Assembly: GCF_009834565.1 (NCBI RefSeq)
Contig: NZ_CP019428.1
Coordinates: forward strand, 3,410,001-3,474,000
Source of the DNA: Pseudomonas sp. R76
GTDB lineage: Bacteria > Pseudomonadota > Gammaproteobacteria > Pseudomonadales > Pseudomonadaceae
Direction: 5' to 3'
DNA length: 64,000 nt
The translations under genes were made by a program, and so were the position numbers. This document shows, piece by piece, positions 1 to 64,000 of this stretch (positions within the stretch are counted from its first letter, which is position 1; every line of letters begins with the position of its first letter). The notes beneath the pieces were generated by a model, which did not search any database, was not told the DNA's origin, and worked only from the letters and a program-made list of their open reading frames with translations.

Positions 1-480
1 CACCCGCACCAGGTAGTCAGTGATGTTGTTGGTGGGCAGCGTGTCGCTGTAGAAGCCCAGGTACATGGCGTCGGTGGTCTGCCCGACGGCAATCGTGAGC
101 ACCGGTTCCTGGGACTGGGCCGGCAGTTGGTTCTTGACCGAGTTGACCTGGGTATTGATCTCGGTGAGCGCCTTGCTGGCGTCGTAGTTCAAGCGCAGCG
201 TGGCGGTAATCGTCGAGACACCGGTGATGCTGGTCGAGGATAGATAGTCGATGCCCTGGGCCTGGGCAATGGCCGACTCCAGCGGCTGGGTAATAAACCC
301 GGCGACCGTGGACGCGTCCGCGCCGTAGTAGGCGGTGGTGATGGTGACCACGGTATTTTCGGTGCGCGGCCATTGGTTCACCGGCAATTCGAAGATCGAA
401 CGCAGCCCCAGGATCAGGATGAACAGCGAAACCACCACGGCCCACACCGGCCGCTGGATAAAGGTATCGGTAAGCTTCAT
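1..480 (-). CDS. RND efflux pump inner-membrane permease, N-terminal part (runs off window)
   Basis: Read on the minus strand from ATG at 480, the frame stays open to base 1 (160 codons, no stop), so only the first sixth of a roughly 1000-residue pump is present. It starts MKLTDTFIQRPVWAVVVSL, the usual RND beginning: short cytoplasmic stretch, an FIxRPV motif and TM1, followed by the start of the first periplasmic porter loop (VTITTAYYGADASTV, then QPLESAIAQAQGIDYL). It follows the adaptor gene after 9 bp and is the last of three genes in the order outer-membrane channel, adaptor, pump. As an RND family member it should export drugs or solvents by proton antiport. The substrate cannot be read from this fragment. 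Confidence 0.93.
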   Translation of the reverse strand, partial: MKLTDTFIQRPVWAVVVSLFILILGLRSIFELPVNQWPRTENTVVTITTAYYGADASTVAGFITQPLESAIAQAQGIDYLSSTSITGVSTITATLRLNYDASKALTEINTQVNSVKNQLPAQSQEPVLTIAVGQTTDAMYLGFYSDTLPTNNITDYLVRV

Positions 481-489
481 GGGACACCT

Positions 490-1677
490 TTAGTGTTCTT
501 GGGGAGTCGGCGCCGGGTCGTTCAGCGGTGCGGCGCTGTTATCGACCTTCACCGGCGAGCCGTTCTTGAGCTTCATCTGGCCGCTGGTGATCAACAGGTC
601 GCCTTCTTTCACGCCCGACAGCACCGCGACCTGATCGCCACGGGTCGGCCCGGTCTTGATGAAGGTTTGTTGCGCGGTGAGCACCTCTTCGCCTTTGTCG
701 TTTTTGCTCGAGGTGGCGATAAACACCGTGGTGCCGTAAGGGTTGTAGGTGACCGAGGTTTGCGGAACGGTGAGGTAGCGTTGGGTGGTGCCGGAGTTGA
801 CCACCGCGCGCGCGAACATGCCGGGCACCAGGCTTTGCTTGGGGTTCTCAACGGTGGCTTCGACGGTGACGTTGCGTGTGGTTGCGTCGAACTGCGTGTC
901 GATGGTGCTGATCTTCCCGGTGAAGGTTTTATTCGACAGGCCATCGGCCGTCACCGCCACGCTTTGGCCGATGGCGATGGCTTCCAGCTGGGTCTGCGGC
1001 ACCGAGAAGTCGATGTAGATGGGATCAAAGGTCTGCAGCGTGGCGATTTTGTCGCCGGGGTTGAGGTATTGCCCTGGGTTGACACTGGTAATGCCGATGC
1101 GCCCGGCAAACGGCGCGCGAATGGTTTTTTTCGCCACCAGTGCCCGCTGTTGTTCGGCGGCGGCGAGCTTGGCTTTGAGGTCGGCGGTGTCGGTGTCGAC
1201 TTGGGCCTGGGAGATGGCGTTGACCGCCAGCTGCGCCTTGTCGCGCTTGAGCACAATGCCGGCGAGGTCGGCGGTGGCCTCCAGGGAATGCAGTTGCGCG
1301 ATATCCGCGTCGGCATTCAACTGCACCAGCAGCGCCTGGGCCGCGACTTCCTGCCCCGGCGTAAAGCCGAGGGTGCGCACGATGCCGCCGACTTCCGTGG
1401 TCACATCCACGCCGCGCACCGCCTTCATCGAGCCCACGGCGGAGACGCTCGGTTGCCAGTCGCTAAATGGCACCTGCATGGCCGTCACCACGGCGGCCGG
1501 CAACGGCGCTTTGGATTGGGCGATCAGTGCCGAAATCTGCACGAATTTCACCCCGGCGATGATCGCGACGATCACCAGCACCACCACGATCATGATGAGC
1601 ATCGGCCGCCACAGACGACGCTTGCGCGGTTGTCCGGGCTCGGGGGGCAGGGCAGAGGCAGTCTGAACGTCAGCCAT
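490..1677 (-). CDS. RND efflux periplasmic adaptor (membrane fusion protein, HlyD/AcrA type)
   Basis: The 395-residue product starts MADVQTASALPPEPGQ at ATG 1677; the frame is open further upstream but that part overlaps the outer-membrane gene and reads as non-coding. Residues about 22-45 form one hydrophobic anchor (IMIVVVLVIVAIIAGV), then come a lipoyl-type half (TTEVGGIVRTLGFTPGQEV), an alpha-hairpin rich in Ala/Gln, the second lipoyl half (IRAPFAGRIGITSVNPGQYL), beta-barrel and membrane-proximal domains. It would link the pump encoded just downstream to the outer-membrane channel encoded upstream. The gap to the upstream gene is 16 bp and to the pump 9 bp, so the three are one operon. 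Confidence 0.93.
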   Translation of the reverse strand: MADVQTASALPPEPGQPRKRRLWRPMLIMIVVVLVIVAIIAGVKFVQISALIAQSKAPLPAAVVTAMQVPFSDWQPSVSAVGSMKAVRGVDVTTEVGGIVRTLGFTPGQEVAAQALLVQLNADADIAQLHSLEATADLAGIVLKRDKAQLAVNAISQAQVDTDTADLKAKLAAAEQQRALVAKKTIRAPFAGRIGITSVNPGQYLNPGDKIATLQTFDPIYIDFSVPQTQLEAIAIGQSVAVTADGLSNKTFTGKISTIDTQFDATTRNVTVEATVENPKQSLVPGMFARAVVNSGTTQRYLTVPQTSVTYNPYGTTVFIATSSKNDKGEEVLTAQQTFIKTGPTRGDQVAVLSGVKEGDLLITSGQMKLKNGSPVKVDNSAAPLNDPAPTPQEH

Positions 1678-1693
1678 GGGGTCTCTCACTGTT

Positions 1694-3301
1694 TCAATGA
1701 TTCGATTCAGGTGCAGCCTTATTGCTGGCTGGCATGATCTCTTGCCACGACGGCAGGCCGAAGCGATCCGGTTTGCCCTGGGTGGCGGGGTCGACGTCGG
1801 TGCGGTTCCACCAGCCACCGCCCAATGCCTGGAACAAAGCGGTGGTGTCGCTGTACCGAGCGGCCTGCGCCTTGACGCGCGATAGCGCGGTGTTCTGGTA
1901 GGTTTGCTGGGCGTTGAGCAAGTTGATATACGCCACGGCGCCGAGGCGGAACTGGGCCTGTACCAAGTCGAGGTTGGCTTGGGCAGCGCGTTCGGCCACG
2001 ACTTGCTGGTTGAGCGCATCGGCATCCGCCTCCAGCGCCCGCAGCGCATTGGCCACGTCCTGGAACGCGGTAATCACGGTGCCGCGGTAGCGCGCTGCCG
2101 ACTCATCATAGGCAGCCACGGCCGCGCGTTTGCGGTGTTCGAGTGCGCCGGCATCAAAGATCGGCTGGGTGATTGAACCGGCCAGGCTCCAGACGCCGCT
2201 GCCCGCCGAAAACAGCTTGGTGCCACTGGCCACCGTGGAGCCTAACGACCCGGTAATGCTGAACTGCGGCAATTGATTGGCGACGGCCACGCCGATATTG
2301 GCGCTTGCTTGATGCAGTTGTGCCTGCGCCGAGCGCACATCCGGCCGCTGGCCGACAATGGCCGAGGGCAGGCTGACCGGCAGTTCTTCCGGCAGGTGCA
2401 AGGAGGCCAGGTTGAAACGCTCGCCCTGATCCTGATTCGGAAAGCGCCCGAGGTACGCCATCAACTGGTTGCGGGTCTGCGCCAATTGCTTTTGCAGCGG
2501 CGGCAAGGTCGCACGGGTTTGTGCCAGCGCGGTTTGCTGTGTGAGCACATCGCTATCGCCGATGGCGCCCAGTCGTCGCTGGGCTTGCAGCAAGTCGAGC
2601 TGGCCGCCCTGCAGTTTGATGATTTCTTCGGTGGCGGCGACTTGATCGCGCAACGACGCCAGGCTGACCGCCGTGTTGACCACATTCGAAGTCAAGGTCA
2701 GGTAAGTCGCCTCCAGCTGGAAGCGCTCGTACTCAGCCTGCGCCGTGGTCGATTCGATTTGCCGGCGCGTGCCGCCGAACACGTCCGGGGCATAGGACAC
2801 GCTGAGCGATGCCGAACTCACCGTAAGAATCGGCGATTCCGGAATGCCCGAGGTCACGCCCGAGACTTTCTCGCGGGCTTTCTGCACATTGGCGCTCACC
2901 GAGGGAAACAGTGACGCCTGATCGGCATACACCAGTTCGTTAGCCTGGCGTAATGCCGCCTGCGCAGCGCTGACATCCGGGTTGGCACGCAGGGCCTCTT
3001 CGACCAGGGCATTGAGTGACGGCGAGCGGAACAGCGTCCACCACTGCCCAGGGATATCCATGCCGGCGATCAGCCGCTGCGCCGCGCCACCGGTGTCGAT
3101 ATCGGCCCCGGCGGTGGCGGTGAGTTTTTCTCTTGAATAGTCGGCATTTGTCGGCACATCGGGGCGCGTGAAATCAGGCCCAACGGTACAGGCGGCGAGG
3201 GCAATGCACAGCAGGCTTAGGGTCGCCAGCCGATGGGGTGGTTTAAACGGGGCGCGGATGGGCGCTACTCCTGATGCACGCTGGCGACGCTGCTCTTTCA
3301 T
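1694..3301 (-). CDS. Outer-membrane efflux lipoprotein (OprM/NodT family)
   Basis: The 535-residue product has a basic N-terminus followed by a hydrophobic segment ending in LAAC, a lipobox whose Cys would be lipidated, then CTVGPDFTRPDVP, a hallmark of OprM-type channels. Two related alpha-helical repeats follow, each with the family signature of many Ala/Gln residues and a beta segment. It is the first gene of the minus-strand efflux operon and supplies the TolC-like channel for the adaptor and pump that follow. ATG 3301 was taken because no better placed start is visible; the long Arg-rich stretch before the signal leaves a later start possible. Confidence 0.92.
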   Translation of the reverse strand: MKEQRRQRASGVAPIRAPFKPPHRLATLSLLCIALAACTVGPDFTRPDVPTNADYSREKLTATAGADIDTGGAAQRLIAGMDIPGQWWTLFRSPSLNALVEEALRANPDVSAAQAALRQANELVYADQASLFPSVSANVQKAREKVSGVTSGIPESPILTVSSASLSVSYAPDVFGGTRRQIESTTAQAEYERFQLEATYLTLTSNVVNTAVSLASLRDQVAATEEIIKLQGGQLDLLQAQRRLGAIGDSDVLTQQTALAQTRATLPPLQKQLAQTRNQLMAYLGRFPNQDQGERFNLASLHLPEELPVSLPSAIVGQRPDVRSAQAQLHQASANIGVAVANQLPQFSITGSLGSTVASGTKLFSAGSGVWSLAGSITQPIFDAGALEHRKRAAVAAYDESAARYRGTVITAFQDVANALRALEADADALNQQVVAERAAQANLDLVQAQFRLGAVAYINLLNAQQTYQNTALSRVKAQAARYSDTTALFQALGGGWWNRTDVDPATQGKPDRFGLPSWQEIMPASNKAAPESNH

Positions 3302-3618
3302 ATTTACTCTAGGTAATCAGGTGGTTAACTGCTTTTTATTGTTGAGTCATGCGTGCATTTCCATCCGCCTCGGCCGCTGAAAAAAGGCGCGGGTTACCAA
3401 GGTTTCAATCAGTGTAGGTGGCGCCGGGCAGTCCGCAATGTACTGGCGCAGTGTCGGCAAGATGAAAATGCGGATGCTGCATTATTTATGCATTACGTTA
3501 TGCGTTATGGGTACTTTACAAGCGGTGGTTATAACCGCATCGTATGAGTCCCTACGAACACTCCGAGACCGCGCGCGCGGATCGACTTGCATGCCTGACA
3601 AGGCATCTGGAGACGAAC
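3302..3618. other. Divergent intergenic region between efflux operon and binding-protein gene
   Basis: About 317 bases lie between the efflux operon (leftward) and the binding-protein gene (rightward), so it must hold both promoters. It is richer in A/T around 3470-3545 than the flanks. ATGCCT-GACA-AGGCAT at about 3591-3606 is a short inverted repeat just before the binding-protein ribosome site. No regulator gene lies nearby and no promoter could be assigned with confidence. Confidence 0.5.
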
Positions 3619-4575
3619 GTGCGTTACCTTTCAAAACTGGCGGCCGGGTTGGCTGCCACCCTGTTGTGCCTGACCGCGAACGCGCAAACGCTGGTGGTCG
3701 GTGACCAAAGCTACAACGCCCAAGCCGTGATGGAAGCGGCGGGTGTGCTGGAAAATCTGCCCTACACGCTGGAATGGAAGCAATTCACCGCAGGCTCGCC
3801 GGTTGCCGAAGCGCTGAATGCCAACAGCCTGGATATCGGCTTGCTGGGGGACGCGCCGGTGCTGTTCCTGGGTGCGCTGGGCGCGCCGATCAAGGTGATT
3901 GCAGTCAGTCGGCAAAATCTCGAAGGCGTGGCGATTCTGGTCCGCAAGGACTCCTCGATCCACAGCCTGGCGGACCTTGCCGGCAAGCGTGCGGCAATCT
4001 GGAAAGGCTCCTGGAGCCAGCAATTGCTGCTGACTGCGCTGGATAAAGCCGGCGTCCCACGCGACTCGCTGGAGCTGCGCTATCTCAGCGCCCTCGATGC
4101 CTCCCATGCGCTGGAAGGCGGCTCGGTTGACGTCATCGCCACGTGGGAGCCCTACGTCACCCAACAGGAACGCCAAGGTGCCCGCGTACTCGCCACCGCT
4201 GAGGGCTTGATTCCGGCCCAGAGCTTCATCGCCGCCAACGCCAAGGCCGTGGATGCCAAGCGCGCACAGATCAGCGACTTTCTTCAACGCCTGAAAAAAG
4301 CCCGTGACTGGGCGCGCCAAAATCCGGCCAATGCTGACGCTTACGCCGATGTCTGGGCCAAACGCACCCGCGCCGACACCGACATCGCCCGTGCCTGGTT
4401 CGCCCGCGCCCGCACCACGGTCGAGCCACTGACCGCGCAATCGCCGGTAGACGCGCAAAAGACCGTGGACTTTTTCGCAAGCCAAGGCCTGGTCAAGTCG
4501 TACTCGGCGGCCAGCCTGTTCGACGACTCCTTCTCGGCCGCCCTGCAACCCGCCGTCGCCACCACCCAGCCCTGA
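3619..4575 (+). CDS. ABC transporter substrate-binding protein, aliphatic sulfonate/taurine (SsuA/TauA) type
   Basis: GTG at 3619 is preferred because GGAG sits 6 bases upstream and translation then begins VRYLSKLAAGLAATLLCLTANA, a normal Sec signal peptide ending at ANA. The frame is open from 3544 but would put 25 unrelated residues before it. The mature part has the NMT1/SsuA layout: DIGLLGDAPVLFLGA, then GVAILVRKDSSIHSLADLAGKRAAI, then DVIATWEPYV, as in binding proteins for sulfonates. The next gene, 23 bp downstream, is an FMN-dependent monooxygenase of a family that includes desulfurising enzymes. No permease or ATPase accompanies it, so it must rely on a transporter encoded elsewhere. 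Confidence 0.85.
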   Translation: MRYLSKLAAGLAATLLCLTANAQTLVVGDQSYNAQAVMEAAGVLENLPYTLEWKQFTAGSPVAEALNANSLDIGLLGDAPVLFLGALGAPIKVIAVSRQNLEGVAILVRKDSSIHSLADLAGKRAAIWKGSWSQQLLLTALDKAGVPRDSLELRYLSALDASHALEGGSVDVIATWEPYVTQQERQGARVLATAEGLIPAQSFIAANAKAVDAKRAQISDFLQRLKKARDWARQNPANADAYADVWAKRTRADTDIARAWFARARTTVEPLTAQSPVDAQKTVDFFASQGLVKSYSAASLFDDSFSAALQPAVATTQP

Positions 4576-4598
4576 ACGCTTCAAGGAATTCATCTGAC

Positions 4599-5924
4599 AT
4601 GACCAACAGACAGCTCAAACTGGGTGCCTTGACCATGGGTTGCGGCGGGCCAGGTCGCCATAACCTGTGGCTTGACCCGCAACTGCCGGCTGATGCCAGC
4701 GTCAATGTCGACTGGTACATCGACATCGCGCGCCAGGCCGAAGCGGCGCTGTTCGACTTGATGTTTATCGTCGACAGCCAGTTCATCACCGAAGGCTCGC
4801 CATCCCACTACCTGAACCGCCTGGAACCGCTGACATTGTTATCGGCGTTGGCTGTCAGCACGCGGCACCTGGGCTTGGTCGGAACGCTGACCACTTCTTA
4901 CAACTCGCCCTACAACGTCGCACGGCGCCTGGCCTCCCTCGACCTGATCAGCAAAGGCCGCACCGGCTGGAACGTGGTCACCAGCGGCGATGCCGGCACT
5001 GCTGGCAACTACAGCCGCGACGAACATTACGACTACGACACCCGCTACAGCCGCGCCGCCGAGCACGTCCAAGTGGTGCAAGGCCTGTGGAACTCCTACG
5101 AGGACGATGCGTTTGTGCGCGACCGCGCGACCGGCCAGTTTCTCGACCCGCGCAAACTGCACAGCCTGAACCACAAGGGCGAGCATTTTTCCGTGGTCGG
5201 CCCGCTGAACATCCAGCGCTCACCCCAAGGCCAGCCGGTGATCTTCCAGGCCGGCGACTCAGAGCAAGGCCGCGACCTGGGTGCGGCCACCGCCGATGTG
5301 ATCTTCACCCACGCGGCCAGCATCGAACAGGGCCAGGCGTTCTACCGGGATATAAAGGGCAGGGCGGCGCAACACGGTCGCGACCCGGAGCAGTTATTGG
5401 TGATGCCCGGCGCCGAGATTTATGTGGGCGACACCGATGCGCAGGCGCGTGAAATCGAGCAGCACTACCATCACGCGGATCACAGCTTTGAACTGGCGCT
5501 GAAGGAGTTCGGACGTAATTTCGGCTGGCATGATTTCAGTCAGTACGACCTCGATGCGCCGTTCCCGCAAGAGAGTCTGGAAGCCGCGCGCAGCAGCTTT
5601 TTCACCAACGCCAAACGCATTGCTGACCAGGCGCGGGAGAAAGGCTTCACGTTGCGCCAGGCGGTGGAGTTCGGACGGCAACTGCGACCGGGGGCGTTTG
5701 TGGGCACGGCGGACACCGTTGCGCGCAAAATGGCGGAATGGTTTGAAGCGCGGGCGGTGGATGGGTTCAATATCTACATTGGGCATCCGCAGCAGTTCGC
5801 GCGGTTTACGCAGGAAGTCATAACGTTGCTGCAAGAGCGGGGTGTCTATCGCAAAGCGTATGAAGGGACGACCTTGCGTGAAAGCTTGGGGCTGGAAATT
5901 CCTCGGTTCATGCACATAGATTAA
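4599..5924 (+). CDS. FMN-dependent monooxygenase, NtaA/SnaA/DszA family
   Basis: The 441-residue protein is full length for the NtaA/SnaA/DszA/SoxA branch of the bacterial luciferase superfamily. It opens with LKLGALTMGCGG and GRHNLW, carries DVDWYIDIARQAE-like helix 1, LEPLTLLSALAVSTRHLGL, RRLASLDLISKGRTGWNVVTS and later QAGDSEQGRDLGAATADVIF, all typical of this family. Such enzymes use FMNH2 from a separate reductase to oxidise N- or S-containing compounds such as aminopolyacetates or organosulfur molecules. AAGGAA lies 10 bases before ATG 4599. Pairing with a sulfonate-type binding protein suggests organosulfur scavenging; the exact substrate is not readable. Confidence 0.87.
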   Translation: MTNRQLKLGALTMGCGGPGRHNLWLDPQLPADASVNVDWYIDIARQAEAALFDLMFIVDSQFITEGSPSHYLNRLEPLTLLSALAVSTRHLGLVGTLTTSYNSPYNVARRLASLDLISKGRTGWNVVTSGDAGTAGNYSRDEHYDYDTRYSRAAEHVQVVQGLWNSYEDDAFVRDRATGQFLDPRKLHSLNHKGEHFSVVGPLNIQRSPQGQPVIFQAGDSEQGRDLGAATADVIFTHAASIEQGQAFYRDIKGRAAQHGRDPEQLLVMPGAEIYVGDTDAQAREIEQHYHHADHSFELALKEFGRNFGWHDFSQYDLDAPFPQESLEAARSSFFTNAKRIADQAREKGFTLRQAVEFGRQLRPGAFVGTADTVARKMAEWFEARAVDGFNIYIGHPQQFARFTQEVITLLQERGVYRKAYEGTTLRESLGLEIPRFMHID

Positions 5925-5948
5925 GAGTGCGACTGTCTGCTTCGTAAT

Positions 5949-6471
5949 GTGGGAGCTGGCTTGCCTGCGAAAGCGGTGGGTCAGTCAGGATCGATGTTTG
6001 CTGGGCCGTCGCCTTCGCGGGCAAGCCCGCTCCCACATTTTGATCTGCATTTTTTGCAGCTGACTGGGTTCCAGCCTCGGCATGCGGTCGAATGTGGGAG
6101 CTGGCTTGCCTGCGAAAGCGGTGTGTCAGACAGCATTAATGTTTGCTGGGCTGACGCTATCGCGGGCAAGCCCGCTCCCACATTTTGATCTGCATTTTTT
6201 ACAGCTGACCGGGTTCCAGCCTCGGAATGCGGTCGAATGTGGGAGCTGGCTTGCCTGCGAAAGCGGTGGGTCAGTCAGCATTAATGTTTGCTGGGCTGAC
6301 GCCTTCGCGAGCAAGCCCGCTCCCACATTTTGATCTGCATTTTTTACAGCTGACCGGGTTCCAGCCTCGGCATGCGGTCGAATGTGGGAGCTGGCTTGCC
6401 TGCGAAAGCGGTGGGTCAGTCGGCATCAATGCTTGCTGGGCCGTCGCCATCGCGGGCAAGCCCGCTCCCAC
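5949..6471. repeat. Tandem array of 145-bp units built on a REP-like palindrome (3.6 copies)
   Basis: An 88-bp element beginning GTGGGAGCTGGCTTGCCTGC and ending GGGCAAGCCCGCTCCCAC starts at 5949, 6094, 6239 and 6384, exactly 145 bp apart. The ends of each element are inverted copies, so each can fold into a long hairpin. The 57-bp spacer (ATTTTGATCTGCATTTTT... to ...CATGCGGTCGAAT) is also repeated, with only a few point differences, so the block arose by tandem duplication. The end motif matches the short interspersed repeats common in P. fluorescens genomes. It lies between the stop of the monooxygenase gene and the kinase-like gene and could act as a transcription stop or mRNA stabiliser. 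Confidence 0.93.
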
Positions 6472-6586
6472 CTAGATAGGGATAATGGCGGGTGTTTATA
6501 AACAGCTGCAACCCTGGGTTTTGAGAACCCTCTGGCATAAATTCAGATAGAGTCCGTCGACGCCTCTATCAATCATTAGTTGAAGA

Positions 6587-7195
6587 ATGAATCGTTCGCT
6601 GTTTGTTTCCCTGGATGGGCCCAAGGGCACCGGCAAAACCACGCTGTTGGAAGCCGTTACGAAAGCCCTGAGGGCAGGCAATAACAAGGTGATCCGGCTT
6701 TGCGAGAGAAAAAGCGATCCCTATCGGGGTGAAACAATGGCCCTCGTTAACCAATTCGTCAGAAACCCCACCCGGGATCTGGAACTTCAGGTTTGCGAGC
6801 GCTTTGCTGATAGCCGTGCCTGGATGTCCGAGCATGTGCTCGATAAACAGCCACCGGGCAGCATCGTGCTGATTGATCGCTGGTACCCCTCGGATGCCGC
6901 GTTTCGCCGGATAGTCCCCTTTGCAGAAATTCTACAGCTCAACATTGATCGGAACGTGCGCGTGCCTGACTTGCATGTCGGGGTTGTCACCGCCCCGGAT
7001 ATTTCGTGGGCGAGGGCCGCAGCACGACGGCGTGGGCTGAGCAGTACGGTGATCCATACGCTGGAGGAACAGGTCGCGTGTACGCAGGCGTTCGAGCGAG
7101 CGGTTGCTGAGCAAGGCTGGGTTTTATGCCGTAATGAAGGCACGATCGACGACGCAACACTGCAGGTGGTTGCTGAGATTTATAGCCTGCTTTAA
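6587..7195 (+). CDS. Thymidylate kinase-like P-loop nucleoside/nucleotide kinase
   Basis: The 202-residue product begins with a beta strand and Walker A loop, SLDGPKGTGKTT (residues about 8-19), and carries IDRWYPSDAAFR, similar to the DR(Y/W) motif of thymidylate kinases, near residue 93, then a lid-like RRRGLS segment. Length suits a dTMP kinase, but it departs from Tmk in the substrate-binding motifs and would be a paralogue of the housekeeping enzyme. It stands alone after the repeat array and about 220 bp before the nucleoside salvage operon, hinting at a role in nucleotide metabolism. The ribosome site is weak (GAAG shortly before the ATG). Confidence 0.7.
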   Translation: MNRSLFVSLDGPKGTGKTTLLEAVTKALRAGNNKVIRLCERKSDPYRGETMALVNQFVRNPTRDLELQVCERFADSRAWMSEHVLDKQPPGSIVLIDRWYPSDAAFRRIVPFAEILQLNIDRNVRVPDLHVGVVTAPDISWARAAARRRGLSSTVIHTLEEQVACTQAFERAVAEQGWVLCRNEGTIDDATLQVVAEIYSLL

Positions 7196-7343
7196 AGCTG
7201 CGGGTCCTGGCCGGAGCGGTGCAACGCCGCTGCCGTGACCCGTGCCGGTAAGGCGCTCCAAGCCCAATCCCAAACCCTTCACACCACCCCTGCATTCATT
7301 TCCTGTATTCGCACTCAGAAAAAGGTTGAGAAATCACATCAAA

Positions 7344-7359
7344 TGTTATTTAAATAACA
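7344..7359. promoter_or_regulatory. Perfect palindromic operator, probable DeoR site
   Basis: TGTTATTTAAATAACA is a perfect 16-bp inverted repeat about 60 bp before cdd. The same site with one change (TGGTATTTAAATAACA) precedes deoK at 33377, and TGTTACTTATCTAACA lies between deoC and deoR at 29209. E. coli DeoR also binds a 16-bp palindrome starting TGTTA. The best reading is the operator of the salvage operon cdd-nupC-deoA-deoB, controlled by the DeoR encoded at 29250. Confidence 0.8.
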
Positions 7360-7418
7360 GGATAATAGCGTCACGCCCGCCCTGGACGTGCTCGCAACAA
7401 AATGGGATGACCCTGTGA

Positions 7419-7817
7419 ATGACAATTGAAGAGCGTTTGATGGAACAGGCAAAGCGTGCCGCCCAGAGCACGTACTCGCCTTACTCCCACTTTCCGGTTG
7501 GCGCGGCGTTGCTGACCGCCGACGGTGAAGTGGTACAGGGTTGCAACGTGGAGAACATCTCTTACGGGCTGACCAACTGTGCCGAGCGCAGCGCCTTGTT
7601 CAGCGCCATCAGCCAGGGCCATGCGCCCGGCAGTTTCACGGCGATGGCGGTTTATGCACCCAACGTTTCACTGATAAGCCCTTGCGGTGCCTGCCGCCAG
7701 GTGATGCTGGAGTTGATGGCCAAGGATGCAGTGGTGATTTGCCAGGGCAGTGACCCGGCCGCCACGCGTACCTGGACCCTGGCGCAATTGCTGCCGGGCG
7801 CCTTCGACGCTTTCTAA
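7419..7817 (+). CDS. cdd: Cytidine deaminase
   Basis: The 132-residue protein is the size of the small homotetrameric cytidine deaminases. It has the zinc-site motifs NCAERSA (Cys54, catalytic Glu56) and PCGACRQ (Cys89, Cys92), the three-cysteine arrangement of the tetrameric class, and YSPYSHFPVGAAL near the N-terminus. It converts cytidine and deoxycytidine to uridine and deoxyuridine in the cytoplasm. It is the first of four salvage genes reading the same way; a palindromic operator lies about 60 bp upstream. ATG 7419 is used; an in-frame ATG at 7440 is also possible. Confidence 0.95.
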   Translation: MTIEERLMEQAKRAAQSTYSPYSHFPVGAALLTADGEVVQGCNVENISYGLTNCAERSALFSAISQGHAPGSFTAMAVYAPNVSLISPCGACRQVMLELMAKDAVVICQGSDPAATRTWTLAQLLPGAFDAF

Positions 7818-7871
7818 TCCTGGGCAGGCCTTCGGGTCTGCGTCCGCTCGGTCCATTGTTGAGACGTCTGC

Positions 7872-9137
7872 ATGATCAGTCTTGTCGGAATAGCGACCCT
7901 TATTGTCATTGCCATTGCTTTATCCCATCAGCGTCGCTCGATCAATTGGCGCACCGTTTCGGTGGCGTTTGTGATCCAGGTGTTGATCGGTGCTTTTGCG
8001 CTTTACGTGCCTTGGGGCCAGACGGTGCTGGCTTCGCTGTCGGGGGCGGTGGCCTCGCTGCAGCTGTACGCGAACAAAGGCATCGAGTTTCTGTTCGGCG
8101 GCCTGAGTTCGCCGCACATGTTTGAAGTGTTCGGCAGTGGCGGGTTTGTATTCGCCATTCGAGTGTTGCCGATGATCGTGTTCTTCGGCAGCTTTATCTC
8201 GGTGCTGTATTACATCGGCGTGATGGGCTGGATCATCCGGCTGGTGGGCGGCGCCTTGCGCCTGTTGCTGGGTACCAGCCGTATCGAGTCGATGGTGGTG
8301 ACGTCGGCGATTTTCATCGGCCAGTCGGAGGTGCCGCTGGTGGTGCGGCCGTTCATTGCCAAGCTGACACGCTCTGAGTTGTTCGCGGTGATGGTCGGCG
8401 GTTTCGCGGCGGTGGCAGGCTCGGTGCTGTTGGGCTATGCCGGGCTTGGGGTGGAACTAAAGTACCTGATCGCCGCGTGTTTCATGTCGGCGCCGGGAGC
8501 CTTGTTGATGGCCAAGCTGATGGAACCGGAAACCGAACCAGCCCGCACCGAACAGGTGATCGAGGAGCTGGGGCAGGCTGAGAACCGCCCAACCAATATC
8601 ATCGACGCCGCCGCCGAGGGCGCCCAGGTCGGCTTGCGCCTGGCCTTGTCCGTCGGTGCCATGTTGCTGGCGTTTATCGCATTGATCGCGCTGTTCAACG
8701 GGCTATTGGGCTGGGCCGGCAATTGGTTTGGCTACCCGCAATTGACCTTGCAACTGGTCCTCGGGCACGTGCTGGCGCCCATCGCTTTTCTGCTCGGGGT
8801 GCCGTGGCATGAGGCGGTGCTGGCCGGCGGTTTTATCGGTGAAAAACTGGTGCTCAACGAGTTTGTCGCCTATGCCGACCTGGCTAATTACTTGACCCCG
8901 GCCAAGGCCGCCGAAGCCGGTGTGCCGCTGTTGTCGGTGCACACCCAGGTGATCGTGACCTTTGCCCTGTGTGGCTTTGCCAACCTTTCTTCGATTGCCA
9001 TCCAGCTGGGCGGTTTGACCGGTATCGCCCCGCAACGGCGCCAGGAGCTGGCGCGGCTGGGCTTGCGCGCCATGATCGGTGGCACGCTTTCCAACCTGAT
9101 GAGTGCGGCGATTGTCGGCTTTTTCATTTCGCTGTAA
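7872..9137 (+). CDS. nupC: NupC-type concentrative nucleoside transporter (CNT family)
   Basis: The 421-residue protein is polytopic and shows the CNT signatures: [46 protein letters not shown], and [12 protein letters not shown], with [16 protein letters not shown] near the end. The last three hold nucleoside- and cation-binding residues in characterised CNT proteins. It imports nucleosides with protons across the inner membrane. It sits between cdd and deoA with short gaps, so uptake and breakdown are co-transcribed. Start ATG 7872. Confidence 0.95.
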
Positions 9138-9147
9138 GGAGTACGGT

Positions 9148-10455
9148 ATGTGGTTGCCACAAGAAGTGATTCGGCGTAAACGCGACGGGCACGCCCTGGC
9201 CGCAATTGACATTCAACGCTTTGTCGCCGGCATTGCCGACGGCAGCCTCAGCGATGGCCAGGTGGCCGCGTTCGCCATGGCGGTGTTCATCAAGGGCATG
9301 GATGTGAGTGAGCGTCTGGCCTTGACCGAGGCCATGCGCGATTCCGGCCAGGTGCTGAAGTGGGATCTGCCAGGGCCGGTCGTCGACAAGCATTCCACCG
9401 GTGGCGTCGGCGATATGATCAGCTTGCTGCTCGCGCCATTGCTGGCGGCCTGTGGCTGTTACGTGCCGATGATTTCCGGGCGCGGCCTCGGGCATACCGG
9501 CGGCACCCTGGACAAGCTCGAAAGCATCCCCGGCTACGACTGCCAACCCAGCCCTGAACGCCTGCACGCGGTGGTGGCCGAAGTCGGTTGCGCCATCATC
9601 GGCCAGACCGCCAACCTGGCACCTGCGGACAAGCGCTTGTATGTGATCCGCGATGTGACCGGGTCGGTGGAGTCGATTGATCTGATCACCGCGTCGATCC
9701 TCGGCAAGAAACTCGCCGCCGGCCTCGACGTCTTGATCATGGACGTGAAGACCGGCAACGGCGCCTTCATGGCCGAGCCGGAACAGGCGCGTGCGCTGGC
9801 CGCCAGCATCGTCGCGGTAGCCAACGGTGCCGGGGTCAACACCCGTGCGCTGATCACCGACATGAACCAGCCGCTGGCGCGCAGTGCCGGCAATGCCCTG
9901 GAGGTGGCCGAAGCAGTCGCGCTGCTCAAGGGCGAGGTGCGCAGTGAACGCCTGTGGGCGGTGACGTTGGCGCTGGCGAGCGAGGTGCTGAGGATGGCCG
10001 GTTTGGCGAACGATGACGCTCAGGCGCGCGACCAATTGCTGCAGGCCTGGCAGAGCGGGGCGGCTTTGCAGCGCTTCGAGCAAATGGTCGGTGCACTGGG
10101 CGGCCCGCAGGATTTTACCCGCGACCCCGAAGCGCATTTACCCAAGGCCGCCGTGTCGGTGCCGGTGTGGGCCGAGGAAGAAGGCTGCGTCAGCGAGATC
10201 GACACCCGTGCGGTGGGCTTGGCGGTAGTGGCATTGGGCGGCGGGCGCAGTCACCCGGACGATGTGCTGGACCTGTCCGTGGGTTTCAGCGATTTGGCCT
10301 TCGTCGGTGAACAGGTCAACGCGCAACGGCCGCTGGGGTGGGTGCACGCGCGCAACCTGGAGCAGGCCGGGCAGGGCGCAGCCGCCTTGCGCGCAGCCTA
10401 TCGGTTAGGCGGAGCTGGCCTGGCCGCACGTGATTTGATTCAGGAAAAACTATGA
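9148..10455 (+). CDS. deoA: Thymidine phosphorylase
   Basis: The 435-residue product starts [14 protein letters not shown], as in E. coli DeoA (about 440 residues), with AAGGAG 9 bases upstream. Family motifs are present: [11 protein letters not shown] (phosphate and pyrimidine binding), [29 protein letters not shown] and [11 protein letters not shown]. It splits thymidine (and deoxyuridine) with phosphate to the base and 2-deoxyribose-1-phosphate. It overlaps deoB by 4 bases (ATGA), so the two are translationally coupled and DeoB uses its product. Confidence 0.96.
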
Positions 10456-11684
10456 GCAAGGCCATTGTGTTAGTCCTCGACTCGTTGGGCATCGGCGCCA
10501 GTGCCGACGCCGCTCTTTTTGGCGACACCGGCGCCGACACCCTGCGCCATATTGCCGAGGCGTGCGCCCGTGGCGAAGCCGATGGGCCGTTTCGAAAGGG
10601 AGCTTTGTCGTTACCAAACCTGGGCCGTTTGGGCTTGGGGGCTGCCGCGGCGGCCAGTGGTGACGGCCCGTTACCGGGCCACTGGGGCGACGCTGCACCG
10701 GTCGGTGCCTACGGCCACGCGCGGGAGCAATCCTCCGGCAAAGACACGCCGTCCGGGCATTGGGAAATGATGGGCGTGCCGGTGTTGTTCGACTGGGGGT
10801 ATTTCGAGCAGCCGGTCGATTCATTCCCGCCACAATTGCTCGCCGACCTGATCGAGCGGGCAGAGTTGCCCGGCATCCTGGGCAACTGCCACGTCTCGGG
10901 CACCACGGTGCTGGACGACTTGGGTGAGGCGCACATCCGCAGCCGACAGCCGATTTGCTACACCTCAGCCGACAGCGTGATGCAGATCGCCGCCCATGAA
11001 AGCCACTTCGGGCTCGATGCGCTGTATCGAGTGTGTGAAATCGCGCGTGAGTTATGTGATGCATACACCGTCGGCAGGGTCATTGCCCGACCGTTTACCG
11101 GCGAGCACGCGGGCGCGTTCCGCCGCACCGGCAATCGTCGCGACTACACCGTGCCACCGCCGTCGGCGACGCTGCTTGATCGTCTCTGCGAAGCCGGCGG
11201 CAGCGTGCATGCGGTCGGCAAAATCGGCGATATCTTCGCTCACCGAGGTATCAGTCGGCTGTATAAGGCCGACGGCAACGACGCGCTGTTCGATGCCACG
11301 CTCAAGGCCTACCAGGAAGCGCCGGACAACAGTCTGGTGTTCGCCAACTTCGTCGACTTCGACATGCTCTACGGCCACCGCCGCGACCTGGCTGGCTACG
11401 CCGCCGCGTTGGAGGCTTTCGACCGCAGGCTGCCGGAATTACTCGCGTTGATGGACCCGCACACGTTGCTGATCATCAGCGCAGACCACGGTTGCGACCC
11501 GTCGCGGCCGGGCAGCGATCACACCCGTGAGCATGTGCCTGTGTTGGCTTATGGTGCTGGTATGGCCGCAGGTTGGCTGGGCGAGCGGGGCAGCTTTGCT
11601 GATATTGGCCAGACGTTGGCGGCGCATTTGGGGTTGGGGCCGTTGGTGTGGGGCGAGTCGTTTTTGTTGAGGGAGCATCGCTAG
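10452..11684 (+). CDS. deoB: Phosphopentomutase
   Basis: The 410-residue protein has the alkaline-phosphatase-superfamily metal sites of DeoB: N-terminal [31 protein letters not shown] and [22 protein letters not shown]. It moves phosphate on deoxyribose (and ribose) from carbon 1 to carbon 5, making deoxyribose-5-phosphate for DeoC, whose gene is 17 kb away in this window. Start overlaps the deoA stop. It is the last gene of the salvage operon. Confidence 0.96.
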
Positions 11685-11702
11685 AAACACAGATCCACCG
11701 TA

Positions 11703-11750
11703 TAGGCAGCATTCCCCTCCGGAATAAATCTTAGTCCCGGATGCCGCCTA
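11703..11750. terminator. Hairpin after deoB, possible terminator
   Basis: TAGGCAGCAT pairs with ATGCCGCCTA across about 28 bases, a stem of about ten pairs with one mismatch, starting about 20 bp after the deoB stop. There is no T run, so it may be an mRNA-end hairpin or part of the structured element that follows rather than a classic intrinsic terminator. Confidence 0.4.
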
Positions 11751-11772
11751 CAGGTGATTCATTACGGCCTTT

Positions 11773-11850
11773 AATCTGCCTGCTTCGGCGCCAACCTGGC
11801 GCCCGCCGAGTCGCTGCGACATGGGCTTTCGGCGCGATGCAGGGCAGATT
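11773..11850. ncRNA. Predicted multi-stem structured element (three-way junction), unknown class
   Basis: Four nested pairings can be drawn by eye. AATCTGCCTGC (11773-11783) pairs with GCAGGGCAGATT (11839-11850) with one bulged base. Inside, GGCGCC-AACCT-GGCGCC (11787-11803) forms a hairpin, then CGCCGA (11804-11809) pairs with TCGGCG (11829-11834) around a small GTCG/CGAC hairpin. The result is a closing stem with two arms, in a 250-bp gap with no gene. It could be a small RNA, a 3' mRNA structure or a remnant of a folded mobile element. No known RNA family was recognised, and strand is undecided. Confidence 0.35.
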
Positions 11851-11937
11851 GAAGGTACGTCACGTGGAATGAGCGTGTGACGAAGCTGCCGCTGAGGCAG
11901 TGGAGCGTGTCTTGCGAACTGGCTTTAAGTGCGAGCT

Positions 11938-12264
11938 TTACTTCGCTTGTGTAGCCGCGAGAGATTTATGCCATTGCGAATAGGGCGTGTTTTTGACCTG
12001 GCACTGATTAAAGTCGGGGGAACCATCATCCCACCATACCGGCCCGCGCTCACCCAGCTCGACCTTGGCCTTCTGAACCCGCGCCCTCGCACCGTTCAGC
12101 TGCGTCTCATCACCTGACGCTTTAGCGCTCTTTACTTCACGACGCGCTTCCATAAGTGAATTAACCCACTTCTGGCGTGCGTCTGCGGGCAGCGACGGAT
12201 TGCTGCAGCGCCAGAGTTTGCCGTTAACTAAAAAATAACGGCCATCGGGTGTTGTCGGATACAT
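11938..12264 (-). CDS. Conserved hypothetical protein (MYPTTPDGRYF family)
   Basis: ATG 12264 is chosen since GGAG lies 7 bases upstream; the frame continues upstream to a TTG at 12339. The 108-residue product begins MYPTTPDGRYFLVNGKLWR and ends with GERGPVWWDDGSPDFN and NTPYSQWH, with a charged helical middle (MEARREVKSAKASGD). I recall small proteobacterial proteins with this TTPDGRY...LWR...GERGPVWW...NTPY pattern, but none with a known function. It is cytoplasmic, with no signal or membrane segment. A DUF2256 gene on the same strand lies just upstream. Confidence 0.8.
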   Translation of the reverse strand: MYPTTPDGRYFLVNGKLWRCSNPSLPADARQKWVNSLMEARREVKSAKASGDETQLNGARARVQKAKVELGERGPVWWDDGSPDFNQCQVKNTPYSQWHKSLAATQAK

Positions 12265-12410
12265 CCAGGGGCTCCAAAGGGCTCGTTGTCGTCTTCTATT
12301 CTCCTTATAGGTGACCATGCCCCTCGGTGTGGAATTCAATCACGGTTGAGCCTTGGCTGACGAAGTCATCTTCGCCCGAGCACAAAAGGGCTTAAACAGC
12401 GCTTTCTTAT

Positions 12411-12551
12411 TCAGGTTTTGAGTGACTTGCTGCGTCTGCAGCGCTCCGAGCAATAGCGTACTTCGTCCCAGCAACGGGCCCATTTCTTTCGCCATGTGAA
12501 AGGAAGCCCACAGGTTGCACAGGTTTTGACTGGAAGCTCTGACTTTTTCAA
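12411..12551 (-). CDS. DUF2256 family small zinc-ribbon-like protein
   Basis: This 46-residue gene starts with TTG at 12551 (AAGG 7 bases upstream). The product runs [45 protein letters not shown] and ends. The CxxC (Cys11, Cys14) and C...C...ERC (Cys27, Cys34, Cys38) pattern with TWRKKW is the DUF2256 signature. Function is unknown, but in many Pseudomonas genomes such genes accompany photolyase/cryptochrome genes, which fits the LOV, folE and SDR cluster a few kb away. An overlapping longer frame in another phase lacks these motifs. Confidence 0.85.
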
Positions 12552-12649
12552 TAGACGTCCTTGATATCAAGTTCGTATGCCCATACTTGGTCAAACCGCG
12601 AAACGGGGCGCATCTTAAATAAGTCCTCCAAGACAAGAGGAGAGAGGTC

Positions 12650-13132
12650 GTGTCTAAGCTTCATCCAGAAAACCGTGAGAGTAACTCGACATTTAAAAAT
12701 TTTAAAATCCAATGGGCTTTGATGAGCGCCTATGAGCGCTTCGAGCAACTGGTGGTACTGACGCTGAGCCTGATCATAGCGCTGGTGATCGTTATCGCCG
12801 TGATGCAACTCTGCCGGAATGTAGTGCCCCTTCTGATAGGCGGAGCCATTGATCCGCTGGATCACAACGCATTCCAAGCGCTATTTGGCTCCATTTTCAC
12901 GGTATTGATTGCCTTGGAATTCAAGCATTCGATAGTGCGACCCGCCCTCAGGCGCAACAGCGTCGTGCAGGTAAGAACCGTACTGATGATTGCATTGCTG
13001 GCCCTGAGCCGAAAATTTGTCATCCTGGATTCGGCCGTCACTCCGGCTTCGACCATCGCGGCGCTAGGTTTCGCGACGTTGGTACTCGGCCTGCTTTGCT
13101 GGCTTTTGCGGCACCGCGACCTGTCTGATTAG
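12650..13132 (+). CDS. PsiE-family inner-membrane protein
   Basis: GTG 12650 follows a strong ribosome site (AGGAGAG). The 160-residue product has a soluble N-terminus of about 35 residues and four hydrophobic segments (about 36-52, 80-95, 105-120, 130-150). ALEFKHSIVRP and the segment with LALSRKFVILD match the phosphate-starvation-inducible PsiE family. In E. coli PsiE is phosphate- and cAMP-controlled, with no known activity. It reads divergently from the DUF2256 gene. No Pho box was recognised in the 98-bp gap. Confidence 0.83.
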   Translation: MSKLHPENRESNSTFKNFKIQWALMSAYERFEQLVVLTLSLIIALVIVIAVMQLCRNVVPLLIGGAIDPLDHNAFQALFGSIFTVLIALEFKHSIVRPALRRNSVVQVRTVLMIALLALSRKFVILDSAVTPASTIAALGFATLVLGLLCWLLRHRDLSD

Positions 13133-13249
13133 CGAGCTGCGCTCCAGCAACTGACGAATTCGCTCGCTGCAGGCGCGTTGCCTGTGCGGCACGGTGTGCC
13201 CATGGTTTTAAGCCGAGAAATTGGGTTGGAAAATTTTTTTCGAGGTGCC

Positions 13250-13277
13250 CTTGAAAATGTTTTGGAAGTACCTATTT
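13250..13277 (+). promoter_or_regulatory. RpoH (sigma-32)-type promoter of the hsp20 gene
   Basis: CTTGAAA (13250-13256), 14 bases, then CCTATTT (13271-13277) closely fits the sigma-32 consensus CTTGAAA-N11-16-CCCATnT. It lies about 70 bp before the small heat-shock gene, and the leader between them carries a CGCGA...TCGCG hairpin. Confidence 0.75.
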
Positions 13278-13346
13278 TCGGTTTTACGCGATGCCGAAAA
13301 CGGGTCGCGTCTTAAATCACTTGGAGAAAACTCAGGAGATTTTGCT

Positions 13347-13805
13347 ATGGCTACTACTCTTTCTTTGGCCCCTCTGTTTCGTCAGTCCGTGGGTTTTGAT
13401 CGCTTCAACGACTTGTTTGAATCGGCGCTTCGTAGTGAGGCTGGTAATAGCTACCCACCTCATAACGTCGAGAAACATGGTGATGATCAATACCGCATCG
13501 TGATTGCAGTGGCGGGTCTCACAGAGGAGGACATAGACATTCAGGTAGAGAATGGCGTACTGAACGTTTCTGGTGGAAAACGCGAAAACGATGAGAAGGT
13601 GACTTACCTTCACCAAGGCATAGCTCAGCGGGCCTTCCGCTTGTCTTTCCGGCTGGCTGACCACATCGAGGTGCAAGGTGCATCACTCACCCATGGGCTG
13701 TTGGCAATCGAGTTGCTTCGAGTTATTCCCGAAGAAGCCAAGCCAAAACGCATCCAGATCGGTACTGCTGGCAAGCCAGACCAGCGTCAGGTAAGCCTGC
13801 AATAA
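13347..13805 (+). CDS. Small heat-shock protein (Hsp20/IbpA family)
   Basis: The 152-residue product starts MATTLSLAPLFRQSVGFDRF, with AGGAG 8 bases before the ATG at 13347; the frame is open upstream to 13221 but that stretch is leader. Residues about 35-130 form the alpha-crystallin domain: NVEKHGDDQYRIVIAVAGL, DIDIQVENGVLNVSGG, and the C-terminal RIQI, the I-x-I motif that docks between dimers. It is an ATP-independent holdase in the cytoplasm. An RpoH-type promoter and a strong terminator bracket it, so it is transcribed alone. Confidence 0.95.
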   Translation: MATTLSLAPLFRQSVGFDRFNDLFESALRSEAGNSYPPHNVEKHGDDQYRIVIAVAGLTEEDIDIQVENGVLNVSGGKRENDEKVTYLHQGIAQRAFRLSFRLADHIEVQGASLTHGLLAIELLRVIPEEAKPKRIQIGTAGKPDQRQVSLQ

Positions 13806-13815
13806 TTTTGTTCAA

Positions 13816-13839
13816 GGCGCTCTCCGGAGCGCCTTTTTT
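13816..13839 (+). terminator. Intrinsic terminator of hsp20
   Basis: GGCGCTC-TCCG-GAGCGCC followed by six T residues, 10 bp after the hsp20 stop. Confidence 0.93.
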
Positions 13840-13908
13840 CTTCTGCTTTAATCGATCTCAGCGGCATGCAAGTACAGTTTGCCTATACAACAGGATCCGA
13901 GAGCCATT

Positions 13909-14382
13909 CTATCGCTTAGCTTTGATCGCCCAATAGTGACACGCCATTCTCCAAAACATGACAGAGCTTGTCACAAATAGAAAAACTATCAAAATATCCG
14001 CGCTAAGCGTTATCTCGGGCCTAGGATAAATATGTGTGAGGGTGATGTTGTACATCGACCAACCCAGCCCCATAAGCAAACCCACCATAAGCTTGAGCTG
14101 AGGTTTTAGTCTATGGCGTCGCTTGCACAGATCAAAACCAATGCGGGCTACACTCAAGACGCCACAGATTCCACAGGAAACTTGAATTAGCACGCAGTAG
14201 ATATTAAATATTTTCCTCACAGACCATTCTGTATAACGCAGCGCTGAGACCTGCACTGCACCCTGGCAAAGTAGCGTGACCCCTAATGGGAGGAGGACGA
14301 TCACAGCTAGGAAACCGAAATAGCTCCTGCGCAAAAGGAGGCTTTTCAGAGGGGATACTGGGGGCGTGGGACTCAAGGCCAT
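13909..14382 (-). CDS. Hypothetical membrane protein
   Basis: Starting at ATG 14382 (MALSPTPPVSPLKSLLLRR) the product has 157 residues; the frame also offers ATG 14448, 22 codons upstream, and neither has a good ribosome site. Four hydrophobic stretches can be seen: YFGFLAVIVLLPLGVTLL, YCVLIQVSCGICGVLSV, LKLMVGLLMGLGWSMY and ADILIVFLFVTSSVMFW, with positive charges between them. No family was recognised. The gene is visibly richer in A/T than its neighbours, which suggests acquired DNA. Confidence 0.55.
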   Translation of the reverse strand: MALSPTPPVSPLKSLLLRRSYFGFLAVIVLLPLGVTLLCQGAVQVSALRYTEWSVRKIFNIYCVLIQVSCGICGVLSVARIGFDLCKRRHRLKPQLKLMVGLLMGLGWSMYNITLTHIYPRPEITLSADILIVFLFVTSSVMFWRMACHYWAIKAKR

Positions 14383-14777
14383 GGATTTTTTATCTTCGTG
14401 GGTTATCAATATGCGACCGTCACGACGTTGACAGCCAGCACCATTCATTTAAAAGGCGGGCCCATACTATCCATGGGCTAAAATCTCCCAGTCTGGCTAG
14501 TTCATGCGCTAGATTATCGTCGAGGCCTCTGCATAGAAAGAGGTACGGCTTATTCTTCATATATCGAATCGGTACCCGTTGGCGTTGCGGGATTCAGCTC
14601 CAGCGAAAACGCACAAGGTTCATTGCCTGGACACTTATGGCTCACCGCCCTTACCCGCGTTTGAGATCAACATCAATTTGAACTAATCATTACGCTCGTC
14701 CCCCTAACGCTGTGCAGATTGCATCAAGCCCAGGTTTTTTCTGGGGTACTCACTCCCACACGAACATTTGGTGAATC
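14383..14777. other. Gene-poor stretch, relatively A/T-rich
   Basis: No convincing gene, terminator or repeat was seen in these 395 bases. An open frame crosses it on the plus strand but overlaps the membrane-protein gene and has no start signal or recognisable motif. Promoters for the CsbD-like gene and probably the membrane-protein gene must be here. Confidence 0.5.
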
Positions 14778-15026
14778 ATGAAGAGCGAACAGGTAGAAGG
14801 GGTTGTAGACAAGGTTGCTGGCAAAGCGCAGAGCGCAGTCGGTAAATTGTTTGGTGATTCGAAGCTCGAGGCCGAAGGAAATGGTCGCCAAGTTGCTGGT
14901 CAGTTGACCCAAACCTATGGCGATGCGCTGGACAGCGTATCTACATTTGTTAAAGAAAAACCAGTTGCTGCAATCGCGATCGGTGCAGTTGCTTTGCTCG
15001 TTCTAGATCGTCTCTTTCGCCGCTGA
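14778..15026 (+). CDS. CsbD-like/DUF883-like stress protein with C-terminal membrane anchor
   Basis: The 82-residue protein starts MKSEQVEGVVDKVAGKAQSA, with VGKLFGDSKLEAEGNGRQVAGQL, the CsbD pattern of short amphipathic helices. Unlike simple CsbD proteins it ends with a hydrophobic AIAIGAVALLVLDRLFRR tail, as in DUF883/ElaB-type inner-membrane-anchored proteins. CsbD-like genes belong to general stress responses; molecular function is unknown. A GGTGA ribosome site precedes ATG 14778 and a terminator follows. Confidence 0.88.
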   Translation: MKSEQVEGVVDKVAGKAQSAVGKLFGDSKLEAEGNGRQVAGQLTQTYGDALDSVSTFVKEKPVAAIAIGAVALLVLDRLFRR

Positions 15027-15038
15027 GCCACAAAGGTA

Positions 15039-15067
15039 GAACGCTCCGTCAGGGGCGTTCCCTTTTT
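15039..15067 (+). terminator. Intrinsic terminator of the CsbD-like gene
   Basis: GAACGCTCC-GTCA-GGGGCGTTC, nine pairs including one G-T, followed by CCTTTTT, 13 bp after the stop. Confidence 0.9.
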
Positions 15068-15312
15068 GCGTTTATCGCCCCGCGCGTCTGGACCTGTAGA
15101 TCAGTGGGCGAGGGCGGTCCACTCAATGGCCCGCATAAATCTCTTCCCATGTCGTAGTCCTTCGGCGTGCATACGGTCTGGATCGCGAGTGTCTTGGTAG
15201 GTTGTGCATGGGACGCCCTGATCTACGCCTATTCGAGATACCTCTGACTTCCCCGGACGCTTACAGGGCAATGAGAGTCTGGGGCGATTAACTGCCCTAA
15301 GGAGTATTAGAG

Positions 15313-15876
15313 ATGGCCATCCAATCGCGCCTCAGCCCACTGTCTGAAGAGCAGATGAATGAATCACAGAGAGCCGTCCTTAGAGACATTCTCAGTGGCC
15401 CACGAGGCAACCTTGACGGCCCGTTTTTAGCGTGGATTCAAAGTCCCGAGCTTGCCAGCCATGCCCAAAAGCTTGGTGCGTTTTGCAGATACGGTACGCG
15501 CTTGGAGCTTCGATTGACCGAGCTGGCTATTCTCGTCACTGCTTCCTGGTGGCAGTCCCAGGCTGAGTGGCAAATTCACGAGCCCATTGCCCGCAGCACG
15601 GGTCTGTCAGACAGTATCATCGAGTCTCTCAAGCAGCAGGTTTTGCCGGAGTTCCAGCGTGATGACGAACGTATTGTTTATCGTCTTGGGAGGGCACTTT
15701 ATGAGTATCGTCGCGTTGACGATGCTCTGTACGCCGACGCCGTCAGTACGCTTGGCGAGCCTGCTGTGGTTGAGCTGATAGGTGTCTATGGCTACTACGC
15801 GTTTGTGGCGATGACACTCAATGTTTTTGCTGTGCGACGCGATGGAGATGCACCACTGCCATTCCCTGAGCCCTAG
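15313..15876 (+). CDS. Carboxymuconolactone decarboxylase/AhpD-like family protein
   Basis: AAGGAG lies 10 bases before ATG 15313. The 187-residue helical protein contains LRLTELAILVTASWWQSQAEWQIHEPIA, the CMD core helix with conserved ELAIL and the His (EWQIHEP). The CxxC of the AhpD peroxidase branch is absent, so it is of the carboxymuconolactone-decarboxylase-like type without the redox pair. Substrate unknown. It stands alone between a terminator and the convergent LOV gene. Confidence 0.83.
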   Translation: MAIQSRLSPLSEEQMNESQRAVLRDILSGPRGNLDGPFLAWIQSPELASHAQKLGAFCRYGTRLELRLTELAILVTASWWQSQAEWQIHEPIARSTGLSDSIIESLKQQVLPEFQRDDERIVYRLGRALYEYRRVDDALYADAVSTLGEPAVVELIGVYGYYAFVAMTLNVFAVRRDGDAPLPFPEP

Positions 15877-15950
15877 GGGCTGCTGAGGTGAATCAAGTAT
15901 TTATTCAGGCCGCCATTAAGGCGTTATCAGCGATCGCGCGATTGACATGG

Positions 15951-16388
15951 CTATCGAGCCAGTTGAGCTTTCAAGCTGGCGACTTCCGCTTCGAGTTCAC
16001 GCACGCGTTCTTGGGCCTCGAACTCGACGCTGACGTCCTTCTGGATGCCGATGTAATAGGTGAGCTGATCAGCCTCGTTAAAAACCGGAGTAATCGACAG
16101 CTCATTCCAGAAGGCGCTACCGTCCTTACGATAGTTGCGAATGATTTGCCGGCAGGGCTGATGCAGCTTTATCGCCTCTCGGATAACAGCCAGGCCCGCT
16201 TGGTCTCGGTCATCACCCTGAAGGAAGCGGCAGTCCTGATACAGCGTTTCGTCAACGCTGTATCCCGTCAGGCGCTGAAAGGCGGGGTTAGCGTAGATCA
16301 GGATGTTCTCATCGCCTTCCTGCTCGGCAATTACAATGCCATCATTCGACGTTTCAACCATCAATTTCAGCAATTCTGCGTCGATCAT
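15951..16388 (-). CDS. Short LOV blue-light photoreceptor (single PAS/LOV domain)
   Basis: The 145-residue protein is a lone LOV domain with short helical caps. The flavin-adduct motif is YQDCRFLQGDDRD, with the photoactive Cys at residue 53, then RNYRKDGSAFWNELSITPV and YYIGIQKDVS, both FMN-contact strands of LOV proteins. A C-terminal coiled coil (RVRELEAEVASLKAQL) would dimerise it. It closely resembles the short LOV proteins PpSB1/PpSB2 of P. putida, where the active Cys is also 53. No output domain is fused, so it must signal through a partner. It lies at the end of a minus-strand group with an SDR gene, folE and a DUF393 gene, consistent with a blue-light response unit. Confidence 0.93.
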   Translation of the reverse strand: MIDAELLKLMVETSNDGIVIAEQEGDENILIYANPAFQRLTGYSVDETLYQDCRFLQGDDRDQAGLAVIREAIKLHQPCRQIIRNYRKDGSAFWNELSITPVFNEADQLTYYIGIQKDVSVEFEAQERVRELEAEVASLKAQLAR

Positions 16389-16575
16389 TTTCAGAGTCCG
16401 GTGAATTTCACATCAGTCTAGGACAACTTGGGGGTTATGAGCGTTTTCGAGATCATTGGAAAGTATCTCTATATCGCCAACGACTCTATGTGTCCTTCAC
16501 GTGCGACACAAATCTCATCATGGAGGCTCTGCTGTACAAGAGCGCAGGAAAACGGTTTCAATCTTCACTCCCTAC

Positions 16576-17286
16576 CTACCAGGGAAGGCGTTCTCCGTTA
16601 TAAGCGAAGAAATTGCCACTGTCGGCAGGCTCTATTCGGTCGATCAGCGATAGTAATTCACAGGCGGCCACGTTTGCCGGCCTGGCGGCAGAGGCACTCC
16701 GAAAGGGTTGCGACAGTGCTGATACAACTGTACCCGGGTGAAGGCTCAGCAGTCGGCTCTGAGGTCGGGTTCTTGCCAGTTCGATGGCTGCCGTTTTGAT
16801 CAGCATGTTCAGTGCTGCCTTGGAGGCGCGATAGGCGTACCAGCCGCCCAAGCGGTTATCGCCGATGCTCCCCACCTTGGCAGAGAGCATCGCCATCGCG
16901 CCGCGAGGATCAAGCAAGGGCAGAAAGTGACGCAAAACCAGCGCAGGCCCGATTGTGTTGACTTGAAATACCGACTGCAACGCATCTGCATCAATCGCAG
17001 AGTAACTTTTTTCAGGCTTTATTTTGTCGCGATGGAGCAGGCCGGCGGCATGCAAGATCAACTGATACGGTGCTTCCTCCGTCAATTCGGCCGCTGCTCT
17101 GGCGATACTGTCGGCATTCTCCAGATCGAGGAATGGAACACTGTTGCGCCCCAACTCACGAACATGCGCGCACCGTGGATCCTGATTGAGCAACTCACAA
17201 AAAGCCGAGCCGAGCGCCCCACTGGCGCCTATTACGAGGGCACGATAGCCCTCACCGAGGGAATTCATCGTGAAGGGAGTGTTCAT
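16576..17286 (-). CDS. SDR family oxidoreductase of the light/photolyase-associated type
   Basis: ATG 17286 has AGGAG 8 bases upstream. The 236-residue protein carries the Rossmann motif VIGASGALGSA near residue 19, HAAG (like NNAG) near 79 and the active-site YRASK near 151. It is shorter than many SDRs and resembles the C-factor-like SDRs found beside photolyase, folE and DUF2256 genes in Pseudomonas. The gap to folE upstream is 36 bp, so they are co-transcribed. A pterin-reducing role would fit folE linkage, but this is inference. Confidence 0.85.
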   Translation of the reverse strand: MNTPFTMNSLGEGYRALVIGASGALGSAFCELLNQDPRCAHVRELGRNSVPFLDLENADSIARAAAELTEEAPYQLILHAAGLLHRDKIKPEKSYSAIDADALQSVFQVNTIGPALVLRHFLPLLDPRGAMAMLSAKVGSIGDNRLGGWYAYRASKAALNMLIKTAAIELARTRPQSRLLSLHPGTVVSALSQPFRSASAARPANVAACELLSLIDRIEPADSGNFFAYNGERLPW

Positions 17287-17322
17287 CCAGGCTCTCCTGC
17301 GGTCTGATGCGATTTTTTGGTG

Positions 17323-17883
17323 TTAACCCAGTCGGCCTATCAGTTGCAGGAACTCGTGACGTGTAGCAGAGGACTCGCGAAAGGCGCCAAGCATCACGGA
17401 TGAGGTCATCACCGAATTTTGTTTCTCCACACCCCGCATCATCATGCACATGTGCTTCGCCTCAATGACCACGGCCACGCCGGCGGCATCGGTGATGTGC
17501 TGAATGGCGTCGGCAATTTGTTTGGTAAGGTTTTCCTGGATCTGCAGGCGCCGGGCGAACATATCCACCACCCGGGCGACCTTCGACAGGCCCAGTACCC
17601 TTCCGGTGGGGATGTACGCTACATGCGCCTTGCCGATGAAGGGCAGCATGTGATGCTCACATAATGAATACAGCTCGATGTCTCGCACTATGACCATTTC
17701 ATCGTTTTGCGATTCGAACAATGCGCCATTGATCACTTCCTCCAGACTCATTGTGTAGCCATTGCACAGGTACTGCATCGCTTTTGCTGCGCGCTTGGGG
17801 GTATCCAGCAGTCCTTCACGCTCAGGGTTCTCGCCTACGCCGACGAGAATTTCACGGTAATGCTCGGCTAATGATGGGTTCAT
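17323..17883 (-). CDS. folE: GTP cyclohydrolase I (FolE type)
   Basis: The 186-residue product has the FolE core: [10 protein letters not shown] (zinc Cys and His), [34 protein letters not shown] and [15 protein letters not shown] (second zinc Cys). It converts GTP to dihydroneopterin triphosphate, first step toward folate and reduced pterins. GAGGAA sits just before ATG 17883. Linked to a LOV photoreceptor, an SDR and a DUF393 gene, it is likely an extra, inducible copy supplying pterin or folate under light stress, for example for photolyase antenna cofactors; a housekeeping copy would be expected elsewhere. Confidence 0.94.
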
Positions 17884-17885
17884 CT

Positions 17886-17996
17886 TTATTCCTCGCAGCC
17901 TTGCTGCGCTTGATGTGTCGGCAATCCTTGGCAGTGGGAGAGTATCTGCTGCGCACGATCTGACGCAGATGACACAGGGTTCGCCAGATCAGCCAT
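17886..17996 (-). CDS. Possible 36-residue leader ORF before folE
   Basis: From ATG 17996 a frame of 36 codons ends 2 bases before folE, with its stop next to the folE ribosome site. The peptide ([19 protein letters not shown]...) matches nothing I recognise and has no clear ribosome site of its own. It may be a coupling peptide or simply the 41-bp-plus gap between the DUF393 gene and folE. Confidence 0.25.
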
Positions 17997-18037
17997 GACC
18001 CAGGCTCTTCGTCGGGGCCATGACAAGGCGAGGCTTT

Positions 18038-18502
18038 CTAGGGCTGCTTTTTTTTCAACGTGGGCTGCCCGTCTGATGCGGGTTTGGGCGCCGGCACCGC
18101 GCAACGGTTATCGACACAGCGACGGCCACTATCTGGGTGAGGTAACCACGCCAAATGGGGACGTAAGCGGCAGAAGAGGCGATAACCGAACTCAAACAAC
18201 GGGCGCAATGCACGCCACGTCAGTGGCGTTGCCCAGAAACCCAAACCGGCAGCTCGCCAGCTCCAAAGGGTGGCGTCCAGACCGGTTACCCAGCGTCCAT
18301 CAGCAAAACGGGCGTGCAGCGAGGACTGCATGTGCTCGAACGTGAACCCCAGTGCCTTGGCGTCGAATGCACCGCTGCTGATGTCCACAAACAGCAGTCG
18401 ATCCTTTACGGCATGGCCGCGCAGGAGCTTGATTTCGCGCGCACACAGAGGGCATTCACCGTCGAAATACAGGGTCAGCGGCCAATTCACTTTATTGTAC
18501 AT
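18038..18502 (-). CDS. DUF393 thiol-disulfide oxidoreductase-like protein (DCC family)
   Basis: The 154-residue protein starts near LYFDGECPLCAREIK; the DGxCPLC motif at residues about 14-20 defines the DCC/DUF393 family of thioredoxin-fold proteins. RALRPLFEFGYRLFCRLRP and a C-terminal Cys pair (RRCVDNRC) follow. Catalytic role is unproven. It is the first gene of the minus-strand set leading into folE, the SDR and the LOV gene. AAGAG lies about 8 bases before ATG 18502. Confidence 0.87.
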   Translation of the reverse strand: MYNKVNWPLTLYFDGECPLCAREIKLLRGHAVKDRLLFVDISSGAFDAKALGFTFEHMQSSLHARFADGRWVTGLDATLWSWRAAGLGFWATPLTWRALRPLFEFGYRLFCRLRPHLAWLPHPDSGRRCVDNRCAVPAPKPASDGQPTLKKKQP

Positions 18503-18514
18503 CGACCATGCTCT

Positions 18515-18531
18515 TGTATAAGTTTTTTACA
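18515..18531 (-). promoter_or_regulatory. TGTA-N9-TACA inverted repeat at the promoter of the light cluster
   Basis: TGTATAAGTTTTTTACA (plus strand) lies 13 bases before the DUF393 start. On the minus strand it reads TGTAAAAAACTTATACA and contains TATACA, a fair -10 box, so a regulator bound here would cover the promoter. MerR/LitR-type light regulators are candidates, but none is encoded in the window. Confidence 0.4.
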
Positions 18532-18694
18532 CGATATGCTGAAAGAACCAGACTGACAATGGGCACTATTTTTTTTGAAGTGCTACGGGCGGTCAGCCTG
18601 CTTTCGTGAACGGATCGCCTGTAGCTTGCGAGAACAGGTCCAGCGGTGCGATGCAGGTCATCGACATAACGTTGGTCAAATAATCAAGCAGAAA

Positions 18695-18731
18695 GGCCGC
18701 CCATGAGATCAGGGGCGGCCTTGTTTTTTTA
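18695..18731. terminator. Bidirectional terminator downstream of hiuH
   Basis: GGCCGCCC (18695-18702) and GGGCGGCC (18713-18720) form an 8-bp stem, with a T-rich run on the plus side and a weaker one on the minus side. Since hiuH reads leftward and stops at 18740, it probably ends that transcript. Confidence 0.75.
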
Positions 18732-18739
18732 GTCGACGC

Positions 18740-19150
18740 TCAATTCCCTCTGTAGGTAGAGAAACCGTAGGGGCTGAGCAGTAATGGGATGTGGTAGTGC
18801 GCAACGGCACCGTCTACCTCAAAAATGACGGGTACCTCTGGAAAGAAACTTGAGACGTTGTGCGCTTTGAACCACTCACCGGTTTTAAAGGTGACACGGT
18901 AGATGCCTTTCTCCAGGGCCTGGCCATCGGGGTACAGCCCGGGAATACGGCCTTGCTCGTTTGTCGCGGCGCTGTTGAGCATGTTCCAGTTCTTGCCGTC
19001 CTGTTTTTCCAGCGTGACATTGACGCCAGGGGAGGGCAGACCATCTTGTAAGTTGAGTACATGCACGCTGAGCGGGTTTCCTGCCGCTAACGCCAGTGAC
19101 GATACGACACTCAATACAAGGCCCGCGAAGAACGTTTTTAATCCAGTCAT
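18740..19150 (-). CDS. hiuH: 5-hydroxyisourate hydrolase (transthyretin-like), periplasmic
   Basis: ATG 19150 follows AAGGACA. The 136-residue product has a Sec signal peptide (LKTFFAGLVLSVVSSLALAAG, cleavage after ALA), then LSVHVLNLQDGLPSPGVNVTLE, the N-terminal HIUase motif with His, a central GIYRVTFKTGEWF and the C-terminal HYHIPLLLSPYGFSTYRGN. The last four residues are YRGN where HIUases usually end YRGS. The enzyme hydrolyses 5-hydroxyisourate, an intermediate of urate oxidation, here in the periplasm. In E. coli the same gene lies beside the HprRS (YedWV) genes, as it does here. It follows a GlcG-like gene after 10 bp. Confidence 0.92.
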   Translation of the reverse strand: MTGLKTFFAGLVLSVVSSLALAAGNPLSVHVLNLQDGLPSPGVNVTLEKQDGKNWNMLNSAATNEQGRIPGLYPDGQALEKGIYRVTFKTGEWFKAHNVSSFFPEVPVIFEVDGAVAHYHIPLLLSPYGFSTYRGN

Positions 19151-19160
19151 GATGATGTCC

Positions 19161-19664
19161 TTAGTTTTTGACAGTCGGTAAAATTTTGTTGATAGCGGCC
19201 AGTGCGCAACCTTCATCGTTTGCTGCACCGCCGGCACCGGCCACTCCGATCGCGCCAATGACTTGCCCTTCAAACAGCAACGGCACGCCGCCGCCCAGCA
19301 GTAACAGCTCATGCAGGGTGTTGAGGTTTTCCGCATCGGGTGTGCTGCGGGCACGCTCTGCCAATAGTCGTGTTGGCGTTTTGGTCGACAGGGCGGTATA
19401 GGCTTTGCGTTGGGCGGCTAATGTGTTGTGTGGCCCCACGTTATCGTCGCGCTGCAAGGCGACTAAATTGCCCCCACGGTCGACAATGGCAGCAACGCCT
19501 GTACGGCCATCGGCATGACAGGCTGTCAGCGCGGCATTCAGCAAATCGTTGGCCATTGCCAGTGACACGTCGTTGCGCTGCAGCACTTGATCCGGGGCTG
19601 CAACGGCGAGCGCTGAGTTCATTGCGAGTGACAGCAGCAATGAGGTCGATAGGCTTATACGCAT
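19161..19664 (-). CDS. Secreted heme-binding/GlcG-HbpS family protein
   Basis: ATG 19664 is preceded by AAAGGACA. The 167-residue product has a signal peptide (ISLSTSLLLSLAMNSALAVAA) then the GlcG/HbpS fold: DVSLAMANDLLNAALTACHADG, VAAIVDRGGNLVALQRDD, PGGxP-like LLLGGGVPLLFEGQVIGAIGVAGAGG and a final DEGCALAAI. HbpS binds heme and senses redox stress in Streptomyces; other members are of unknown function. It is first in a two-gene operon with hiuH and reads divergently from the two-component genes, across a regulator box. Confidence 0.87.
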   Translation of the reverse strand: MRISLSTSLLLSLAMNSALAVAAPDQVLQRNDVSLAMANDLLNAALTACHADGRTGVAAIVDRGGNLVALQRDDNVGPHNTLAAQRKAYTALSTKTPTRLLAERARSTPDAENLNTLHELLLLGGGVPLLFEGQVIGAIGVAGAGGAANDEGCALAAINKILPTVKN

Positions 19665-19742
19665 GCTTTGTCCTTTGTGTGGTCTGGCTGAGTCATAGCC
19701 AGGCATGATGCCCCGTGCACTCCGTCAGAATGATTGCCTGAT

Positions 19743-19760
19743 GATTACCAAGATGTAATG
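19743..19760. promoter_or_regulatory. HprR/CusR-like response-regulator box
   Basis: GATTACCAAGATGTAATG is an inverted repeat, ATTAC-N6-GTAAT, in the 146-bp gap between the glcG-hiuH operon and the response-regulator gene. From memory, the E. coli HprR box reads CATTACAAAATTGTAATG, with which this agrees at 14 of 18 positions. It could control both directions. Confidence 0.7.
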
Positions 19761-19810
19761 TGCCAAAACGCTCGGGCGCGCTAGCCTATGCTCCAGTTCC
19801 GGAGGAAAAG

Positions 19811-20482
19811 ATGCGTATCCTGGTCGTAGAAGATGAAGCGAAAACAGCGGATTACCTGCACAAAGCCCTGACTGAATCGGGCTACGTGGTGGAGGTCGCC
19901 CTGGATGGCCTGGAGGGCCAGTATCTGGCGCAGGAAAGCGAGTTCGACCTGATCATCCTGGACGTCATGCTGCCGGGCCTTGACGGCTGGCAATTGCTGC
20001 AGATTATCCGGCGCAAGTGGCAAACCCCGGTGCTTTTTCTTACCGCCAGAGACTCTGTGGAGGATCGGGTCAAAGGGCTCGAGTCAGGGGCCGACGATTA
20101 CCTGGTCAAACCCTTTTCCTATGCCGAGTTGTTGGCTCGCGTACGTACGCTGCTGCGCAGGGGCCCGCCCCGTGAGGTCGAGCAGTTTCTGGTTGCAGAC
20201 CTCAGCCTGGATCTGTTGCGACGCAAGGTCACGCGCCAGGGTGAACGCCTGACCCTGACCAACAAGGAGTTTGCCCTGTTGCACCTGCTGGTCAGCCGTG
20301 AAGGAGAGGTGCTATCGCGCTCGTTGATTGCTTCGCAGATCTGGCAGATGAACTTTGACAGTGATACCAATGTGGTCGACGTCGCCATCCGGCGACTGCG
20401 CGCCAAGGTTGACGATCCTTACCCGCTCAAGTTGATACAGACAGTGCGTGGCATCGGCTACATGCTTGAGGTGCAATCCTGA
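19811..20482 (+). CDS. OmpR-family response regulator, HprR/CusR-like
   Basis: GGAGG lies 6 bases before ATG 19811 (an in-frame ATG at 19760 would lie within the operator). The 223-residue protein has a receiver domain (acidic pair in VVEDEA, phospho-Asp51 in IILDVMLPG, Lys100 in LVKPF) and a winged-helix domain ending [30 protein letters not shown], as in heavy-metal/oxidant regulators CusR, CopR and HprR (YedW). Neighbouring hiuH on one side and a YedY-like molybdoenzyme on the other match the targets of E. coli HprR, favouring a hypochlorite/peroxide regulator over a copper one. The kinase gene follows at once. Confidence 0.9.
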
Positions 20483-20505
20483 AACTGTTTCCGCGCGCCC
20501 TGAGC

Positions 20506-21849
20506 TTGCGCCTGGCGGTCATGTTCGCGTTAGTCAGCGCGTTGCTGCTGGGCTCCATTGGTTTTTATCTTTATCAGTCGTTACAGCGAGAAATCGCGTG
20601 GCGCGATGACCAGGCCCTGCTCGGGCGCCTGGTGCGCATGCAGGCGTTGATCAACGACAGTGTCAGCGTCGAGCAACTCAGAAATCGGCCCAAGCTATAC
20701 GAAAATATGCTGGGTAATCGCGACAACCTGCTGTGGATTATCGATGACACCGGCCAGGTGCTGATCGAAATCAACCCCGTCAGTATGAGCTTGCCCACGT
20801 TACCGGCCGCAGCCCAGGCTCAGTTGGGTGATGGTGACACTTCGGTGTCGGTGCGGCTTGCCTGGCAGCATGTCATGCAGGGTGATCGCGGCTTGACCCT
20901 GATTGCTGGCAAGTTGTTGAGCGAGCGCGAGCAGATGCTGGGGGCCTACCGACTCAAGCTCTGGCTCGCGATGTCGGTCGGCGCGTTGCTGGCTTTTGTG
21001 CTCGGCGGGTGGGTCAGCCAGCGAGGCTTACGACCTGTGCGCCTGCTGGCGAAGCGTGCTGCCGCCATTGATGCACACCACCTGCATCTGCGGTTGGATG
21101 AGTTCAGCGAATTCAGTGAGCTGCAAGTGCTCAGCCAGGCGCTTAATCAAATGCTCGCACGCCTCGAAGAGGGCTTCGCCCAGCTCTCACGATTCTCAGA
21201 GGATCTCGCCCATGAGATGCGTACCCCGCTCACTAACCTGATGGGGCATACCCAACAATCGCTCAGGCATGGTCGTTCAATTGAGGACTACCAGAACCTG
21301 CTGGTTTCCAATCAGGAAGAATATGAGCGTCTGGCGCGAATGATCGACAGCATGCTGTTTCTCGCTCGTAACGAGCAGTCGCATGCATCGGTAAGTCTTG
21401 AGCTCATCAACCTGCACGATCTGGTCGAGCAACTGTGTGAGTATTTTGAAGGCGTGGCGCAAGAGCATGATGTCACGCTGATCAATCAGGCCCATGACCA
21501 CTTGCGTGCTGATCCGGCCTTGATCCGTCGAGCATTGGCTAACTTGCTGTCCAACGCGCTACGTTATGGCGCGACTGGTACCGCGGTGACTATTAGCAGT
21601 GTGGTATGGGAGGACAGGATCGAAGTCACAGTGCACAACCAAGGCCCGCCGATTTCAGCGCAACATCTACCTCGACTGTTTGAGCGCTTCTACCGGTGCG
21701 ACCCGTCACGCAACCAGCCGGACGACTCGGGTGGTTTGGGGTTAGCAATCGTCCGCTCAATCATGCAATTGCATGGCGGTCGGGTAACCGTTGAGAGCAC
21801 TGGAGCCGGTACGCGCTTTTGCTTGGTGTTTGTGCTGCAGAATGCTTGA
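20506..21849 (+). CDS. Sensor histidine kinase, HprS/CusS-like (heavy-metal sensor family)
   Basis: Two TM segments (about 6-24 and 145-165 from TTG 20506) bracket a periplasmic domain of about 120 residues (LGRLVRMQALINDS, LYENMLGNRDNLLW). Then come HAMP, the phospho-acceptor box SEDLAHEMRTPLTN, N box ALANLLSNALRYG and G box GGLGLAIVRSIM. It would phosphorylate the regulator encoded just before it. There is no ATG: TTG 20506 lies 23 bp past the regulator stop, but the same frame extends to CTG 20479, overlapping that stop and giving [15 protein letters not shown], which looks like a natural N-terminus. The true start may be this rare CTG. Confidence 0.9.
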   Translation: MRLAVMFALVSALLLGSIGFYLYQSLQREIAWRDDQALLGRLVRMQALINDSVSVEQLRNRPKLYENMLGNRDNLLWIIDDTGQVLIEINPVSMSLPTLPAAAQAQLGDGDTSVSVRLAWQHVMQGDRGLTLIAGKLLSEREQMLGAYRLKLWLAMSVGALLAFVLGGWVSQRGLRPVRLLAKRAAAIDAHHLHLRLDEFSEFSELQVLSQALNQMLARLEEGFAQLSRFSEDLAHEMRTPLTNLMGHTQQSLRHGRSIEDYQNLLVSNQEEYERLARMIDSMLFLARNEQSHASVSLELINLHDLVEQLCEYFEGVAQEHDVTLINQAHDHLRADPALIRRALANLLSNALRYGATGTAVTISSVVWEDRIEVTVHNQGPPISAQHLPRLFERFYRCDPSRNQPDDSGGLGLAIVRSIMQLHGGRVTVESTGAGTRFCLVFVLQNA

Positions 21850-21964
21850 GCGAATGCCATGGGGCTTATGTTTTGAGGTTTTTTCTTGGTTTGTTTCAAT
21901 GGTCTTCACCTCATTAAAACCTCAGGTTGCGTCTTGATGCCATCGCACCTGCGAGCGCTATCGA

Positions 21965-21988
21965 GAAAACCCGCCGAGGCGGGTTTTC
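21965..21988. terminator. Terminator hairpin between the convergent kinase and mrpX-type genes
   Basis: GAAAACCCGCC-GA-GGCGGGTTTTC, an 11-bp perfect stem with A and T runs inside the arms, so it can stop transcription from either side. Confidence 0.87.
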
Positions 21989-22022
21989 CAGACACAGCAC
22001 AATTTTGCTGTAATGCACCGCT

Positions 22023-22304
22023 TTACTGAGACATGTCATTCTTTTTCATGTCGTCTTTTTTCATGCCGTCATTGGACATGGAATCTTTCTTCATCGTGTC
22101 TTTGCCCATGGTGTCTTTTTTCATCGTGTCCTTACCCATGGTGTCTTTGTGCATTTCATCCTTTTTCATCGTGTCCTTTTTCATCGTATCGTGGGACATC
22201 GTGTCTTTCTTCATCGTGTCATTGCTCATCGTATCGTCGGCGTGTACAACCGCGACGCCCACTGCCAGGCACATACCTAGGATTGCAGTCGTTAACCTTT
22301 TCAT
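22023..22304 (-). CDS. mrpX: Methionine-rich pentapeptide MxKDx repeat protein, periplasmic (MrpX-like)
   Basis: The 93-residue product has a signal peptide (MKRLTTAILGMCLAVGVAVV, cleaved after HA), then about fourteen five-residue repeats of the type DTMKK/DTMSN/DTMGK, ending NDMSQ. Each repeat has one Met, so the mature 70-residue chain carries 14 regularly spaced methionines and no aromatic residues. In Azospira suillum a protein of this kind, MrpX, is a periplasmic hypochlorite scavenger whose oxidised methionines are reduced by YedY1; here a YedY-like enzyme and a cytochrome b lie just upstream on the same strand. The repeats are written in near-identical 15-base units, so length may vary between strains. 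Confidence 0.88.
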   Translation of the reverse strand: MKRLTTAILGMCLAVGVAVVHADDTMSNDTMKKDTMSHDTMKKDTMKKDEMHKDTMGKDTMKKDTMGKDTMKKDSMSNDGMKKDDMKKNDMSQ

Positions 22305-22374
22305 CGTGAAGCTCCTTGAGACTCAGGTTGCGAATAAGCGCAGCCCGGGCCGCGCAATGGGGTTGCCACGGGCG

Positions 22375-23160
22375 TCAGCTGCCACCGAACCAGTTGTAGC
22401 CCTGGTCTTCCCAGTAACCACCCGGGTAGGTATTAGTGACGAAAATCGCTTGAATGTGCTTTGGGTTCTTATAACCAAGCTTGGTGGGCATGCGCAGCTT
22501 CATTGGAAAGCCATATTCACGGGGCAGTACGGCACCGTCGTAGGTCAGCGTCAGTAGCGTTTGCGCATGCAGCGCCGTGGCCATGTCGATACTGGTGTAG
22601 TAATCGTCGGCACATTTGAAGCCGACGTACTTTGCGTCGGTATCTGCGCCAACGCGCTTGAGGAAATCACTGAAGCGGATGCCTCCCCATCGGCCAATGG
22701 CGCTCCAGCCCTCGAAACAGATGTGCCGGGTGATCTGATCGCTCTGTGCCATGGCACGCAGTTCCTCAAGCTTCCAGCTGCGCTTGTCGGCGACCATGCC
22801 GGTTACTTCCAATCGGTAGGTGTCCTCATCGACGGCAGGCGCTTCGTCGATGCCGTAGAAGGCATTGAAGGGGAATGGCCGCGTAATCATCGATTCTGCG
22901 TAGGTAGGGGCCATGGCGTTCGGGTTGAACAGCCAGCCCTGCACCCTGTCATTGAAGCGCGACATGGAGGACAGCGCCGTTTCAACGTGATCGTTATCGG
23001 TGATATTGCAGCCGGACAGCATGGCGACACCGCCCAGGGTCAGGCTACGCAGCAGGAAGGCGCGCCGTGAGCGATCTTCGACCTGGAGCGAAATAATTTT
23101 CCGTGCTTCCTTCAAAATGGACGACTCATCCAGCACTGGGCGTTGTTCACGCTTCCTCAT
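22375..23160 (-). CDS. Molybdopterin-dependent oxidoreductase, YedY1/MsrP-like (sulfite oxidase family)
   Basis: The 261-residue protein has an N-terminal SRRAFLLRSLTLGGVAMLSGC, a twin-arginine-like signal that ends in a lipobox (Cys51), so it may be a Tat-exported lipoprotein. The sulfite oxidase fold follows: RLEVTGMV, ITRHICFEGWSAIGRWGG with the molybdenum-ligand Cys148, and GFPMKLRMPTKLGYKNPKHI. The relatives YedY/MsrP reduce methionine sulfoxide in periplasmic proteins. It overlaps the cytochrome b gene by 4 bases, its likely electron source, and precedes the Met-rich repeat gene, its likely substrate. Confidence 0.9.
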   Translation of the reverse strand: MRKREQRPVLDESSILKEARKIISLQVEDRSRRAFLLRSLTLGGVAMLSGCNITDNDHVETALSSMSRFNDRVQGWLFNPNAMAPTYAESMITRPFPFNAFYGIDEAPAVDEDTYRLEVTGMVADKRSWKLEELRAMAQSDQITRHICFEGWSAIGRWGGIRFSDFLKRVGADTDAKYVGFKCADDYYTSIDMATALHAQTLLTLTYDGAVLPREYGFPMKLRMPTKLGYKNPKHIQAIFVTNTYPGGYWEDQGYNWFGGS

Positions 23161-23795
23161 ACGCGCTCCTTATGGCCGACAATCATGGCCAATAACGTCT
23201 TTGGAACCAGTGCGACCATCACCAAATGCACGGCGATAAAAGCCACCAACAGAGACATTGCAATGAAGTGCAGATGACGAGCGCTGTCGTAGCCGCCCAG
23301 CAGTTCACGTAGTAGCGGGAACTGGACTGATTTCCACAGAACCAACCCGGAAATCACTAGAGCAATAATGTCGAGCATCACAAACAGATACGCCACACGC
23401 TGCACGTGGTTGTAATGGCCAATATCGTCATGCCCCAATCGCCCATGGAGTGCAGACCACAGGTCATGAAAAAAGCCTTTGGGTGATACAGGAAAAAAAC
23501 GTCGCGACAGACGGCCGCTAAAAAGATTGAAAAGCAGGTAGAAAAGGCTGACGACGACCAACATCCACATTGCTGCGAAATGCCATTGCAACGCGCCCCC
23601 CAGCCAGCCCCCCAGGGTGATCGACGTGGGGAAATTAAAATCGTAAAGGGGAGAGGCGTTATAGATACGCCATCCGCTGGTGATCATTACCAGCACCGCT
23701 AAAGCGTTCAACCAATGGGTCAATCTCAACCAGGCGGGATGGCTGCTTTGTGGGTTCACAGAAGCAGCACGGGTTGTTTCAGGTGCGGCTTGCAT
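23157..23795 (-). CDS. Cytochrome b561-type membrane subunit (electron donor to the molybdoenzyme)
   Basis: ATG 23795 has GGAG 9 bases upstream; the frame begins at TTG 23810. The 212-residue protein has an N-terminal soluble stretch, then four membrane helices with paired histidines: LRLTHWLNALAVLVMITSGWRIY, WHFAAMWMLVVVSLFYLLF, YNHVQRVAYLFVMLDIIALVISG and RHLHFIAMSLLVAFIAVHLVMV. This is the di-heme cytochrome b/b6 type seen in hydrogenase and thiosulfate reductase complexes, and in the YedZ1 of MrpX systems. It would pass quinol electrons to the enzyme whose gene it overlaps. Confidence 0.9.
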   Translation of the reverse strand: MQAAPETTRAASVNPQSSHPAWLRLTHWLNALAVLVMITSGWRIYNASPLYDFNFPTSITLGGWLGGALQWHFAAMWMLVVVSLFYLLFNLFSGRLSRRFFPVSPKGFFHDLWSALHGRLGHDDIGHYNHVQRVAYLFVMLDIIALVISGLVLWKSVQFPLLRELLGGYDSARHLHFIAMSLLVAFIAVHLVMVALVPKTLLAMIVGHKERV

Positions 23796-23984
23796 TGGAG
23801 GAGACTCCAAACAGGAATAACGTCATAACCTTTTGATCGAGTGTAGACGCTCACTCAAAACACGATGCTCCTTTGAGGTGGGCGAAGCGTTCCGTACGTC
23901 CAATATGCCTATCAGGCAGATAGAAAGGCCTTCGGCCAGCTAGGCTTGTAACGTCAGGAGGGCGGTATCAGTGAGGGTACGTCT

Positions 23985-24857
23985 ATGCCAACCGTAAAAA
24001 CTGCTCTTGTACTTGCTGGTGGTGGGAGCCTTGGTGCGGTTCAGGTCGGAATGCTACAGGCGCTCGTTGAGGCTGAGGTCTCAGTTGACTTGGTGGTTGG
24101 AGCGTCGGTCGGCGCCATCAACGGTGCCTACTTCGCAGCCAGACCGAATGCCAAAGGCGTGAGCGAACTTGCGGACTTCTGGCGCAGCTTACGTAAGTCG
24201 GATGTGTTTCCGTTCTCGGCGCTCGATACCCTCAAGGGCATTATTAATCGACGTGGGCACTTGCTGAGCGCATCCGCATTGCATCGTTTAGTGAGCCGAT
24301 CACTGCCGGTCAAATTGATCGAAGACACCGTGTTACCGCTTTATATCGTCACCACCAATTTGCTCAGCGGTGCCGAAGAGCTTCTGTCCAGTGGCAGTGC
24401 TGAACAGGCTTTGCTCGCCAGTGCTGCGATTCCGCTGGTGTTTCCCAGCGTGCGAGTCGCAGACAAGTTCCTGGTCGATGGCGGAGTCAGCAGCAATACG
24501 CCGATTGCCAGTGCGGTGGCATTGGGGGCAACACGGGTTGTGGTGCTTCCTACCGGATTCGGTTGCGCTTGCCCATGTCCGCCCAGTGGACTCGTTGCGC
24601 TGGCCTTGCACACGCTCAATTTGATGAGCATGCGTCAACTGGTGCGTGACATCGAGTTGTACCGCGCACGCGCAGCTATCCATGTAGTGCCGCCGCTATG
24701 CCCACTGGACGCTTCTGTGTTCGATTTCAACCAGACAGACAAACTGCTGCAACGTGCTTATCTGTCAACCCAGGCCTGGATAGAAGAGGGCGGATTGATT
24801 CGCGACGGGATACCCGATTCGTTACTGGCCCATACTCATCATTTTGGTGAAGGGTGA
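23985..24857 (+). CDS. Patatin-like phospholipase (RssA-type)
   Basis: The 290-residue protein has all patatin motifs: the oxyanion loop LAGGGSLGAVQVGML, nucleophile motif GASVG (Ser in VVGASVGAINGAYF, near residue 41) and catalytic Asp in DGG (FLVDGGVSSNTPI, near residue 165). It is a serine acyl hydrolase of cytoplasmic type with no signal peptide. It reads divergently from the cytochrome b gene and its stop overlaps a TetR remnant, so its 3' end was probably joined to other DNA by a rearrangement. Confidence 0.92.
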   Translation: MPTVKTALVLAGGGSLGAVQVGMLQALVEAEVSVDLVVGASVGAINGAYFAARPNAKGVSELADFWRSLRKSDVFPFSALDTLKGIINRRGHLLSASALHRLVSRSLPVKLIEDTVLPLYIVTTNLLSGAEELLSSGSAEQALLASAAIPLVFPSVRVADKFLVDGGVSSNTPIASAVALGATRVVVLPTGFGCACPCPPSGLVALALHTLNLMSMRQLVRDIELYRARAAIHVVPPLCPLDASVFDFNQTDKLLQRAYLSTQAWIEEGGLIRDGIPDSLLAHTHHFGEG

Positions 24858-25054
24858 TCTTCGCCTCTCAAAAGGCAGGTCTACCGATTGATGTGAAGCT
24901 GGCGGCGCATCATTTGCTCAGTGTATTGCTGGGCATTCGAGTTTTGGCACGGATTAATCCCGATCCTGCGTGTATAACAGACGCCATTGGTATTGCCATC
25001 AAAAGCCTTGGTCTTCCTCCCTTGGCTTTTGCGATGTTCACTGAAAACCACTGA
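24854..25054 (+). pseudogene. C-terminal remnant of a TetR-family regulator
   Basis: A 66-codon frame overlaps the patatin stop and ends 11 bp before the GST gene. AHHLLSVLLGIRVLARINPDP and ITDAIGIAIKSLG look like the last helices of a TetR ligand-binding domain, which commonly end in LLSVLLGIRVLAR-type sequence. No helix-turn-helix part is present upstream, where the patatin gene lies. It is best read as the tail of a deleted tetR gene that once controlled the neighbouring oxidoreductase genes. Confidence 0.65.
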
Positions 25055-25065
25055 ACGGAGTCAAT

Positions 25066-25743
25066 ATGATCAAACTCTACTATCACCCGTCTCCTAACCC
25101 CGCCAAAGTTGCGCTTTTCCTGGAGGAGTCAGGCCTTGAGTACGAACTCATCCCTGTGGATACCCGCAAGGGTGAACAGCACGATCCGGCGTTTCTTAAA
25201 ATCAATCCGAATGCCAAGACACCGGCTCTGGTTGATGGTGACAACGTGGTATTCGACAGCAACGCCATACTGCTCTATCTAGCCGAAAAGACCGGGATGT
25301 TCCTGCCTGCTGATAATCTCAAGGCGCGAGGTGAGATGTATTCCTGGCTCATGTTCGTCGCGACGGGCATCGGCCCGTACTCTGGACAGGCTGTCCACTT
25401 TAAGCACTTCGCCCCCGAGCCAAAAGACTACGCCGTTACCCGCTACACCTTCGAAGCCTGGCGTCACTGGACGATCATCAACGAGCATCTGGCCAAACAG
25501 CCTTACATGCTCGGAAGTGAGTACACACTGGTGGACATGGCCGTATGGGGTTGGGCGCGCGCGGTACCGTTCATCCTGGGCAATGACGCTTGGGTAAAAC
25601 TGCCAAACGTAAAACGGCTCCTTGATGACATCAATGCTCGACCGGCAGCACAGCGAACCGAAGAACTGAAGAACCAGCACAGTTACAAGACTGAGATGGA
25701 TGCTGACGCGCGTAAGGCAATGTTCCCTCAAATTACTCAGTAG
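25066..25743 (+). CDS. Glutathione S-transferase family protein
   Basis: GGAG lies before ATG 25066. The 225-residue protein has a thioredoxin-like N-terminal domain (IKLYYHPSPNPAKVALFLEE, then INPNAKTPALVDGDNVVFDSNAILLYLAEK with the cis-Pro and the ES/DSNAI glutathione-binding motif) and an all-helical C-terminal domain (EYTLVDMAVWGWAR). It most resembles the YfcG/Ure2-like class, often with disulfide reductase activity. It precedes a convergent SDR gene. Confidence 0.93.
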   Translation: MIKLYYHPSPNPAKVALFLEESGLEYELIPVDTRKGEQHDPAFLKINPNAKTPALVDGDNVVFDSNAILLYLAEKTGMFLPADNLKARGEMYSWLMFVATGIGPYSGQAVHFKHFAPEPKDYAVTRYTFEAWRHWTIINEHLAKQPYMLGSEYTLVDMAVWGWARAVPFILGNDAWVKLPNVKRLLDDINARPAAQRTEELKNQHSYKTEMDADARKAMFPQITQ

Positions 25744-25815
25744 ACGCGCCGCTTGCGCACGGCATTGCTCCAGTGAGCATGGGTAAAAGAGGAGCAATTT
25801 GCTCGTTTCAAGACT

Positions 25816-25837
25816 GCGGGCCCTATAAGGGGCCCGC
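25816..25837. terminator. Hairpin between convergent GST and SDR genes
   Basis: GCGGGCCC-TATAAG-GGGCCCGC, an 8-bp G/C stem in the 106-bp gap. No T run, but position between two converging stops suggests a bidirectional terminator. Confidence 0.6.
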
Positions 25838-25849
25838 ACCTTGCGGTCT

Positions 25850-26947
25850 TTACCTATTCTCAGTGCTTTGTCCGTTGCAGCACGAGCTGGGGATCAAGCG
25901 CATCTCGCGTAGTTTGTCGAACACATCGAAAAATGCTTGATCGCTTGCTTGGTAGGCGGTGAAGCCCATTGCACGGCTTTTCGACATATCAGTGACGACT
26001 TCGATGGGGCGACCAAGGTCTGCATCGGTATGCCATGGAGATATCAGGCGACCAATATCGGCTTCTTTCAAACCGTGCTCCGCGACTATCTGCTTCCATA
26101 CGGCTTGGTCGTCAGCCATTTGCTTCTCAAGCGGTGAGAGTGAGGCGGGGTAATCGGCAGCAGGCAAGTCGAAGTATTCGGCAATTCGGCTCCACATCCA
26201 TTTCCAGCGGAAAACATCGCCATTAGTGACATTGAATGCCTGGTTGGCCGCAGCCGGCGTGGTGGCCGCCCATAGTTGTTGTTTCGCCAATTGCCGTGCA
26301 TCCGTCATATCGGTGAGGCTGTCCCACTGCACTCTTGATCCCGGAAATACAAAAGGGCGATGGGTTTGTTTGCAAATCGAGGCGTAGACGGCGAGGGTGG
26401 TTGCCATATTCATCGCGTTGCCTACGGCAACCCCGGTGACGGTATGCGGACGATGAACACTCCAGGTGAAGCCGTCCTTTTCAGCAGCGGCAAAGAGCTC
26501 GTCTTCTTGGGCGTAGTAGAAATTTTCGACATCCAGACGCCCTTGCTCTTCTCGGAACGGCGTTTGCGGAAGGCTGCCTTTACCATAGGCTTCGAAAGGG
26601 CCGAGGTAGTGTTTCAGGCCAGTAACCAGCGCTACGTGCTTAACGCTCCTGGCGGGTCGAATGGCGGCGAGCACATTGCGAACCATGGCGGCATTAACGC
26701 GAATGTTTTCGGCCTCCGTGGCTTGCCGTGACCATGTTGTGATGAACACATGAGTAGGTTTCAGATCCGCAAGCGCATGTTCCAGCGAAGCGGGATCTTG
26801 CAGGTCTGCCGCGACGGGGATCACGCCTTGCGATTGCGACGGTTGCCTCGATAGCGCGGCAACCTGCCACTTGTTGTCGATGAGTAACTGAGTGATGGCG
26901 CTGCCGACGATGCCGCTGGCGCCTACGACCAAAGCTGTCTGGGTCAT
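25850..26947 (-). CDS. PRISE-type SDR (progesterone 5-beta-reductase/iridoid-synthase-like)
   Basis: The 365-residue protein starts MTQTALVVGASGIVGSAI with an NADPH-type Rossmann loop. It contains NFYYAQED near residue 142, the NFYY motif of PRISE enzymes in which Tyr replaces the YxxxK pattern of other SDRs, then WSVHRPHTVTG. Bacterial PRISE proteins reduce activated C=C bonds of small enones. ATG 26947 follows a purine-rich GGAGAA. An AT-rich palindromic region lies upstream. Confidence 0.87.
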   Translation of the reverse strand: MTQTALVVGASGIVGSAITQLLIDNKWQVAALSRQPSQSQGVIPVAADLQDPASLEHALADLKPTHVFITTWSRQATEAENIRVNAAMVRNVLAAIRPARSVKHVALVTGLKHYLGPFEAYGKGSLPQTPFREEQGRLDVENFYYAQEDELFAAAEKDGFTWSVHRPHTVTGVAVGNAMNMATTLAVYASICKQTHRPFVFPGSRVQWDSLTDMTDARQLAKQQLWAATTPAAANQAFNVTNGDVFRWKWMWSRIAEYFDLPAADYPASLSPLEKQMADDQAVWKQIVAEHGLKEADIGRLISPWHTDADLGRPIEVVTDMSKSRAMGFTAYQASDQAFFDVFDKLREMRLIPSSCCNGQSTENR

Positions 26948-27286
26948 ACGTTTCTCCTGGATTTAGACTTGGGAGTCCACCTGAGTAACAGAGGTTCAAC
27001 CTAAACCGGATCCGTATGGCGGGCTGTCAAATGCAGGTACAAGCGATCTATCGCGTTCAGCTTAATCGTCAGTCACCTCATTCAAGGACTCGCCGTGAAC
27101 ACGAAGGACATGGCGCGTTGAGAGAATGGATGCCAGAAGCGGGTTCGTCGAATCAGTGCCTTACGAGCCTCATGAACATCCTTCACCAGACACATCATTT
27201 AACATAATATACATTATGCGTAATATCATGTTACGTAATCAGGGGCTGTGCCCATCAGATTTCAACGGGCAAAACCCCTTTCAGCC
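26948..27286. other. Intergenic region with AT-rich inverted repeats
   Basis: No gene was recognised in these 339 bases. Around 27196-27236 the composition becomes AT-rich, with CATAAT-ATAC-ATTATG (27203-27218) as a perfect inverted repeat and TAACAT...ATGTTA around it. These are the sort of sites bound by TetR, MarR or HxlR repressors. It is 230-250 bp upstream of the PRISE-type SDR gene. Confidence 0.5.
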
Positions 27287-27994
27287 TCACACCTGAGCAA
27301 ACCCGCCATCCACAAACATTTCACTGCCGGTCATGAAGCTGCTCTCATCCGACGCCAGGAACAACGCTGCTGCCGCAACTTCTTCTGCCTGGCCAATTCG
27401 GCCCAGTGGGATCTGTCCCGTAATGTCGTCGATGATCGCATCTTTCTGGCCAGTACCTGACAACGCCAGGTCAAGGCCCGGTGTCGAGATTGGTCCAGGT
27501 GAAAGTACGTTGACGCGAATGCCGGTGCCTTTCAGGTCCAGCGCCCAGCTTCTGGCGAAATTACGCAGTGCGGCCTTTGTCGCGCTGTAGACGCTGAACG
27601 CTGGTGTGCCCATGGTGCCTGTGGTTGAGCCGGTCAGGATCACCGAACCGCCCGTACTCATCAGCGCCAAGGCTTTTTGTACGGTGAACAACGTGCCTTT
27701 GACGTTGATGCCGAATGTGCGATCAAAGGATTCTTCAGTGATTGAGCCGATTGGCTGGAAGTCACCCAAGCCTGCATTGGCGAACAGCACGTCAATTCGG
27801 CCTTTATCCGCTTTGATTTGCGTGAAGATGCGTTCCAGGTCGCCCAGGTTTGAAATGTCGCCCTGAATGGCAATGGCTCCAGGGCCGATTAGCCGTAGCG
27901 CCTTATCCAGTTCTTCCTGGCGGCGCCCCACAATCACCACCTGTGCGCCTTCGGCTGCGAAACGAATGGCGGTGGCCAGGCCAATGCCGCTGTT
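27287..27994 (-). pseudogene. SDR oxidoreductase lacking its N-terminal nucleotide-binding segment
   Basis: Most of a classical SDR is present: [28 protein letters not shown], active-site [14 protein letters not shown] and FVDGGFAQV at the end. The first 15 or so residues are missing, including the TGG half of the TGGxxGIG cofactor loop. Reading back, codons for N-S-G-I-G are preceded at once by TGA (27995-27997), and 13 bases later the HxlR gene starts the other way. A GTG at 27940 could begin a 217-residue product, but that would lack the whole glycine-rich loop and should not bind NAD(P)H. A deletion of the 5' end and promoter is the simplest explanation. Confidence 0.75.
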
Positions 27995-28009
27995 TCAGCG
28001 AGCGAATCC

Positions 28010-28369
28010 ATGTCGAATAACACGTTCAACTGCGGTCTGGGCGCCGTGCTGGCGGTGATTGGCGGTAAATGGAAACCGTTGGTCCTTTATCATCTGGCGC
28101 AGGATGTACACCGATATGGCGAACTGCGCCGCGCAATAGGTGGCGTGACCGACAAGGTGCTGATCCAGCAACTCAAAGAGCTGGAGCGCGATGAAATCAT
28201 TGCGCGCATCGACTATCAGGAAATGCCGCCGAAGGTGGAATACTCACTCACGCCGTTCGGTCATTCCTTGGCCATGGCGCTTGGTTCGTTGTGCACTTGG
28301 GGCACGGAGCACATGCAAACCGTCGAACGCATCAGCGCACGTCGAACAGCCGCCCTCACCTCGTCTTGA
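28010..28369 (+). CDS. HxlR-family transcriptional regulator
   Basis: The 119-residue protein has the HxlR winged helix: AVLAVIGGKWKPLVLYHL, GELRRAIGGVTDKVLIQQLKELE and EYSLTPFGHSLA. The Cys in FNCGLGAV corresponds to the N-terminal Cys used for redox or aldehyde sensing in several family members (HypR, YodB). It is divergent from the truncated SDR gene, its likely former target. No ribosome site is visible and only 12 bases separate its ATG from the edge of the SDR sequence, so its promoter may have been lost in the same deletion. Confidence 0.88.
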   Translation: MSNNTFNCGLGAVLAVIGGKWKPLVLYHLAQDVHRYGELRRAIGGVTDKVLIQQLKELERDEIIARIDYQEMPPKVEYSLTPFGHSLAMALGSLCTWGTEHMQTVERISARRTAALTSS

Positions 28370-28392
28370 GGCTTATTTATATGCATAAAAAC

Positions 28393-28428
28393 TATAACTC
28401 AACTAAATTTCTATTTAGTTGAGTTATA
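28393..28428. repeat. 16-bp perfect inverted repeat with 4-nt loop
   Basis: TATAACTCAACTAAAT (28393-28408), loop TTCT, ATTTAGTTGAGTTATA (28413-28428). The stem is perfect but AT-rich, between the converging hxlR and deoC genes. It could stop transcription from both sides, although it lacks the G/C core and T tail of a classical terminator. Confidence 0.8.
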
Positions 28429-28437
28429 TTAAACCGA

Positions 28438-29121
28438 TCAATAACCGCTCGCAGCCGTCATCGCTCCGCCCACAATCGCAATACCCGAACTGCTGCCCAA
28501 ACGCGTAGCGCCGGCCTCGATCATCTTCACCGCCGTCGGATAATCACGCACGCCCCCGGACGCCTTGACCCCAACGCCTGTGCCCACGGTTTTGCGCATC
28601 AGTGCAACGTCCTCGACTGTCGCGCCACTTTTACTGAACCCCGTTGAGGTTTTCACGAAGGCCACACCCAAGTCCCGGCAGATCTCACACGCCTGGACTT
28701 TCTGTGCGTCGGTGAGCAGGCAGGTCTCCAGGATCACTTTCAACGGCACGGCACCACAGGCTTTGTGGACCAAGGCGATGTCTTCGCGTACTTCGTCCAG
28801 CAACCCTTCTTTCAGCCAGCCGATGTTGAGCACCATGTCGATCTCCCCTGCCCCGGCGGCAATCGCCCGCTCAGCTTCAAACGCCTTGGTGTCGCTCAAG
28901 CCGGCGCCCAGTGGAAAGCCCACCACCGCACAAATCACCACGCCAGCGTCGACCAGGCACGACGCGGCGTAAGGCACTTGCCCGGAGTTCAGGCACACCG
29001 AATAGAAGCCATGCTCCCGGGCTTCCTCGCACAAAATGCGAATCTGTTCACGGGAGGCGTCGGGCGCCAGTAAGGTGTGATCGATGTACCTGGCCAATGC
29101 TGCGGGTTGAAGCGTATTCAT
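28438..29121 (-). CDS. deoC: Deoxyribose-phosphate aldolase
   Basis: The 227-residue TIM-barrel protein carries [28 protein letters not shown] (Lys128) and FVKTSTGF with the Schiff-base Lys157, followed by VKASGGVRD. It cleaves 2-deoxyribose-5-phosphate to glyceraldehyde-3-phosphate and acetaldehyde, the last step for deoxyribose from both DeoK here and DeoA/DeoB at 9-11.7 kb. It is divergent from the deoR gene across a DeoR-type palindrome. Confidence 0.96.
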
Positions 29122-29208
29122 TTAACGTGCCCTTGCCTGTATGTTGCCAATGATCGCGGGCCAATTGTCATGCTGCCCACATTGGTGCGTTACAATATTA
29201 TCACTTAA

Positions 29209-29224
29209 TGTTACTTATCTAACA
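29209..29224. promoter_or_regulatory. DeoR-type operator between deoC and deoR
   Basis: TGTTACTTATCTAACA shares the TGTTA-N6-TAACA frame of the sites before cdd and deoK. It lies 25 bp before deoR and about 88 bp before deoC, positioned to repress both. Confidence 0.78.
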
Positions 29225-29249
29225 TAAACAATCAAGCCCTGGAATACGC

Positions 29250-30008
29250 GTGGACAGTAAAAAAGCCGAGCGACTCAAGCTTATCCAACAAGCCTTGCAG
29301 GATCAGAACGCCATTCACCTGCGGGAAATGGCGGCGCTGCTGGACGTTTCCGAGATGACCCTGCGCCGTGATCTCAACCACTTCACCGAGCACTTGCGTC
29401 TGCTCGGCGGCTACATCACCCGGGTTGGCAATGAGGCCAGCGATTACCGCGTCGCCGACCAGGACACGCGCCACGTCGAGGAAAAACGCCGCATTGGCAA
29501 ACTCGCTGCGCGCTTGATACAGCCCGGTGACACGGTGTTTTTCGACTGCGGCACCACCTCGCCCTTTGTGATTGATTTCATCCCTGATGAGCTGGAGTTC
29601 ACCGCGGTGTGCAGCTCGTTGAACGTACTGCTCAAGCTGCAGAACAAACCCAACTGCCACATCGTGTTGTGCGGCGGCACCTTTCACCGCAAGAACCAGG
29701 TGTTTGAAAGCAGCGCCGAAAGCAGCATCCTCGACAGCGTGCGCCTGACCTGGGCCTTTGTGACCGCCGCCGGTGTCAGCCAGGAATTCGGCGTGACGTG
29801 CTTCAACTTCAATGAAGTCGAGGTCAAGCAAAAGGTTCTACGCCAGGCCCAGCAGCGTGTGTTGCTGGCCGATTTCAGCAAGTTCGACACGGTGCGCACC
29901 GCTCACTTCGCCGCACTGGAAGACTTTCACTACGTGGTCAGCGACAAGAAAATACCCCGCGTCTACAAAGACGCCATCCAGGCCAGCGGCGCGCAATTGC
30001 TGGTTTAA
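29250..30008 (+). CDS. deoR: DeoR-family transcriptional repressor of deoxyribose/nucleoside genes
   Basis: The 252-residue product, started by GTG 29250, equals E. coli DeoR in length. It has the N-terminal helix-turn-helix of the family (RLKLIQQALQDQNAIHLREM, LLDVSEMTLRRDLN) and a sugar-phosphate-binding C-terminal domain (FFDCGTTSPFVIDFIP, LCGGTFHRKN, KVLRQAQQRVLLADFSKFDTV). E. coli DeoR responds to deoxyribose-5-phosphate. It is flanked by deoC and deoX-deoP-deoK, and a matching palindrome lies before its own start, before deoK and before the distant cdd operon. Its stop overlaps the convergent deoX stop by 4 bases. Confidence 0.88.
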   Translation: MDSKKAERLKLIQQALQDQNAIHLREMAALLDVSEMTLRRDLNHFTEHLRLLGGYITRVGNEASDYRVADQDTRHVEEKRRIGKLAARLIQPGDTVFFDCGTTSPFVIDFIPDELEFTAVCSSLNVLLKLQNKPNCHIVLCGGTFHRKNQVFESSAESSILDSVRLTWAFVTAAGVSQEFGVTCFNFNEVEVKQKVLRQAQQRVLLADFSKFDTVRTAHFAALEDFHYVVSDKKIPRVYKDAIQASGAQLLV

Positions 30009-31051
30009 CCCAGCAACTTCCGGCGTTCCTGCGCGTTCAAGTAGCCGGTGGTCACACTGAACGAAGCACTGGCCCCAGCCGCCAGCGAGCGCACGTGGCC
30101 TTTGGCTTTTTCGGCGTTATAGCCTTCGGGCTCACAGGTCGACGGCAACACGAACGCCGCCACTTGCTGGTCCGGCGTGTGCAGGATCCAGCGCGCAGCG
30201 TGCTCGAACTGCTCCGGCTGATAACGCGTGTAGAACGCCGCACCATCAGGGTGATCGAGCAAAAAGTGCGCGTGGCCCGTAGCATCTGTGCCCACGCCAT
30301 CGAAGAAAAATACGATTTCAGGGTCATACAACGCCGGCGCGTCGAGGCTCGCCAGTTGGGCGGGATGCTCGGCCAGGCGCGCCATGTAGGCGCTCCAGTC
30401 CGGTGTCGGCCTGACGTGGTCCGGCACGCTGGTGCGCAAGCGCAAGCGCTGCATGCCCAGCGGCTCGACGAACCGCGCACCGTCCACATAGGCGTAGTTC
30501 ATGTGCGCCATATACATCAGCTCCATGGGTTTGCCGGCCAGGTTCGTCACGTCCATGTCGATATCGAACAGCGCCGAATCGGCGCGCAATGTCACACTCG
30601 GGCTCGCCCGGTAGCGATCACCAAAGCCCTTGGCATATTCATATGAGCCGCCCAGCCGCACAAAACCCTCGCCGATTTCCAGCCAGGCCGTGTCCATCGG
30701 CGCGCAGGGCATTTCGCCGTGCAACGCATGTGTGTCATCCGGCGCCGGGCAGCCGTTGCGCAGCAGGCCGCTGTGAAACATGAAGCAGCCATAGGTATCG
30801 ATAATCGTCGGGCTGGGCCTGGGCTGCTTGAACAAGTGGGTCATGGTCAGGTCGCAACCTTCGAACACTGCCGACCAGATCATCTGGCCCTGGTAAGGCA
30901 ACACCACCAGGCGCCCACGGATGTTTTCCAGGCTTACGGCCAGCACGCCGGACGGGTAAGTCCAGGCGCTGACCTTGAAATCCTCAGACTGTAAAAGGAT
31001 CTTTTCTGGCTCGGCAAACACCGCCCGATACAGTGGGATACACGTATTCAT
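30005..31051 (-). CDS. deoX: DeoX-like aldose epimerase family protein (DUF4432)
   Basis: ATG 31051 overlaps the transporter stop (ATGA); this gives 348 residues. The beta-rich galactose-mutarotase-like fold shows in GQMIWSAVFEG, MTHLFKQPRPSPTIIDTYGCF, HGEMPCAP and LMYMAHMNYAYVDGARF, with conserved His residues. In Salmonella the deoQKPX cluster carries a similar gene, deoX, next to permease and kinase, where it is thought to be a mutarotase acting on deoxyribose. Gene order here (deoK, deoP, deoX) matches that set. Confidence 0.85.
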   Translation of the reverse strand: MNTCIPLYRAVFAEPEKILLQSEDFKVSAWTYPSGVLAVSLENIRGRLVVLPYQGQMIWSAVFEGCDLTMTHLFKQPRPSPTIIDTYGCFMFHSGLLRNGCPAPDDTHALHGEMPCAPMDTAWLEIGEGFVRLGGSYEYAKGFGDRYRASPSVTLRADSALFDIDMDVTNLAGKPMELMYMAHMNYAYVDGARFVEPLGMQRLRLRTSVPDHVRPTPDWSAYMARLAEHPAQLASLDAPALYDPEIVFFFDGVGTDATGHAHFLLDHPDGAAFYTRYQPEQFEHAARWILHTPDQQVAAFVLPSTCEPEGYNAEKAKGHVRSLAAGASASFSVTTGYLNAQERRKLLG

Positions 31052-32376
31052 GAGGCCACCACTGCTGCGCCCGAGGGCACAGCGTCCGATTGGCGCAGGC
31101 ACTTGAGCGCGTACATCACAATCACGATAAAGCACAGTAACGGCACGCTGTAGGCCAGCTGCATGTTGCCGCCGCTGGCGTCGGACAACAGGCCCTGGAA
31201 GATCGGAATCACGCCGCCCCCGACGATACTCATCACCAGCAATGAACCGCCGACGCCGGTGTCTTCACCCAACCCATCGATGGTCAGGCCGTAGATAGCC
31301 GGCCAGCACGGGCCGAGAAAAATACTCACGCCGACCGCTGCGTACACCGCCGAAATGTTCGGCACCAGAATGGTGTAGGCCAGCAGCACAATGCACAGCA
31401 CGCCGTAGATCGCCAACACCTTGGCAGGGTGCAGACGCCGCATCAACAGGTTGGCGATCAACTTGCCGACAAAGTAAGCGGCGAAGGTCGTCATTAAAAA
31501 CCACGAGGCGCTGCGCTCATTCATGCCGCCCATTTGCATGGCCAGTCGAATGGTAAAACTCCACACACCCACCTGCGCGCCCACATACAGGAACTGCGTC
31601 AGCACGCCGAAGGTGAAACGCGGGTTACGCCACAACCGTCCCAGACTTTGACGAATGCTGCCCGGCTTGCTGCCGACAGCTTTGTTGCCTTTACAGGCAG
31701 GGAAGCGAGTAATGGCGATCAGAATAAACATCAGCACCAGCACGGCGATCATCCACTTATACGGCAGCAGCGTGGACTGGATCATTTGCAGTTGCTGCAC
31801 CGCCGCCTCAGTGGCGCTCATCTGCTGCAGCTGTGCCGTGGTGGCGTCGGTGTCCTTGAACATCACAAAGCTGCCTACGTACACCCCGGCCATCGCGCCG
31901 AACGGGTGAAAGGTCTGCGAGATGTTCAAGCGCCGGGTGCCGGTTTCCCGAGGGCCCATCAGCGTCGAGTAGGTGTTGCAAGCGGTTTCCAGAAACGACA
32001 AGCCAGCTGCAATCACAAACAGCGCCAGCAGGAACATCCCGTACTTGGCTGAGGACGCCGCAGGGAAAAACAGCAGGCAGCCCAGCATGTACAACAACAA
32101 GCCGATCAGGATCGTGCTTTTGTAGCTCAAGCGACGCACCACCATCGCGGCCGGAATCGCCACAAAAAAGTAGCCCAGGTAAAACGCCGATTGCACAAAG
32201 GCAGTCTGGAAATCACTGAGCAAAAACGCCTTCTTGAAGTGTGCGATCAGCACGTCGTTCATGCTCGCCGCCGCCGCCCACAACGCAAAGATGCTGCACA
32301 GCAGGATAAAGGCGAACCACGGCGTGCGGTTCAGGTAAAAACCATCGGGTGTCTGTTGCAGCGCAGGTTTGTTCAT
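31048..32376 (-). CDS. deoP: MFS sugar permease, FucP family, probable deoxyribose transporter
   Basis: The 442-residue protein has twelve hydrophobic segments and FucP-type features: FALWAAAASMNDVLIAHFKKAF in TM1, SFLETACNTYSTLMGP, SQTFHPFGAMAGVYVG and FLGPCWPAIYGLTIDGLG. FucP-like carriers use proton symport for fucose and related sugars; the Salmonella DeoP permease belongs here. It lies between deoK and deoX with 28-bp and overlapping junctions, all in one transcript. Confidence 0.88.
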   Translation of the reverse strand: MNKPALQQTPDGFYLNRTPWFAFILLCSIFALWAAAASMNDVLIAHFKKAFLLSDFQTAFVQSAFYLGYFFVAIPAAMVVRRLSYKSTILIGLLLYMLGCLLFFPAASSAKYGMFLLALFVIAAGLSFLETACNTYSTLMGPRETGTRRLNISQTFHPFGAMAGVYVGSFVMFKDTDATTAQLQQMSATEAAVQQLQMIQSTLLPYKWMIAVLVLMFILIAITRFPACKGNKAVGSKPGSIRQSLGRLWRNPRFTFGVLTQFLYVGAQVGVWSFTIRLAMQMGGMNERSASWFLMTTFAAYFVGKLIANLLMRRLHPAKVLAIYGVLCIVLLAYTILVPNISAVYAAVGVSIFLGPCWPAIYGLTIDGLGEDTGVGGSLLVMSIVGGGVIPIFQGLLSDASGGNMQLAYSVPLLCFIVIVMYALKCLRQSDAVPSGAAVVAS

Positions 32377-32404
32377 TATTGTTCTCCGGGCTGAATGGAA
32401 GGCC

Positions 32405-33325
32405 TTAGCGTTGTTGCTGGAAGCGTGCGAACGCTGCACTGTCGGGGTAGGAAGTCTGCGTACCCAGCGCCATCACCGAGCACGCGGAATAAGCCACCGC
32501 CTGCTCCATGGCCTGGCGAATATTGCGGTGGTGATTCCAGTGTTGAATGAAGCAACCGATAAACGCGTCACCGGCGCCGGTGGTGTCACGGGCGACAACC
32601 CGCTGGCCCGGCACCTGAAACTCGCCCTCCTCCCCCACGTACAGCGCGCCCTGCTCGCCGAGGGTGACGATCACGTGGCGAATGCCGCTGGCGACCAGGG
32701 TGCTTGCGGCGCTGCGGGCTGAGTCCGGCGAGTCCACGACCAGCCCGGTGATCAACGCCAGTTCCGACTCGTTGGGGATCAGGAAATCCAGCTGTGATAG
32801 ATGCTCGGCACTCAGCCCGGCCAGGGCCGGTGCCGGGTTGAGCAGCACCGCGATGCCATGGCGGTGCGCGAATTCGATGGCGTAGTAAACCGTCTCCAGG
32901 TTGATCTCCAGCTGCAGCACAATCAGCGTGCACTCACGCAGGTCGGCGGCCGCCGCGTCGATATCCGCCGGCAACAAGTGCGCATTGGCGCCTTTGACGA
33001 TCAAGATGCTGTTGTGGGAGTCGGCCTGTACAAAAATCGGCGCCACGCCGCTGGAGACGCCGGGCACCCGCTGCACATAGCGGGTGTCGATGCCAAAGCG
33101 CTGGAAGTTGGCCAGGGTGTTGTCGGCGAACATGTCGTCGCCGACCTTGCTCAACATCACTACCTCGGCGCCCAGCTTGGCGGCCGCCACGGCCTGGTTC
33201 GCGCCTTTGCCACCGCAACCCAGGGCAAAGCCCGGCGCTTCCAGGGTTTCGCCCTGGGCCGGCATGCGGTCGATGTAGGTAATCAGATCCACCATATTGC
33301 TGCCGATGACTGCGATCTTGCTCAT
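32405..33325 (-). CDS. deoK: PfkB-family sugar kinase, probable deoxyribokinase
   Basis: The 306-residue protein is ribokinase-like: KIAVIGSNMVDLITYIDRMP, GGKGANQAVAAAKLGAEV and the C-terminal anion-hole motif DTTGAGDAFIGCF with catalytic Asp. In linkage with deoP, deoX, deoC and deoR it should phosphorylate 2-deoxyribose at carbon 5, as DeoK does in Salmonella, though ribose cannot be excluded. It is the first gene of the operon, and a DeoR-type palindrome lies about 52 bp upstream. Confidence 0.9.
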   Translation of the reverse strand: MSKIAVIGSNMVDLITYIDRMPAQGETLEAPGFALGCGGKGANQAVAAAKLGAEVVMLSKVGDDMFADNTLANFQRFGIDTRYVQRVPGVSSGVAPIFVQADSHNSILIVKGANAHLLPADIDAAAADLRECTLIVLQLEINLETVYYAIEFAHRHGIAVLLNPAPALAGLSAEHLSQLDFLIPNESELALITGLVVDSPDSARSAASTLVASGIRHVIVTLGEQGALYVGEEGEFQVPGQRVVARDTTGAGDAFIGCFIQHWNHHRNIRQAMEQAVAYSACSVMALGTQTSYPDSAAFARFQQQR

Positions 33326-33376
33326 TGCTATTCCACCTTGTTGCGGCACGACCAGGCAGGTCGAGGCGCTCTTTTT

Positions 33377-33392
33377 TGGTATTTAAATAACA
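33377..33392. promoter_or_regulatory. DeoR-type operator upstream of deoK
   Basis: TGGTATTTAAATAACA differs from the perfect palindrome before cdd (TGTTATTTAAATAACA) at one base only. It is placed to control the leftward deoK-deoP-deoX operon. Confidence 0.8.
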
Positions 33393-33561
33393 TTAGGTGT
33401 GAATATTCAATCTATTTTTCACGGTGGGCGATCAACGTCGCATTCGCTGCGGGAGAAAAACTGCGAAGGCAGGAAAATGTAGCGTCTGTGTAATCACCAC
33501 CTTGTGCACCCAAGGGGCGCTCTCTAAGCTGGCCGATCTTTGCTGTGACCCGGAAAACCCC

Positions 33562-34770
33562 ATGCCACGAAGTATTGCCCACCTCGCCTTGCTGCTGGGG
33601 TTGATCACCGCCATTGGCCCATTCGCCATCGACAGCTACTTGCCTGCGCTGCCGACCCTGGGTGCCAGCCTGCAGGCGTCGCCGGCGGCGGTGCAGATGA
33701 GCCTCACGGTGTTCTTCATGATCATCGGTGTGTGCCAGTTGTTTTACGGGCCAATCAGCGATGTGTTCGGTCGCAAGCCACCGATCTATGCCGGTTTGGT
33801 GATTTTCGCCGTGGCCAGCGTCGGTTGCGCGTTGGCCCCGACCATCGAAGTACTCATTGGTTTTCGTGCACTGCAAGCGTTTGGCGCATGCGCCGGTATG
33901 GTTATTCCACGCGCGATTGTTCGCGATCTGTATACCGGCCATGAAGCGGCGCGTTTGATGGCGTTGCTGATGCTGGTGATGAGTGTTTCACCGATCCTGG
34001 CGCCGCTGGCCGGCAGCGTGGTGATTTCGCTGTGGAGTTGGCGTGAAGTGTTCGCGGTGCTCGCGGTAGTGGCCGTGCTGTGCCTGATCATGACCATCGT
34101 GCAATTGCCCGAAACCCATCCCGCCGAGCGCCGCCTGGGCAAGACCCTGGGCAGTGCAATCGGCAGCTACGGCGCATTGCTGCGCGATCCGGTATTCACC
34201 GGCCTGTCCGTGGTCTGCGGTTTTGGCCTGGCGACCTTCTTTGTGTTTATCGGCAGTGCGCCGTTCGTATACATCGAATACTTCGGCCTCACGCCCACGC
34301 AGTTCAGCCTGTGTTTCGCGCTGAACGCCGCGTCGTTCTTCGCGATGAGCCAGCTGACCGCACGCCTGAGCGCACGCTTTGGCCTGGCACCGCTGATTCG
34401 CTGGTCGGTGGTGGGCGTGGCCGTGGTCATGACGTTGCTGGCCGCCACCACCGTGTGGAGCGACAACCTGGCCTTGATGATGGCGTTGCTGTTTATCGGC
34501 TTTGGTTTCCTCGGCCTCTTATTACCGGCGGCCGGTGTGTTGTCCATGGAGGATCACGGCGCCGTGGCTGGTTCGGCGTCGGCGCTGCTGGGGGCGATCC
34601 AGATGATCACCGCGGCGGTGTCCATGACCCTGGTGGGCGTGTTCGCTGACCACACGCCGGCGCCGATGTTGATTGGCATTGCCCTGTGTGCGGTTGCCGC
34701 AATGTGGGTCACCTTGTGGACGCTGCGTCGTTTACCCACCCACTTGGCGCACACGCCGCCCATCCGCTGA
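33562..34770 (+). CDS. Bcr/CflA-family multidrug MFS transporter
   Basis: The 402-residue protein begins MPRSIAHLALLLGLITAIGPFAIDSYLPALP, with the DxYLPALP motif of Bcr/CflA proteins, then DVFGRKPPIYAGL (MFS motif A), PRAIVRDLY and twelve membrane segments. It would export drugs such as bicyclomycin or chloramphenicol by proton antiport. ATG 33562 was chosen; the open frame reaches back to 33424 but that part is non-coding in character and contains part of the deoK promoter region. Confidence 0.9.
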   Translation: MPRSIAHLALLLGLITAIGPFAIDSYLPALPTLGASLQASPAAVQMSLTVFFMIIGVCQLFYGPISDVFGRKPPIYAGLVIFAVASVGCALAPTIEVLIGFRALQAFGACAGMVIPRAIVRDLYTGHEAARLMALLMLVMSVSPILAPLAGSVVISLWSWREVFAVLAVVAVLCLIMTIVQLPETHPAERRLGKTLGSAIGSYGALLRDPVFTGLSVVCGFGLATFFVFIGSAPFVYIEYFGLTPTQFSLCFALNAASFFAMSQLTARLSARFGLAPLIRWSVVGVAVVMTLLAATTVWSDNLALMMALLFIGFGFLGLLLPAAGVLSMEDHGAVAGSASALLGAIQMITAAVSMTLVGVFADHTPAPMLIGIALCAVAAMWVTLWTLRRLPTHLAHTPPIR

Positions 34771-34916
34771 ACCCTACGCCGGCGGGATCAGCCCCAGCTG
34801 AATCCCGCTGCGTGTCAGGTAAACCATTCGTCGGGCGTGCCCCACATCCACCACAACTATCGCCGCCGGTAAAACTACTAACGCCATAGCACCCTTCAAG
34901 TTCTATGGAGACACAA

Positions 34917-35774
34917 ATGACTGACTACCCTCGCCCACCCTTCGCCCCGCAAGCCCAATCCGTGCCCGGCTCCCAGAAAAAAATGGACCCCTACCCTGAT
35001 TGCGGTGAGCAGAGCTACACAGGCTCCGGTCGGCTGGCCAACAAGATTGCCTTGATCACCGGTGCCGACAGCGGCATCGGTCGTGCGGTGGCCATCGCGT
35101 TCGCACGAGAAGGCGCCGATGTGGCCATTTCCTATCTGGACGAGCATGAAGACGCCCAGGAAACCGCACGCTGGGTCGAAGAAGCTGGGCGCCAGTGCCT
35201 GCTGCTGCCGGGTGATATCGCGCAAAAGGCCAACTGCCAGGCACTGGTCGACCAAACCGTCGAACAGTTCGGCCTTATCGACGTGCTGGTCAACAACGCG
35301 GCGTTCCAGATGACCCACGAAACCCTCGAAGAGATCGAGGATGAGGAATGGGTCAAGACCTTCGATATCAACATCACCGCGATGTTTCGGATCTGCAAGG
35401 CTGCCTTGCCCCACATGAAAGCCGGCAGCTCGATCATCAATACCAGCTCGGTCAATTCGGACATGCCCAAGCCGACGCTGTTGGCCTATGCCGCGACCAA
35501 GGGCGCCATCGCCAACTTCACCGGTGGCCTGGCGCAGTTGCTGGGCAGCAAGGGCATTCGCGTCAACAGCGTAGCGCCAGGCCCGATCTGGACACCGCTG
35601 ATCGTCTCGACCATGACCGATGAAGACGTCAAGAGCTTCGGCAGCGAAACCCCACTGGGCCGCCCCGGCCAGCCGGTGGAAGTGGCGCCGATCTATGTGT
35701 TGCTGGCCTCGGATGAAGCCAGTTACATCTCCGGTTCGCGCTACGCGGTGACCGGCGGCAAGCCCATTCTATAA
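34917..35774 (+). CDS. SDR oxidoreductase, general-stress YhdG/GSP39 type
   Basis: GGAG sits 7 bases before ATG 34917. The 285-residue protein has an extra N-terminal tail of about 40 residues (PPFAPQAQSVPGSQKKMDP) characteristic of this SDR group, then ITGADSGIGRAVAIAFAREGADV, NNAAFQ, the catalytic Ser in NTSSVNS and YAATK, and SRYAVTGGKPIL at the end. Related genes in Bacillus and enterobacteria are induced in general stress; the substrate is unknown. Confidence 0.9.
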   Translation: MTDYPRPPFAPQAQSVPGSQKKMDPYPDCGEQSYTGSGRLANKIALITGADSGIGRAVAIAFAREGADVAISYLDEHEDAQETARWVEEAGRQCLLLPGDIAQKANCQALVDQTVEQFGLIDVLVNNAAFQMTHETLEEIEDEEWVKTFDINITAMFRICKAALPHMKAGSSIINTSSVNSDMPKPTLLAYAATKGAIANFTGGLAQLLGSKGIRVNSVAPGPIWTPLIVSTMTDEDVKSFGSETPLGRPGQPVEVAPIYVLLASDEASYISGSRYAVTGGKPIL

Positions 35775-35782
35775 GCTCTACC

Positions 35783-35907
35783 TGTTGGAGCTGGCTTCTG
35801 TGGCGAGGGAGCTTGCTCCCGTTCGAGTGCGCAGCGCTCGCCGCTTTCAGGGGCGCTTCGCACCCCAGCGCAAGCAAGCGTTCTCGCCACAAAAGCCGCC
35901 TCCCAAA
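35783..35907. repeat. REP-like inverted repeat element
   Basis: TGTTGGAGCTGGCTTCTGTG and its imperfect reverse complement (CACAAAAGCCGCCTCCCAAA) bound about 125 bp; inside are GGGAGCTTGCTCCC and GCGCAGCGC-type hairpins. It lies between the converging SDR and integrase genes and is related to, but not the same as, the array at 5.95 kb. Confidence 0.75.
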
Positions 35908-35920
35908 TAGCTAATCGAAG

Positions 35921-36835
35921 CTACAAATCAAACCGATCCACCGCCCGCCGCCGCTCATTGTCGTCGCGTACGTCATAGCTGGCGGTGGTCTGGATATTGG
36001 TGTGGTGCGCCAGTTTCTGCGCGATCGACAGGTCATGCTCTTCAATCACCCGGGTGATGAACGAACGCCGGAAGTCATGCGGCATGATCTTCACGCCCAC
36101 CTGTTCGCCGCGCTGACGGGCGATGTAGTAAATCGCGTGTTTGGTGATGCGTTCGCGGGTGATATGGCTGCCCCGGCGGATGCGATTGAACAGGAAGGCG
36201 TCGTCCTGCTCGCCCTCCTTGAGCTGTTCGCGGCGAAATTCCAGCCACGCCGTCAGCTTGTCAAAGGCCCAGGCCGGCGCGTACTTGATCAACTCCTTAT
36301 TGCCCTTGCCGGTCACACGCAAACTGCGCTCAGCGAAGTTGATCTGCGCCAGGTCCAGGTTGACCGACTCGGACTTGCGCATGCCCGAACCATACAGAAT
36401 GCCGATGACCGCCGCGTCCCGCAGGCCCTGGGGCCGTGGGTCGGCGGCGCACACGTCCATCATCTCGCGGATCAGCGTACGCCGCAGGTTGCGCCCCTGC
36501 CCCAGGCGTGTGCCGGGGGCGGCTTTGACCGAGCGCATCTTCAGCAGGTGATCCTGGCTGATCAGACTCGTGCGCCAGGCTTCGTTCATGACCCCGCGCA
36601 CCGCATTCACATACAGCGATGAGGTGTTCGGCGCATAGCCGTCTTCGCGCAGCGCGGCGACCAGGGCAATCACGTGTTCGGGTTGCAGCAGGTGCCAGTC
36701 GATGTCTTCAAGGTTGATGTCTTCGAAGCCCAGGCGGTCGGCGGCATCCTGCAGCACATAGCGCATGTTCAGTTGGCTGGAGGGGGCCAGGCGGGTGAGG
36801 TAGAGGGTCAGCGGGTTGCGAATAGACTCAGTCAA
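35921..36835 (-). CDS. Solitary tyrosine recombinase (phage-integrase family)
   Basis: The 304-residue protein starts with TTG 36835 (an in-frame stop lies two codons upstream). After an N-terminal SAM-like domain (about 1-90) it has a complete catalytic set: Arg153 in GSGMRKSE, Lys near 178-180 (TGKGNK), H-x-x-R at His253/Arg256 (MPHDFRRS), His278 and Tyr287 (TTASYDV). It should cut and rejoin DNA. No phage genes, tRNA or second recombinase lie nearby. A 10-bp inverted repeat around a 20-bp spacer sits just upstream (36855-36894) and may be its binding site. Confidence 0.92.
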   Translation of the reverse strand: MTESIRNPLTLYLTRLAPSSQLNMRYVLQDAADRLGFEDINLEDIDWHLLQPEHVIALVAALREDGYAPNTSSLYVNAVRGVMNEAWRTSLISQDHLLKMRSVKAAPGTRLGQGRNLRRTLIREMMDVCAADPRPQGLRDAAVIGILYGSGMRKSESVNLDLAQINFAERSLRVTGKGNKELIKYAPAWAFDKLTAWLEFRREQLKEGEQDDAFLFNRIRRGSHITRERITKHAIYYIARQRGEQVGVKIMPHDFRRSFITRVIEEHDLSIAQKLAHHTNIQTTASYDVRDDNERRRAVDRFDL

Positions 36836-36854
36836 GGTAGATCAGCCTTTGGAT

Positions 36855-36894
36855 TAAATACCTCAAGCAAGCCATTGTTTAATCGAGGTATTTA
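36855..36894. repeat. Inverted repeat upstream of the recombinase gene
   Basis: TAAATACCTC (36855-36864), 20 bases, GAGGTATTTA (36885-36894). It starts 20 bp before the recombinase start codon, so it can be an autoregulatory operator or a recombination site. Confidence 0.65.
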
Positions 36895-36943
36895 GTGAAT
36901 TGGCGAGGGCCGAGTCTAACGCAGGACCGGCCCTCGAACAAAA

Positions 36944-37762
36944 TCACGGGGCCGATTCGTCATCCTCGGTCGGGTCTTCGGGTTGCGGCTGGGTCTGGGA
37001 TTGGCTCCACTCGGTGTCTTGCTTTTGCATCAAGGCGAACCAGTGCTGGCGCATGAATGCCAGGTAGCTGTCCGGGGCCTTGGCGAAGTCTTTTTCATCG
37101 CCATAACAGCCCGGTAAGGGCAATTCGGTGCCCTGTTCCTTGTACTGGCTGACCAGGGCCTGCTGCGCCACCACGCTGCAATCCTTGGGCAATGGCATGC
37201 CACGCAAGGCCCCGGCTTCTTCATCCCACCAGCTTGCGCCGACGCGGTCGACGCCGCGCAGGCGGTACTTCTGGGACTTGCCGACATGCATGATCAATTT
37301 GAATTCGTTGGGGCTGACATCACTGGTGCACGTACGCGAATAGCCCACGGTGGCCTGGGTGATGCCATCCCCCGCCAGGTCGGTGACCTTGGTCGCCGCC
37401 ATGTCGAAGCGCAGCGCCGCGTCAAATTGGCAATGCTGCACATCGTCGTAGAGCATCCACACGCGCTTGGGATGGTCGCCGCTCAGCAAATACTGGGCTG
37501 CGTAGACAAATGCCGACTGGGTCCCGTCGTCGTCACGCTCGCTGACCTGCTCGGCGAGCACCAGCAGGTTCTTGCCTTGGCGGTCGTCCCAGGTGTAGGC
37601 CGCGACCTGTTTACCGCGCACTTCAACGCCTTCGGGCACTTGGTCGACAGTGGTGAGCGCAACCCCGTCATCGGCCCGTACGGTCGTGACACAGGCCACA
37701 GCCATCAACAATCCCATCAACGCGGGCCGCAACTGGCCGCGTAAAAGCTGCACGCTATTCAT
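36944..37762 (-). CDS. Exported protein, M949_RS01915-like family
   Basis: The 272-residue product has a signal peptide (LRPALMGLLMAVACVTTVRA, cleaved after VRA) and a mature part with four or more cysteines (HCQFDAAL, SRTCTSDVSP, KDCSVVAQQ, PGCYGDEKDF) likely forming disulfides, and an acidic, Gln/Pro-rich tail. YAAQYLLSGDHPKRVWMLYDD and VGYSRTCTSDVSPNEFKLIMH resemble a family labelled surface polysaccharide biosynthesis protein, a name without biochemical support. It sits between the recombinase and the arn operon. Confidence 0.65.
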   Translation of the reverse strand: MNSVQLLRGQLRPALMGLLMAVACVTTVRADDGVALTTVDQVPEGVEVRGKQVAAYTWDDRQGKNLLVLAEQVSERDDDGTQSAFVYAAQYLLSGDHPKRVWMLYDDVQHCQFDAALRFDMAATKVTDLAGDGITQATVGYSRTCTSDVSPNEFKLIMHVGKSQKYRLRGVDRVGASWWDEEAGALRGMPLPKDCSVVAQQALVSQYKEQGTELPLPGCYGDEKDFAKAPDSYLAFMRQHWFALMQKQDTEWSQSQTQPQPEDPTEDDESAP

Positions 37763-38233
37763 CCGAGTACCCTGGCAAGAGATGGCTTACTTTACCGGCA
37801 CTTGAGGGCCAATGCAGAGAAGTTTGTTGAATAAAACCGGCGGTACACAGTACTGTCGAAAAAACGCCCTGGTTTTACCCATCAAAGGAGACCGTCGGCG
37901 GCTCTATTACTTAGCTGAACCCTAGCTGTCTACCTGTCAAATAAACGAGTTTTTCATCCGCCTTTCATATTCGTTCAACAATTTTCCGCTTAATCTTGGC
38001 CGCAGGACTTGAGAACGAACCGTGTGTTCTCCGACTAACCTGTTGATTAGGCTTTACCTTTCACGATTTTCGTCTTTACTCTGCTAGCCCATGGAAGAAA
38101 ACATTGCCTGTCCTCAGGAAAGTCGAATGAATGCCGCAACCCCACGCTATGTTTAATCAGTTTTCTGACTATCCAGCCACTGATTACTGCTGTTTTCACG
38201 CTCCAATCGCTCTAGCCCCGAGGTCATGAATCT
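37763..38233. other. 471-bp intergenic region upstream of the arn operon
   Basis: This is where an arnB gene would be expected, but no aminotransferase sequence is present in any frame. A 21-codon frame (38091-38156, MEENIACPQESR...) and a 3-codon ATG frame ending in the arnC start are the only short ORFs before arnC. One CTTAAT hexamer occurs near 37989, half of a PmrA-type box, without its partner. The arn promoter must be here. Confidence 0.55.
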
Positions 38234-39271
38234 TTGAAACCCTACCCTATTCATTGCGTGTCGATCGTTATCCCGGTCTACAACGAACAAGAGAGCCTGC
38301 CTGAATTGCTGCGTCGCACGACGGCAGCCTGCAAGCAACTGGCCTACGAATACGAAATCATCCTGGTGGATGATGGTAGTCGCGACAATTCCGCCCAATT
38401 ACTGGAAGACGCCGCCGCAGAAGACGGCAGCAACGTAGTGGCGGTGATCCTCAACCGTAACTACGGCCAGCATGCGGCGATCATGGCCGGCTTCGAGCAG
38501 TGCCGGGGCGAGGTGGTGATCACGCTTGACGCCGACCTGCAAAACCCACCGGAAGAAATCCCGCGCCTGGTCGAACAAGCCGCCTTGGGCTACGACGTGG
38601 TCGCCACCGTACGCAACAACCGCCAGGACTCGGCCTTTCGCCGCTGGCCTTCGCGCCTGATCAACCTGGCCGTGCAACGCTCCACCGGCGTGGCCATGAC
38701 CGACTACGGCTGCATGCTGCGCGCCTACCGCCGCACCATCGTCGACGCCATGCTCGCCTGCCGCGAGCGCAGCACCTTTATCCCGATCCTGGCCAACGGC
38801 TTTGCCCGCCACACCACGGAAATCCTGGTGCACCACGCCGAGCGTGAACATGGCGAGTCCAAATACAGCGCCATGCGTTTGATCAGCCTGATGTTCGACC
38901 TGCTGACCTGCATGACCACCACGCCATTGCGCCTGCTGAGCATTGTCGGCTTCAGCCTGGCCGCGTTGGGCATGTTGTTCGCCTTTGCCTTGATCGTCAT
39001 GCGCCTCGCCTTCGGTGCAACCTGGGCCGGCGACGGTACGTTCGTGCTGTTTGCGGTATTGTTCGTGTTCACCGGTGGCCAGTTCATCGGCATGGGCCTC
39101 CTGGGTGAATACCTGGGGCGCATGTACAGCGATGTGCGCGCCCGTCCGCGTTTCTTCATTGAAAAAGTGCTGCGCAACCAACCGGCAGCACCGGCTCCAG
39201 TGGTCGTCGTTGACGGCCTGGTGTCCTCCCATACCACTTCTACTTCTCCTTCCGATCAGGTTTCGTCATGA
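38234..39271 (+). CDS. arnC: Undecaprenyl-phosphate 4-deoxy-4-formamido-L-arabinose transferase
   Basis: The 345-residue GT2 protein starts at TTG 38234 ([20 protein letters not shown]), as no in-frame ATG precedes it; GAGG is about 12 bases upstream. It has the nucleotide-binding [36 protein letters not shown] metal site, and two C-terminal membrane helices ([33 protein letters not shown]). It moves formylated Ara4N from UDP to undecaprenyl phosphate at the inner membrane. It overlaps arnA by 4 bases and leads the operon. Confidence 0.95.
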
Positions 39272-41259
39272 ATTCAAAAGCTGTTGTCTTCGCTTACCAC
39301 GATATTGGCTGTGCTGGTATTGAAGCCCTGCTCAATGCGGGTTACGAAATTGCTGCCGTGTTCACCCATGCCGACGACCCAAAGGAAAACAATTTCTACG
39401 GCTCCGTCGCGCAACTGTGCGCCCGCAACGGCATCCCGGTGCATGCACCGGAAGACGCCAACCACCCACTGTGGATCGAGCGCATTGCCAAGCTGAACCC
39501 GGATTACATCTTCTCGTTCTACTACCGCAACCTGCTGAGCGAGGCCCTGCTGGCCACCGCCAAAAAAGGCGCGTTCAACCTGCACGGCTCGCTGCTGCCC
39601 AAATACCGTGGCCGCGCACCGGCCAACTGGGTGCTGGTCAACGGCGAAACCGAAACCGGCGTGACCCTGCACCGCATGGTCAAGCGTGCCGATGCCGGCG
39701 CGATCCTGGCCCAGCAGAAAGTCGTGATCGACCGCACTGACACCGGCCTGACCCTGCACGCCAAACTGCGTGACGCCGCCACCAACCTGCTGCGTGACGC
39801 CCTGCCGCAACTGGCTCAAGGCAAACTGGCAGAAACCGCCCAGGACGAAAGCCAAGCCACCTACTTCGGCCGCCGCACCGCCGCCGATGGCAAGCTGGAC
39901 TGGAAAAAGCCGGCTGAAGAACTGTTCAACCTGGTTCGCGCCGTGACCCAACCGTACCCGGGCGCCTTCTGCGCCGTCGGCGAGCACAAGCTGATCGTTT
40001 GGCAAGCCGAAGTTGTGAAGGGCAACGAAGGCCTGGCGCCTGGCCGTGTGATCAGCGTCAACCCGCTGCGCATCGCCTGCGGTGAAGATTCCCTGGTGGT
40101 CAAGTTCGGCCAGCGTAACGCCAACGGCCTGTACCTGGCCGGTCCTTCCCTGGCCGACGAACTGGGCCTGGTCGACGGCTCCGTACTGCGCGGCGCCGAG
40201 TCCGGCCGCAAGCCACGTCGTACCCGCGTACTGATCCTGGGCGTGAACGGCTTTATCGGTAACCACTTGTCCGAGCGCCTGCTGCGTGACGACCGTTACG
40301 AAATCTACGGCCTGGACATCGGCTCCGACGCCATCGAGCGCCTGCGCAGCCACCCCAACTTCCACTACGTGGAAGGCGATATCAGCATTCACTCCGAGTG
40401 GATCGAGTACCACATCAAGAAGTGCGACGTGGTCCTGCCGCTGGTGGCCATCGCCACGCCGATCGAATACACCCGTAACCCGCTGCGCGTGTTCGAGCTG
40501 GACTTCGAAGAGAACCTGAAACTGGTTCGCTACTGCGTCAAGTACAACAAGCGCGTGATCTTCCCGTCGACCTCCGAAGTGTATGGCATGTGCCAGGACC
40601 AGTACTTCGACGAAGACACCTCCAACCTGGTGGTCGGCCCGGTCAACAAGCAGCGCTGGATCTACTCGGTTTCCAAGCAACTGCTGGACCGCGTGATCTG
40701 GGCTTACGGCGACAAAGGCCTGAACTTCACGCTGTTCCGTCCATTCAACTGGATGGGCCCGCGCCTCGATCGTCTGGACTCGGCCCGTATCGGCAGCTCC
40801 CGCGCCATCACCCAGTTGATCCTGAACCTGGTGGAAGGCACGCCGATCCGTTTGTTCGACGGTGGCGAGCAGAAGCGTTGCTTCACTGACATCGCCGACG
40901 GCATCGAAGCCCTGGCACTCATCATTGATAACGACAACGATGTCTGCAACGGCCAGATCATCAACATCGGCAACCCGGAAAACGAAGCCAGCATTCGTCA
41001 GCTCGGCGAAGAACTGCTGCGTCAGTTCGAAGCGCACCCGCTGCGCAGCAACTTCCCGCCGTTCGCCGGTTTCCGCGACGTAGAAAGCAAGGCGTTCTAC
41101 GGCACCGGTTACCAGGACGTGGCACACCGCAAACCGAGCATCGAAAACGCCAAGCGCCTGCTGAACTGGGAGCCGACCGTAGAGATGAGCGAAACCATCG
41201 GCAACACCCTGGATTTCTTCCTGCGTGAAGCCATGCTCGAAATCGCGGACAAGAAGTAA
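39268..41259 (+). CDS. arnA: Bifunctional UDP-glucuronate decarboxylase / UDP-Ara4N formyltransferase
   Basis: The 663-residue protein is a full ArnA fusion. The N-terminal formyltransferase (about 1-300) has [16 protein letters not shown], with the catalytic Asn-His-Asp type site; the C-terminal SDR-like decarboxylase (about 315-663) has [23 protein letters not shown] and [11 protein letters not shown]. It oxidises and decarboxylates UDP-glucuronic acid to UDP-4-keto-arabinose and later formylates UDP-Ara4N. The intermediate step needs the aminotransferase ArnB, not found here. UDP-glucuronate is supplied by Ugd from the same operon. Confidence 0.96.
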
Positions 41260-42143
41260 TGCAGGCTGGCCTTCGCATCGACGTCGACACCTACCGTGGC
41301 ACCCGTGAAGGTGTGCCGCGGTTGCTCGAATCCCTGGATGAAGCAGGGGTAAAAGCGACGTTCTTCTTCAGCGTTGGGCCGGACAACATGGGGCGCCACT
41401 TGTGGCGCCTCATCCGCCCGCAATTTCTGTGGAAGATGCTGCGTTCCAATGCCGCCGGGCTGTATGGCTGGGACATCTTGCTGGCCGGCACCGCCTGGCC
41501 TGGCAAGCCGATTGGCCGCGACCTGGGGCACTTGATGCGCCAGGCCAAGGCCGCCGGCCATGAAGTCGGCCTGCACGCGTGGGATCACCACGGCTGGCAG
41601 GCCAACACCGGGCGCTGGAGCGATGCACAGCTGGTCGAACAGATCCGCCGTGGCGTCGACACCTTGAGCGACATCCTCGGTGAGCGCATCGATTGTTCAG
41701 CGGCTGCCGGTTGGCGCGCCGATGAACGCGTGGTGCAAGCCAAGCAAGGCTTCAATTTCCGCTACAACAGCGATTGCCGGGGCACCAGCCTGTTTCGTCC
41801 AACCTTGGCCGATGGCAGCGCGGGCACCCCACAAATTCCGGTAGACCTGCCGACCTTCGACGAAGTCGTCGGGCCGGTGGTGGCTGCCAAAGACTTCAAC
41901 AGCTTCATTCTTGACCGGTTTACCGAGTCGAAGCTGAACGTCTATACGATCCACGCAGAAGTAGAAGGGATTCTGATGGCTGAAGATTTTCGCCAGTTGC
42001 TGGCCCAGGCCGGGCAGCGCGGCATCGACTTCAAACCCCTGGGCGAGCTGTTGCCCGCGGACGTGACCACCCTGCCCCAGCAACACCTGGTGCGCGGCGC
42101 CCTGAGCGGCCGCGAGGGTTGGCTCGGAGTGCAGCAGGCATGA
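41259..42143 (+). CDS. arnD: 4-deoxy-4-formamido-L-arabinose-phosphoundecaprenol deformylase
   Basis: The 294-residue protein starts [20 protein letters not shown]; the RIDVD motif provides the metal-binding Asp of this polysaccharide-deacetylase-like family. HAWDHHGWQ (metal His) and ARVDVRLDTF-like stretches follow. It removes the formyl group after ArnC has loaded the sugar on the lipid carrier, making transfer irreversible. Its ATG shares a base with the arnA stop (TAATG). Confidence 0.94.
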
Positions 42144-43795
42144 TCCGGCGCTGGGCATTGCCCCTGCTCCTGTTGGCGTTCGGCGTGTTTTACCTGTTAC
42201 CGCTGGCCACGCACGGCCTGTGGATTCCGGATGAAACCCGTTACGCACAGATCAGCCAGGAAATGCTGCTGACCGGCAAGTGGGCGTCGCCGCACTTCAT
42301 GGGCATTCGCTACTTCGAGAAGCCCGCCGCCGGCTACTGGATGATTGCGCTGGGCCAGGCGATCTTCGGGCAGAACCTGTTCGGCGTGCGCTTTGCCTCG
42401 GCCTTGAGCACCGGGCTGAGCATTGTGCTGGTTTACCTGGTGTCGCGCCGCTTGTGGAATGACCCACAAAAAAGCCTGGTCAGCACTGTGCTGTACATGA
42501 GCTTTGTCAGCGTGGCGTTGCTCGGCGGTTATGCCAACCTCGATCCGCAGTTCACCTTTTGGGTCAACCTGACCGGCGTTGCACTGTGGTTTTGCTTCGA
42601 CAGCACCACGCGCCGTGGCCGTTTGTGGTCCTGGGCTTTGCTCGGCTTTGCCTGCGGCATGGGCTTCATGACCAAGGGTTTTCTTGCCTGGTTGCTGCCG
42701 GTGCTGATCGCCCTGCCCTATGCGATCTGGCAAAAGCGCTTTCGTGAACTGCTCGGTTACGGTGTGGTGGCGGTTGTCGTCGCCATTGTCGTCAGCCTGC
42801 CATGGGCGCTGGCGGTGCACCTGCAAGAGCCGGACTACTGGAACTTCTTCTTCTGGCATGAGCACATCCAACGCTTTGCCGGCGAGGACGCCCAGCATGC
42901 CGAGCCATTCTGGTATTACCTGCCGTTGATGGTCGCGTTCTCGTTGCCATGGATTGCCCTGCTGCCGTCCACGATTAAACACGCATGGCTGGAAAAACGC
43001 CTGCCCAAGACGGCGTTCCTGCTGTTGTGGCTGTTGATGCCCCTGGCTTTCTTCAGCCTGGCCAAGGGCAAGCTGCCGTCGTACATCATGCCGTGCCTGC
43101 TGCCCTTGGCCTTGCTGATGGGCTCGACCCTGAGTAACAAGCTTGCACTGGGCCATGGCCGCGCATTGCGCATCAACGGCTGGCTGAACCTGGCGTTCGG
43201 CGTGCTGGCCTTGCTGGCGCTCAGCTGGTTCCAGATGAAAAAGCCGGTGTATGAACACGGCGTGGAAACCTTCAGCCTGGTGCTGGTGTTCGTCTGCCTG
43301 TTCGGCTGGATCCTCGTCAACCTGCTGCACGCCGCGCGCCCGTTAAAACTGTGGGCCGCACCGCTGATCGGCAGCGGCTTGCTGGTGCTGCTGGTGCCGG
43401 CCGCGCTGCCCCACTCGGTGGTTTACAACAAGATTCCGGATCAATTCATCATCGACCACCAGCAAGAGCTGCAAACGACCACCGCCTTGCTCAGCAATGA
43501 CCTGGGCGCGGCGTCGGCCTTGTCCTGGCGCCTGGGCCGCCCGGATGTCGCGCTCTACAACACCGTCGGTGAAGTGAAATATGGCATCGCCTACGCGGAC
43601 ACCGCCCACCGCAGAATCGACACCAGCCAGGTCCAGCAATGGATGGCTGATGCGCGCAAACAAGGGCCGGTCGGCGTGGTCATGCGGGTCAAGGGCGACG
43701 ATGAAGTGGCTGAAGTGAACCTGCTGCCCCAGGACGGCAAGCGCTACGAGCGCGGCAACCTGGTGATCCTGATCTTCCCGCAGGCCGCGCAATGA
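42140..43795 (+). CDS. arnT: Lipid A Ara4N transferase
   Basis: ATG 42140 overlaps the arnD stop. The 551-residue GT83 protein has about twelve membrane segments and the ArnT signature [18 protein letters not shown], with the catalytic Asp in the first periplasmic loop, plus [15 protein letters not shown]. It moves L-Ara4N from undecaprenyl phosphate to lipid A phosphates on the outer leaf of the inner membrane, lowering negative charge and giving polymyxin resistance. Confidence 0.95.
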
Positions 43796-44139
43796 TCACC
43801 CTCCTGCTGTTATTGGGTGCGTGCCTGCTCACGTGCATGGGCCAGGTCTCGCAGAAGTTTGCTGTGGAAAGCTGGCGCGACCAGCCCGACGGCTGGGCGC
43901 CCAAACTGCGTTCGCCCTGGCTGTGGGCGGCGTTGGTGTGCCTGGGCCTGGGCTTGCTGGTGTGGCTGCTGGTGTTGCAGCGCCTGGAAGTGGGCATCGC
44001 CTACCCCATGCTCAGCCTGAATTTCGTACTGGTCACGCTGATGGCGCGTTTCGTCTTTCATGAACACATCGATGGCCGTCACTGGCTGGGTGTCGCGCTG
44101 GTGATCGGCGGTGTGGTGTTGCTGGGGCGTCACGTATGA
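43792..44139 (+). CDS. arnE: Ara4N-phosphoundecaprenol flippase subunit
   Basis: The 115-residue small multidrug-resistance-like protein has about four membrane helices and [35 protein letters not shown] and [24 protein letters not shown], like EamA/SMR half transporters. With ArnF it flips the lipid-linked sugar to the periplasmic side. Overlaps arnT and arnF by 4 bases each. Confidence 0.92.
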
Positions 44140-44549
44140 GCCGGGCTCAAGGCTTTGCCCTGGCCCTGGGCAGTGTCGGCCTGGTCAGCGCCGCCCAATT
44201 GGGCATGCGCTGGAGCATGACGCGCCTGCCGCTGCCTGCCGACTGGCTGACCGCGCTCAACAGCAACAGCATCGACCTGGGCGCCTTGGGCGTAGTGATA
44301 CTGGCGATCATCGCCTACGCGCTGTCGATGCTCTGCTGGCTCGGCGCACTCAAGCATTTGCCCCTGGGTCGCGCCTATTCGCTGCTCAGCATCAGCTACG
44401 CGCTGGTGTACTTGCTGGCCGCCAGCCTGCCGGTGTTCAACGAACATTTTTCGCTTTCAAAAACCCTGGGGGTGGCCTTGGTCATCCTTGGAGTACTGGT
44501 TATTAACTCTCGTCGTGCTAGCGTTGCAAGCCCCAGGAATGCCCCATGA
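44136..44549 (+). CDS. arnF: Ara4N-phosphoundecaprenol flippase subunit
   Basis: The 137-residue partner of ArnE has four membrane helices: [60 protein letters not shown] and [15 protein letters not shown]. The ArnEF pair forms the flippase. It overlaps ugd by 4 bases. Confidence 0.92.
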
Positions 44550-45925
44550 AAATCAGTGTATTTGGTAGTGGTTACGTCGGTCTGGTGCAGGCCACCGTAT
44601 TGGCCGAAGTCGGTCACGATGTCATCTGCATGGACGTTGACAAGAGCAAGGTCGAGTCGCTGCAAAAAGGCCACGTGACCATTTTCGAGCCGGGGCTGGC
44701 GGCCATGGTCAAGGAAAACCTGGAAAGCGGACGCCTGCACTTCACCTTCGATGAAAAACTCGCGGTCGAGCACGGTGAAGTGCTGTTTATCGCCGTGGGC
44801 ACGCCGTCGGATGAAGACGGCTCAGCCGACCTCAAATATGTACTGTCGGTGGGTGATGCGGTGTCCCGCCATCGCATCGAGCCGGTCATTCTGGTGGAAA
44901 AATCCACCGTTCCCGTCGGCACCGGCGACACCTTGCGCGCCCATATCGAAAAGAACCTGCGCGTGGCCGGCCGCCACCTGGAGTTCGATATCGTCTCCAA
45001 CCCGGAATTCCTCAAAGAAGGCTCGGCCGTTGCCGACTGCCGCCGCCCGGACCGCATCATCATCGGTTGCGAGCGTGAAGAAGTGCGTGAAGTGATGCGC
45101 GACCTTTACGCGCCGTTCAACCGCAACCACGACCGCATCATCTTCATGGACCTGCGCAGCGCCGAACTGACCAAGTACGCCGCCAACTGCATGCTGGCCA
45201 CCAAGATCAGCTTTATCAACCAGATCGCCGAGCTGGCCGAGCACCTGGGCGCGGATATCGAAGCCGTGCGCCTGGGCATCGGCGCCGACTCGCGCATCGG
45301 CTACCACTTCATTTACCCCGGTTGCGGCTACGGCGGCTCGTGTTTCCCCAAGGACATGCGCGCCTTGATCCACAGCGCCAAAGAGGCCAATTGCTCCAGC
45401 GACCTGCTGGAAGCCGTGGAAGCCATCAACCAGCGCCAGAAGAGCAAGCTGTTCGAACGCGTCAACGCGTACTTTAAGGGCAACCTGCAGGGCAAAACCT
45501 TCGCCTTGTGGGGCCTGGCCTTCAAGCCCAACACCGATGACATGCGCGATGCGCCCAGCCGTGTGCTGATGGAAGCGCTGTGGGCAGCGGGCGCCAATGT
45601 GCGTGCGTTTGACCCCGAGGCCATGCAGGAAACCCAGCGCATCTACGGTGACGAGTCGCGCCTGACCCTTTTGGGCACGCCGGAATCGGCATTGAGCGGC
45701 GCCGATGCGCTGATCGTCTGCACCGAATGGCAGCAGTTCAAGGCCCCGGATTTCGACCTGATCCACGATCGCCTGAAAAACCCGGTGATCTTCGACGGCC
45801 GTAACCTGTACGACGGTGAGCGCCTGGCACGCAAAGGCTTCAAGTATTTCCCCATGGGCCGAGGTGACTCCTGCGAACTGCCGATCCCTCAGCAAACTTG
45901 GGTGCAGCAGGTCAAGGAAGCCTGA
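44546..45925 (+). CDS. ugd: UDP-glucose 6-dehydrogenase
   Basis: The 459-residue protein has the NAD-binding [51 protein letters not shown] and the catalytic-Cys motif [12 protein letters not shown]. It oxidises UDP-glucose twice to UDP-glucuronic acid, the substrate of ArnA. ATG 44546 overlaps the arnF stop. Confidence 0.96.
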
Positions 45926-45928
45926 TAC

Positions 45929-47551
45929 GTGAACATAGCTCATCCGCCCTTGCTCACCGCAACGGTCCGTCACCAGTCGCTGGGGCTTGGGCTCTTGGCA
46001 CTGGTGCTGTTTATTCTGGGTAACTGGCACCAGGCGATTATCGGGTTCGACTCGCGCTTCGTGGTGTTTGCCCAGGAAATGCTGCGCCACGGGCCGAGTT
46101 TCTTCCCCACCACCTACGGCCAGCCCTACGCCGATTACCTGGCAACCTCGACACTGTTGACGTGGGTGTTGTCGTTGCCGTTTGGCCAGGTCACCAGCTT
46201 TACCGCGTGGTTGCCCACATCCATTGCGTCGGCGCTGATCGTCACCCTGGTGTATCGCCTGACGGCGCCCTACTCCACGCGCTGGGGCCTGCTGAGCATC
46301 GCGATGTTGCTGCTCAGCAGCACCTTTATCAACGAAACCCGCGCGGTGTCTTTGGACCAGATGCTCGCCTTGGTTGCCCTGGCAGTGTTCTACCTGGGTT
46401 ATGCGCACGATCACTTCGGCGCGGCCAAACGCTTGCATTGGTTGTTCCTGCTGCTGATTGTCGGCTTTGCCATCCGTGGGCCGATCGGCCTGGTGATTCC
46501 AACGGGTGTGCTGTGCAGCTACTACGCGCTTAACCGGCAATGGCGGCAGCTGTTCACCTTCGGCTTGATCGCCCTGGCGTTGCTGGCGGCGTGTGTCGGC
46601 CTGCTGTTATTGCTGGCCAAGCTCAGTGGTGGCGAGGAGTTCATGCAGGACGTGATCCGCATGCAGTTCCTGGGGCGTATGGACGGCACCGAAGGCTCCG
46701 GCGGCGTGCTGTATTACTTCACCAGTTCCATGGGCAATTACGCCCTGGCCTATCCGCTGGCGCTGTTGGCGCTGCTGGCCGTGGCGGCGGGCGGGCGTCG
46801 CGCGCCGGACCCGGCATTGCAGCTGGTGTTGTACTGCGCGGCGGCCGGTTTGCTGGTGATGCTGGGTTTGTCGGTACCGCAGGCGAAAAAAGCCCGCTAC
46901 ATTCTCCCGATGCTGCCGATGGCGGCGATCATCGCAGCGTACCCCTTCCAGGTTACCCAAGGTCGACTGTTTGCGTGGTTGCGCGGCTTGATGCTGGGCG
47001 TCTGGACGCTGTTGCCGGCGCTGCTGGTGATTGGCCTGGTGGTGGCGCGGCGGCGTTATCCGGAACAGCTCAGCAGCCTTGGGCTGATCTTCACGGTATT
47101 GGGCGTTTTGCAGGTACTGGCGTTGCTGGCGGTACTGAAACCTCGGTGGCGGCCACTGGCGCCGGCATTCGCGGCGGTGCTTGCGCTGTGGTCGACCTAT
47201 ATTGTGGTGGTCGAACCTTTGGAGCGCTCGCTCTACGACACCCGCTCTTTCAGCCTCGCGGTCAAAGCCCAGATCATGCAGCAACCGGCACCGGTGGTTC
47301 TGCATGGCTTGGGTAAAGACGCCAAGGCCATCAAGTTCATGGTCAACTTCGACTGCGATAAGGTGCCGCTGTTTACCCAGTCATCCGCTGACCTGGCGCC
47401 GCTGCAAGCGCCTGCCTGGCTAGTGATGAGTGCACAGGACTTCAATCGTTTGCAGGACCCGCGCTTGCGGTCGCTCACGCCGACGCTGACCGGCGAGTTC
47501 GATAAAGACCCTTATGTGTTGCTGCATCTGGCCAAGCCCTCCTCGCCCTGA
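45929..47551 (+). CDS. ArnT-like membrane glycosyltransferase (GT39/GT83 family)
   Basis: GTG 45929, 3 bp after ugd, with AAGGAAG upstream. The 540-residue protein has about twelve hydrophobic segments and the PMT/ArnT fold with DSRFVVFAQEMLRHG in place of the [13 protein letters not shown] loop of ArnT. The acidic residue is kept as Asp in FDSRF. It is a distant paralogue of the arnT three genes upstream. It may add another lipid-linked sugar to lipid A or a glycan; the co-transcription with arn suggests an envelope target. A strong terminator follows. Confidence 0.82.
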   Translation: MNIAHPPLLTATVRHQSLGLGLLALVLFILGNWHQAIIGFDSRFVVFAQEMLRHGPSFFPTTYGQPYADYLATSTLLTWVLSLPFGQVTSFTAWLPTSIASALIVTLVYRLTAPYSTRWGLLSIAMLLLSSTFINETRAVSLDQMLALVALAVFYLGYAHDHFGAAKRLHWLFLLLIVGFAIRGPIGLVIPTGVLCSYYALNRQWRQLFTFGLIALALLAACVGLLLLLAKLSGGEEFMQDVIRMQFLGRMDGTEGSGGVLYYFTSSMGNYALAYPLALLALLAVAAGGRRAPDPALQLVLYCAAAGLLVMLGLSVPQAKKARYILPMLPMAAIIAAYPFQVTQGRLFAWLRGLMLGVWTLLPALLVIGLVVARRRYPEQLSSLGLIFTVLGVLQVLALLAVLKPRWRPLAPAFAAVLALWSTYIVVVEPLERSLYDTRSFSLAVKAQIMQQPAPVVLHGLGKDAKAIKFMVNFDCDKVPLFTQSSADLAPLQAPAWLVMSAQDFNRLQDPRLRSLTPTLTGEFDKDPYVLLHLAKPSSP

Positions 47552-47580
47552 TCGCGTTTACAGCAGCCGTTTAATAAACA

Positions 47581-47610
47581 ACGCCCACTCTGTGAAGAGT
47601 GGGCGTTTTT
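47581..47610 (+). terminator. Intrinsic terminator of the arn-ugd operon
   Basis: ACGCCCACTCT-GTGA-AGAGTGGGCGT followed by TTTT, an 11-bp perfect stem 30 bp after the last stop. Confidence 0.95.
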
Positions 47611-47825
47611 CGTCATAACCACCAAGAAAACACCTACATAGCTATGCGTAACGGCTGGCGCGCTTTGTCTTCCTGCGCCTGGAACCCAAATGTAGACTCG
47701 TTGCCCAGCGCATTAACTATCTACCACCACGGTCTCAACCGTCTGGGGTAAGTGCATGCTGCATAACGACAAGGATGCTGTGGGCCACGCACATACCGTG
47801 GCCTACTTCTTATGAGGGCAATGCC

Positions 47826-48017
47826 GTGCAGGAAGATCTGTTGTTTATTCCTCCGCCGAGGCTGGATCGGTTGATGGCACTGCGTGACGCCCTGGTGGCG
47901 TTGAAAGGGCCGCTATCCAACGACCCTGCGCTGCAGGAAAGCCTGCAAAGGCAACTATTCAGCGAAGAAGCGGATACACGTGTACTGGGTCATTTGAGCA
48001 CCGCGCCGGCACACTAG
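47826..48017 (+). CDS. Small hypothetical protein
   Basis: GTG 47826 has GAGGG about 8 bases upstream; the open frame runs back to 47775. The 63-residue product (MQEDLLFIPPPRLDRLMAL, then LVALKGPLSNDPALQESL) is amphipathic-helical with no membrane segment. No family recognised. It lies alone between the arn terminator and the HPP gene. Confidence 0.55.
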   Translation: MQEDLLFIPPPRLDRLMALRDALVALKGPLSNDPALQESLQRQLFSEEADTRVLGHLSTAPAH

Positions 48018-48214
48018 CACCGCCCTGCGCGTTTCAGTGCGGCGAATTAACTGCACTATTCCTGCATTCAACCCTCATTAATATGCACTGGCGCTTAAGC
48101 GCCAAGGTCGGCAGACTGCGCGGGTTCCTTCCCCCAAATGTTGGAACTTTCAAAGGGCTTATCCGGGCAACCAGGCGAGCCTTTTTTTTTGCCGCTTTGT
48201 TATGGATCCGCTCG

Positions 48215-48928
48215 ATGCTCGCTCGCTGGTTACCCTCCGCCATCAATACCCGCCCCGCCGAATGGAGCCGCGCCGCCATCGGCATAGCCTTGGGCACGCT
48301 GCTCAGCGTGTGGGTGTGTGCCCAAGTGTTTGGCATGGAGGTGGCCTTGCACCTGCTCGGCCCGCTCGGTGCTTCGGCCGTGCTGCTGTTTGCGGTGTCG
48401 TCCGGAGCGCTGGCCCAGCCTTGGTCGATTATCGGCAGTTACCTGTGCGCAGGCGTTGTAGCGCTATTGGTCGCCCGGGTATTGGGGCGCACGTTGGGCA
48501 GCGCCTGCCTGGCGGCCGGCATGACGGTTATCCTGATCTGCTGGCTACGTTGCCTGCACCCGCCAGCAGGCGGCCTGGCCATGACCCTGGTGCTCGCCGA
48601 CCCGGCCTCGATTGCCCTCGGTTGGCAGGAACTCGCGCCGGTCATGCTCGGCGCAGGGGCATTGCTGGCGTGCGCGCTGGCCTATAACAACGCCACCCGC
48701 ACGCGTTACCCCAAGGGCACGCTTGAGGCGCAGAGCGTCGTCATGGGTCAGGCTGCGCCGCTTACGGACCCGTCGATCACCGCGGCCGACTTGAAGCAGG
48801 CGCTGGCTGAAATGGAGCAGTTCTACGACGTGGCGCCGACGGAGCTTGAACAACTGATCCAAGCGGCTGAAGGCCATGCGCGACGGCGCAGCATCGGCGA
48901 AGTACTGGCCAGCCGCCCTGCTGCATAA
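48215..48928 (+). CDS. HPP-family membrane protein
   Basis: From ATG 48215 the product has 237 residues: four or more membrane helices (AAIGIALGTLLSVWVCAQVF; LLGPLGASAVLLFAVSSG; IIGSYLCAGVVALLVARV; AAGMTVILICWL) with the CLHPPAGGLAMTL motif that names the HPP family, then a soluble C-terminal part of about 60 residues. A cyanobacterial HPP protein transports nitrite across the chloroplast or cell membrane; the role in Pseudomonas is unknown. The frame is open upstream to 48083, but a T-rich hairpin-like leader near 48155-48190 suggests that part is untranslated. Confidence 0.85.
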   Translation: MLARWLPSAINTRPAEWSRAAIGIALGTLLSVWVCAQVFGMEVALHLLGPLGASAVLLFAVSSGALAQPWSIIGSYLCAGVVALLVARVLGRTLGSACLAAGMTVILICWLRCLHPPAGGLAMTLVLADPASIALGWQELAPVMLGAGALLACALAYNNATRTRYPKGTLEAQSVVMGQAAPLTDPSITAADLKQALAEMEQFYDVAPTELEQLIQAAEGHARRRSIGEVLASRPAA

Positions 48929-49045
48929 ATGCAAAAACGACCTGCATGATTCCGGGTTGTACGGGGCAAATTTGCACTGGTACGATCGCGAGAGGGTTCG
49001 TCCGCGAACATCTTGATAAAGAACAATAAAAGCAGGGAGTTACAG

Positions 49046-50149
49046 ATGACTGCTCAGGTTTCATCCGAAACAAGCCGCGCCGAGTTTCTTCAGGGAGAAG
49101 TGTTGGCCGACGTCCGCAACCACATCGGCCACCTCACCCTCAATCGCCCCGCCGGCTTGAACGCCATTACCCTGGACATGGTCCGCAGCCTGACCGCGCA
49201 ATTGCAGGCCTGGGCGGACGATCCGCAGGTCTATGCCGTGGTATTGCGCGGCGCGGGCGAAAAAGCCTTCTGCGCCGGTGGCGACATTCGCTCCCTCTAC
49301 GACAGCTTCAAGAGCGGCGATCGCCTGCACGAAGACTTCTTCGTCGAGGAGTACGCCCTTGACCTGGCCATCCATCATTACAGCAAGCCCGTACTGGCGC
49401 TGATGGACGGGTTCGTTCTGGGCGGCGGCATGGGCCTGGTACAAGGCGCCGACCTGCGCGTAGTCACCGAGCGCAGCCGCCTGGCCATGCCGGAAGTGGC
49501 GATTGGTTATTTTCCGGATGTGGGCGGCAGCTACTTCCTGCCGCGCATTCCTGGTGAGCTGGGAATCTACCTCGGCGTGACCGGCGTGCAGATTCGCGCC
49601 GCCGACGCGCTGTACTGCGGGCTGGCGGACTGGTGCATCGACAGCGCCAAACTCATCGACCTGGACCACAAGCTCGACCGCCTGCAATGGCAGTACTCGC
49701 CGCTCAAGGACCTGCAAGGTGTACTGGCCAAATTGGCCGTGCAGCAATTGCCCGACCCGCCGCTGGCGGCTTTGCGCCCAGCCATTGACCATTTCTTCGC
49801 CCTGCCCGACGTGCCGAGCATCGTTGAGCAGTTGCAGCAAGTCACCGTGGCCGACACCCATGAGTGGGCCTTGACGACCGCGAACCTGATGCAGACCCGC
49901 TCGCCGCTGGCGATGGCCGTCACCCTCGAAATGCTGCGTCGTGGTCGCCGCCTGCCGTTGGAGCAGTGCTTCGCGCTGGAACTGCACCTGGACCGCCAAT
50001 GGTTCGAGCGCGGCGATCTGATCGAAGGCGTGCGCGCGTTGATCATCGACAAGGACAAAACCCCGCGTTGGAACCCGCCCGCAATCCACGGGCTCGACGC
50101 CAGCCATGTCGAAAGTTTCTTCCACAACTTCAAGCAGGTTGGGAGATAA
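49046..50149 (+). CDS. 3-hydroxyisobutyryl-CoA hydrolase (enoyl-CoA hydratase/isomerase superfamily)
   Basis: GGGAG lies 7 bases before ATG 49046. The 367-residue length and motifs (GEKAFCAGGDIRSLYD, DGFVLGGGMGLVQGADLRV, MPEVAIGYFPDVGGSYFLPR) are those of 3-hydroxyisobutyryl-CoA hydrolase, a long crotonase with an extra C-terminal part, rather than the roughly 257-residue hydratase. It releases 3-hydroxyisobutyrate in valine breakdown. An acyl-CoA dehydrogenase gene follows after 3 bp. Confidence 0.88.
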   Translation: MTAQVSSETSRAEFLQGEVLADVRNHIGHLTLNRPAGLNAITLDMVRSLTAQLQAWADDPQVYAVVLRGAGEKAFCAGGDIRSLYDSFKSGDRLHEDFFVEEYALDLAIHHYSKPVLALMDGFVLGGGMGLVQGADLRVVTERSRLAMPEVAIGYFPDVGGSYFLPRIPGELGIYLGVTGVQIRAADALYCGLADWCIDSAKLIDLDHKLDRLQWQYSPLKDLQGVLAKLAVQQLPDPPLAALRPAIDHFFALPDVPSIVEQLQQVTVADTHEWALTTANLMQTRSPLAMAVTLEMLRRGRRLPLEQCFALELHLDRQWFERGDLIEGVRALIIDKDKTPRWNPPAIHGLDASHVESFFHNFKQVGR

Positions 50150-50152
50150 GCC

Positions 50153-51304
50153 ATGCAAGATATTGAATACACTGAAGAACAAGTGATGATTCGCGACATG
50201 GCGCGTGACTTCGCCCGTGGCGAAATCGCCCCTCACGCCCAAGCCTGGGAAAAAGCCGGCTGGATCGATGATGCCCTAGTCGCCAAGATGGGTGAACTGG
50301 GCCTGCTGGGCATGGTAGTGCCCGAGGAATGGGGCGGCACCTATGTCGATTACGTCGCCTATGCCCTGGCGGTCGAAGAGATTTCCGCCGGCGATGGCGC
50401 CACCGGCGCACTGATGAGTATCCATAATTCAGTCGGTTGCGGGCCCATCCTCAACTACGGCACACACGAACAGAAGCAAACCTGGCTGCCTGACCTCGCC
50501 AGTGGCCAGGCCATCGGCTGTTTCTGCCTGACCGAACCCCAGGCCGGTTCCGAGGCGCACAACCTGCGTACGCGCGCCGAGCTGCGCGATGGCCAGTGGG
50601 TGATTAACGGTGCCAAGCAGTTCGTGAGCAACGGCAAGCGCGCCAAGCTGGCGATTGTGTTTGCGGTGACCGACCCGGACTTGGGCAAGAAAGGTATTTC
50701 CGCGTTTCTGGTGCCCACCGCCACGCCGGGGTTTGTGGTCGATCGCACGGAACACAAGATGGGCATTCGCGCCTCGGACACCTGCGCGGTCACCCTCAAC
50801 GGGTGCTCGGTGCCCGAAGCCAACCTGCTGGGTGAGCGCGGCAAAGGCCTGGCCATTGCGCTGTCCAACCTCGAAGGCGGGCGCATCGGCATTGCCGCCC
50901 AGGCCCTGGGCATCGCCCGCGCGGCGTTTGAAGCGGCGCTGGTGTATGCCCGCGACCGAGTGCAGTTCAAACAGGCGATTATCGAGCACCAGAGCGTTGC
51001 CAACCTGCTGGCCGACATGCAAACCCGCTTGAACGCGGCACGCTTGCTGATCCTGCACGCCGCGCGCCTGCGCAGCGCCGGCAAGCCATGCCTGTCGGAA
51101 GCGTCCCAGGCCAAGCTGTTCGCCTCGGAAATGGCCGAAAAGGTCTGCTCTTCAGCGATGCAGATTCATGGCGGGTATGGGTATCTGGAGGATTACCCGG
51201 TAGAGCGTTACTACCGGGATGCGCGGATCACGCAGATTTACGAGGGTACCAGCGAGATTCAGCGGATGGTGATTGCGCGGGAATTGAAGAACTATCAACT
51301 CTAA
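50153..51304 (+). CDS. Acyl-CoA dehydrogenase, probable isobutyryl-CoA type
   Basis: The 383-residue flavoenzyme has the family layout: N-terminal helices, [16 protein letters not shown] (FAD/substrate loop), [12 protein letters not shown], and the catalytic-Glu region [16 protein letters not shown] near the end. It is co-transcribed with 3-hydroxyisobutyryl-CoA hydrolase, which points to the valine pathway and isobutyryl-CoA as substrate (inferred). It converges on the isoleucine-type operon across a REP-like element. Confidence 0.88.
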
Positions 51305-51321
51305 AACCCACAAGGGTTCCC

Positions 51322-51408
51322 TGTAGGAGCTGGCTTGCCGGCGATGCAGACACCTCGGTTAATCTGACAGACCGAGGTGATGCTATCGCAGGCAAGCCCG
51401 CTCCCACA
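51322..51408. repeat. REP-like palindromic element between convergent operons
   Basis: TGTAGGAGCTGGCTTGCCGG... ends ...GGCAAGCCCGCTCCCACA: a single copy of the same kind of element as the array units at 5.95 kb, with its own ACCTCGGT/ACCGAGGT inner hairpin. It probably serves as a bidirectional terminator. Confidence 0.88.
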
Positions 51409-51437
51409 GTTTGATCTCCAGGGTTCTTGAGACCGGG

Positions 51438-52211
51438 TTACTTGTCCTTGAACTCAGGTGCACGCTTGGCCACGAATGCGGCCATGCCTTCTTTCTGATC
51501 CTGTGTCGCAAACGCGGCATGGAACACTCGGCGTTCAAAGCGCACGCCTTCGGACAGGCTCACTTCAAACGCGCGGTTCACGCTTTCCTTGACCATCATG
51601 CTGATCGGCACCGATTTGCCAGCGATCAGCGTCGCGACTTTCAACGCTTCTTCCAGCAGCTCATCTGCCGGCACGATGCGCGCCACAATCCCGCAGCGTT
51701 CAGCTTCCACCGCATCGATAAAGCGCCCGGTCAGGCACATTTCCATGGCTTTGGCTTTGCCCACTGCACGCGTAAGGCGTTGGGTGCCGCCCATGCCCGG
51801 CAGCACGCCGAGGTTGATTTCCGGCTGGCCGAACTTGGCGCCATCGCCCGCCAGGATGAAGTCGCACATCAACGCCAGTTCGCAGCCGCCACCCAGGGCG
51901 AAGCCGTTGACGGCGGCAATGATCGGCTTGCGGCGGTTGGCCACGCGGTCGCTGTCGCTGAACAGGTCGTCGAGGTAGATCTGCGGGTAGGTCAGTTCGG
52001 CCATTTCCTTGATGTCGGCACCGGCGGCAAAGGCTTTTTTCGAGCCGGTCAGCACGATGCAGCCGATTTCCGGGTTGGCTTCCAGGCCGTCCAGCGCCTG
52101 GTTCAACTCGCTGACCAGCTGCGCATTCAAGGCGTTCAGGGCTTGCGGGCGATTAAGGGTAATCAGCCCGACGCGGCCCTGCACTTCAAGCAAAATGGTT
52201 TCGTAACTCAT
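51438..52211 (-). CDS. Enoyl-CoA hydratase (crotonase family)
   Basis: The 257-residue protein is a standard crotonase: [25 protein letters not shown] (oxyanion hole), [37 protein letters not shown] with the two catalytic Glu. In this operon it should hydrate tiglyl-CoA or similar enoyl-CoAs. Last of five co-directional genes. Confidence 0.93.
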
Positions 52212-52222
52212 GTATCGGCTCC

Positions 52223-53350
52223 TTAAAGATTGCGTGAGATGACCATGCGCTGGATATCGCTGGTGCCTTCGTAAATCTGGCAGACCCGCACATCGCGGTA
52301 GATCCGCTCCAAGGGGAAGTCGCTCAGGTAACCGTAACCGCCCAAGGTTTGCAAGGCGGCCGAGCAGACTTTTTCGGCCATTTCCGAGGCGAACAGCTTG
52401 GCCATCGAGGCTTCGACCAAGGCCGGCTTGCCGCTGTCGCGCAGGGCGGCGGCGTAGTGCACCATCTGCCGGGCGACCGCGATTTGCGTGGCCATGTCGG
52501 CCAGGCGGAACGCCACGGCCTGGTGTTCGATCAAGGCTTTGCCAAAACTTTCGCGCTCACGCGCATAGTCGCGGGCGGCTTCAAACGCGGCGCGGGCCAT
52601 GCCCACCGACTGCGAGGCGATGCCCACGCGCCCACCTTCGAGGTTGGCCAGGGCGATCTTGTAGCCTTCACCCTCCTCCCCAAGCCGGTTCGCCACCGGC
52701 ACCTTCACGTCTTCAAACAAAATCTGGCAGGTGTCGGACGCATGCTGACCAAGTTTGTCTTCGACTCGCGCGACGGTATAGCCCGGTGAGTCGGTGGGCA
52801 CGATAAACGCGCTGATCCCACGCTTGCCGGCAGCCGGGTCGGTGACTGCGAACACAATCACGATCCCGGCGTTCTGCCCGGAGGTGATGAACTGTTTGCA
52901 GCCGTTCAATACATAGTGATCGCCGTCCAGGCGTGCGCGGGTTTTCAGGCTGCTGGCGTCGGAACCAGCCTGCGGTTCGGTCAGTGCAAAGGCGCCGAGC
53001 ATGGCACCGCTGGCCAGGGGCTTGAGGAACTGTTCTTTCTGCTGATCGTTGCCGAATTTAAGAATCGGCACGCAGCCCACCGAGTTGTGCACGCTCATGA
53101 TGGTCGAGCAGGCGCCGTCACCGGCGGCGATCTCCTCCAGGGCCATCGCATAGGCGAGGTAGCCGGTGTCGCAACCGCCCCACTGTTCCGGCACCAGCAT
53201 GCCGAAAAAGCCCAGCTCGGCCATTTCGCCGATGGCTTCCTTGGGAAAGCGATGCTCGCGGTCCCATTCGGCGGCGAAGGGCTTCAAGCGCTCCTGGGCG
53301 AATTGCCGGGCCGCGTCGCTGATTTGCAGTTGTTCGTCATTGGGCAGCAT
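52223..53350 (-). CDS. Short/branched-chain acyl-CoA dehydrogenase
   Basis: The 375-residue protein has [46 protein letters not shown] and the catalytic-Glu region [16 protein letters not shown]. It introduces the alpha-beta double bond, probably in 2-methylbutyryl-CoA given the 2-methyl-3-hydroxybutyryl-CoA dehydrogenase-like gene in the same operon. Gap to the hydratase gene 11 bp. Confidence 0.92.
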
Positions 53351-53359
53351 AAACGGTCC

Positions 53360-54544
53360 TTAATACACGCATTCAACGGCCATGGCCGTGGCTTCACCAC
53401 CGCCGATACAGATAGCAGCAACGCCGCGCTTGAGGCCTTTCTGGCGCAGGGCCGAGAGCAACGTCACCAGAATTCGCGCGCCCGATGCGCCGATCGGATG
53501 GCCCAGGGCGCAGGCGCCACCGTGGACATTGACCTTGCTGTGAGGGATTTCCAGCTTGCTCATGGTCACGAGGCTGACCACCGCAAAGGCTTCGTTGATC
53601 TCGAACAGGTCGACGTCGCCGAGGTGCCAGCCGGTCTTGCTCATCAGCTTGCGAATCGCGCCCACCGGCGCCACCGGGAACAGCCCTGGCTCATCGGCAA
53701 ACGCTGCGTGGCCATGGATCACCGCCAGCGGTTTGAGGCCGCGCTTGTCCGCTTCGGACTGGCGCATCAGCAGCAATGCCGCCGCGCCGTCGGAAATCGA
53801 ACTGGAGTTGGCCGCCGTCACCGTGCCGCCTTCGCGGAACGCCGGTTTCAGGCTGGCGATCTTGTCGAGCTTGGCCTTGGGAGGTTGCTCGTCATGCAGG
53901 ATGGTTTTTTGCTCTTTGCCCACGGTGACCTGCACCGGCACGATCTCGGCGGCGAAGCTGCCGTGGGTGATGGCCTCTTGGGCACGGGTCAGCGAGGCGA
54001 TGGCGAAGGCGTCCTGGGCCTCACGGCTAAAGCCGTTGTGCTCGGCGCAGTCTTCGGCAAAGGTGCCCATCAGGCGGCCCTTGTCGTAGGCGTCTTCGAG
54101 GCCGTCGAGGAACATGTGGTCGAGCACCTTGCCGTGGCCCATGCGGTAGCCGCTGCGCGCGCGGTCAAGCAAATACGGCGCGTTGGACATGCTTTCCATG
54201 CCACCGGCGACCACCACGTCGACACTGCCGGCCAGCAGCGAGTCGTGGGCAAGAATCGTGGCTTCCATGCCCGAGCCGCACATCTTGTTGAGCGTGGTGC
54301 AGCGGGTGCCCTTGTCCAACCCGGCGCCCAAGGCCGCCTGACGCGCCGGCGCCTGGCCGAGGCCTGCGGGCAACACGCAGCCGAACAGCACTTCATCCAC
54401 GGCATCGCTGGCAATACCGGCGCGTTCGACGGCAGCGCGGATCGCGGCAGCGCCCAGTTGCGGCGCGGTCAGCCCTTTGAGGTCGCCCTGGAAACCGCCC
54501 ATGGGCGTACGCACGGCACTGACGATTACGATGGGGTCGTTCAT
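53360..54544 (-). CDS. Acetyl-CoA C-acyltransferase (thiolase)
   Basis: The 394-residue protein has the acylation site NKMCGSGMEAT (Cys89), GGACALGHPIGASGAR with the catalytic His, and CIGGGEATAM with the second Cys. In this operon it would cleave 2-methylacetoacetyl-CoA to acetyl-CoA and propionyl-CoA, final step for isoleucine carbon. Confidence 0.94.
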   Translation of the reverse strand: MNDPIVIVSAVRTPMGGFQGDLKGLTAPQLGAAAIRAAVERAGIASDAVDEVLFGCVLPAGLGQAPARQAALGAGLDKGTRCTTLNKMCGSGMEATILAHDSLLAGSVDVVVAGGMESMSNAPYLLDRARSGYRMGHGKVLDHMFLDGLEDAYDKGRLMGTFAEDCAEHNGFSREAQDAFAIASLTRAQEAITHGSFAAEIVPVQVTVGKEQKTILHDEQPPKAKLDKIASLKPAFREGGTVTAANSSSISDGAAALLLMRQSEADKRGLKPLAVIHGHAAFADEPGLFPVAPVGAIRKLMSKTGWHLGDVDLFEINEAFAVVSLVTMSKLEIPHSKVNVHGGACALGHPIGASGARILVTLLSALRQKGLKRGVAAICIGGGEATAMAVECVY

Positions 54545-54556
54545 AAAAAATCCTCC

Positions 54557-55327
54557 TTACTTGGCGGCCATGCGCAAGGCACCGTCGAGACGGATCACCT
54601 CGCCGTTGAGCATGCTGTTTTCAATGATGTGGCGTACCAGCGCGGCGTACTCGGCGGGCTTGCCCAGGCGCGGCGGGAATGGCACGCCGGCGGCCAGGGA
54701 GTCGCGCACTTCGGGTGTCATGCCGGCCATCATTGGCGTTTCGAAAATGCCCGGGGCGATGGTCATGACCCGAATGCCGAAGCGCGCCAGTTCGCGGGCG
54801 GCCGGCAGCGTCAGGCTGGCGATGGCGCCCTTGGACGCCGCATACGCCGCCTGGCCGATCTGCCCGTCAAAGGCGGCCACCGAGGCGGTGTTGATGATCA
54901 CGCCGCGCTCGCCATCGGCATTCGCTTCGGTTTCGGCGATGGCCGCAGCGGCCAGGCGCAGCAGGTTGAAGCTGCCGATCAGGTTGACGTTGATCACCTG
55001 GGCAAAGCTGGCGAGGGCGTGCGGGCCGTTTTTGCCGAGGATCTTCTCGCCGCGCACCACGCCGGCGCCGTTCACCAGCCCATGCAGCGCGCCAAAGGCA
55101 TCAACGGCAGCGTGCACCGCCGCTTCGGCAGCGGCTTCCTGGCTGATATCCGCGACGGCGCTGCGGGCGTTAGCGCCGAGCTGCCTGGCCTTGGCCTCGA
55201 CAGCCTCGGCATTCAGGTCCACCAGCATCACCTTGGCGCCGGCGGCTACCAGCATTTCAGCGGTGGCCGCGCCGAGGCCCGACGCGCCGCCGCTGACCAG
55301 GAATACCTTGTTTTCAATCTGCATCAT
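54557..55327 (-). CDS. 3-hydroxyacyl-CoA dehydrogenase type 2 (HSD10-like SDR)
   Basis: The 256-residue SDR has [27 protein letters not shown] and YAASK, plus [21 protein letters not shown]. It resembles human HSD10, which oxidises 2-methyl-3-hydroxybutyryl-CoA, and the order synthetase, SDR, thiolase, acyl-CoA dehydrogenase, hydratase matches a P. putida cluster for branched-chain acyl-CoA. Two adjoining ATG codons; the first at 55327 is used. Confidence 0.92.
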
Positions 55328-55345
55328 GATTTCCTTTGAAGGGGA

Positions 55346-56995
55346 TCACGCCGTTGTCGCTTGAGTTTTGGCGATTTCCTGATTACGCAAAATAAAACGC
55401 TGCAACTTGCCGCTTGGGGTCTTGGGCAAGTCGCTGACAAATTCGATTTCTCGCGGGTAAGCATGCGCGGCGAGACGCTTGCGCACGTGCAGGCGCAACT
55501 CCTCGGCGAGTTCCGGGGTGGCGCGGTATTGCGCGTTGATCACCACGAAGGCCTTGACCTGTTCGGTGCGCTCCGGGTCGGGCTTGCCGACCACGGCGGC
55601 CTCGATCACGGCCGGGTGTTCGACCAGCGCGCTCTCCACGTCGAACGGGCCGACGCGGTAGCCGGAGGTGGTGATCACATCGTCACTGCGCCCGACAAAG
55701 CTGATGCTGCCGTCCGGGTTCAACTCCACGGTGTCACCGCTGAGGTAGTACTTGCCGACAAACGCCTTGGTCTTCACGCCGTCGTAGCCGGCGAACCAGC
55801 ACATCGGCGACTGTTCACGGTCGATGGCGAGGATGCCCGGCTGCCCGGCAGGCAGCTCCTGATAATCGTCATCCAGCACCACAATGCGGTGCCCCGGCGA
55901 GGCAAAGCCGGCCGAGCCGACATGCACCGGATGCTCAAGGCCGTGGTGGTTGCACAGCACCATGCCCAACTCGGTCTGGCCGTAGTGGTCGTGGATGGTC
56001 ACGCCGAGGTTGTCGGCAAACCAGCGGATAACCTCGGGGTTCAATGGCTCGCCGGCGCTGCTGACAATGCGCAGCTTGCCCTTGATCGACCGCGCGAACT
56101 GCTCGCCACCGGCAATCAGCAGGCGGTAGGCGGTCGGCGAACCGGTGAGATTGGTAATTGCATACTTGTTGATCACCCGGCAGGTGCTTTCCAGGGTGAA
56201 CGGTCCATCGTAGAAGGTGATCGGGTGGCCCATGGACAACGGCCCGGTGACGCCGAAATAAATGCCGTAGGCCCAGCCCGGATCGGCCACGTTCCAGAAC
56301 GCGTCTTCGGGGCGCAGGTCCACGGCGTCGCGGGTGTAGCTCTGGAACGCGACAATCGCCTTGAGCGGCACCGACAGCGCTTTCGACGGGCCGGTGGTGC
56401 CCGAGGTGAACATCAACAGGAATGGGTCGTCTGCGCCCAGCAACACCGGCTCGCAGGCATTTGAATAGTTGGGCAACTCGGCCCAGAAGCTGTAATCGCC
56501 GCGCACGATGCCTTCGCCCTTGGCGCCGGCGACCGTGACGATGGTCGGGCAGCCCTCGACTTCGGCCAGCTTGGGCCGGTTCACCGCATCGGTGACCACC
56601 AGCGCCGCGCCGGAACTGCTCAGCCGGTGCTCGATGGCTTTGGGGCCAAACGCAGTGAACAGCGGCTGGTAAACCGCACCAATGCGCCAGGTGGCGAACA
56701 CCACCACCAGCAGTTCCGCCGTGCGTGGCAGCAGGCCCGCGACCTTGTCACCGCGCTTGACGCCCTGGGCCAAGAGGAAATTGGCGAAGCGGGCCGCCTG
56801 GTCCTGCAATTGAGTAAAGGTTGACGTCGCGCTTTGCCCGTCCTTGCCCTCCCAAAACAGCGCGATGCGCCCCGGCAACGCGTGCCGGTCGCAGCATTCC
56901 ACGCAGGCATTCAGCGCCTGCAGGTTACCGGCCAGTGCGGTATCGACGGTGTGCTGGTAATCAAACTCGGTGGTGGCAGCCAAATACTCACGCAT
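55346..56995 (-). CDS. AMP-binding acyl-CoA synthetase
   Basis: The 549-residue protein carries LLMFTSGTTGPSKAL (AMP-binding P-loop), DHYGQTELGM, YYLSGDTVELNPDG and the C-terminal SDDVITTSGYRVGPFDVES and the acetylatable Lys in PKTPSGKLQRF. It activates a short or branched fatty acid to its CoA ester and is the first gene of the minus-strand catabolic operon. It is of the acetoacetate/propionate-like AMP-ligase branch rather than FadD. Confidence 0.92.
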   Translation of the reverse strand: MREYLAATTEFDYQHTVDTALAGNLQALNACVECCDRHALPGRIALFWEGKDGQSATSTFTQLQDQAARFANFLLAQGVKRGDKVAGLLPRTAELLVVVFATWRIGAVYQPLFTAFGPKAIEHRLSSSGAALVVTDAVNRPKLAEVEGCPTIVTVAGAKGEGIVRGDYSFWAELPNYSNACEPVLLGADDPFLLMFTSGTTGPSKALSVPLKAIVAFQSYTRDAVDLRPEDAFWNVADPGWAYGIYFGVTGPLSMGHPITFYDGPFTLESTCRVINKYAITNLTGSPTAYRLLIAGGEQFARSIKGKLRIVSSAGEPLNPEVIRWFADNLGVTIHDHYGQTELGMVLCNHHGLEHPVHVGSAGFASPGHRIVVLDDDYQELPAGQPGILAIDREQSPMCWFAGYDGVKTKAFVGKYYLSGDTVELNPDGSISFVGRSDDVITTSGYRVGPFDVESALVEHPAVIEAAVVGKPDPERTEQVKAFVVINAQYRATPELAEELRLHVRKRLAAHAYPREIEFVSDLPKTPSGKLQRFILRNQEIAKTQATTA

Positions 56996-57221
56996 CGCTT
57001 CAAATCCTTGTGGTTTTTATTTTCAGGACGTTTTTCAGCATGTAAATCGTGGAAATAGTCGCTCTAGAGCGCTGCAGCGGCAATGGTCAAAGCCTTCAAC
57101 TTGGCTGACTGGTTTGGCCAATCATTGATCGCGCTGATCAGTTGGTCAGCCCAAGTGATTGGACGCTTTGGGCCCGGCCTTCTAACCTGATGGCCTGCGC
57201 CAGCGAAGAAGTCTCCCCGCG

Positions 57222-58115
57222 ATGATCGTCCGTCCCAAACCCAACCTCCTGGGTATCCTGTTTTCCCTCAAGGGTTCGATTGCCAAGCGCATTGCCTTGC
57301 GCAGCCTGCTGGTGACCTTGCTGGCCTCGGTGATCGTGCTGGTCGAAACCCTGCACCCGGCCTACTTTTCCAAGGTCAACGCCACGCCCTTCACCTTGCT
57401 GGGGTTGTCGCTGTCGATCTTCATGAGCTTTCGCAACAACGCCTGCTACGACCGCTGGTGGGAAGGCCGCAAGCAACTGGGGCAAATGATCATTGAGGTG
57501 CGCTCGCTGATTCGCGAAACCCAGGTGCTGGGTGACCCGGTTGAGCGTGCGGGGTTGCTGCGTGGCCTTTGCGGCTTTGCCCACGGTTTGATTGCGCGAC
57601 TGCGCCATGAGGATGAGGCGGGGGCGATAACACCCTGGATCGGAGTTAATCAAGCGCACCCCAACCTCCCCGACCAGGTATTGCAGCAGTTGGGCGCGCG
57701 GTTTTCGCAGTTGGCCGAACAGGGCGTGATCAGTGAATGGCGCTACACCCAGTTGGAAACCCGACTGGTCAGCCTGAGCCAGGTGCAGGCCTCGTGTGAG
57801 CGGATCAAGCACACGCCATTGCCCTTCCCTTACACATTGCTGCTGCACCGCACCATCTACCTGTTCTGCATTCTGTTGCCGTTCGCCATGGCCGAGCCGT
57901 TGGGCTGGCTGACGCCGGTGTTCACCGCAATTGTCAGCTACACCTTCTTTGGCCTGGATGAAATTGGCGACGACCTTGAAGACCCGTTTGGTTTCGATGA
58001 AAACGACCTGCCGTGCAATGCCCTCGTGCGCAGCCTGGAGCGCGAGATTCTTGCGGCGCTCGGCGAAGTCGACTTGCCGCCTGCGTTGGAGCCGATTGAA
58101 TACGTGTTGACCTGA
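57222..58115 (+). CDS. Bestrophin-family (YneE/UPF0187) channel-like protein
   Basis: The 297-residue protein has membrane helices (RSLLVTLLASVIVLVETL; FTLLGLSLSIFMSFRNNACYDRWWEGRK; IYLFCILLPFAMAEPLGW; FTAIVSYTFFGLDEIGDDLEDPFG). FRNNACYDRWWEGRK and GLDEIGDDLEDPFGFDENDLP are signatures of bacterial bestrophins, which form ion channels as pentamers. Bacterial ones studied conduct sodium; specificity here is unknown. The start ATG 57222 has only a weak ribosome site. Confidence 0.92.
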   Translation: MIVRPKPNLLGILFSLKGSIAKRIALRSLLVTLLASVIVLVETLHPAYFSKVNATPFTLLGLSLSIFMSFRNNACYDRWWEGRKQLGQMIIEVRSLIRETQVLGDPVERAGLLRGLCGFAHGLIARLRHEDEAGAITPWIGVNQAHPNLPDQVLQQLGARFSQLAEQGVISEWRYTQLETRLVSLSQVQASCERIKHTPLPFPYTLLLHRTIYLFCILLPFAMAEPLGWLTPVFTAIVSYTFFGLDEIGDDLEDPFGFDENDLPCNALVRSLEREILAALGEVDLPPALEPIEYVLT

Positions 58116-58191
58116 TGCGGGTTTGACACTCGCCGTGGTCTGACCGAAGCTGATGGCTTTGCAATAGCTGCCCCAGCTTTTGGACGCCTGC

Positions 58192-59250
58192 ATGTCAAAG
58201 TCACGCCGTTACTCCATCATCGGCCTGTGCGCCCTGTTGTTAATCGTGTTGCTCACTTGGTTTTTCTCACGCTCTACCCCGGTGAATGTGCCGCCGGCGA
58301 TTGCCCATGGTTACGCCAAAGCCTTGAAGCAGGCGCATAACGGTGAGCCCGGTGCGGCCCGTGTGCTGTATCAACAGCTCGGGCGCCCGGACCTCTCGCC
58401 TGAACGGCGCGCTGCTTTGCACGCCGAATTGCCCAACTACCCAAGCCCTCAGGCGCTGAAACTCGCCGATAAAGACTTGGCCAATGATTCGCCACTGGTG
58501 CGCGAGGCGGCGATTCACAGCATTGTCGGCCTGGTGCCCAACGGCCAACGCGTGCTGTTGCTGGGGCCGGTGCTGGATGATCCCGAACAAGAAGTGCGCT
58601 TTGCCGCCGCCAACGCCTTGCTCGGCCTGTCGCCGGACACCCTCGGCTTGTACTTCGGGCCGTTGCAGCAAGTGCTCGATGAATTCGTGAAACAGCTCAA
58701 GGGTCAGCCCGAAACCGCTGAAAGCTGGATTCAACTGGCGCGCCTTTACATCCACAGCGCCCTGCTGCCGGACGCGCAAAATGCGTTGGAACAGGCCATG
58801 CGTTTGCAGCCGGACAACCTGCAAGCGGTCGTCGCGCAGATCGAGCTGCTGGATAAGCAGGGCAAGACCGATGAATCCCGCCAACTGCTGGCGCGGCAAC
58901 TGGCGGCGCACCCGGAGTCCGCCTACTTGCAACACGCGCTGGGCATGTGGCTGCTGCACCATGGCGAACGCCCTTACGCCTTGCTCGGCCTGTCCAAGGC
59001 GGTGGAGCTGGAGCCGGACAATCAAGACTACCGTTACGACCTGGCCACTACCCTGCACGCCCAGGAAGAATTGGAAGCGGCCCAGCGCCAGTTGGAAGAC
59101 ATCATTCAGCGCCATCCCGCCAACCGCAAAGCCCGCGTGTTGCTCGTGAACTACTGGAAAGAAACCGGCCAATTGCAGAATGTGCAAGTCTTGCTGGCCC
59201 AGCTTGAGCAGCAGAACCCCGATGACCCGGCCCTGCAGCAAGGCCTGTAA
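58192..59250 (+). CDS. Membrane-anchored HEAT/TPR repeat protein
   Basis: From ATG 58192 the product has 352 residues: an N-terminal membrane anchor (IIGLCALLLIVLLTWFF), then HEAT-like helices (REAAIHSIVGLV, EVRFAAANALLGL), then several TPR units (AESWIQLARLYIHSALLPDA, ALGMWLLHHGERPYA, YRYDLATTLHAQEELEAAQ). It probably displays a protein-binding scaffold in the periplasm. A multi-heme-type cytochrome site (CxxCH) is absent, so the common TPR cytochrome is excluded. The partner is unknown. Confidence 0.8.
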   Translation: MSKSRRYSIIGLCALLLIVLLTWFFSRSTPVNVPPAIAHGYAKALKQAHNGEPGAARVLYQQLGRPDLSPERRAALHAELPNYPSPQALKLADKDLANDSPLVREAAIHSIVGLVPNGQRVLLLGPVLDDPEQEVRFAAANALLGLSPDTLGLYFGPLQQVLDEFVKQLKGQPETAESWIQLARLYIHSALLPDAQNALEQAMRLQPDNLQAVVAQIELLDKQGKTDESRQLLARQLAAHPESAYLQHALGMWLLHHGERPYALLGLSKAVELEPDNQDYRYDLATTLHAQEELEAAQRQLEDIIQRHPANRKARVLLVNYWKETGQLQNVQVLLAQLEQQNPDDPALQQGL

Positions 59251-59393
59251 TCGCGCTAGAAAATCTGTAAAACCCATGCGGCCTTGTACATATGTCACCA
59301 AATGTTGAACCGCCACGGGCCACTACGGTCAAGTAAATATGGCGCGCCCCGGGCGGCGCGCTCCTCTACTTGTACGTGACCCGAGGGCACTTC

Positions 59394-60893
59394 TTGTCTA
59401 CATCCAAAGAGCTGTTCAGTGAAAAGGCGGCCACCGGCATCGAAGGTCTTGATGACATTCTTGCCGGAGGGCTATCACGCAGCCACCTGTTCTTGCTGGA
59501 AGGCGAACCTGGCACCGGCAAAACCACCGTAGCGCTGCACTTTCTGCAGGCCGGCGCGAAAAACGGTGAGCGATCCCTGTACATCACCTTGTCCGAGACC
59601 GAGCGCGAACTGCGCCAGGGTGCCAAATCCCACGGCTGGGACCTGGATGACAATATCCATATCTTCGAACTCACCCCGCCAGAGAGCTTGCTCAACGCCG
59701 ACCACCAGCAGAGCCTGCTCTACTCCTCCGACCTGGAACTGGGCGAAGCCACCCGCCAGATCTTTGAAGTGGTCGAACGGGTCAAGCCGACCCGCGTGGT
59801 CATCGACAGCCTTTCGGAAATCCGCCTGCTGGCGCAAAGCTCGCTGCGTTATCGCCGCCAGATTCTGGCGATCAAACACTACTTCGTGCGCTACGACGCC
59901 ACGGTGCTGCTGCTCGACGACCTGACCACCGAATCCCTGGATAAAACCGTGCACAGCGTGGCCCACGGCGTGATTCGCCTGGAAGAGCTGACCCCCAACT
60001 ACGGCGCCGAACGCCGCCGCGTGCGGGTGGTGAAATACCGGGGGCAGAAATACCGCGGGGGTTTCCACGACTTCACCATTATGGGCGACGGTATCCATGT
60101 GTTCCCGCGCCTGGTCGCCGCCGAGCATCGCGGCGGCTACGTGCGCCAGACCCTGAGCAGCGGCATCGCCGAGCTGGACGCCCTGATGGGTGGCGGCGTC
60201 GAGACCGGTTCCAGCAGCTTGATTCTCGGCCCGGCCGGTACGGGCAAATCGCTGATCTCGATGATCTTTGCCGCCGCTGCGGTCGCCCGTGGCGAAAAAG
60301 CTGCGCTGTTTATCTTCGACGAAGAACTCGGCTTGCTGTTCGAGCGCATGGGCAACATGGGCATCGACCTCGCCGCGCTGCAAGCCACCGGCAACCTGTT
60401 GATCGAACAGGTCGACGCCGCCGAGCTGTCCCCCGGCGAGTTTTCGCACCGGGTACGCCGTTGCGTCGACGAAGGCGGGATCAAAACCGTGGTTATCGAC
60501 AGCATCAACGGCTACCAGGCCGCGATGCCGGAAGAAAACGCGCTGATCCTGCACATGCATGAATTGCTGCTGTACCTGAACCGTCGCGGCGCCGCGACCT
60601 TCATGACCGTCGCCCAGCACGGGCTGGTCGGTGACATGCAGGCGCCGGTCGACATCACTTACCTGGCTGACACCGTGATTCTGCTGCGTTATTTCGAAGC
60701 CTTGGGCAAGGTACGCCGGGCCATTTCGATCATCAAGAAACGCACCGGTGCCCACGAGTCGACGATTCGCGAATACCGCATCGGCAACCGTGGCATGACC
60801 GTCGGCGAACCCCTCGACAACTTCCAGGGTGTATTGCGCGGCATTCCGACCTACATGGGCGCCGGCTCGCCCCTGCTCAAGGATGAGGGCTAG
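59394..60893 (+). CDS. KaiC-like dual RecA-domain ATPase
   Basis: TTG 59394 is taken as start (GAGGG 6-7 bases upstream); the frame is open to 59370. The 499-residue product has two RecA-like domains in KaiC layout. Domain 1 has GEPGTGKTT, SETERELRQ and VVIDSLSEIR; domain 2 has LGPAGTGKS, IFDEELGLLFERM and VVIDSINGYQ. It lacks neighbouring kaiA/kaiB and should not be a clock, but such KaiC homologues in Pseudomonas are linked to two-component signalling. The stop overlaps the start of the kinase gene, so the two proteins are made together. Confidence 0.92.
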   Translation: MSTSKELFSEKAATGIEGLDDILAGGLSRSHLFLLEGEPGTGKTTVALHFLQAGAKNGERSLYITLSETERELRQGAKSHGWDLDDNIHIFELTPPESLLNADHQQSLLYSSDLELGEATRQIFEVVERVKPTRVVIDSLSEIRLLAQSSLRYRRQILAIKHYFVRYDATVLLLDDLTTESLDKTVHSVAHGVIRLEELTPNYGAERRRVRVVKYRGQKYRGGFHDFTIMGDGIHVFPRLVAAEHRGGYVRQTLSSGIAELDALMGGGVETGSSSLILGPAGTGKSLISMIFAAAAVARGEKAALFIFDEELGLLFERMGNMGIDLAALQATGNLLIEQVDAAELSPGEFSHRVRRCVDEGGIKTVVIDSINGYQAAMPEENALILHMHELLLYLNRRGAATFMTVAQHGLVGDMQAPVDITYLADTVILLRYFEALGKVRRAISIIKKRTGAHESTIREYRIGNRGMTVGEPLDNFQGVLRGIPTYMGAGSPLLKDEG

Positions 60894-62563
60894 TGGCGCG
60901 CATTTCTCCCGAATCCGAGCGTGCAATCATCCTGGCGCCGATGGGCCGTGACGGCTCTCTGGCGCTGATGATGCTCAACGAAGCCGGTTACAGCGGTATC
61001 GTTGCCACCAGTTTGGCGAATTTATGCGAAGCCCTGGAGCAAGGGGCCGGCTTGCTGGTGATTGCCGCCGAAGCACTGCGCGGCGTGGATATCGAGCCGC
61101 TGCTGGAGTACCTGCATCAACAGCCGGCGTGGTCGGATCTGCCGATCGTGCTGATGACCCACCATGGCGGCAGCGACCATAACGGTTCTTCGCATTTGAG
61201 CGGTCTGCTGGGCAACGTGACGTTTCTTGAGCGCCCTTTCCATCCGGTGACGCTGATCAGCCTGGTCAGCGCCGCCCTGCGCGGTCGACGCCGGCAATAT
61301 GAGGCCCGCGACCGCTTGATCGACTTGAGCGAAAGCGAGCTGCGCCTGCAACGCACGCTGGAGACCCTCGAGCAGCAAGTCGAAGAGCGCACGGCGCAAC
61401 TGCGCAGCAATGAGGAGGCGCTGCGCCAGTCACAGAAAATGGAAGCCGTGGGCCAATTGACCGGCGGCATCGCCCATGACTTCAACAACATGCTCACCGG
61501 CATTATCGGCAGCCTTGAGCTATTGCGCCGACGCGTGTCACGCGGAAAACTCGACGATCTCGACAGCCTGATCGACCTCGGCGTGACGTCGGCGAACCGC
61601 GCCGCAGGCCTGACCCACCGGTTGCTGGCGTTTTCGCGGCGCCAGTCGCTGGACTCAAAACCGGTGGAAATCAACCAGCTGGTGACGTCCATGGGCGAGC
61701 TGCTGCAACGCAGCATCAACGAAAGCATCGCCCTCGACATGCGCCTGACCGAGCAACTGTGGACCGCCGAAGCCGACCCCAACCAGCTGGAAAGCGCCCT
61801 GCTCAACCTGGTGATCAACGCGCGCGACGCCATGCCTGGCGGCGGCAAACTGGTGGTTGAGACCACCAATCGCCACCTGGACAGCGTGTTCACCGCCGCC
61901 TACGGCACGTTGAAGCCCGGCGATTACGTCGAGCTGAGCGTCAGTGACACCGGTTGCGGAATCCCGGAACACTTGATGGGCCGCGTGTTTGATCCGTTTT
62001 TCACCACCAAACCCATCGGCCAGGGCACCGGCCTTGGCTTGTCGATGATTTATGGTTTTGCCCGCCAGTCCCACGGCCATGTGACGATCCACAGCGAAGT
62101 CGGCACCGGCACCACCGTTAGCCTGTTCCTGCCGCGTTTCATGGGCGAAATGCAGACGCAGGCGCCCATTAACCCGACCTTGCTGCCATTCGCCAATGCC
62201 GGTGAAACCGTGTTGATCGTCGAGGATGACCCGGCGGTGCGGGTGTTGGTGTGTGCAGTGCTCAAAGAGCTGGGGTATGCCTCCGTCGAGGCGGGTGATG
62301 CCAATACGGCACTGCCCATTATCGAGTCCGGACAGCGTATCGACCTGCTGATCAGCGACGTGGGCCTGCCCGGCATGAATGGCCGGCAAATGGCGGAAAT
62401 CGGCCGGCAGCTGCGGCCGGACCTCAAGGTGTTGTTTATCACCGGTTACGCCGAACACGCGGCAGTGCGCGGTGGTTTTCTCGACCCGGGGATGCAACTG
62501 ATCACCAAGCCGTTCACGTTTGATCTGTTGACGGCAAAAGTGCGTGAGATGATTAAAAAATAG
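60893..62563 (+). CDS. Hybrid histidine kinase with N-terminal pseudo-receiver and C-terminal receiver
   Basis: GTG 60893 overlaps the kaiC-like stop (TAGTG). The 556-residue protein has a receiver-like domain (about 10-130) that lacks the phospho-Asp (VIAAEAL where LxxxD is expected) and has Arg-Pro (ERPF) in place of KP; then a coiled coil, HisKA with the box AHDFNNMLTGIIGS, HATPase (NLVINARDAMPGG, DTGCGIPEHL, GTGLGLSMIYGF) and a complete receiver (VEDDPAVR, LLISDVGLPG, ITKPF). The dead first receiver probably serves as a docking or signal-input domain for the KaiC-like partner. Confidence 0.92.
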   Translation: MARISPESERAIILAPMGRDGSLALMMLNEAGYSGIVATSLANLCEALEQGAGLLVIAAEALRGVDIEPLLEYLHQQPAWSDLPIVLMTHHGGSDHNGSSHLSGLLGNVTFLERPFHPVTLISLVSAALRGRRRQYEARDRLIDLSESELRLQRTLETLEQQVEERTAQLRSNEEALRQSQKMEAVGQLTGGIAHDFNNMLTGIIGSLELLRRRVSRGKLDDLDSLIDLGVTSANRAAGLTHRLLAFSRRQSLDSKPVEINQLVTSMGELLQRSINESIALDMRLTEQLWTAEADPNQLESALLNLVINARDAMPGGGKLVVETTNRHLDSVFTAAYGTLKPGDYVELSVSDTGCGIPEHLMGRVFDPFFTTKPIGQGTGLGLSMIYGFARQSHGHVTIHSEVGTGTTVSLFLPRFMGEMQTQAPINPTLLPFANAGETVLIVEDDPAVRVLVCAVLKELGYASVEAGDANTALPIIESGQRIDLLISDVGLPGMNGRQMAEIGRQLRPDLKVLFITGYAEHAAVRGGFLDPGMQLITKPFTFDLLTAKVREMIKK

Positions 62564-62582
62564 GGCTGCAGGGACGCAGCCC
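62557..62582 (-). terminator. Terminator of the lone receiver gene, overlapping the hybrid kinase stop
   Basis: GGGCTGC-AGGGAC-GCAGCCC (62563-62582); on the minus strand it is followed by TATTTTTTAATC, so it stops the leftward transcript of the lone receiver gene, but its A run lies over the last codons of the kinase gene. Confidence 0.8.
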
Positions 62583-62591
62583 CCTTGCGCT

Positions 62592-62969
62592 TCAGGCCAG
62601 CAAGCGCTGGATATGCTCTTGCAGCGTATCCAGGTCAAACGGCTTGGCCAGGATCGGCGCGTTGCGCGTGATCGGGCTGTTGCAGTCGAGAATTTCCTGC
62701 GGGTAACCGCTGATAAAGATTACTTTCAATTCCGGACGCAGCTTGATCGCAGGCTCAGCAATCTGCACCCCGGAAATCCCGCCCGGCAGGCGATAGTCGG
62801 TGACCATCAGGTCCAGATGCGGCTTGGTCGCGAGGATCTCGAAAGCCTGCTCCCCATCAATAGCCTTCAAGACCCGGTAGCCCAAGCCTGCCAGGTATTC
62901 ACCCAACACAAACATAATGGATTCGTCGTCCTCGACGATCAGAACGACATCTTGTGCATCTTCACTCAT
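62592..62969 (-). CDS. Stand-alone response regulator receiver
   Basis: ATG 62969 follows AAAGGC. The 125-residue protein is a single receiver domain: LIVEDDESIMFVL, phospho-acceptor Asp in LMVTDYRLPGG, VIFISGY and AKPFDLD. With no output domain it is probably a relay or a switch protein, like the CheY-like partners of hybrid kinases. It sits tail-to-tail with the hybrid kinase gene and directly downstream of a second kinase gene, so it may carry phosphate between the two. Confidence 0.9.
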   Translation of the reverse strand: MSEDAQDVVLIVEDDESIMFVLGEYLAGLGYRVLKAIDGEQAFEILATKPHLDLMVTDYRLPGGISGVQIAEPAIKLRPELKVIFISGYPQEILDCNSPITRNAPILAKPFDLDTLQEHIQRLLA

Positions 62970-63047
62970 GGGAAGCCTTTGTCCGGTCAATAGCTGGAAT
63001 TACGACCATGGGGTCACGCAGAGGTTGCGTCGAAGTGACGATTGATT

Positions 63048-64000
63048 TCATGTCGACGCCTCAAGCGGCAGGCACACCCGGAACAGCGCGCCCTCGCCTA
63101 TCTGGCTTTGCACTTCGATCGTGCCGCCGTGGGCTGCCACGATCTGCTCGGAGATGAACAATCCCAGGCCCAGGCCCGCCGCCACATGGCTGGCGGACAC
63201 TCGTTCGAACTGTTGGAAAATACGTTTCTGGTTGTCCTCGCTGATGCCGATGCCATGGTCACGTACTTCCACGCGCGCTTCGCCATGCTCGGTGTACACC
63301 CGCACTTCCACCGGGCTCTTGGCCCCGTAGCGCAAGGCGTTGGTCAGCAGGTTGGACACCACTTGTTCGATGCGAAACTCGTCCCAATTGCCCTCCACCG
63401 GGCCTTGGGTCTCCAAGTGCATCGATGACTCGGCAGCGGCCACTTGCGGCGCAAAGTTTTCCACCAGGTTGTGCACCAACTGGCTGAGGTCAAAGCGCGC
63501 CGGGCGAATCGACAGTTTTCCGGTGCGGATGCGCGACACGTCGAGCATGTCTTCGATCAGGCGAATCAGGCTTTTGATCTGGCGCTCATCGCGGTCGACC
63601 ATGGCGTGCATCTTGTCCAGGGTAAACGCTGCAGCGTTATCCCGGGCCAGGTGCATCTTGCGCAGCTGGGTTTCGAGGATCAGGCCGTTCAGCGGCGTAC
63701 GCACTTCGTGGGCGACGATCGACATGAAGTCATCACGCATGCGCACCGCTTGCTCCAGCTCGGCCTGGGTGGCTTGCAGGCGCGTCAGCAGCAGCTCCTG
63801 CTCGCGACGGCTGCGCTCCAGGGCTTCCACTTGCAGCTTCATGGCCTTGCTCTGGCGGTACAGGTCGACGAACACATTGACCTTGCTCTTCACCGCGTGG
63901 ATATCCAGCGGCTTGTGCAGGAAGTCGACGGCGCCGCTTTCATAGCCCTTGAAGGCGTAGTTGAGTTCGCGGCCGGCGGCGCTGACGAACACAATCGGGA
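63048..64000 (-). CDS. Hybrid sensor histidine kinase with N-terminal receiver (partial, runs off window)
   Basis: The frame is open to the window end, so its start is missing; at least 317 residues remain. It opens in the last third of a receiver domain (PIVFVSAAG, YESGAVDFLHKPLD), then a coiled coil (ALERSRREQELLLTRLQATQ), HisKA with IVAHEVRTPLNGLI, and HATPase (VVSNLLTNALRYG, DHGIGISEDNQ, GLGLGLFISEQIV). A receiver fused ahead of a kinase makes it a relay kinase, driven by another kinase. It precedes the lone receiver gene by 78 bp on the same strand. Confidence 0.92.
   Translation of the reverse strand, partial: PIVFVSAAGRELNYAFKGYESGAVDFLHKPLDIHAVKSKVNVFVDLYRQSKAMKLQVEALERSRREQELLLTRLQATQAELEQAVRMRDDFMSIVAHEVRTPLNGLILETQLRKMHLARDNAAAFTLDKMHAMVDRDERQIKSLIRLIEDMLDVSRIRTGKLSIRPARFDLSQLVHNLVENFAPQVAAAESSMHLETQGPVEGNWDEFRIEQVVSNLLTNALRYGAKSPVEVRVYTEHGEARVEVRDHGIGISEDNQKRIFQQFERVSASHVAAGLGLGLFISEQIVAAHGGTIEVQSQIGEGALFRVCLPLEAST

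Follow-up and report, generated by a model that had tools for sequence, protein, structure and literature searches.

A conserved divergent module of glcG-hiuH and an HprRS-like two-component pair in Pseudomonas sp. R76

What is known of the two-component system HprSR comes from E. coli and its msrPQ output. For signal perception by HprS, the portion of the report available to us names 'two methionine residues' without their positions and describes a role of a transmembrane cysteine (PMC10151825). In Streptomyces, HbpS modulates the kinase SenS and is controlled by SenR, as stated in the accessible part of the source (PMC3754957). Two-component control of a trio of cytochrome b, YedY-like enzyme and methionine-rich protein is published for OrhK/OrhR of UPEC, with c3566-c3568 named as direct target in the sections at hand (PMC8550376).

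The window analysed here, a whole stretch of 64,000 nucleotides from Pseudomonas sp. R76, contains a locus for which a first-pass annotation had proposed that one HprRS-like pair governs both hiuH-glcG and a neighbouring mrpX-yedY1-cytb operon. The HprRS-like pair and the membership of GlcG were upheld, the hybrid under one regulator was not. We favour, with a probability of about 0.74, a self-contained divergent module in which a pair of HprSR type controls itself and glcG-hiuH via one box, the trio being independent.

Layout and conservation of the divergent module

All seven genes were found at the positions given in the first-pass annotation. They look like two units rather than one, namely hiuH-glcG divergent from the response regulator (RR) and histidine kinase (HK) genes, and cytb-yedY1-mrpX:

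18740 to 19150, minus strand: hiuH, transthyretin-like / 5-hydroxyisourate hydrolase-like (PF00576; TIGR02962 above cut-off)
19161 to 19664, minus strand: glcG, HbpS-like protein (PF03928; Cys49, His79, Cys153)
19743 to 19760, no strand: candidate palindromic RR box GATTACCAAGATGTAATG, core same as the E. coli HprR/CusR box
19782 to 19787, plus strand: RR-HK promoter, putative -10 TAGCCT at 21 nt past the box
19811 to 20482, plus strand: RR, OmpR family, HprR/CusR/CopR subfamily (TIGR01387, CopR/SilR subfamily)
20479 to 21849, plus strand: HprS-like sensor HK (TIGR01386, CopS/SilS subfamily; sensor Met77 and Met153)
21852 to 21922, no strand: module/trio junction, from homology comparison with relatives
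22023 to 22304, minus strand: mrpX-like MxKDx repeat protein, 93 aa with 16 Met (TIGR02953; separate unit)
22375 to 23160, minus strand: yedY1-like molybdoenzyme (PF00174; separate unit)
23157 to 23795, minus strand: cytochrome b561-type membrane partner, cytb (PF01292; separate unit)

The kinase gene probably starts at a CTG overlapping the RR stop codon; the aligned first codon encodes Met in 23/53 and Leu in 19/53 named relatives. HiuH and GlcG carry signal-peptide-like N-termini, as read by eye.

Judged by sequence comparison, hiuH-glcG with RR-HK is a conserved divergent module. In a sample of 298 genomes of the genus, glcG lay no more than 3 kb from the kinase gene in all of the best 78 matches (78/78) and in 2/72 of the next listed; glcG-bearing rows of G158 and G173 came from weaker kinase matches and were left out of the 78/78. 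These counts bear out the earlier proposal that GlcG is part of the signalling locus. The order hiuH-glcG-RR-HK was present in 40/40 fetched module loci, and hiuH together with an HprRS-like pair at 60/80 glcG loci kept from named genomes, a proportion that is not a frequency because glcG of such modules served as seed for collecting the named loci, seven of which are the same genomes as other fetched loci. Five of the 60 loci carry an enterobacterial pair with 70-72% identity to E. coli HprR. A profile search passed 7,659 proteins, and the best 120 of these, all close relatives, brought in no distant members. An HprS search across 114 genomes of the class gave no enterobacterial entry. No description of a hiuH-glcG-HprRS-like module was found in the literature searched.

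The gap between glcG and the regulator gene contains the palindrome GATTACCAAGATGTAATG, which was present in 41/41 gaps examined, all differing in sequence, at 50-53 bp 5' of RR; it matches the HprR/CusR box of E. coli (PMC9302797). A CATTACAAAATTGTAATG-like box between the hiuH side and the regulator gene, a trait of HprSR, was thus found in 41/41 gaps. A pattern script picked out the putative -10 element at offset 21-22 past the box in 21/41 gaps but missed it in the remaining 20. Genome-wide, the exact box occurs in two copies (control pattern, one), the second lying about 1.3 kb ahead of a paralogous two-component pair. Window matches with two mismatches numbered 7 vs 4.4 expected, no more than chance. 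The site itself is marked by conservation, and RR is predicted to bind there.

Sensor kinase, GlcG and alternative signals

The kinase can be aligned with HprS along residues 27-437 but with CusS only from residue 160. Among 93 distinct module kinases, Met77 is present in 93/93 and Met153 in 91/93 (100/100 and 98/100 with repeats), and both columns align with Met72 and Met153 of E. coli HprS, which we take to be its sensing residues. The pair of methionines is not unique to the module because type-B kinases and the paralogue in the same genome also have both; in OrhK, a Met stands one column off from the conserved Met. The transmembrane cysteine of E. coli HprS, presumably Cys165, is not conserved; the window has Met at this position, and Val or Leu prevail elsewhere. 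Trees of RR and HK have long branches and do not settle orthology. The label 'HprRS-like', as the pair adjoining hiuH had been called, is well supported: the pair has hiuH as neighbour, its box is of HprR type and its sensor methionines are those of HprS.

A copper sensor of the CusRS/CopRS type, with glcG-hiuH serving copper stress, appears unlikely. Copper is possible as a signal because in E. coli this box also serves CusR, and hiuH is copper-induced there. Methionine could also bind copper, both proteins fall into metal subfamilies (TIGR01387/TIGR01386), and the regulator is 61% identical to CusR and 57% to HprR. Against this stands the sensor domain: no sensor His or Cys is conserved at 80% in the 93 distinct module kinases, and the methionine pair is that of HprS, while E. 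coli CusS has neither conserved Met when aligned with the module kinases. In a small enterobacterial kinase group, two His occur at 83%.

The closest solved relative of GlcG is HbpS, and the module, like HbpS-SenSR, combines the gene of a PF03928 protein with those of a two-component pair. GlcG might accordingly be a third signalling component gating the kinase, as HbpS, itself under SenR in the accessible part of the source, gates SenS in Streptomyces (PMC3754957). In L155, a GlcG homologue is encoded beside msrB and msrA and collinear with a LuxR-type pair that is unrelated; this and similar layouts found by tblastn (L156, L157) would agree with such a role. We nevertheless regard it as doubtful: in L220, L222 and L224 glcG has the box but a search up to 5 kb away found no pair, and in L190, L230, L235 and L237 it occurs with hiuH but without a pair, arrangements that suit an effector better. 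The cysteines of GlcG are coupled, with 17 loci having both, two the second only and six neither (p 0.00016; 30 loci fetched, 25 usable, those dropped being the window's own locus, three that were misread and one that yielded no row). A redox-switch reading was rejected, because the pair is common across many HbpS-like proteins and so does not mark out a special sensor; HbpS lacks both cysteines in the GlcG alignment. In a wider and rather improbable extension, proteobacterial two-component systems that sense oxidants would generally have an HbpS-like GlcG as periplasmic partner, enlisted on at least two occasions by regulators that are not related (HprR/CusR type, and LuxR type beside msrA/msrB). 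GlcG would then inform the kinase of haem, iron or chlorine damage, as a Gram-negative counterpart of HbpS-SenS-SenR, and replace MsrPQ as HprSR output.

HiuH ends in YRGN in the window and in 63/103 distinct hiuH reads with a stop codon, with YRGS in 38 and other ends in two. It thus lacks YRGS, which we take to be the signature of 5-hydroxyisourate hydrolases, yet it passes the TIGR02962 cut-off. Control of msrPQ, a trait of HprSR, is by position not seen here: MsrP or MsrQ gave no match within about 5 kb in the 80 named glcG loci, and the genome's msrPQ lies 2.3 Mb off with no nearby box at zero or one mismatch.

The cytb-yedY1-mrpX trio

The MxKDx peptide, the YedY-like enzyme and the cytochrome b are all present, as in the MrpX-YedY1 system. 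A cysteine of the YedY1-like enzyme aligns with a cysteine of E. coli YedY (1xdq), presumably the Mo ligand. As canonical MsrPQ is encoded separately near 5,747,388 (MsrP 54% identical to E. coli), YedY1 is not the MsrP orthologue of this genome. An GCGTCTACACT element upstream of cytb is common to 5/21 aligned trio promoters.

Control of the trio by SigF/NrsF was rejected: NrsF (PF06532) had no match in the whole genome in a search that matched the Caulobacter control and covered the anti-sigma partner only. Two-component control in place of SigF/NrsF is already published for UPEC, in the part of the paper at hand (PMC8550376).

Joint control of the mrpX operon by the HprRS-like pair failed on box, synteny and co-occurrence. 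The homology block of the module ends at 21831-21851 and that of the trio starts at 21922-21966, and in relatives the trio stands elsewhere with its own upstream sequence. No module-type box was found upstream of the trio, where the first-pass annotation had suggested looking beyond 23795 (best score -2.4 vs 27.6-33.3 for the matrix-building sites). The kinase occurs in 78 of the 298 genomes, a close yedY1 in 46 and the two together in 13, which is no co-occurrence (odds ratio 1.13, p 0.72). Close adjacency is confined to the window in this sample, and 0/20 fetched type-A trio stretches contain the module, that of G209 lying just outside at 10 kb from its trio. Joint control through a weak or indirect site is thus very unlikely, although HK and mrpX end about 170 bp apart, a two-component system governs a related trio in UPEC (PMC8550376), 18/20 fetched type-B Pseudomonas yedY loci adjoin a different CopRS-like pair, and in L081 a type-A trio stands beside a distant two-component pair.

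Proposed function and comparison with known systems

For the self-contained module, we suggest that an oxidant in the periplasm, with reactive chlorine the likeliest by analogy with E. coli HprS, would oxidise Met77 and Met153 of the kinase, which would phosphorylate the regulator as is usual in this family. Bound at 19743-19760, the regulator would raise RR-HK and glcG-hiuH together, so that HbpS-like GlcG and transthyretin-like HiuH fill the periplasm. GlcG, taken as effector because it stands in place of E. coli MsrPQ, may bind or remove haem, iron or a product of oxidation. The trio would have a promoter of its own and repair methionine sulfoxide independently of the module.

If HprSR-like systems drive GlcG and HiuH instead in many Pseudomonas and other Proteobacteria, an effector of their chlorine response has gone unstudied, and the HbpS-like family of uncertain function would gain a testable role. 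Neighbouring methionine-repair genes should not be assigned to the regulon by proximity alone.

In the MrpX-YedY1 system of Azospira, a methionine-rich MxKDx peptide and an MsrPQ-like pair are reportedly under control of an ECF sigma factor and an NrsF-type anti-sigma factor. Brucella bcrXQP likewise combines such a peptide with an MsrPQ-like pair, but its ECF sigma/NrsF-type control, described in the part of the source seen, differs from the window genome with no NrsF match (PMC8315932). UPEC c3566-c3568 has the same order of cytb, yedY and methionine-rich gene (cytb 57%, yedY 59% identical), whereas OrhR and OrhK are distant (36% and 24% identical) and, in the sections available, target the trio directly (PMC8550376). 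To our knowledge, no HiuH accompanies HbpS-SenS-SenR of Streptomyces. That system resembles the module in joining a secreted HbpS-like protein, in the accessible text under control of the pair, to a two-component system (PMC3754957), and differs in that HbpS is without both cysteines. E. coli CusRS shares a regulator of 61% identity and use of the hiuH box, but the sensor of CusS is unalignable by BLAST and lacks both methionines. In comparison with E. coli HprSR, the module has glcG in place of msrPQ, kinases without Cys165 and a HiuH ending in YRGN, but shares with it hiuH divergent from the regulator gene, the palindromic box, an OmpR-type regulator of 57% identity and a kinase alignable over 27-437 with both methionine columns.

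Gene content and spread of the module

Curated families matched every gene of the module and the trio in the window, which begins at 3,410,001 of a 6.8 Mb genome of two contigs, bearing out the gene content proposed in the first-pass annotation. The features, from left to right, are:

18740–19150, minus strand, hiuH (module)
19161–19664, minus strand, glcG (module)
19743–19760, candidate response regulator site (the box) in the glcG-regulator gap
19811–20482, plus strand, response regulator (module)
20479–21849, plus strand, kinase (module)
22023–22304, minus strand, mrpX (trio)
22375–23160, minus strand, yedY1 (trio)
23157–23795, minus strand, cytochrome b, cytb (trio)

The kinase was searched against 298 genomes of the genus, and the figures rest on the 150 matches listed out of a larger number. 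In all of the best 78 of these (31 at 64–100% identity, 47 at 47–52%) glcG lay at most 3 kb from the kinase, as it did in 2 of the next 72 (about 40–46%). Among the matches listed, 80 of 111 glcG places have a module-type kinase, two weaker-scoring ones included; ten of the remaining 31 were retrieved, seven lying opposite a receiver-only gene and three adjoining other regulators. hiuH-glcG faced the regulator-kinase pair in 40/40 module loci retrieved (12–14 kb each), all of which lacked the trio genes. At all seven of the loci L148–L154, glcG-hiuH lies opposite a stand-alone, CopR/HprR-like receiver-only ORF of 121–127 aa, with a top upstream box score of 10 to 29. As this ORF has no DNA-binding domain and no kinase match was found, the box there may be the target of a regulator encoded elsewhere. 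At locus L133 (1868–3255), six copies of a 233-bp unit (95% matches) reach into the hiuH 3′ end.

A scan of named genomes revealed at least 521 stretches encoding a glcG relative. The best 80 comprised 60 loci with regulator, kinase and hiuH, one with regulator and kinase only, six with hiuH only (two of them, L181 and L221, short and possibly cut contigs) and 13 with none of these, numbers which indicate breadth rather than frequency because the list was seeded by glcG of module loci and 7/80 are genomes already in the retrieved genus set. No trio or MsrPQ match occurred inside about 5 kb at these 80 loci. Five of the 60 full modules are enterobacterial (Pantoea, three; Enterobacter; Shimwellia), with regulators 70–72% identical to E. 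coli HprR and kinases 48–49% identical to HprS; glcG relatives 86–94% identical to that of the window were Pseudomonas loci. The module was not described in the titles and abstract openings of the literature matches listed for GlcG with HiuH, HprRS, hypochlorite, copper or Pseudomonas.

The mrpX-yedY1-cytb trio as a probable separate unit

A hybrid in which one HprRS-like pair governs both hiuH-glcG and the trio, as initially suggested, is made unlikely by three results. The box expected upstream of 23795 was not found, the top score in 23,700–24,000 being −2.4 versus 27.6–33.3 for the sites from which the matrix was built. Homology to module relatives ends at 21,831–21,851, and homology to trio relatives retaining mrpX begins at 21,922–21,966. 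Finally, kinase and close yedY1 relatives (≥76%; 47 places in 46/298 genomes) occur together in 13/298 genomes without association (odds ratio 1.13, p 0.72 for the best 78 kinases; 1.09, p 0.86 for 80).

yedY1 lies inside 20 kb of a module kinase in two places, the window and genome G209 (10 kb). Because G209 retains a patatin gene fragment and the next segment beyond the kinase, this neighbourhood is probably common to both species. The module was absent from 20 retrieved close-trio stretches (19 genomes), that of G209 falling just outside its stretch; in one of the 20 (L081) a distant pair (regulator 40%) is divergent from the trio. Two-component control of such a trio is already known, since UPEC OrhK/OrhR is a direct activator of cytb-yedY-mrpX (PMC8550376). 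Positions 23796–23985 and four loci (L062, L063, L065, L076) have a common upstream element with GCGTCTACACT ahead of cytb; most other close trios carry a different upstream block, AACTTTACGTGAGGATTTGG, with small changes.

The intergenic box and the possible roles of GlcG and HiuH

An 18-bp palindrome with invariant halves ATTAC and TGTAAT, 50–53 bp ahead of the regulator start, was present in 41/41 glcG-regulator gaps, a conservation partly due to descent because the gaps come from related genomes. Its exact pattern occurs at two places in the genome (control pattern, one), namely the module gap and about 1.3 kb ahead of a paralogous pair at 4.54 Mb; matches with up to two mismatches within the window were not above chance. 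The E. coli hiuH-hprR gap contains CATTACAAAATTGTAATG, identified in PMC9302797 as the CusR and HprR boxes. A related palindrome, GATGACAATATGGTCATC, was found at 5/6 enterobacterial glcG loci, with a variant at the sixth.

We prefer an effector role for GlcG because, among the best 80 loci, glcG also stands with the box or with hiuH in the absence of the pair, which argues against a pure sensor. That GlcG is a sensor or signalling component acting with the kinase appears rather unlikely, although its nearest solved relative, Streptomyces HbpS (E 1e-17), acts as a modulator of the kinase SenS and is itself under SenR control (PMC3754957). Remoter homologues (36–44%) adjoining unrelated regulators also favour signalling: at L155 (3629–7832) kinase, LuxR-type regulator and glcG are in line, with msrB and msrA divergent, whose N-termini resemble export signals as judged by eye, and at L156 and L157 a homologue lies beside an unrelated kinase/LuxR-type regulator (tblastn or open frames only). 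Hydrolase activity of HiuH should not be assumed from its sequence, because the C-terminus is YRGN (18740–18754) rather than YRGS; YRGN was found in 63/103 distinct reads.

The kinase compared with HprS, CusS and OrhK

In an alignment of 121 kinases, including 100 module kinases (93 distinct), Met77 (93/93 distinct module kinases) and Met153 (91/93) were the sole Met, His or Cys positions at 80% conservation over all. They align with E. coli HprS Met72 and Met153, which we take to be its two sensing methionines. The column of E. coli Cys165, presumably the HprS transmembrane cysteine, is unconserved among module kinases. Both methionines are likewise present in the own-genome paralogue and, together with conserved histidines, in kinases of type-B loci (the second, more distant yedY-cytb family), which counts against a clean HprS assignment. 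Eighteen of 20 retrieved type-B loci adjoin another CopRS-like pair; at L083 and L085–L101 this family (yedY about 54–61% identical) lies beside its own CopRS-like pair, with conserved His and Met in the sensor. For HprS, the review PMC10151825 describes sensing by two periplasmic methionines and transduction by a transmembrane cysteine. E. coli CusS lacks both methionines of the module pair; UPEC OrhK carries a methionine offset by one column from Met77.
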